A stretch of DNA of 23,974 nt, taken from positions 1 to 23,974 of IMG/VR virus record IMGVR_UViG_3300032242_000812; one strand, 5' to 3'. Made by a program: the position numbers and the translations under genes. Of this stretch, positions 1-23,974 are shown piece after piece (within the stretch, counting starts at the first letter, position 1; every line of letters begins with the position of its first letter). The notes beneath the pieces were generated by a model. That model saw nothing but the letters and a program-made list of their open reading frames with translations, did no database searches and had not been told where the DNA came from. This stretch comes from a virus.

Positions 1-71
1 CAGGAACCGCTACCGCATTCGGTGAGCCATTCCTGCCCTTGGAAGTCATACGAGTAGCAACTAGTCGGCAC
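1..71 (-). CDS. Small protein, 3' part outside window (partial)
   Basis: An open frame begins at a GTG (71-69) inside the end of the upstream gene and leaves the window at base 1, giving about 23 residues that begin MPTSCYSYDFQGQEWLTEC. The two Cys residues and the Gln-Glu-Trp core look like the small Cys proteins upstream (for example the 44-residue one at 589-723), so it probably continues the same leftward operon. A GGAGG lies only a few bases before the GTG, which is closer than ideal. An ATG at 49-47 opens another frame and cannot be excluded. No function can be named. Confidence 0.4.
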   Translation of the reverse strand, partial: MPTSCYSYDFQGQEWLTECGSGS

Positions 72-234
72 AACCCTCCATTCGGTCAGTGATTTCGGCG
101 TGAGTTAGAGCCTGAGTCATCGCCATAGTGGCGCGAATAGCGCGGGGAATGTCGCCCTCGTTGGTTGCCTCTTTCACTTCTAGTTCGTGCTCTTGCGCCA
201 GCAGGCGCCAGTAATTCAGCCGTTCGTTGCTCAT
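61..234 (-). CDS. Small helical early protein, 57 aa
   Basis: A 57-residue protein starting MSNERLNYWRLL, rich in Glu, Ala and Arg and probably two helices. It has no signal peptide or membrane segment and only one Cys, near the C-terminus. The frame stays open upstream of this start, but this ATG forms an ATGA overlap with the stop of the 43-residue gene before it, the junction style used throughout the operon, and the upstream part of the frame overlaps better-supported genes. The 'YWRLLAQEHELEVKEA' segment could be a short coiled coil. Function is unknown; its place among small early genes suggests an accessory role in host takeover or regulation. Confidence 0.6.
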   Translation of the reverse strand: MSNERLNYWRLLAQEHELEVKEATNEGDIPRAIRATMAMTQALTHAEITDRMEGCAD

Positions 235-362
235 TCGTTGCACTCGCATTCTGGCAATTGCTCGCCGTTTGGGATTGGGTTTGGGTAATCGTTCCCGTGT
301 TCGCACCGATAGGCGAAGGGGTAGCAGGTCACGCAGGTATAGGCACCGCAGCCAAAGGTCAT
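231..362 (-). CDS. Cys-rich small protein, 43 aa
   Basis: A 43-residue protein beginning MTFGCGAYTCVTC, with Cys at positions 5, 10, 13, 20, 39 and 41 and a His at 22. This density suggests metal binding (a zinc knuckle) rather than disulfides in a cytoplasmic protein. The start is fixed by an ATGA overlap with the stop of the 77-residue gene upstream, and its own stop overlaps the start of the next gene in the same way. The longer frame upstream would run across the preceding gene. No family is recognised. Neighbouring genes of the same operon share the Cys-pair theme. Confidence 0.55.
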   Translation of the reverse strand: MTFGCGAYTCVTCYPFAYRCEHGNDYPNPIPNGEQLPECECNE

Positions 363-592
363 CGGGTGCCCCCGTGAGCGCATTCGGTGAGCGGGGTAAG
401 GCAGTCGCCACAGTAGGGAACGCGCTCGCATTCGTGCCTATATGTAAACTCGCATTGGTGCCCATATATCCCACAATTCGGGCAGATGTCGCCGCTATCT
501 ACTAGGCAATAGAGCGCGCCTTGGATGTCTTCTATCATATCCTCAGTGAGATAATCTTCTGAGCATATTTTACAGGTTGAGTATTCGCTCAT
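359..592 (-). CDS. Cys-rich zinc-ribbon-like protein, 77 aa
   Basis: A 77-residue protein with ten Cys (7, 10, 29, 37, 40, 47, 55, 61, 64, 71) arranged in several C-x2-C pairs (CKIC, CPNC, CGDC), as in proteins binding two zinc ions. The first part is acidic (SEDYLTEDMIEDI). The start at 592 makes an ATGA overlap with the upstream 44-residue gene; the frame could extend to 658 but only by running over that gene. Zinc ribbons of this size in phages often bind nucleic acid or host proteins, but nothing here fixes the partner. It is one of the most strongly Cys-patterned members of the operon. Confidence 0.65.
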   Translation of the reverse strand: MSEYSTCKICSEDYLTEDMIEDIQGALYCLVDSGDICPNCGIYGHQCEFTYRHECERVPYCGDCLTPLTECAHGGTR

Positions 593-723
593 TCGCTGAC
601 CTCCATCGCTTCCGCGTCCGTCTTGCCTTCCTTGATACACTCCGAGCAGACGAACCACTGTCCGTTATCGTCGAACCATAAGAAGTCTGCTCCACCTTCA
701 CAGAATGTGCATTCTCTATCCAT
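589..723 (-). CDS. Zinc-ribbon-like protein, 44 aa
   Basis: A 44-residue protein starting MDRECTFCEGG, with two C-x2-C pairs (Cys 5/8 and 26/29) 17 residues apart, the classic spacing of a minimal zinc ribbon. A hydrophobic and aromatic segment (DFLWFDDNGQWFVC) lies between them, as expected for the beta hairpin of such a fold. The start overlaps the upstream stop as TAATG, and the stop overlaps the next start as ATGA. A GGAAGG precedes the start by about 11 bases. Function is unknown; nucleic-acid or protein binding is a reasonable guess. Confidence 0.65.
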   Translation of the reverse strand: MDRECTFCEGGADFLWFDDNGQWFVCSECIKEGKTDAEAMEVSE

Positions 724-890
724 TATGCGCTCACCTTCCAATCTTCCCAGTTGTATCGGGCTCCCTGCGGTGCCGTTTCACGGGTGAGAGTTGCCCCACA
801 AGGGCAGGAGACTTGCACCCGTGTGTAATCGTCTTCCTCTCGGCGTTCTAGTACTGTCTCGGTGCCCCGTGGCTCGTGTGTGTGGCTCAC
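723..890 (-). CDS. Small protein with CPCG motif, 55 aa, GTG start
   Basis: A 55-residue protein read from GTG, beginning MSHTHEPRGTETVLERREED and containing one tight Cys pair (SCPCGATLTRET, Cys 29 and 31). The GTG forms a GTGA overlap with the stop of the 69-residue gene upstream, and the stop forms TAATG with the next gene, so both ends match the operon's junction style. The Arg- and Glu-rich N-terminus is followed by a probably beta-rich half. With a single Cys pair, any metal site would need His residues (3 and 5) or dimerisation. No family is recognised. Confidence 0.6.
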   Translation of the reverse strand: MSHTHEPRGTETVLERREEDDYTRVQVSCPCGATLTRETAPQGARYNWEDWKVSA

Positions 891-1096
891 TGTGCCACCT
901 CCCAGACGCCTTTAGATTCGTTGAGTACGTTCTCCTCGACTTCCCAGTCTGCCTCTTCCCATCTGATTCGGTCTGCCATTAGTGGAATAATCTTGGCGAC
1001 GAATTGGGAGATGAGTTCGTCCGCTTCCTCTTTCGAGTTCGCTACAATTTCACCAATGCTAATCGTGACGTCTGTTGAGTAATATTTCTGAGTCAT
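887..1096 (-). CDS. Acidic early protein, 69 aa
   Basis: A 69-residue acidic protein beginning MTQKYYSTDVTISIGEIVA. It shows an early beta strand pair, a helix (SKEEADELISQFVAKIIP) and a Trp- and Glu-rich tail (RWEEADWEVEENVL). The start makes TAATG with the upstream gene and the stop makes GTGA with the next one. There are no Cys, no signal peptide and no catalytic motif. Its strong negative charge and small size would fit a protein that mimics nucleic acid or inhibits a host factor, but that is speculation from composition only. Confidence 0.7.
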   Translation of the reverse strand: MTQKYYSTDVTISIGEIVANSKEEADELISQFVAKIIPLMADRIRWEEADWEVEENVLNESKGVWEVAQ

Positions 1097-1404
1097 TATG
1101 CGTTTACCTCAATTTCTGTTAGTAGTGTCGTTGCAATCTCGCGCCAATTGACACGATAAAGAGAGCCAATGTCTTTGAGCATTGTTAGCCCTGTCTGGGT
1201 CATCTCTTCGAGGTCTGAGAAGGCTTCATCGAAGAGATTCTCTAGTGATTCCTCTAGACAGTTCACGGCGCCTGTCTCTGGGTGCTCCTCTAGAGCGCTC
1301 TTAGCGTAGTCCTGAGATATCTCATAGAGTCCGCTGTCATTGTTAAGCCATAGAGCAGCAGCCCACGTTTCGCGGTTGCTCCATCCATTGTATTCTTCGC
1401 ACAT
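1096..1404 (-). CDS. Phage protein with NGWSNRETW motif, 102 aa (DUF7249-like)
   Basis: A 102-residue protein whose N-terminus (EEYNGWSNRETWAAALWLNN) matches a family I recall as common in diverse phages, with the signature N-G-W/F-x-N-x-E-T-W followed by an LW-x-N element; I associate it with DUF7249 from memory, and its function is not known to me. The rest is acidic and helical. I chose the ATG at 1404 because the motif follows within five residues and AGAAAAGAA stands just before it. The frame can be extended to a TTG at 1485, but that would cover a likely promoter. The stop overlaps the next start as TAATG. Confidence 0.8.
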   Translation of the reverse strand: MCEEYNGWSNRETWAAALWLNNDSGLYEISQDYAKSALEEHPETGAVNCLEESLENLFDEAFSDLEEMTQTGLTMLKDIGSLYRVNWREIATTLLTEIEVNA

Positions 1405-1456
1405 TTCTTTTCTGCTTTCTGTTAGTAGTTCCTCGATAGGTTCGAGGCTATAGAGC

Positions 1457-1485
1457 AGGGTAACGAGTCCCTGCCCTATCGTCAA
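1457..1485 (-). promoter_or_regulatory. Possible internal leftward promoter
   Basis: On the minus strand TTGACG (1485-1480) is followed after 17 bases by TACCCT (1462-1457), placing a start point about 45 bases before the ATG at 1404. The site sits in one of only two real gaps in the operon (1405-1489) and shares GCTTGACG at its -35 with the main early promoter. The -10 keeps only the three most conserved positions, so it may be weak. Confidence 0.35.
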
Positions 1486-1489
1486 GCAC

Positions 1490-1636
1490 CTATCTGTTCG
1501 ACACGTAGCCGATTAAAGTGCAGACTCGTCCGTCTGGCGTTACGCGACACTTGCCGTACACGGCGTGATGAGTGGCAAGGAATACTCCCCCCGCCACGAT
1601 AAGGGCGAGGGTTACGACGGCGAGTAGTTGCTTCAT
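1490..1636 (-). CDS. Small membrane-anchored protein, 48 aa
   Basis: A 48-residue protein: Met-Lys, a hydrophobic stretch (LLAVVTLALIVAGGVFLA, residues 4-21), then a short polar tail with two Cys (30 and 39) and several Arg. This is a single-pass membrane protein or an uncleaved signal anchor, with the tail probably outside where the two Cys could form a disulfide. There is no lipobox Cys directly after the hydrophobic part. AAAGGAAG lies about 8 bases before the ATG, which overlaps the upstream stop as TAATG. Small early membrane proteins of phages can alter the host envelope or block superinfection; the role here is not known. Confidence 0.65.
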   Translation of the reverse strand: MKQLLAVVTLALIVAGGVFLATHHAVYGKCRVTPDGRVCTLIGYVSNR

Positions 1637-1770
1637 TAGGCGACTTCCTTTCGGGTGAGGATGTTCTTAGCGGTGAGGAGGCACTCTAGGCACCATTCTT
1701 GATTGAGGACGTAGAGCAGGCAAGGCTCGCCACAGGCGAGGCAGATGCCGACAGTTGAGGGAGTGCTCAT
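1636..1770 (-). CDS. Zinc-ribbon-like protein, 44 aa
   Basis: A 44-residue protein with C-x2-C pairs at Cys 10/13 and 27/30, 13 residues apart, plus Cys 17. The core reads CLACGEPC followed by an aliphatic and aromatic strand and CLEC, then a Lys/Arg helix to the C-terminus. It is close in size and layout to the 44-residue protein at 589-723, so the two may be diverged copies. Both ends are TAATG overlaps with neighbours. Metal binding is inferred from the Cys pattern; the target is unknown. Confidence 0.65.
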   Translation of the reverse strand: MSTPSTVGICLACGEPCLLYVLNQEWCLECLLTAKNILTRKEVA

Positions 1771-1943
1771 TAGAACGCCACCCTGTCGCCCTCGAGGAGA
1801 GCCTTAAACTTCTCCACGCCTGCAGAGTCTCCGACCTCTTCGCAGAGTTCCATCGCGTGGAGGGCGCAGAGGTATCGGTGAAAGAAGAATCCCGATACTG
1901 TCAGTCTTGCCATATTCTCGCACTTGTCACACTTGTCATTCAT
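1770..1943 (-). CDS. Small protein with N-terminal Cys pair, 57 aa
   Basis: A 57-residue protein beginning MNDKCDKCENMARLTVSG, with Cys at 5, 8, 26 and 34 and His at 22 and 29, enough for one zinc site. The second half is a charged helix (ELCEEVGDSAGVEKFKALLEG). GGAAGGGG stands about 6 bases before the ATG, one of the better ribosome sites in the operon, which fits the gap upstream of it. A second ATG four bases further in is in another frame and soon meets a stop. The stop overlaps the next start as TAATG. No family is recognised. Confidence 0.65.
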   Translation of the reverse strand: MNDKCDKCENMARLTVSGFFFHRYLCALHAMELCEEVGDSAGVEKFKALLEGDRVAF

Positions 1944-1946
1944 TTT

Positions 1947-2045
1947 CTACCCCTTCCAAGGTTCGTCAGTCTCATCAGTGGCGGTAGACGACTCCCGCCA
2001 GACGCCCGGGACGGGCGTTTCGACTATTCGGCTATCTTGTGCCAA
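1947..2045 (-). CDS. Possible tiny ORF, 32 aa, TTG start
   Basis: A 32-codon frame from TTG (2045) begins inside the end of the upstream gene and ends 3 bases before the next ATG. The product (MAQDSRIVETPVPG and an acidic tail ending DEPWKG) is not obviously non-coding, and the operon is otherwise packed. It has no clear ribosome site, and a GC-rich hairpin lies inside it, so the gap may instead be a regulatory spacer. Confidence 0.22.
   Translation of the reverse strand: MAQDSRIVETPVPGVWRESSTATDETDEPWKG
2002..2018 (-). other. GC-rich hairpin after the 82-aa gene
   Basis: ACGCCCG and CGGGCGT form a perfect 7-bp stem with a 3-base loop, six bases past the stop of the 82-residue gene on the minus strand. 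No T-run follows on the minus strand, so it is more likely an RNA-stabilising or partly terminating structure than a full terminator. Confidence 0.4.
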
Positions 2046-2272
2046 GGTTTATAGGAGATGCAGGTCTGCAGGTCGTCGAAGACCGCCTGCCAGAACTCTT
2101 TGGCGGTCTCTACGCCACTGAAGGCTAGCCCTGTTCGAGCCCCCTCGAAGTCTTCGAGAGTGTAGCCAGACGGGATAGAGAGGTCGCATTCCCACCCGTA
2201 ACTTCCCTTATGGGCAAGAATCTCGATGTCGTGTTCTTTGGCAAGGGCGAAGCACTTTGCCTTGGTAGTCAT
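2024..2272 (-). CDS. Early protein, 82 aa
   Basis: An 82-residue protein beginning MTTKAKCFALAKEHDIEI, a helix followed by short strands (HKGSYGWECDLSIPSGYTL) and a C-terminal helix (VETAKEFWQAVFDDLQTC). The alpha-beta-alpha layout and size resemble small conserved phage proteins of unknown function that I have seen in actinophages, but I cannot name the family. AGGAGG lies 7 bases before the ATG, the strongest ribosome site in this operon, and the start overlaps the upstream stop as TAATG. Three Cys are scattered and do not form a zinc pattern. It is the second gene from the early promoter and probably well expressed. Confidence 0.75.
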   Translation of the reverse strand: MTTKAKCFALAKEHDIEILAHKGSYGWECDLSIPSGYTLEDFEGARTGLAFSGVETAKEFWQAVFDDLQTCISYKPWHKIAE

Positions 2273-2424
2273 TAGTTAGCCTCCTGCATATCGGTGAAGA
2301 AGTCAGACGCGACAGTCGCGTCGATGATGTCCCACTCTACGAGGACAGTGAGAGCCTTGTCTAGGGCGTTAAGGTCGAGCACGTCGGCTAGGTCCTGTGC
2401 TAGGTGATGGCCGTTGATGTTCAT
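2272..2424 (-). CDS. First gene of the early operon, 50 aa
   Basis: A 50-residue acidic, helical protein beginning MNINGHHLAQDLADVLDLNA and ending FFTDMQEAN. The pattern of Leu, Ala and Asp suggests two or three short helices. There are no Cys and no membrane segment. AAAGG lies about 7 bases before the ATG. Its stop overlaps the next start as TAATG, so the two are translationally coupled. It is the promoter-proximal gene of the leftward operon, about 40 bases downstream of the predicted transcription start. No family is recognised. Confidence 0.65.
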   Translation of the reverse strand: MNINGHHLAQDLADVLDLNALDKALTVLVEWDIIDATVASDFFTDMQEAN

Positions 2425-2445
2425 TTCTTGCCTTTCGCTAGTGCT

Positions 2446-2464
2446 TCGGGGCTCTCTGCCCCGA
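2446..2464 (-). promoter_or_regulatory. Hairpin at the 5' end of the early transcript
   Basis: TCGGGGC-AGAGA-GCCCCGA on the minus strand forms a perfect 7-bp stem with a 5-base loop. The predicted start point for the promoter at 2472-2500 lies at about 2465, so the transcript would begin almost directly with this hairpin, which could shield its 5' end from decay. Confidence 0.5.
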
Positions 2465-2471
2465 TAACCGA

Positions 2472-2500
2472 AGTAAATCAGATGCGGGCAGGCGCGTCAA
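2472..2500 (-). promoter_or_regulatory. Main leftward early promoter
   Basis: On the minus strand TTGACG (2500-2495) and TTTACT (2477-2472) are separated by exactly 17 bases, a good fit to the housekeeping sigma-70 (SigA/HrdB-type) consensus. The start point would be near 2465, some 40 bases before the first early gene. Confidence 0.6.
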
Positions 2501-2507
2501 GCGATAT

Positions 2508-2525
2508 TGACCAGATGACTGGTCA
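2508..2525. promoter_or_regulatory. Operator-like palindrome upstream of the early promoter
   Basis: TGACCAG-ATGA-CTGGTCA is a perfect 7-bp inverted repeat with a 4-base centre, 7 bases upstream of the -35. A further TGGTCA half-site occurs at 2543-2548. The arrangement suits a dimeric regulator binding upstream of the early promoter; the regulator is not encoded in this window. Confidence 0.5.
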
Positions 2526-2535
2526 GACATTTCTG

Positions 2536-2564
2536 AGCGTATTGGTCATTAGTTGAATGTTCAA
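2536..2564 (-). promoter_or_regulatory. Possible second leftward promoter
   Basis: TTGAAC (2564-2559) and TACGCT (2541-2536) are 17 bases apart on the minus strand. The -35 lies within the dyad TTGAA-TG-TTCAA (2553-2564). A GATAAT at 2569-2564 could serve as an alternative -10 for a start nearer the first SOS box. The evidence is consensus matching only. Confidence 0.3.
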
Positions 2565-2596
2565 TTATCTGGCAGACAGGGCAGGAGAGTGCCAGT

Positions 2597-2610
2597 CGAA
2601 CATATGTTCG
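2597..2610. promoter_or_regulatory. SOS (LexA) box 1
   Basis: CGAACATATGTTCG is a perfect 14-bp palindrome matching the CGAAC-N4-GTTCG consensus of LexA in actinobacteria and Bacillus, flanked by T on the left and GA on the right. It lies about 100 bases upstream of the main early promoter. Confidence 0.7.
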
Positions 2611-2633
2611 GACGGGGGCAGGGGCAGGGGAAT

Positions 2634-2647
2634 CGAACAGGTGTTCG
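2634..2647. promoter_or_regulatory. SOS (LexA) box 2
   Basis: CGAACAGGTGTTCG again fits CGAAC-N4-GTTCG with perfect arms. Including flanks, the 17 bases TCGAAC-N4-GTTCGGA equal those of box 1 except for two centre bases, and the two boxes are 37 bp apart. A leftward GATAAT (2654-2649) stands directly beside it, so LexA bound here could cover a start point. Confidence 0.7.
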
Positions 2648-2940
2648 GATTATCGGGAGGCCTCGAGGATTAGGGGGAGGCGGGTCGGGTATGGACTGTC
2701 CTCCCATCGAGCCTCGATAACGTGCCCTTTAGCCCCTAGCCCGTCCCATTAGATATGAGTTCGGCCCATCTACAGGGATATAAGAAGGCTCAACGTCTAG
2801 TAAAGGTTGAGGGTTCCTACGGGCGGGCGGGTTATTCTCGACGGCGCAGGGGTAGTGCCTTACATCGTGGAGAGCGCCTAGCGCTCACGTCGAACCCCAG
2901 GGTTTTAAGTTTCGCGCTACCACTACCGTTACTATCCACT

Positions 2941-2960
2941 AAAATATTTTTTATAAATAT
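2941..2960. other. AT-rich dyad in a GC-rich region
   Basis: A 20-base stretch of only A and T includes AAAATATTTT and the dyad ATATTT-TTTAT-AAATAT, while both sides are G/C-rich. It may be a promoter core (TATAAA at 2952-2957 has no good -35) or a melting element. A 9-bp inverted repeat, GCCTAGCGC at 2876-2884 and GCGCTAGGC at 2968-2976, brackets it. Confidence 0.4.
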
Positions 2961-3019
2961 AGGGGCGGCGCTAGGCAAAACCGCAGGTCAGCAACACATT
3001 ACCCATCAGTAATATACAG

Positions 3020-3035
3020 TGTGACAGACATCACA
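3020..3035. promoter_or_regulatory. Crp-family (GlxR-like) binding site
   Basis: TGTGA-CAGACA-TCACA matches the TGTGA-N6-TCACA consensus of Crp-family regulators perfectly, including the GlxR and Crp proteins of actinobacteria. It lies about 300 bases upstream of the terminase gene and just after a TATACA (3013-3018), so it could control rightward transcription. Chance occurrence is possible. Confidence 0.45.
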
Positions 3036-3046
3036 CACCAAAAAGC

Positions 3047-3067
3047 GGAGGATAAGCAAAATCCTCC
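3047..3067 (+). other. Hairpin containing a ribosome-site-like sequence
   Basis: GGAGGAT and ATCCTCC form a 7-bp stem around the loop AAGCAAA. The left arm would be a fine ribosome site, but no start codon follows at a useful distance. It may be an RNA structure in the leader of the late transcript. Confidence 0.35.
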
Positions 3068-3114
3068 ACCTTAATATAAGTAGGGGTTAAATTAACTTAC
3101 CTTTGTCATTACAC

Positions 3115-3220
3115 CGAGCGAGCCACTAGCGAGCGAGGTCGGTTACCTCCTGATGGTCGGTAACCTTCTAGACCCAAAAGGTTACCTAAGGTTACCCATT
3201 AGCGCCCTAGGGGGCGCCCC
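3115..3220. repeat. Repeat and dyad cluster before the terminase gene (candidate packaging site)
   Basis: CGAGCGAG occurs twice with a 15-base period (3115, 3130). GGTCGGTTACCT and GGTCGGTAACCT follow 18 bases apart. GGTTACC occurs at 3141, 3180 and 3190, the last two 10 bases apart, and its complement GGTAACC at 3159. GGTAACCTT (3159-3167) and AAGGTTACC (3178-3186) give a 9-bp dyad. Then come GCGCCC-TAGG-GGGCGC (3202-3217) and the palindrome GGGGCGCCCC (3211-3220). Repeats just before the terminase gene are typical of cos or pac sites; a terminator or origin is also possible. Confidence 0.45.
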
Positions 3221-3324
3221 AGTGACTACCCCAGTTACACCCATAAGGATGCTTCGCAGTGGGCTAGGTCTATTCATACCCATCTGCAGATTTTCAACAC
3301 CATTAGCGAAATAGAGGTACGCGC

Positions 3325-5244
3325 TTGGCCAAGCCACAGAGCAATACCTACAAGTTGGCCGAAGGGGCCACGCTCTCAGCCCCTGAGGCAAAGAAGCGCA
3401 TTCTCGCGCTCATTGAAGAAGGCGTCACGGTTGAGGACTCATGTCGCGCCGTAGGCAAGTCAGTCAAGTCTTACGAGTACTACCGCTCTAGTGACCCGCA
3501 GTTCAAACAAGCCATTGACCTTGCCAGGGTAATTAAGAAGCGAGCAGGCAAAGTATCTGATGAAGACAAGGATATTTCTTTTGAGGACTTCAGAGCCAAA
3601 TACCTAAGCAGCCAGACCTTCCCACACCAGAGAAACATTATCTCTCTCTTGGAAGAAGGGCAGCCTGCCTGGCTGCACCCTAATATGATATTTGAGCAGG
3701 GCTTTAAGAACTACGTGCTCTGCAACATGCCTCCTGAGCATGCCAAGTCTATGACAGTCAGCATTGACTATGTGACCTATAGGATAGTCACAGACCCAAA
3801 TGTAAGAATTAAGTTGGTGTCCAAGACAGCCACGATGGCCAAGGAGTTCCTTTATGCCGTCAAGCAAAGACTCACCTCACCACAGTACGCAGAACTCCAG
3901 CGTCGTTACGCTCCAGTTGAAGGCTTTAAGGCTACTGCCGAAAAGTGGACACAGGACGCTATTTACATCGAACGCGACTCAGGTGAAAAAGACCCTACCC
4001 TCCAGGCTCTTGGTATTGGTGGTCAGATTTACGGTGCTCGTGCTGACCTTATTATTCTTGATGACTGCGTTACCCTGGCTAATGCTAATGAGTATGAGAA
4101 ACAGATTCGCTGGATTCAGCAAGAAGTCTTAACCCGTGTCGGCCCTACAGGCAAGATTCTAGTAGTTGGTACACGCGTTGACCCATTAGACCTTTACCGT
4201 GAGATGCGTAACCCAGACCGCTACCCTGAAGGGGTATCGCCCTGGACCTACCTCGCAATGCCAGCCGTCCTAGAGTTTGCCGATGAGGCCAAGGACTGGC
4301 AGACATTATGGCCCAAGTCAGACCGTCCCTGGAATGGGGATGAGGTCGAAGCAGATGCCGATGGACTCTACCCTCGCTGGGATGGGCACAACCTTAAACG
4401 CCGTCGCGGTGTCCTAGACCCAAAGACCTGGGCTATGGTTTACCAGCAGCAAGATGTTGAGTCAACAGCCATCTTTGCTCCTGAAGCCGTTCGAGGTTCA
4501 GTCAACAGTCTACGCCAAGTCGGCCCAATTAACAAGGGCGTACCTGGCCACCCAGACCTGCAAGACCAATACGTTGTTTGCTCTATGGACCCAGCCATGT
4601 CGGGAGATACATTCTCCACCGTGCTCGCTGGTGACAAGACTACAGGCAAGCGTTACCTGCTTGACGCATCACGCATGCCAGCACCTACACCGCAGGCTAT
4701 CCGTGACCTTATCTTCAGTTGGACTGAGAAGTACCACCCAAAGGTATGGGTAATTGAGAAGAACGCTTTCCAGTTGTTCCTTACCCAAGACGAACAGATT
4801 AACAAGTTTCTTGCTACACGAGGCATCCGCCTTGTTCAGCATTACACAGGTGGCAATAAGATGGACGCCGAGTTTGGTGTTGCATCTATGTCAGCCCTCT
4901 TCGGCAACCTGGACAATCAGGGTAAGCACATCAAAGGTACAAACCTTTTGGAATTACCACGCACTGACAACGAACACGTCAAGGCTCTAGTCGAGCAATT
5001 GATTACGTGGTCAGCAGGAACTAAAGGCAAGCAGGATGGACCAATGTCCCTCTGGTTTGCTGAGACTCAGATGAGAGATTACATCAACTCAATGGGTGCA
5101 TACGGTGGAAGTTTTGTTAAGAACAAATACGCCACACGCGGAGACATCGCTCGCCGCAAAGTAGTAAACCTAGAAGAGTACGCAAAGATGCAAGAACAAC
5201 TAGCAGTTAACGGAGGCACATTCTATGGCCATGGATATAGATGA
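3325..5244 (+). CDS. terL: Terminase large subunit
   Basis: This is the DNA-packaging motor and headful or cos nuclease, 639 residues. After a helix-turn-helix-like N-terminus (about residues 19-65, EAKKRILALIEEGVTVEDSC onwards) comes the ATPase: a Walker-A-like PPEHAKS (136-142), Walker B LIILDD (242-247) and a GTR coupling motif (282-284). The RNase H-like nuclease follows with acidic residues in SMDP (Asp422) and VIEKN (Glu478) and a later Asp. The usual Gly before the Walker Lys is Ala here. The start is TTG: an in-frame stop lies at 3304-3306, no ATG or GTG intervenes, and AGAGG stands 7 bases before it. The end overlaps the portal gene by 20 bases. No separate small subunit gene is seen in this window, and the N-terminal module may take its place. 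Confidence 0.93.
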   Translation: MAKPQSNTYKLAEGATLSAPEAKKRILALIEEGVTVEDSCRAVGKSVKSYEYYRSSDPQFKQAIDLARVIKKRAGKVSDEDKDISFEDFRAKYLSSQTFPHQRNIISLLEEGQPAWLHPNMIFEQGFKNYVLCNMPPEHAKSMTVSIDYVTYRIVTDPNVRIKLVSKTATMAKEFLYAVKQRLTSPQYAELQRRYAPVEGFKATAEKWTQDAIYIERDSGEKDPTLQALGIGGQIYGARADLIILDDCVTLANANEYEKQIRWIQQEVLTRVGPTGKILVVGTRVDPLDLYREMRNPDRYPEGVSPWTYLAMPAVLEFADEAKDWQTLWPKSDRPWNGDEVEADADGLYPRWDGHNLKRRRGVLDPKTWAMVYQQQDVESTAIFAPEAVRGSVNSLRQVGPINKGVPGHPDLQDQYVVCSMDPAMSGDTFSTVLAGDKTTGKRYLLDASRMPAPTPQAIRDLIFSWTEKYHPKVWVIEKNAFQLFLTQDEQINKFLATRGIRLVQHYTGGNKMDAEFGVASMSALFGNLDNQGKHIKGTNLLELPRTDNEHVKALVEQLITWSAGTKGKQDGPMSLWFAETQMRDYINSMGAYGGSFVKNKYATRGDIARRKVVNLEEYAKMQEQLAVNGGTFYGHGYR

Positions 5245-7066
5245 CTTGGGGACTAAGGTCCGCAAGTTGCGTGACCATTACCACCAACGCGATGCTCGCT
5301 GGGCTGACCTCCTTTCTATTCGCCAGGGTAACATCCAGCAGGTATTCCCAGGAATGTTCTCTGATGAGTTTCCTAAGCCAATGGTTGCCAACTTCATTGA
5401 CATCGCAGCACGCGACGTCGCAGAAGTAATCGCACCACTTCCAGCATTTAACTGCGATACCACAGACTCAATCTCTGACCGTGCACGTCGTCGTGCCGAT
5501 AAGCGCACAATGATTGCCTCTGGCTACCGCGACTCTTGCAACCTTCAGACCCAGATGTACACAGGTGCTGACCGCTATGTAACTTATGGCATGCTTGCGT
5601 TTGTTGTTGAGCCTGACTTTGAAAACAAGCGCCCAATGATTCGCATTGACAATCCAATTGGTGCATACCCAGAGTATGACCGCTTTAACAAGTTGCTCTC
5701 TTACACACGTCGCTACACAAAGACAGTCCGTGAACTTTGCAATGATTTCCCTGAGCATGAGCCAGTCATCCGTGGCCCATATGAGAATCGCAACTCAGAG
5801 CGTATGCTTGAACTCTTCCGCTATGTTGACAAGGAAGAAACAATCCTCTTTATCCCTGAGCGCAAGAACCTAGTTCTTGACCGTGCGAAGAATCTTATTG
5901 GTGAGATTCCAGTAGTTATTGCTACACGCCCAGGTATTGACTCTGATGAGAACCAACGTGGTCAGTTCGATGACATCATGTGGGTTCAGGTTGCACGCTC
6001 ACGCTTTGCAACTCTCCAGTTAGAAGCAGCACAAAAGTCAGTACAGGCTCCATTTGCACTACCTGCAGATGTTAACGTACTTGAGATTGGCCCAGACGCA
6101 ACTATCCGCTCTGCACAGCCAGAAAAGATTCGTCGTGTTGACCTTAACATTCCTAGCGGAATCTTCCAAGAGTCAGCATTACTTGACCAGGAATTGCGTG
6201 TTGGTTCACGTTATCCTCAGGGCCGCTTAGGTCAGCAGTCAGGTTCTATCGTTACTGGCCGTGGCGTAGAAGCCCTCATGGGTGGATTTGATACACAGGT
6301 CAAGACAGCACAGGCAGTATTTGCTGAGGCATTTAGACACGTAATGCGTCTTATGTTCCTCACAGATGAAAAACTATTTGGTGATGTAACCAAGGAAGTA
6401 CGTGGCGTAAATGCTGGTGCTCCTTACGAAATCACATACACACCTAGCAAGGATATTGCTGGGGACCATTGGTGCGATGTTCAGTACGGCCTCATGGCTG
6501 GACTTGACCCAAACCGTGCTCTTGTCTTTGGACTACAAGCACGTGGCGATAAGTTAATCTCACGTGACTTCTTACGTCGTCAGATGCCATGGGAAATGAA
6601 CGTTACTATGGAAGAAGAGAAAGTCGAAGTAGAACAACTACGCGACGCTCTTATCCAGGCAGTTTCAGGCTATGCACAAGCGCTACCAGCAATGGTTGCA
6701 CAGGGTCAGGACCCATCTCAGATTCTTAAAGCAATGGCGACAATTATTAACGGGCGCCAAGAAGGTAAGCCGATTGAAGATACAATCGCTGAAGCCTTTG
6801 CCCCTACGCCTCCTCCAGAATCCCCAGCAGGTGCAGCCCCTGAAGAAGCACAAGGTGCTCCAGGCGAGGCTCCCACTGGGGTTCCTGGTCAAGAAGGACA
6901 ATTACCTCAAGGCCTAGAAGCATCAGGCCGTATGCAAGGTGTTGCTCCAGGACAAGAAGGTCAGGCCCCAGGTGGCCGACCAGCACTGCAGACATTACTT
7001 GCAGGACTATCATCTTCTGGCGCCGCGCAGATGTCTGCGGCAACCGTCAGAAGGAATCCAATCTAA
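5225..7066 (+). CDS. Portal protein
   Basis: A 613-residue protein directly after terL, with the length and layout of a portal: an N-terminal region of aromatic and helical segments (GNIQQVFPGMFSDEFPKPMV), a wing region with strands (PMIRIDNPIGAYPEYD), a long central helix region (WVQVARSRFATLQLEAAQKS) and a helical C-terminal part ending in a Gln-, Gly- and Pro-rich tail from about residue 520. Portals form the dodecameric ring at the head vertex through which DNA enters. GGAGG lies 8 bases before the ATG, inside terL. A second in-frame ATG two codons later is possible. Position and overlap with terL support the call more than any single motif does. Confidence 0.85.
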   Translation: MAMDIDDLGTKVRKLRDHYHQRDARWADLLSIRQGNIQQVFPGMFSDEFPKPMVANFIDIAARDVAEVIAPLPAFNCDTTDSISDRARRRADKRTMIASGYRDSCNLQTQMYTGADRYVTYGMLAFVVEPDFENKRPMIRIDNPIGAYPEYDRFNKLLSYTRRYTKTVRELCNDFPEHEPVIRGPYENRNSERMLELFRYVDKEETILFIPERKNLVLDRAKNLIGEIPVVIATRPGIDSDENQRGQFDDIMWVQVARSRFATLQLEAAQKSVQAPFALPADVNVLEIGPDATIRSAQPEKIRRVDLNIPSGIFQESALLDQELRVGSRYPQGRLGQQSGSIVTGRGVEALMGGFDTQVKTAQAVFAEAFRHVMRLMFLTDEKLFGDVTKEVRGVNAGAPYEITYTPSKDIAGDHWCDVQYGLMAGLDPNRALVFGLQARGDKLISRDFLRRQMPWEMNVTMEEEKVEVEQLRDALIQAVSGYAQALPAMVAQGQDPSQILKAMATIINGRQEGKPIEDTIAEAFAPTPPPESPAGAAPEEAQGAPGEAPTGVPGQEGQLPQGLEASGRMQGVAPGQEGQAPGGRPALQTLLAGLSSSGAAQMSAATVRRNPI

Positions 7067-7080
7067 GCGCACTTGGATTC
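7054..7080 (+). other. Hairpin across the portal stop codon
   Basis: GAATCCAA (7054-7061) and TTGGATTC (7073-7080) form a perfect 8-bp stem with an 11-base loop containing the stop. No T-run follows. It may protect or process the RNA between the portal and the next gene. Confidence 0.4.
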
Positions 7081-7106
7081 TAAACTAATCCCTATAGGAG
7101 AATAAA

Positions 7107-7313
7107 ATGGCAACAATGAAAACATCACTAACAAGTAGTGTTCCAAAGCCTGCAAATCAGGGCGGACACCGTGCATCAGCAGAGACAGTACAGAAGACAA
7201 AGATTCAGCCAAAGCGTGGACCAGAAGGCACAGGAATGTCAAGCATTCTTTATACAAAGCAGCCTGCAGGTACAAAGGGCGTCGGCACCACTGCTGGAAA
7301 GCCAATGAAGTAA
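7107..7313 (+). CDS. Small basic protein, 68 aa
   Basis: A 68-residue Lys-, Gly- and Thr-rich protein beginning MATMKTSLTSSVPKPANQGG, probably disordered and positively charged, with no Cys and no hydrophobic core. TAGGAG stands 6 bases before the ATG. It lies between the portal and a small helical protein, in a block of virion-assembly genes. The charge suggests DNA or RNA contact inside the head, but that is inference. No family is recognised. Confidence 0.7.
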   Translation: MATMKTSLTSSVPKPANQGGHRASAETVQKTKIQPKRGPEGTGMSSILYTKQPAGTKGVGTTAGKPMK

Positions 7314-7317
7314 ATAT

Positions 7318-7536
7318 ATGAATGACAGCGAACAGGGCAAGGAGCCAACGCGGGTAACCAAGTTTGACGTCTTTGCCTTGTTTGCAAGTCTAGCGTCGGA
7401 CATAGCAGTTGATATCGCACAGGCTTTGAACGCAGCCAGCGAAATGCTGCAGACGCACGCAAATTTCGTAGAAGAGTCACAAACCTTCCACGAGTATGCC
7501 GCCCGAACCATTGAGACACTACAAGAAGGAGAATAG
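7318..7536 (+). CDS. Small helical protein, 72 aa
   Basis: A 72-residue protein, mainly helical from residue 15 on (TKFDVFALFASLASDIAVDI then a long Ala-, Glu- and Gln-rich helix). The heptad-like pattern suggests a coiled coil or helical hairpin. The hydrophobic part (FALFASLASDIAV) is broken by Asp, so a membrane span is unlikely. It starts 4 bases after the previous stop without a strong ribosome site, which suggests coupling, and is followed after 2 bases by the next gene. A small assembly or virion protein is likely; I do not recognise a family. Confidence 0.7.
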   Translation: MNDSEQGKEPTRVTKFDVFALFASLASDIAVDIAQALNAASEMLQTHANFVEESQTFHEYAARTIETLQEGE

Positions 7537-7538
7537 TT

Positions 7539-8039
7539 ATGGCTACACCTGCTAAACCAGGCACAACACCATCTCTCCCAGGTGCTATGAGCACACGAAC
7601 CGATGGCGGACCAGCATCAAAGCAAGCAATCCGTTATGCAGCAGGAGAACCTGGCGCTGAAGATTTTGTAAACTTACAACGTCAAGCAGCACTAGCCAAG
7701 ACTCCAGGAGCAAAAGGGATGACACCATCACAAGTAGCACAGGCTGCCTCACAAAGTGGGCAGCAATCCGCAATGCCACAGATGGGTCAAAGTCCACAAG
7801 CAATTCCCCTTGATGTCCCATCTCAGTTCCCAAATGAGCCTGTAACTAACGGCTCTCCTTCGGGGCCAGGTGCAGGACCAGAAGCACTCATCCTTCCCAA
7901 GCCAACTGACCAGCGTCAGCAAGAAGTTAGCGCTTTAGTATCGCGTTACTTGCCAGACCTTCAGGCTGCAACAAACATCCCTGGTGTTCCCGACTCATAC
8001 AGAAAGTTTGTTAATTACTTATCTAAGCAGGCACGATGA
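7539..8039 (+). CDS. Gln/Pro-rich structural-block protein, 166 aa
   Basis: A 166-residue protein with a low-complexity first part rich in Pro, Gln, Ala and Ser (about 1-115) and a short ordered C-terminus (QQEVSALVSRYLPDLQAATN, ending YRKFVNYLSKQAR). AGAAGGAG lies 8 bases before the ATG. The stop overlaps the next start as ATGA. Similar composition in the portal tail and in the proteins downstream suggests a shared role in the virion interior or in assembly. No enzymatic motif is seen. Confidence 0.75.
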   Translation: MATPAKPGTTPSLPGAMSTRTDGGPASKQAIRYAAGEPGAEDFVNLQRQAALAKTPGAKGMTPSQVAQAASQSGQQSAMPQMGQSPQAIPLDVPSQFPNEPVTNGSPSGPGAGPEALILPKPTDQRQQEVSALVSRYLPDLQAATNIPGVPDSYRKFVNYLSKQAR

Positions 8040-8254
8040 CTCAGTGGCAAGAAGGCACAATCTTTGACAACATTGATAAGTTTGCTAATAGCCTGGGTTA
8101 TGAAAATGCAGGAGTAGCAATTCCTCTTGCCATGGTTCCTTGGCAATCAACAGATGATAGAGATTCATTTATTCGTGCGCTTACCGATACAGACCCTGCA
8201 GGTGGTGACGGTAATTTATTTTCTAATATTATGAAGAAAGGTGGGGCTAAGTAA
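8036..8254 (+). CDS. Small protein, 72 aa
   Basis: A 72-residue protein beginning MTQWQEGTIFDNIDKFANSLG, mixed in composition, with an internal Pro- and Trp-containing segment (IPLAMVPWQSTDDRDSFIRA) and a Gly-rich end. It is joined by overlaps on both sides (ATGA before, TAATG after) to the 166-residue protein and the 1654-residue protein, so its amount is probably tied to theirs. A chaperone or partner of the giant protein is one possibility. No family is recognised. Confidence 0.7.
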   Translation: MTQWQEGTIFDNIDKFANSLGYENAGVAIPLAMVPWQSTDDRDSFIRALTDTDPAGGDGNLFSNIMKKGGAK

Positions 8255-11200
8255 TGTCACTTTGGTCAAATATTCTTGATGATATTAAAGGCATTGTCTC
8301 ACCATTCGTTGGCGGAGTTGCATCTGCTGGTTCTAATATTGGCGCACAGCAAGTTGCTGGTACTCAAGCACCTCAAACGGTACAGGCTTTACAGGGTCAA
8401 GCACAGCAGGCTATTGCCAAGGCTGGAATAAAGCCAATTGGCCAGGGAAGTTCTTCAGATTTACTCCTTGCTGCTGCAAAGCCAGTAGGAGATGTAATTT
8501 CTTCAGCAGTAACACGTCCAATTTCTACACTTGGATTACTTGCTGATAAGAATATTAGTGATATTGGTCTTTCTGATATTAAGAAAGCGTATGACCGCTC
8601 TGCGAAAGTATCACCTTTTCAGGCTATTACGCAGACAAGCATTTTTCAGGATTCAGTATTTGGTCAACTATCTGACCGTCTTCTTAAAGAAGGTGGCATC
8701 AATCTCCAAAAGGTAAACCTTTGGGATGACAAAGATATCAAAAAGAACTTTGTTGACAACCCAGTAGGTAAATGGTTTACTGGTACTGGAGATTTTGTCC
8801 TTAGCAATGTAGCCCTTGGTGGAGTAACTGGCCTTGCAAAAAGCGCCATCGGTAGCGCAGTTAAAGTGACAAACCTTACCACCTCAATAACATCTGAGGC
8901 AGACCTTGCTAAATTAGATGCACTTGCAGACTCGCACATTACACATGTCCAGTCTAAACAGATGATGGGTACACCTACAGTTTTTGGTTCAGATGTACAG
9001 CAATTGGCTGATACAAAAGACATGAACCTTATTGTTAATAAGGTACGTGATTATTCTAATAATGAAGCACTTCCTTCTCTCATCCAAAAGGCAACAAACC
9101 CTACAGTTGTAAAGAATCTTATTCTTGCTGACAAGGGTTACATGCCAGCCATTGAGGCTCTTGGCAATACAGCACCACATGACTTGTGGGCTCTCAATGA
9201 TACTAACTCATTCATCGCTGGCAATGTAGCAGCAAGTGGCAAGTTGCCAGTATTTGAAGGCGATGCACTTGCTCGTACGAGGGCTGCATTTGATTCAGCA
9301 ATCGCTGAAAGTCCAGCACACAAAGAAATTTATGATGCCTTTATGACTCCTGGCGGAGACATGAAGATGCTTGGTAACTCATATAAGCCAGTTGACCCTA
9401 AGTTTTTTGGCGATACAATTGGTAAACTTAATACACGTCTTGACGAACTTAAGGCCGCTTCCACAACCCGTGACTTTAACGGCATTGGTGGTTCAGCAGA
9501 AACTATCCTTGGTACTGGCCTTAAGGGCCCAGTAACCAGACTTATTCGTTTTGTTGGAACATCAAAGCCTCGTGGTTATATTACATTTTCTGGTGCTCGT
9601 CCATGGGATGGTGTTGACGAGATTAACTCTATGTTTGATGACATTCGTACTTTCTCTAGTGGTGAAACACCAATTCACATTGGCTATGAAGAAGTCAATG
9701 GAACTGTAATTCCTACTAAAATTCCAGCAGCAGAATACCGCAACAAGGTAATCCAGGAATTTATGGATGCCCCAAATCCATCAGCAAAGGCTGCTGTTAT
9801 TGATGCGCTTGATAAGCAACTTGGTTTTGATTTGGGCCGTACACTTGGTTTTTACAACAAAGATGAGATGCAGGCTTTCGTAAACTCAGCACGTGATAAA
9901 ATGGTCCAGACACATAATAGTTTATCTCGTGATGGATTTGCTTTTGATGCTTCTGGAAACCGCATCGTTGTTGACCCGCAAACACAGCGTCAGTTAGCCG
10001 ACTCTGTACCCATGCTCCCTTGGGGTAAAATTGAACGCGATATGCTTACGCAAAAGAAAACATTTGGTGTGCTCACTGAAGCAACACCTGGCGTAGCGCA
10101 TAGCGCATTTGAAGGAATGAACAAGTTATTCTCCATGAGCGTACTTGGCCGCCCTGCGTACATACCAAAAAACAGCATTGTTGAGCCACTGACTGCATCA
10201 TTTTTATCAATGGGTACAAAGTATGCTGAAGATAGCGTTGGCACAGCAGCCTCTAACTTTATTAAAAATAATAAAAACAGAATTATTACTGGTGCGACTA
10301 AAGTTGGCGATAGACTTGGGGCAACAAAACTCAAGGCAATCAACCAAGAACTAGATAACGTATTCAACCGTTATGCTGAGGCAACAGACCATCTTGATAC
10401 AGTTCTTGCTGAGCACGAAGATGCTTTCAACACAGACAAACTTTCCCCTGCTGCAAAGGCAGAACACGCTGAAACAATCAAGGCAAACCTAAGAGAAGCG
10501 CAAAGTCTTGTCAACCGTATTGAAGCAGAGGTTGATATGGCCGCTAAGAACTATGGCGTTGTTGAGCGTGTACCATCAGTTGCTGGCCTTAAGCGTCGCA
10601 TTGAGTTCCTCAGCAGCCAGGCTGGTGTTGCTGGAAACTATGGCTCAGAAATTAATTCAGCCAAAGTACTCTTACAGAAAGCAATTGGAAATATTACAAC
10701 TCTTTCACCAGATATTGCAGAGCGCAATTTGGCTGTAGAAAAGGCATGGAAAGTTCTTGACAATGTAGCCGCTAAGAGCGGCACTTCTCTTAAAGAGCAG
10801 GCAGATTACCTTGCTCAACGTGAGGCAAATAAACAGCGTTTTTATGGCTCTAATGAACCACGCGTAATTCCTATTGGCGGACAAAATATTACAGTTGAGT
10901 CTTTGTTTGACCCAAACAAATTTGGTGAAGCACTTCGCAGTGAATTTTCGAATGAAGACACGCAGGAACTCAACTTTATGGGAGAACTTCGTACAGGTTC
11001 AAAAGTAGGGTTATTGGCCCGTAAGGGTCCAACAGGTGTTGTTGATGTAAACAACCCAATCTACTTTGAGGAACTTGCCTACGTTGTCAATCGCCAGATG
11101 CGCGGGGACCCGCTTGTAGATAAAGTCCTTAATGGTGTATCTGACCAGGCTATTTTTGACTGGGCTAAGACTCGTGAAGGTGTAACCTACATGCGTCAAT

Positions 11201-13218
11201 TTGGGCTTGAGTCTCCAGCAGACATGACATCAATCATCCATGACCGCATTAACTTTGTTAAGCGCTACCTGCCAGATGATGCCGCTCGCGCATATGCTAC
11301 TAAAGGTGATGTAACTTCCGTAGGCTTGCAAAAGTTTCTTGCCGATAAGACAAGTATACTTTCGCCAATCCACCCATTAGATATTGACTACCCATCAGCA
11401 GCAACACTTGGTAAATTAAATGTAGCATCTGAGAAGATTCAGGGCGTTATGAATAACGCTTGGAAGTACCTTGCTTCTGCTGAAAATCCATACCGTTGGG
11501 TATATGCCGATAAGAAATTTTTTGGTATTATTGAAAAGAAGTTAAACATACTTGACCAACAAGGAGCATTAACTTCTGAATCCGCAAATGCTTTGCGCCA
11601 GGCTTCTTACCGTGAGGCTCTTGATGAAGCAAGCAAAGTTTTCTATAATATCCGTAGACAGAATCGTGCGCTTTACGCAGCCCGTACAGTAGCAGCATTC
11701 CCATCTGCTTCTGCAAATGCCATGTATCGCTTTGGACGTCTTGCTATTCAGAATCCAGACCGTATGACTAAGTTGCTTTACAACTACAATGAAATGTACA
11801 AAACATTTGGCGTAGATAAAGACGGCAACCCAGTAGCAAATGTTGAAGATGCTGCGTATATTGTCATTCCTGGAACAAAAGAAATGGGTTTGTACAATAG
11901 CCAGGGTGTTCGTCTCAGCGCCAAAGCAGTTGGCTTCCTAGCCAACCTTCCTGGACCATCATGGCTTACTACAATGGCTATTGGCGAGTTTGCTAAATTC
12001 CGCCCAGATAATGCTCAGATTATTAAGAAGATTGTTGATAGCACAATTGGCAATGTTCCTGGTATGGACTACAACAGTTTATTCCCGATGGGCGTTGATT
12101 CTAACGTAGGCTCGAACTTTGTTCCGACTTGGCTTAGCGATGCTAAGAAGTACTTCATGGGCAAGGATTCTAGTGCAGACTTCCTTCAAGTACACCGCAT
12201 GGTTAACGATTACCAGATGACGCAATATGAAATGAACCTTGGCCCTAAGCCAACTATGCAGTCAGTCATGCAGGAAACTAAAGACTGGTTTGGTCAGCGT
12301 GCTTTGTGGCGCTTTGCATCACCATTTGGTATTGCCCCTAAGCAAGACAAGCCAGGACAGTTGTTCCAAGACTATGGAACATTGCTCCTCAAAAAGTTTA
12401 ATGGAGATGCCAATAAGGCTCAAGCAGAAATGCACCAAGTTCTTGGCAGCGCATTTCCAGCAGACCGCTACCTCTATCGTGGTAGCACCAAGTCAGCCTA
12501 CATATCTCAAACAGTCGAAGGCTACGCTCGTATTTGGCAGAATAACTCTGGCCTTGCTAAGCAACTAGAACAACTTGACCCAAAGGCTGTCGGGCTTCTT
12601 ACTGCCGATATTACAGGGGACCCAGACCCACAGGTGCAGAAGTTCCTTGCTAACCCAAGCACAAAACTTCCTGGTGGAACTGTTCTTAATGGACCTGCCC
12701 TATCACCAGAAAAGTATGAAACAAACCTCACCATTAACCGTTCATGGAATGCATATCGTGATGATAAGCAAAAGTTGCTTGATGCGCTTCGTAAGGCAAC
12801 AAACAATCCCAAGGCCCGAGTTGCAGACTATCCTGAGGTTAAGGCTCAGTGGGATGCCCACTTGACTCAGTTGGCAAAGTACAGCCCAGAATGGTGGGAT
12901 GAGTACCAGAAGTCAGCCAATGGCGATAACTCATACACTATGGCTAAGGGCTTGCAGGACATTATCAGTAACCAAAATTTCATGACTAAAAATGGTTCTA
13001 ATGATTTTTGGCAACAGGCAAAGACGTTTATTAGTTACCGCAATAAAGTAGTTGCTGCATTGAATAGCCCAGAAGTCAAGGCGGCCAAAGCAACAACTGC
13101 ATTAAAGCAAGCGTGGATTTCTTACTTACAAAATGATACTGCTGGATTGTGGAACCCACAGTTGCAGGAAATCATTGACAGATATTTTGTAAACGATAGT
13201 CTGAAGGGAACAATGTAA
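8254..13218 (+). CDS. Giant internal virion (ejection) protein, 1654 aa
   Basis: A 1654-residue protein without signal peptide, rich in Ala, Lys, Asn and Asp and largely helical. The N-terminus (about 1-110) is Gly-, Ala- and Gln-rich with amphipathic stretches; the middle has long charged helices (about 690-860), and the C-terminal third has aromatic-rich segments such as NAMYRFGRLAIQNPDRMTKL and DYQMTQYEMNLGPKP. I see no lysozyme, transglycosylase, peptidase or polymerase motif. Such length in a capsid block without tape-measure or long-tail genes fits an internal head protein ejected with the DNA, as in podoviruses. A tape measure protein is the alternative, but its place between portal and scaffold argues against it. 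Both ends are TAATG overlaps. Confidence 0.75.
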   Translation: MSLWSNILDDIKGIVSPFVGGVASAGSNIGAQQVAGTQAPQTVQALQGQAQQAIAKAGIKPIGQGSSSDLLLAAAKPVGDVISSAVTRPISTLGLLADKNISDIGLSDIKKAYDRSAKVSPFQAITQTSIFQDSVFGQLSDRLLKEGGINLQKVNLWDDKDIKKNFVDNPVGKWFTGTGDFVLSNVALGGVTGLAKSAIGSAVKVTNLTTSITSEADLAKLDALADSHITHVQSKQMMGTPTVFGSDVQQLADTKDMNLIVNKVRDYSNNEALPSLIQKATNPTVVKNLILADKGYMPAIEALGNTAPHDLWALNDTNSFIAGNVAASGKLPVFEGDALARTRAAFDSAIAESPAHKEIYDAFMTPGGDMKMLGNSYKPVDPKFFGDTIGKLNTRLDELKAASTTRDFNGIGGSAETILGTGLKGPVTRLIRFVGTSKPRGYITFSGARPWDGVDEINSMFDDIRTFSSGETPIHIGYEEVNGTVIPTKIPAAEYRNKVIQEFMDAPNPSAKAAVIDALDKQLGFDLGRTLGFYNKDEMQAFVNSARDKMVQTHNSLSRDGFAFDASGNRIVVDPQTQRQLADSVPMLPWGKIERDMLTQKKTFGVLTEATPGVAHSAFEGMNKLFSMSVLGRPAYIPKNSIVEPLTASFLSMGTKYAEDSVGTAASNFIKNNKNRIITGATKVGDRLGATKLKAINQELDNVFNRYAEATDHLDTVLAEHEDAFNTDKLSPAAKAEHAETIKANLREAQSLVNRIEAEVDMAAKNYGVVERVPSVAGLKRRIEFLSSQAGVAGNYGSEINSAKVLLQKAIGNITTLSPDIAERNLAVEKAWKVLDNVAAKSGTSLKEQADYLAQREANKQRFYGSNEPRVIPIGGQNITVESLFDPNKFGEALRSEFSNEDTQELNFMGELRTGSKVGLLARKGPTGVVDVNNPIYFEELAYVVNRQMRGDPLVDKVLNGVSDQAIFDWAKTREGVTYMRQFGLESPADMTSIIHDRINFVKRYLPDDAARAYATKGDVTSVGLQKFLADKTSILSPIHPLDIDYPSAATLGKLNVASEKIQGVMNNAWKYLASAENPYRWVYADKKFFGIIEKKLNILDQQGALTSESANALRQASYREALDEASKVFYNIRRQNRALYAARTVAAFPSASANAMYRFGRLAIQNPDRMTKLLYNYNEMYKTFGVDKDGNPVANVEDAAYIVIPGTKEMGLYNSQGVRLSAKAVGFLANLPGPSWLTTMAIGEFAKFRPDNAQIIKKIVDSTIGNVPGMDYNSLFPMGVDSNVGSNFVPTWLSDAKKYFMGKDSSADFLQVHRMVNDYQMTQYEMNLGPKPTMQSVMQETKDWFGQRALWRFASPFGIAPKQDKPGQLFQDYGTLLLKKFNGDANKAQAEMHQVLGSAFPADRYLYRGSTKSAYISQTVEGYARIWQNNSGLAKQLEQLDPKAVGLLTADITGDPDPQVQKFLANPSTKLPGGTVLNGPALSPEKYETNLTINRSWNAYRDDKQKLLDALRKATNNPKARVADYPEVKAQWDAHLTQLAKYSPEWWDEYQKSANGDNSYTMAKGLQDIISNQNFMTKNGSNDFWQQAKTFISYRNKVVAALNSPEVKAAKATTALKQAWISYLQNDTAGLWNPQLQEIIDRYFVNDSLKGTM

Positions 13219-13955
13219 TGGGAGATACACCATTTGTGCCAGCAGCAGGCGCACCATCTGTTGGTGGCGCTAGCACTGGGGCTACCTCAATAGGCGGCGC
13301 TCCAGGATTTACTATAAATCTTTCAGGAATTAGCGGCAGCACTAAGCCAAAGGCTGTTAAGTCGTATGCTTATATTGACGGCAAAAAGGTTCTCACCACT
13401 CAAGCCAACCAGATGTGGCTCAACTTAACTGCAGATGAGCAGGCTCAAGTGCGTTCATTTGCTGTTGAGCAAGGCATGCGCCCATCGCAGGCTAAAACAG
13501 CATGGGGACAATTAGTTGCAGCCTCATCGCAGGCATATGCTGCTGGTCAACTCAAAACCCCATGGCAGGTTCTTCAAGACCAAATGGGCAACAAGCCTAC
13601 AATTTATACGAATACAACTAAAGAGAATTATACGCCAGAAGCGACGACAGCAGCAATCAATAATACTTATGTAAAGTTGGTTGGCCGCTTAGCGACTTCA
13701 GATGAAGTCAACGCAATTATCACCGCTGCTAACAAGCAGCCTGGTAGCACAAATCAAACAACATATGGACCTAGCGGCGCAACAACAGTATCAAGCCCAG
13801 ACCTAACACCAGAGCAGATTGCTTCTCAGCAACTTCTTACATCTTCACAGTACCAGCCAGAACGCCAGCGACAGCAAAACCTCAGTTTTGCAACCTGGCT
13901 AGATACTGCCATGCGTGGTGGCACACAAGCGACAGCGGGGTTAGCAAATGGCTAG
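13218..13955 (+). CDS. Structural-block protein, 245 aa
   Basis: A 245-residue protein with a Gly-, Ala- and Ser-rich N-terminus (1-45), a helical central part (QANQMWLNLTADEQAQVRSF onwards), a further helical segment (NNTYVKLVGRLATSDEVNAI) and a Gln-rich end (QYQPERQRQQNLSFATWLD). Its start overlaps the stop of the giant protein as TAATG, and it overlaps the next gene by 8 bases, so four genes from 8036 on are coupled. The role is probably internal virion or assembly. No catalytic motif or recognised family. Confidence 0.75.
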   Translation: MGDTPFVPAAGAPSVGGASTGATSIGGAPGFTINLSGISGSTKPKAVKSYAYIDGKKVLTTQANQMWLNLTADEQAQVRSFAVEQGMRPSQAKTAWGQLVAASSQAYAAGQLKTPWQVLQDQMGNKPTIYTNTTKENYTPEATTAAINNTYVKLVGRLATSDEVNAIITAANKQPGSTNQTTYGPSGATTVSSPDLTPEQIASQQLLTSSQYQPERQRQQNLSFATWLDTAMRGGTQATAGLANG

Positions 13956-14958
13956 TACAACAGATACGCAAGTAGAACGTAAATTAGCAGAACAAAAAGC
14001 AGCAGCCGATAAGGCTGCAGCAGATAAAGCCGCTAAGGATGCTGCAGATGCAGCAGCCGCTGCCGCAGCAGCCGCAGCCGCTAAGGCTGCAGCACAAACC
14101 ACAGCAGACCCAATGCTTGTTTCAATTACAGAAGCAATGGTTAAGGCACACCCAGAATTAGCAACGGTTCGTGACTTATACCTTCAGGGTAAATATGCAG
14201 AAGCGATTAACACCCTTTACTCAACAAACTTTTATAAGACTACCAGCGCAACGGTCTTTGCCAATGAAACAACGAAGATTAACCAGCCTGGCGTTTATGA
14301 AAATACCATCAAGAATGAGTGGCTTCCAGCCCTACGCCAAGAAGCGATTGCCAAAGGATTAAAAGTAAGCGATGCTTCTCTAGAAGCAATTGCCCGTAAG
14401 GCCTATGACTTGGGGCTTACTACATCATCTCCTGCAACTTTAGAACTTTTCCGTGGTACTGATTCAACTGGCAATGCATATGTCACAACTATTCAAGGTG
14501 GCCTTGCGTCAAGCACTAAGTCAAATCTTGCTGCAGCAAATGATAATTACGGAAGTGGATATAATCAGGACTGGCTTACTCAGGCTGCAACATCTGTAGC
14601 GGAAGGTTCTACAACAGAACAATACTGGACTGACCAGATTAAATCTCAGGCTGCAGGAGCATTCCCAGCATGGTCTAATCAAATCAACGCTGGTCTAACT
14701 ATGAAGCAAATTGCTTCCCCATATATCCAGACATATGCAAACATCCTTGGTGTTGACCCAGCAGGAATTACCCTTAACGATAATCTTCTTAAGCAAGGTT
14801 TGCAGGGTACAGACCCAACAAGCCCAAGCGGATTATCAATGTGGCAGTTTGAAAAGTTAGTGCGACAAGACCCACGTTGGGCGCAGAGCAAAGATGCGAT
14901 GGATAGTCTTTCTTCAACTGGAGCAAGCCTTCTTCGTCAATGGGGGTTGATGTCCTAA
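13948..14958 (+). CDS. Ala-rich coiled-coil structural protein, 336 aa
   Basis: A 336-residue protein with a striking Ala/Lys/Asp helix at residues 8-50 (repeats like KAAADKAAADKAAKDAADAA and a run of eleven Ala), probably an extended helix or coiled coil. The rest is helical with segments such as VKAHPELATVRDLYLQGKYA and FPAWSNQINAGLTMKQIASP. The latter resembles a segment of the next protein, so the two may share a domain. The start lies 8 bases inside the previous gene and the stop forms TAATG with the next. It is likely an internal virion protein working with the 1654-residue protein. Confidence 0.75.
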   Translation: MASTTDTQVERKLAEQKAAADKAAADKAAKDAADAAAAAAAAAAAKAAAQTTADPMLVSITEAMVKAHPELATVRDLYLQGKYAEAINTLYSTNFYKTTSATVFANETTKINQPGVYENTIKNEWLPALRQEAIAKGLKVSDASLEAIARKAYDLGLTTSSPATLELFRGTDSTGNAYVTTIQGGLASSTKSNLAAANDNYGSGYNQDWLTQAATSVAEGSTTEQYWTDQIKSQAAGAFPAWSNQINAGLTMKQIASPYIQTYANILGVDPAGITLNDNLLKQGLQGTDPTSPSGLSMWQFEKLVRQDPRWAQSKDAMDSLSSTGASLLRQWGLMS

Positions 14959-16274
14959 TGGCTATCATAGATAATAACAAAAACATGGTAATGGCTGACG
15001 GTGCTGGTGGTGCTCGTTATGATGCACCAGGCGCAGCCTGGGTATGGAATAACAGCCAAGGTACTTGGGTGCAACCACCACAACCTGGCGATGAAAACAT
15101 GAACTATTCATGGGATGATGAGCGAGGCTGGATTGGCACAAAGAAGCCACCAGTTGCAGGCAGTAGCAGTGGTAAAACTGTAAGTAACGCTATTCAGAAC
15201 GCAGATGGTTCAATCACTATTGTTTATAGCGATGGAACAACTGAACTCAAGTCACCATCTGAAGGCACAGCAAAAACATTGGCAGCAAAAGCGGCAGCAG
15301 ATGCTGCAGCAACAGCGGCAGCGGATGCAGCAGCAAAAGCAACTCAAGCAACAGCAGATGCCACACTGGCTGCACTTCAGCAAAGTGCTGCGATGGCTGC
15401 GGCATCAAAGGCTCAAAATCAACAGAACGCAATCTCATTCCTTACGTCAACATTCAACGATTATGGCTTAGGCGGAGATATTGCTGGAGCAGTAACAAAC
15501 CTTGTCCAACAAGGTTACAACTCTGACACTATTCAGTTGATGGCTCAGGACCCAAAGGGAACAAACCCCATAGCCATTGCTTTCCAGCAGCGCTTTCCAG
15601 CAAATGCTGCGCGTCTAGCCGCTGGATTGCCAGTACTTTCTCCAGGTGCCTACTTGGATAATGAGCGCCAGTATGCACAAATCATGGGTTCTTATGGTTT
15701 AAGCAATGACTTTGCTACAAACAAAGATATCTTTACAAAATTGATTACCAATGACATTAGCCCTACTGAGTTGAACAGTCGTATCAATACAGCCAAACAG
15801 GTTGTAGAAAATACAGACCCTGCTGTTGCTCAGCAACTTCAGCAGTACTACGGATTGACTCAAGGTGACATGATTGCTCATGTGCTTGACCCTAAGGTTG
15901 CAACACCAATTATTGAAAAGCAGATTTCAACTGCTCAGATTGGCGCTGAAGCAGCACGCTACGGGGCAAACATTGACCAGTCCTATGCCCAGCAACTTAG
16001 CAACCTTGGCGTGACACAGGCCCAGGCAAATCAAGGATTCCAGAGCATTGCCCAATCGCAACAGGGTATGCAAGAACTTGCCACTCGCTATGATGCTTAT
16101 GGCCCAGCAGGCCAGATTGGGCAGCAACTACAGGCAGCAACCTTTGGCACCACAGGGGCCGCTTCAGCCACGGAAGAACTTAACCGACTTAAGATGCAAG
16201 AAGTAAGCCAGTTCTCTGGCTCATCAGGAGCAGGCAAAGGTTCCCTAATGGGAACCGAAGCAGGCCTTTCCTAA
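14958..16274 (+). CDS. Ala-rich structural protein with Trp-rich N-terminus, 438 aa
   Basis: A 438-residue protein with a Trp-rich opening (Trp 28, 30, 37, 52 and 58 in short strand-like units such as AAWVWNNSQGTWVQ), an Ala-rich helix at about 104-152, and a long helical, Gln-rich remainder. I chose the ATG at 14958, a TAATG overlap with the previous stop; an ATG six codons earlier at 14940 is also open but breaks the operon's junction pattern. The segment RFPANAARLAAGLPVLSPGA onwards resembles FPAWSNQINAGLT in the preceding protein. It is the last gene before the scaffold and probably an internal head or tail-assembly protein. Confidence 0.75.
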   Translation: MAIIDNNKNMVMADGAGGARYDAPGAAWVWNNSQGTWVQPPQPGDENMNYSWDDERGWIGTKKPPVAGSSSGKTVSNAIQNADGSITIVYSDGTTELKSPSEGTAKTLAAKAAADAAATAAADAAAKATQATADATLAALQQSAAMAAASKAQNQQNAISFLTSTFNDYGLGGDIAGAVTNLVQQGYNSDTIQLMAQDPKGTNPIAIAFQQRFPANAARLAAGLPVLSPGAYLDNERQYAQIMGSYGLSNDFATNKDIFTKLITNDISPTELNSRINTAKQVVENTDPAVAQQLQQYYGLTQGDMIAHVLDPKVATPIIEKQISTAQIGAEAARYGANIDQSYAQQLSNLGVTQAQANQGFQSIAQSQQGMQELATRYDAYGPAGQIGQQLQAATFGTTGAASATEELNRLKMQEVSQFSGSSGAGKGSLMGTEAGLS

Positions 16275-16282
16275 ACAGAATC

Positions 16283-16308
16283 CGCCACGATTGACCAGCA
16301 TCGTGGTG
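16283..16308 (+). other. Hairpin between structural and scaffold genes
   Basis: CCACGAT (16285-16291) and ATCGTGG (16300-16306) form a 7-bp stem with an 8-base loop, extendable by a G-U and a C-G pair. It lies in the 123-base gap before the scaffold gene. A second small hairpin (TTCC-CCTG-GGAA, 16344-16355) followed by AATTT may add weak termination before capsid expression. Confidence 0.4.
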
Positions 16309-16397
16309 CGTACTTAAAGACTGGTAGTGGGAGCCAAACTTCCTTCCCCTGGGAAAATTTGCGGCCTGCGTCACAACTAACGAAAAGGGAGTGCCAC

Positions 16398-16883
16398 ATG
16401 GCAAACCAATATGATGAAGACGACTTCGATGAAATCGAAGATACACAAGATACAAATGGTCCTGCGAATCTTCGCAAGGCATTGAAGCGCGCCGAGAAGG
16501 AAAAGAAAGACTTAGCAGAACAATTGGCTGCTATCCAGTCTGACCTCCGCTCACGCTCAGTCAAAGACGTATTGGCATCAAAGGGTGTACCAGACAAGGT
16601 TGCTAAGTTTATTCCTAGCGACGTGTCAACACCCGAGCAGGTAGATGCTTGGCTATCAGAGAATGCCGATGTATTCGGTTTCGCTAAGCCTGCAGAATCT
16701 GCAGAAGCCGACGATGAAACGAAAGCCAATGTTAATTCGTACCAACGAATCAACGCTACAACCCAGAACGCAACCACACCAACTAGAGATGCTGACTTGG
16801 CATCTAAGTTAAATTCAAACTCGCTTACTAAAGCAGACCTTGATGCAATGACTGGGAACATAACAGGCCGTTTTCGCGGTTAA
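16398..16883 (+). CDS. Capsid scaffolding protein
   Basis: A 161-residue protein directly before the major capsid gene. It has an acidic N-terminus (YDEDDFDEIEDTQDT), a charged coiled coil at about 27-55 (LRKALKRAEKEKKDLAEQLA) and a second half with VKDVLASKGVPDKVAKFIPS and VDAWLSENADVFGF. This layout is typical of the scaffold proteins I know from actinophages, which shape the procapsid and then leave. AAAAGGGA lies 7 bases before the ATG at 16398; an ATG 13 codons earlier has no such site and would add an unlikely leader. The C-terminal end (LDAMTGNITGRFRG) may bind the capsid protein. Confidence 0.85.
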   Translation: MANQYDEDDFDEIEDTQDTNGPANLRKALKRAEKEKKDLAEQLAAIQSDLRSRSVKDVLASKGVPDKVAKFIPSDVSTPEQVDAWLSENADVFGFAKPAESAEADDETKANVNSYQRINATTQNATTPTRDADLASKLNSNSLTKADLDAMTGNITGRFRG

Positions 16884-16933
16884 TAACTAAATACAACCAT
16901 CCGCACTAACCTTAATAGAAAGAAGGTGACACA

Positions 16934-17971
16934 ATGGCAAACGCATATACAGATACATCGTCTGGCTCGCTCGGTACCTCACTCGTACAGACCGCCTATG
17001 ACCGTTATGTAGAGTTCGCCCTTCGTGCTGTACCTATGGTCCGCGATATCGCAGACAAGCGTCCAGTACAGCAAGCAATGCCAGGTTCCTCTGTAGTCTT
17101 CCAGATTTACACAGACCTCGCAGCAGTAACAAGCCCACTCTCTGAGACAACTGACCCAGATGCAGTAGCGCTTGGTAACACAACACCAATCACAGTTACG
17201 CTTAATGAATACGGTAACGCTTCACTTGCTACACGTAAGTTGGAGTTGTTCTCACTTTCAGATGTTGACCCAGCAATTGCTGACATCATCGCGTTCAACA
17301 TGGCTGACTCACTCGATACCGTTGCACTCCAGACCCTCACAGGTGGACCAAACGTAATCGCAGAAGTTAACGGTTCCCTAGTATCAACCTATGCAGGTTC
17401 ATACACCAACGGAACAACACAGAAGTCAGTTCTTTCAACTGACGTTCTAAAGTCACGTGACATCCGTTTCGCAGTTGCAAAACTCCGCGCAAACAAGGCT
17501 GTCCCACGTCAGGGCGAGTACTACTACGTTGGTATCCACCCAGAAGTATCACATGACCTCCGTGCCGAAACAGGCGCAGGCGGATGGCGTGATGACCACA
17601 AGTACTCAGAGACAGGTGCTTCTGAGTTCTGGCCAGGCACAATCGGAACCTACGAAGGCGCAATGTTCGTAGAGTCACCACGTATGGCTAACTTCGCTGA
17701 CGGTACAGGTGCAGGAACTGCATCAGGTACATTCGGTACAACTTCATATGTCAACGCTACAGGTGGCGTACGTGTATTCCGTACACTCGTCGCTGGTAAG
17801 CAGGCACTTGCAGAAGCAGTTGCCGAAGAGCCACATGTCGTCTTCGGACCAGTTGTTGATAAGTTGATGCGTTTCCGTCCAATCGGATGGTACGGCGTAC
17901 TTGGATTCGCACGTTACCGTGACGCATCCTTGATTCGTATTGAGTCAACTTCTTCAATCCACACTGCTTAA
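16934..17971 (+). CDS. Major capsid protein, HK97-like (N4 gp56-like)
   Basis: A 345-residue protein in the standard place after the scaffold. The N-terminal part (YDRYVEFALRAVPMVRDIAD) is the helix that follows the N-arm, the segment ITVTLNEYGNASLATRKLEL resembles N4 gp56-type capsid proteins, and SDVDPAIADIIAFNMADSLD continues the spine helix. The later part (GEYYYVGIHPEVSHDLRAET) and the final RFRPIGWYGVLGFARYRDAS are also typical. AGAAGGTGA gives a strong ribosome site. The codons look well chosen (few rare ones), as for an abundant protein. The family is named from memory of motif and order; HK97 fold membership is quite safe. Confidence 0.9.
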   Translation: MANAYTDTSSGSLGTSLVQTAYDRYVEFALRAVPMVRDIADKRPVQQAMPGSSVVFQIYTDLAAVTSPLSETTDPDAVALGNTTPITVTLNEYGNASLATRKLELFSLSDVDPAIADIIAFNMADSLDTVALQTLTGGPNVIAEVNGSLVSTYAGSYTNGTTQKSVLSTDVLKSRDIRFAVAKLRANKAVPRQGEYYYVGIHPEVSHDLRAETGAGGWRDDHKYSETGASEFWPGTIGTYEGAMFVESPRMANFADGTGAGTASGTFGTTSYVNATGGVRVFRTLVAGKQALAEAVAEEPHVVFGPVVDKLMRFRPIGWYGVLGFARYRDASLIRIESTSSIHTA

Positions 17972-17985
17972 TTAGTTAAGTAATT

Positions 17986-18014
17986 GTTAGTCCCCCGCTT
18001 CGGCGGGGGCTAAC
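17986..18014 (+). terminator. Strong hairpin after the capsid gene
   Basis: GTTAG-T-CCCCCGC, loop TTCG, GCGGGGG-CTAAC form a 12-bp stem with one bulged T and a very stable tetraloop. No T-run follows, and the next ribosome site (AAGGAGAG) begins within a few bases, so it is likely a partial terminator or an RNA-stabilising element that sets high capsid expression apart from downstream genes. Confidence 0.6.
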
Positions 18015-18030
18015 CCTAACAAGGAGAGAC

Positions 18031-18288
18031 ATGGCTTATACATTTACACCACCTACAGTCGAAGAAGGCCCAGCAGGATTTGGCCGCCTTATGTGGCGTT
18101 ACCGTATTGCCAGAGCAGACACCATCCTTGTTAATGGAACCGTCGTAAGTGCGGTTAGAACACCAGGTGTAGACCAAGTGGCTGAGGCGGATTACGCCTA
18201 CCTTGGTGGGCACGTCTCCCCAATAACAGACGTAGAACGAACAATTTTAATTAACGCTGGCTACGGCGCATACATCAAAACAGTTTAA
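18031..18288 (+). CDS. Small structural protein after the capsid, 85 aa
   Basis: An 85-residue protein beginning MAYTFTPPTVEEGPAGFGRL, mostly strands, with segments such as RLMWRYRIARADTILVNGTV and ADYAYLGGHVSPITD. AAGGAGAG stands a few bases before the ATG. It directly follows the capsid hairpin. Proteins of this size here are often head decoration, completion or connector proteins; which of these it is cannot be told. There are no Cys and no membrane part. Confidence 0.75.
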   Translation: MAYTFTPPTVEEGPAGFGRLMWRYRIARADTILVNGTVVSAVRTPGVDQVAEADYAYLGGHVSPITDVERTILINAGYGAYIKTV

Positions 18289-18297
18289 GGGGGAACA

Positions 18298-19955
<1,658 letters not shown>

Positions 19956-19967
19956 TACGCTTATACC

Positions 19968-21029
19968 ATGAAGATTGCTGTCTACGCAATATCAAAGAAT
20001 GAGATACTTCATGCGGAACGCTTTGCGAAGGCTTGCAGTGGGGCTGACTATGTTGTCGTTGCTGATACTGGTAGCACAGATGGAACACAAGAAGCGCTTA
20101 AAGCGCTGGGAGTAACAGTCCACCAAATCCACGTTAAGCCATTTAGGTTTGATATGGCACGCAATGCAGCCCTGGCCTTAGTGCCAGAGGATGCAGATGT
20201 CTGTCTCATCTTGGACTTAGATGAAGTACCAGAGCCTGACTTCTTTAAGAAGGTACGCAGGAAGTGGAAGCCCAACTCAGACCTTGGTTGGATTACCATG
20301 AAGACAGATGCCAACCGATGGGAACGAGACAGACTTCATTCCCGCTGGAACTGGACATGGAAGTACCCATGCCACGAAGTAAATATTTTCTATGGCAGTC
20401 ACAGCCCAATTGATTGCGATGTAAGAAACGCAGTCATTGAGCATCTGCCAGACAACAGCAAGTCTCGCGGTCAATACCTTGAACTGCTTGAGATGGCTAC
20501 AAAAGAGTTTCCAACAGATGCACGCATGTGGACCTATATGTGTAGAGAGTACTTCTTCTACAACAGATGGCAAGATGTCGTGGATGCTGCTACCAAGAAG
20601 ATAGAACATGGTGGCTGGGATGTGGAAAGTGCAGCAGTCTGCCGATGGGCAGGAGAGGCAGCACACCAACTAGGTAACGAAGAAGACGCTCGTACCTGGT
20701 ATAACAAAGGCGCAGAAATACTTCCCTCACAAGGCGAGCCATGGTTCGGTGTAGCAATGGACGCTTATAGAAAAAAAGAATGGCAACGCTGTCTAGATGC
20801 ATCTCTTAACGCTTTGGAACGTCCTCGCTCCAACCACTACTGCTACGAAGCAGCAGTCTGGGAGTGGAAGGCTTATGACTTGGGTGGCATCGCCGCTTAC
20901 AATCTTAAGCATATTGACGAAGCGATAACGTTTACAGCAGAAGCCGCTAAGGCTAACGGGCCAGAGCAAGAACGCATTGTTCGTAACCTCAACTTTTATA
21001 AGGAAGTAAAAAATGCCATTAGGCGATAA
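19968..21029 (+). CDS. Family 2 glycosyltransferase with TPR-like C-terminus
   Basis: A 353-residue enzyme. The N-terminal GT-A domain shows MKIAVYAISKNE, the nucleotide-binding VVVADTGSTDGT (Asp33, Asp38) and the metal-binding DLDE (83-86), the hallmarks of GT2 enzymes that move a sugar from a nucleotide donor. From about residue 170 the protein is helical with TPR-like units (WAGEAAHQLGNEEDARTWYN; AAYNLKHIDEAITFTAEAAK), which often bind peptide acceptors. It follows the collagen-like gene by 12 bases with no clear ribosome site, so it is coupled. The likely target is Thr in the collagen-like fibre, though host surface polymers cannot be ruled out. It overlaps the next gene by 17 bases. Confidence 0.88.
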   Translation: MKIAVYAISKNEILHAERFAKACSGADYVVVADTGSTDGTQEALKALGVTVHQIHVKPFRFDMARNAALALVPEDADVCLILDLDEVPEPDFFKKVRRKWKPNSDLGWITMKTDANRWERDRLHSRWNWTWKYPCHEVNIFYGSHSPIDCDVRNAVIEHLPDNSKSRGQYLELLEMATKEFPTDARMWTYMCREYFFYNRWQDVVDAATKKIEHGGWDVESAAVCRWAGEAAHQLGNEEDARTWYNKGAEILPSQGEPWFGVAMDAYRKKEWQRCLDASLNALERPRSNHYCYEAAVWEWKAYDLGGIAAYNLKHIDEAITFTAEAAKANGPEQERIVRNLNFYKEVKNAIRR

Positions 21030-21345
21030 CTGCAGGACTGGCTGTAAAGAGAAAAACCACGAGTCCTATATTGAATGTCTGCAAGCATCTAACCTGCAAA
21101 TCAATACAGGTGACGCAGGGCGTGCAGAAGGCATGAGCGCTAAGCGATGGGACGGCGAATTGAAAGCCTACCGTGACGCTAGAGCAGAAGGCATACAACC
21201 AGCAGGAACAACAATGAGACAAATTGTTGCAGCGAAGAAAGCAAGCGACACACTTGGCGCAGCGTATAACGCTGACGTCATGCCAGCAGCAGACAAAATA
21301 ATTAAGTCTTCAGCCGAAGGCTTAAAAGCGACAGGGGATATCTAA
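21013..21345 (+). CDS. NCRTGCK-type phage protein, 110 aa
   Basis: A 110-residue protein starting MPLGDNCRTGCKEKNHESYI, with Cys 7, 11 and 22 and then AEGMSAKRWDGELKAYRDAR and a helical C-terminus. I have seen the same N-terminal Cys motif (N-C-R-T-G-C-K-x-K-x-H-x-S) in many actinophage and uncultured phage proteins near tail genes; no function is known to me. Cys and the His at 16 may bind a metal. AGGAAG lies 6 bases before the ATG, inside the glycosyltransferase gene. The stop overlaps the next start as TAATG. Confidence 0.75.
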   Translation: MPLGDNCRTGCKEKNHESYIECLQASNLQINTGDAGRAEGMSAKRWDGELKAYRDARAEGIQPAGTTMRQIVAAKKASDTLGAAYNADVMPAADKIIKSSAEGLKATGDI

Positions 21346-21527
21346 TGGCAATGCATAGCGAAAAAGCAGACAAGAAGCAAGATGCTAAAGTAACAAAAGG
21401 ATTAAGCCCAAAGCAGAAAGCAGCCTTCAAGAAGGGCGATGCTGCAATGGACAAGAAGAAGCCATCTGCTAAGGCAGACATGAAGATGGATAAGGCTCTC
21501 GTAGCAAAGATTAAAAAGAGTAAGTAA
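21345..21527 (+). CDS. Lys-rich small protein, 60 aa
   Basis: A 60-residue, strongly basic protein (MAMHSEKADKKQDAKVTKGL, ending LVAKIKKSK), about a quarter Lys. It contains GLSPKQKAAFKKGDAAMDKKK. A second in-frame ATG lies two codons on. It is joined by TAATG on both sides. Its composition recalls DNA-binding histone-tail-like proteins, so DNA condensation in the head is a possibility. It is one of five tiny proteins in a row here. Confidence 0.7.
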   Translation: MAMHSEKADKKQDAKVTKGLSPKQKAAFKKGDAAMDKKKPSAKADMKMDKALVAKIKKSK

Positions 21528-21823
21528 TGTCTGAGGCTTGGCAGAAAAAAGAAGGCAAGAACCCAAAGGGCGGATTAAACGCCAAGGGTAGGGCCTCACT
21601 CAAGGCCAAGGGCCAAGACATCAAGGCACCTGTTAAGTCAGGCGATAACCCACGCCGAGCATCTTTCCTAGCCCGTATGGGCAATATGCCAGGACCTGAG
21701 AAGAAGCCTAATGGTGAGCCAACACGTTTGCTCCTATCGCTTAATGCATGGGGCGCATCATCTAAAGCCGATGCTAAGAAAAAGGCAGCGGCTATCTCTC
21801 AAAGAAACAAAGGCAAGAAATGA
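21527..21823 (+). CDS. DUF6321-like protein, 98 aa
   Basis: A 98-residue basic protein. The N-terminal half (WQKKEGKNPKGGLNAKGRAS) and the middle (SGDNPRRASFLARMGNMPGP, then GEPTRLLLSLNAWGASSKAD) match a conserved phage family that I recall as DUF6321; function is unknown. The Lys-rich C-terminus ends KGKK. The start is a TAATG overlap and the stop an ATGA overlap with the next gene. The strong conservation of such a small protein suggests a virion or packaging role, which is inference. Confidence 0.82.
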   Translation: MSEAWQKKEGKNPKGGLNAKGRASLKAKGQDIKAPVKSGDNPRRASFLARMGNMPGPEKKPNGEPTRLLLSLNAWGASSKADAKKKAAAISQRNKGKK

Positions 21824-21981
21824 AGAAAGAAGTTTGGGACACACCAAGTCCTAAGAAGAAGTCAACTCCCCTGACTTCATCTCAAAAGAAATCAGCCAAA
21901 GCAAGCGCTACCGCAGCAGGCCGACCATACCCAAATTTGGTTGACAACATGCGTGCAGCCAAAAAGAAAAAGGGTAAGTAA
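21820..21981 (+). CDS. RPYPNLVDNM-type small protein, 53 aa
   Basis: A 53-residue basic protein beginning MKKEVWDTPSPKKKSTPLTS, with the conserved core AGRPYPNLVDNMRAAKKKKG. I recall this core from many phage proteins next to the DUF6321-like gene. It starts in an ATGA overlap with that gene. It is Lys-rich with a Pro-Tyr-Pro turn, probably disordered until bound. No function is known to me. Confidence 0.75.
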   Translation: MKKEVWDTPSPKKKSTPLTSSQKKSAKASATAAGRPYPNLVDNMRAAKKKKGK

Positions 21982-21982
21982 C

Positions 21983-22165
21983 ATGGCAGCAGCAAAGAAA
22001 GGCATGGGCTTCGCCGCAGCGCAGAAGTCAATCGCCAAGAAGTCAGGCGTTTCAATGGAATCAGCAGGAGCAATCCTTGCATCATCAACTCGCAAGGCAA
22101 GCCCAGCAGCAAAGAAGGCTAATCCAAATCTTAAGAAAGTCCTACCAGCAAAGAAGGGTAAATAA
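21983..22165 (+). CDS. Lys/Ala-rich small protein, 60 aa
   Basis: A 60-residue basic protein, MAAAKKGMGFAAAQKSIAKK followed by GVSMESAGAILASSTRKASP and a Lys end. The segment 'GFxAAQKxIAxKxGVSxxxAGAILA' occurs in a group of phage proteins I have seen close to these neighbours. The ATG at 21983 comes one base after the previous stop; the frame extends upstream to 21941, but only by covering the preceding gene. The helix-turn-helix-like spacing might bind DNA, though this is weak. Confidence 0.72.
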   Translation: MAAAKKGMGFAAAQKSIAKKSGVSMESAGAILASSTRKASPAAKKANPNLKKVLPAKKGK

Positions 22166-22166
22166 C

Positions 22167-22283
22167 ATGTGCAAAGAATGTGGTTGTAATTCAACAATGA
22201 TTGGCAAGGCAAGTGACAAACTAACTGGCAAGCCAACAAAGGACCAGTACGGTTCATATGAAGGCGTCGGCGGAACTAAGTAA
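22167..22283 (+). CDS. CKECGC small protein, 38 aa
   Basis: A 38-residue protein beginning MCKECGCNSTMIGKASDKLT, with Cys 2, 5 and 7, and ending YGSYEGVGGTK. The CxxCxC opening suggests a metal site shared between subunits or with a partner. It follows the previous stop by one base. Very small Cys-start proteins of this type occur in phage late regions, but I cannot name a family. Confidence 0.6.
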   Translation: MCKECGCNSTMIGKASDKLTGKPTKDQYGSYEGVGGTK

Positions 22284-22308
22284 CTAACAATTTTAGAAAG
22301 GGTCTGAC

Positions 22309-22590
22309 ATGGCATTAACAGATGGCAGGACTGCAGTTTACCATTTGAATCGTTTGGCGGGTACGCTTATTGGCGATATTCCTCAATACGACTTTAATGG
22401 TGCCGCAAATATCTGGGCTTTCAATGTGACGGGTAAAAGATATAGCCGTGGAATTGATGCCTTAAATCAGATTTATGCTTTCCGCAATGGTGGAAAGAAT
22501 TTTTATTACGATACTCCTGGTGCCTTCAATGCCCTCGCTGGCACTTTCGGTCTTGGCGAGAATGAGGCAGCAAGAAGGATTGCATCGTGA
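22309..22590 (+). CDS. Structural protein, 93 aa
   Basis: A 93-residue protein, MALTDGRTAVYHLNRLAGTL, with aromatic- and Gly-rich strands (GAANIWAFNVTGKRYSRGID; YAFRNGGKNFYYDTPGAFNA) and a short C-terminal helix. GAAAGGG lies before the ATG. Its stop overlaps the adaptor gene start as GTGA, so it probably acts with it in the neck or tail. No family is recognised. Confidence 0.72.
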   Translation: MALTDGRTAVYHLNRLAGTLIGDIPQYDFNGAANIWAFNVTGKRYSRGIDALNQIYAFRNGGKNFYYDTPGAFNALAGTFGLGENEAARRIAS

Positions 22591-23477
22591 CTACATTTAT
22601 TGACGTTATCAATGAGACTAACTTAGCACTGACTGGTTATACCAACCGTCAGGACCAGGCTACTTATCTCACAGCACCAATGACATCATCAGACTTATCC
22701 TTCACAGTGGCAGACGGAACTGTTCTAACCCGTGGCCTAGTGGAGATTGATGACGAACTAATCTGGGTGGACTCATTTGACCGTACTACAAATACGGCAA
22801 CCATCCCTGCATATGGCCGAGGGTTTCGAGACACCACTGCCCAGACGCACGCTGCTGGAGTACGTGTAACAATCGCGCCTTCCTTTCCGCGAAGTGTTAT
22901 CCGCCGAAACATTAACCTAGCCATTGATGCTGTCTACCCAGATTTGTTTGGTACCTTCTACACAACCTTTACCTGGCAAGCAGCCCGTACAACCTATGTG
23001 CTTCCACAGGAAGCCATTGACGTACTCGGTGCCTCATGGCAGACCATTGGACCATCACGTGAATGGCTACCAATCCGCCACTACCGTGTAGACCGTATGG
23101 CTAACCCAACTTATTGGGGCAGTGGTAAGACAATCTCAATCCGTGAAGGCATCATCCCTGGCCGTCCGTTGATGATTACCTATACCAAGAAGCCAACAGT
23201 CCTTCAGTACGACACTGACGATTTCACCATGACTGGTCTTCCAGACTCAGCCCGTGAAGTAATTGTCCTTGGTGCCGCCTACCGTACAGCGATGTACCTA
23301 GATATGGGCCGTGTACCTGCAGCAACTGCAGAAGCAGATGCTCAGCAGGCCAATGACCCAATCGGCTCAGCAGCCAACATTGGCAGACTATTACAGCAGA
23401 TGTACCAGCAACGTCTTCTCATTGAAGTACGTCGCCTGCAAGAGCAGTACCCACCTCGTACCCACTACACTTCCTGA
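22587..23477 (+). CDS. Probable head-tail adaptor protein, 296 aa, GTG start
   Basis: A 296-residue protein. Residues 1-22 form a helix (DVINETNLALTGY); residues about 25-97 are a beta module ending in YGRGFRDTTAQTHAAGVRV; the rest has a helical adaptor-like part (RSVIRRNINLAIDAVYPDLF), strands, and a C-terminal pair of helices (REVIVLGAAYRTAMYLDMGR, then LLQQMYQQRLLIEVRRLQEQ). The last part resembles adaptor proteins of short-tailed phages (the SU10 or gp4-like group), which link portal to tail. The GTG overlaps the previous stop. The beta module is repeated in the next gene. Confidence 0.65.
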   Translation: MTTFIDVINETNLALTGYTNRQDQATYLTAPMTSSDLSFTVADGTVLTRGLVEIDDELIWVDSFDRTTNTATIPAYGRGFRDTTAQTHAAGVRVTIAPSFPRSVIRRNINLAIDAVYPDLFGTFYTTFTWQAARTTYVLPQEAIDVLGASWQTIGPSREWLPIRHYRVDRMANPTYWGSGKTISIREGIIPGRPLMITYTKKPTVLQYDTDDFTMTGLPDSAREVIVLGAAYRTAMYLDMGRVPAATAEADAQQANDPIGSAANIGRLLQQMYQQRLLIEVRRLQEQYPPRTHYTS

Positions 23478-23486
23478 GGATAGCCA

Positions 23487-23879
23487 ATGCCACAACGTTA
23501 TTACAGCGCCACAGCGCAAGATACAACTATCAACGGAAATATCAACTCATCCGTTACTAGCATCATCCTCAGTGCAGCAGTTGGTTACCCAACTAACTAC
23601 CCATTCGTTCTTGCCCTTGACTATAACGCAGCATCAGAAGAATTAGTTCTGGTGACTGCCAAGACGGCAGCAACTACTTTCACAGTAACTCGTGGCTACA
23701 ACAGCACAACCCCACAGGCTCACCGTACTGGCGCAGTTGTGCGCCACGTAATCTCAGCACAAGACATGACAGATATGCAGGCTCATTTTGATGCCACAGC
23801 GGATGTTCATGGCGTAACAGGTCAAATAGCAGCAGCAAGTGATGTAACCAGTATCGCGTTCCTAACAATGGGCGCTTAA
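23487..23879 (+). CDS. Beta-rich tail or fibre protein, 130 aa
   Basis: A 130-residue protein. Residues 10-90 hold a beta module (ITS/IIL strands, EELVLVTAKTAATTFTVTRG, then TTPQAHRTGAVVR) similar to that in the N-terminus of the adaptor upstream. After it comes DMQAHFDATADVHGVTGQIA, a motif pattern I associate with phage fibre or tail-tip proteins. GAGGAT lies 7 bases before the ATG. A structural role at the tail or fibre base is likely. There are no Cys and no catalytic motif. Confidence 0.72.
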   Translation: MPQRYYSATAQDTTINGNINSSVTSIILSAAVGYPTNYPFVLALDYNAASEELVLVTAKTAATTFTVTRGYNSTTPQAHRTGAVVRHVISAQDMTDMQAHFDATADVHGVTGQIAAASDVTSIAFLTMGA

Positions 23880-23897
23880 CCAAGCAAAGGAAAATAA

Positions 23898-23974
23898 ATG
23901 GCAAGTGCATATAAAGTGCTTGGGCAAGCAGTCCCAGCAGTAGTAACAGCGGCGGGTGCGTCGTCAAACCTTAC
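23898..23974 (+). CDS. Start of a tail or virion protein (partial)
   Basis: A gene starts at ATG 23898 with AAAGG 7 bases upstream and runs off the end of the window. The visible 25 residues begin MASAYKVLGQAVPAVVTAAG. The opening 'xxYKVLGQxxP' recalls small beta-sandwich virion proteins I have seen in phage tail regions, but the visible part is too short to be sure. Confidence 0.65.
   Translation, partial: MASAYKVLGQAVPAVVTAAGASSNL

Follow-up and report, generated by a model that had tools for sequence, protein, structure and literature searches.

LexA-type boxes as exchangeable elements in the control region of putative freshwater actinophages

Two perfect palindromes of the LexA type lie in the control region of an environmental virus, which raises the question of what protein would read them there and to what end. 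The window, by which we mean the whole stretch of 23,974 nucleotides analysed here, is an IMG/VR virus record of ~24 kb whose near-full-length relatives reach ~41 kb, and the boxes sit in a non-coding region of ~900 bp between two divergent operons. On the right, rightward genes on the + strand begin with the terminase large subunit, TerL (3325–5244; PHROG 38, E 2.4e-64), the first of the structural genes, and continue with portal, major head protein and further structural genes. On the left, a series of small genes runs along the − strand, headed by a gene of 50 aa without assigned function (2272–2424) whose ATG is preceded by a purine-rich, RBS-like AAAGGCAAGAA. Far downstream (18642–19955), the window encodes a predicted protein whose long repeats resemble collagen (Pfam Collagen, E 1.4e-58), after which comes a glycosyltransferase family 2 gene.

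Box 1 (CGAACATATGTTCG, 2597–2610) and box 2 (CGAACAGGTGTTCG, 2634–2647) are 14-bp palindromes placed 37 bp apart, start to start, and both fit CGAACRnRYGTTYG. The initial annotation had described them as two exact matches to CGAAC-N4-GTTCG with common flanks, and both descriptions hold: the matches are perfect, and within TCGAAC(N4)GTTCGGA 15 of 17 positions agree between the boxes. They are the only two perfect CGAAC-N4-GTTCG sites in the entire window, for which a first-order Markov simulation predicts 0.009 such sites, and none of 2,000 simulated windows contained two, in keeping with the earlier claim that such a pair is very unlikely by chance. A chance pair is ruled out by this simulation together with mirror and permuted control palindromes, which occur in 0 of the 58 lineage-A control regions described below. 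Both boxes also agree with the LexA operator sequence (CGAACRnRYGTTYC / TCGAAC-N4-GTTCGA). For Gram-positive bacteria, Actinobacteria included, the consensus reads CGAACRnRYGTTYC, and the strongest half-site in Actinobacteria is TCGAACA (PMC2248561); the LexA motif of Streptomyces venezuelae is tCGAAC-N4-GNNCGa (PMC9380542). That the hosts of these phages have a LexA, and one of this specificity, is presumed from the literature on other Actinobacteria.

Evidence on the host comes from the genes of the phage group; INPHARED gave no close phage DNA match to the window. WhiB is an actinobacterial hallmark, and a WhiB gene is carried by 13 of 17 examined contigs of the group, among them all five relatives in which a whole-contig search found a perfect box; it is absent from the window fragment. 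By protein, the nearest TerL sequences are those of LanE43-AprE7 and LanE43-AprF5 (47% identity), followed by Streptomyces phages at ~43%. PMC10202952 presents the former two (hereafter E7 and F5) as the first phages of 'Ca. Planktophila' to be cultured and as lytic for their host. WhiB in the group and a TerL closest to those of Planktophila and Streptomyces phages together constitute an actinophage signature, and on these grounds the host is almost certainly an actinobacterium, and probably a freshwater one. A TerL scan of genome contigs returned a single match, a phage contig of the group (L083) contained in a beta-proteobacterial metagenome-assembled genome, a placement that is probably due to misbinning.

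Conservation across related phages, proposed in the initial annotation as a check, proved to be of a particular kind: the boxes recur in three TerL lineages and are absent from most relatives. TerL searches yielded 80 loci for the window's own lineage (lineage A) and 80 each for lineages B and C, whose TerL proteins are ~47–50% identical to that of the window's lineage; 81 stretches were gathered through a conserved AT-rich anchor. Lineage A contains 20 perfect boxes in 11 of 58 non-redundant control regions, where shuffled regions give 0.05 sites, and perfect boxes occur in 4 of 52 and 9 of 47 control regions of lineages B and C, respectively. The relatives without boxes include L003, E7 and F5. 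Across 164 non-redundant regions from the three lineages, CGAAC ranks first among all 5-bp palindrome arms at a gap of 4, being found in 29 regions, whereas other orders of the same letters average 0.31. These regions hold 53 perfect sites; single-mismatch sites number 11 where 3.2 are expected, and double-mismatch sites 43 where 43.6 are expected, so that the site is mostly either perfect or absent. The N4 core is of the form R..Y in 52 of the 53 perfect sites (A..T in 43) and in these agrees with the LexA consensus of Gram-positive bacteria. All seven perfect sites that a whole-contig search of 16 relatives recovered, in five contigs, fall in the control region as judged by position. Among viral-contig stretches, at least 120 carry tandem boxes at intervals of 10–40 bp, compared with 19 for a composition-matched control palindrome, and the cores of these boxes are R..Y in 254 of 285 cases (16 of 41 for the control). 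Helically phased pairing of boxes for looping was rejected, the spacings (36, 37, 41, 47–51, 63, 82 and 111) showing no phase.

The initial annotation had further noted that the window lacks a phage repressor, and this was borne out, with no LexA, S24 or HTH_3 family match in its ~24 kb. The LexA DNA-binding domain (PF01726), searched for in the window alone, is absent from it, and the 17 contigs of the group, two of ~41 kb and all possibly incomplete, yielded no S24 (PF00717) and no HTH_3 (PF01381) match above cut-off; a phage-borne repressor of the LexA/S24 or HTH_3 type was accordingly discarded as a candidate for these contigs. Integrase and resolvase families have no match in the window, nor were a tyrosine integrase or a resolvase found in the same 17 contigs, and a temperate phage with an integrase was set aside on this basis. 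The gene content thus described fits a virulent or non-integrating phage. The missing integrase does not settle the lifestyle, however, as the Bacillus thuringiensis phage GIL01, a non-integrating prophage, is temperate without one (PMC4551915, PMC6182141).

Taken together, the perfect arms, the R..Y core, the strong enrichment that three TerL lineages show at a single genome position, the WhiB host signature and the failure to find a phage repressor in 17 contigs support the view that the window sites behave like actinobacterial, or more broadly Gram-positive, LexA operators, and make host LexA their likely ligand.

What such operators might control depends on where the promoters are. The initial annotation had placed a leftward GATAAT beside each box; the hexamers exist (ATTATC at 2564–2569 and 2649–2654) but are not conserved in relatives, and as a box-side promoter the motif is not supported: the GATAAT beside box 2 is GCTAAT in the close relative L004, and in the window it has no −35 partner. 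Promoters over the boxes were likewise rejected, with promoter-like scores of 6.55 versus 6.84 at random positions. In many relatives, a scan of the leftward strand instead found a strong promoter of the form TTGACA-N17-TATCTT or similar directly ahead of the first leftward gene. Its counterpart in the window, the putative early promoter P_L (− strand; −35 TTGACG at 2495–2500, −10 TTTACT at 2472–2477, 17-bp spacer), was read from the sequence, is weaker than those of relatives and was not picked by a stricter promoter scan. LexA control of leftward early transcription, as originally suggested, therefore stays plausible on other grounds, whereas the promoter geometry claimed for it is unsupported, given that GATAAT is not conserved, has no −35 and lies at boxes from which the conserved promoter is well downstream.

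The boxes are found upstream of P_L in the control region and do not overlap the core promoter. Among relatives, the distance from the P_L −35 up to the promoter-proximal box is 33, 41, 43 or 54 bp, or 52 bp in three related loci; other boxes stand at least 136 bp upstream, with distances reaching >400 bp. In the window, ~103 and ~140 bp separate the box centres from the downstream −35, more than is typical of a repressor site, and this counts against the model that we favour. The unphased box spacings, the lack of an above-random promoter at the boxes, their absence from most relatives and the replacement of the box segment in L047 (see below) weigh against it as well. Between or beside these elements are candidate sites for other regulators. 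CRP-like sites (TGTGA-N6-TCACA with up to one mismatch) peak at two distances upstream of the −35, 18–19 bp in 10 loci and 28–29 bp in 3, and the difference of one helical turn is what an activator would be expected to show; a LexA box abuts the TGTGA site in L402, L020, L386 and L391, and in some phages the CRP-like site stands between the LexA box and P_L. In the window its place is taken by a palindrome, TGACCAG-N4-CTGGTCA (2508–2525), separated by 7 bp from the P_L −35 and possibly an activator or repressor site; TGGTCA is enriched in relatives (38 sites against 11.6 expected). Another palindrome and putative regulator site, TTGAATGTTCAA (2553–2564), has the form TTGAA-N2-TTCAA, which occurs 13 times in 12 of 58 regions (0.1 expected) and also in E7 and F5. 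It is often part of a composite, ATGGTCATTAG-TTGAANNTTCAAC.

Our preferred reading, which we judge moderately probable, is that the boxes are host-LexA operators forming an SOS-responsive cassette between the early and late operons and acting on P_L; we infer the binding of LexA, its action on P_L, the direction of the effect and the consequence for infection from the arrangement of sites. In an undamaged cell, LexA dimers bound upstream of P_L would keep the leftward early promoter down, hindering upstream activators (at CRP-like or TGACCA-type sites) or RNA polymerase while leaving the core promoter uncovered. RecA-driven cleavage of LexA, caused by damage or by phage replication itself, would then free P_L. 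LexA would thus act as an upstream repressor or anti-activator whose operators are carried as a swappable cassette, and it is the distances of the boxes from P_L together with the adjoining CRP-like sites that point to hindered activation rather than to a covered core promoter. If so, these seemingly lytic viruses probably read the damage state of their host.

Boxes that stand off core promoters, at distances from P_L ranging from 33 to >400 bp and in one to three perfect, presumably high-affinity copies per genome, would also suit LexA decoys: multiplying phage genomes would titrate LexA and thereby induce repair and nucleotide genes of the host, while a phage promoter would be little affected. 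We consider this unlikely: a decoy could be anywhere, whereas the sites found in whole contigs are all in the control region and the proximal boxes are positioned 33–54 bp from the P_L −35, and titration requires a high copy number.

The distribution of boxes indicates that they have been gained, lost or exchanged repeatedly, a conclusion drawn from their presence in three TerL lineages and from the TerL tree of 46 lineage-A rows, on which having a box needs seven changes, six of them forced by well-supported branches, so at least six to seven changes of state. The trait is clustered, yet not of one origin. The window forms a clade with L004 and L005 in which every member has boxes. Across the control region L047 hardly differs from L046 and L143, except that ~80 bp holding both boxes have been swapped for sequence with DnaA-box-like motifs; the exchange starts at a conserved GGACTGTCC element, as does that between L007 and L008/L011, and this element, at 2693–2701 in the window, is a frequent boundary of exchanged operator cassettes, present in 33 of 58 regions (~4 expected). 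By comparison with L240, a box of L291 has decayed at two bases. The boxes thus move as a cassette. The initial annotation had held that loss of the boxes in close relatives that otherwise keep the region would tell against it, and the outcome is divided: L003, which has the highest TerL identity (95%), is without boxes, but the rest of its operator region is also unlike that of the window, and L047 keeps a nearly identical control region with only the box segment replaced. Together they point to replaceable modules rather than essential parts. Where relatives have LexA boxes, L003 has short direct repeats (GGACATA-type, ~9-bp period), and CGGACA/TCGACA repeats are seen in the control regions of other relatives.

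The replacement in L047 by sequence of the TTATCCACA type, along with similar DnaA-like boxes beside the LexA boxes of L043, L005 and L148, would suit a replication origin or a switch between replication and transcription in which host LexA and DnaA sites are interchangeable. This strikes us as very unlikely, in that DnaA-like sites are weakly enriched overall (16 against 7 expected), most box-bearing regions are without them, and no replication origin is known to use LexA boxes. To the same low probability we assign operators of a phage-encoded regulator that shares LexA specificity by chance: some relatives (L004) encode small HTH/RHH-like proteins and a large share of the gene content is without assigned function, but the domain searches described above found no such repressor in the 17 contigs and no LexA DNA-binding domain in the window, the sites appear and vanish between near relatives, and the R..Y preference of the core is that of the LexA consensus.

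The rightward half of the control region has conserved parts of its own. A terminator-like hairpin read from the sequence, AACCC-CA-GGGTTTTA (+ strand, 2893–2908), has counterparts in 43 of 58 regions, and Rfam has no match in the control region between 2400 and 3400. Least probable of all is that the boxes control a short rightward transcript, such as an antisense or regulatory RNA, ending at this terminator near 2893, for although the hairpin is common and a rightward TAATCA-N17-TATAAT abuts the outer box in L278 and L294, other boxes, the window's included, have no such promoter, Rfam offers no RNA family, and the sequence from box to terminator is poorly conserved.

Beyond the hairpin, the conserved AT-rich anchor ATATTTTTTATAAATATAGG (2944–2963), found on 81 viral-contig stretches, is possibly a late promoter element. 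Two conserved rightward elements upstream of TerL, TAAATATAGG / TTAATATANNTAGGGG (2944–2963 and 3071–3086), look like phage-sigma late promoters, and relatives encode a sigma-70 region-4 protein; a sigma-70-type factor is encoded by most of the longer contigs and by E7 and F5. A CRP/GlxR-like palindrome, TGTGACAGACATCACA (TGTGAC-N4-NTCACA; 3020–3035), is present in 51 of 58 regions and in E7 and F5 as well. Its distances to the anchor fall near 43, 54, 65, 76, 84, 98, 107, 119 and 130, in steps of ~10.9 bp, with equal periodicity in 7 of 5,000 random sets. The widely conserved hairpin at 3041–3067 (GGAGGAT...ATCCTCC, followed leftward by a T run) is probably a leftward terminator.

That host LexA can control phage genes directly is already known. 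In GIL01, host LexA acts directly on the early promoter P1 (PMC4551915, PMC6182141), and as in the phages described here there are CGAAC...GTTC-type boxes and no classical repressor; GIL01 is temperate, however, with boxes located downstream of the P1 start and a phage helper, gp7, whereas the sites described here are perfect palindromes on the upstream side of the likely promoter, in tailed phages of Actinobacteria in which no integrase was detected. In S. venezuelae, LexA directly targets some prophage genes, which damage strongly induces (PMC9380542); that regulon shares its actinobacterial motif with the window boxes, but its sites are imperfect and belong to a resident prophage, whereas the tandem sites described here are perfect and are met repeatedly in phages from the environment. 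The Planktophila phages E7 and F5 (OX376640, OX376641; PMC10202952), with TerL ~47% identical to that of the window, resemble the group in their WhiB and sigma-70 genes and in the CRP-like and TTGAA-N2-TTCAA palindromes of the control region upstream of TerL, and differ from the window in that neither genome has a perfect LexA box. Our literature search found no paper on LexA in Nanopelagicales or on LexA boxes in freshwater actinophages. As far as that search shows, what appears to be new is an exchangeable, often tandem LexA-type cassette in environmental tailed actinophages, without a detected integrase or repressor and beside CRP-like and other palindromes.

More tentatively, and with a minor though real chance of being correct in our estimation, a large group of freshwater actinophages that lack integrase and repressor may possess no switch protein and instead borrow host LexA, a CRP-like protein and possibly DnaA through exchangeable cassettes upstream of the early promoter, with LexA conveying damage, the CRP-like protein energy state and DnaA replication state, such that host regulators would compute the decision to lyse fast or wait.

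In lakes, which are constantly exposed to UV damage, few forms of life outnumber freshwater actinobacteria and their phages. If the phages described here do sense the SOS response through LexA without being classical prophages, a damage-dependent switch would be possible in phages without a repressor gene, where annotation based on proteins only would miss it. Sunlight could then directly time infection.
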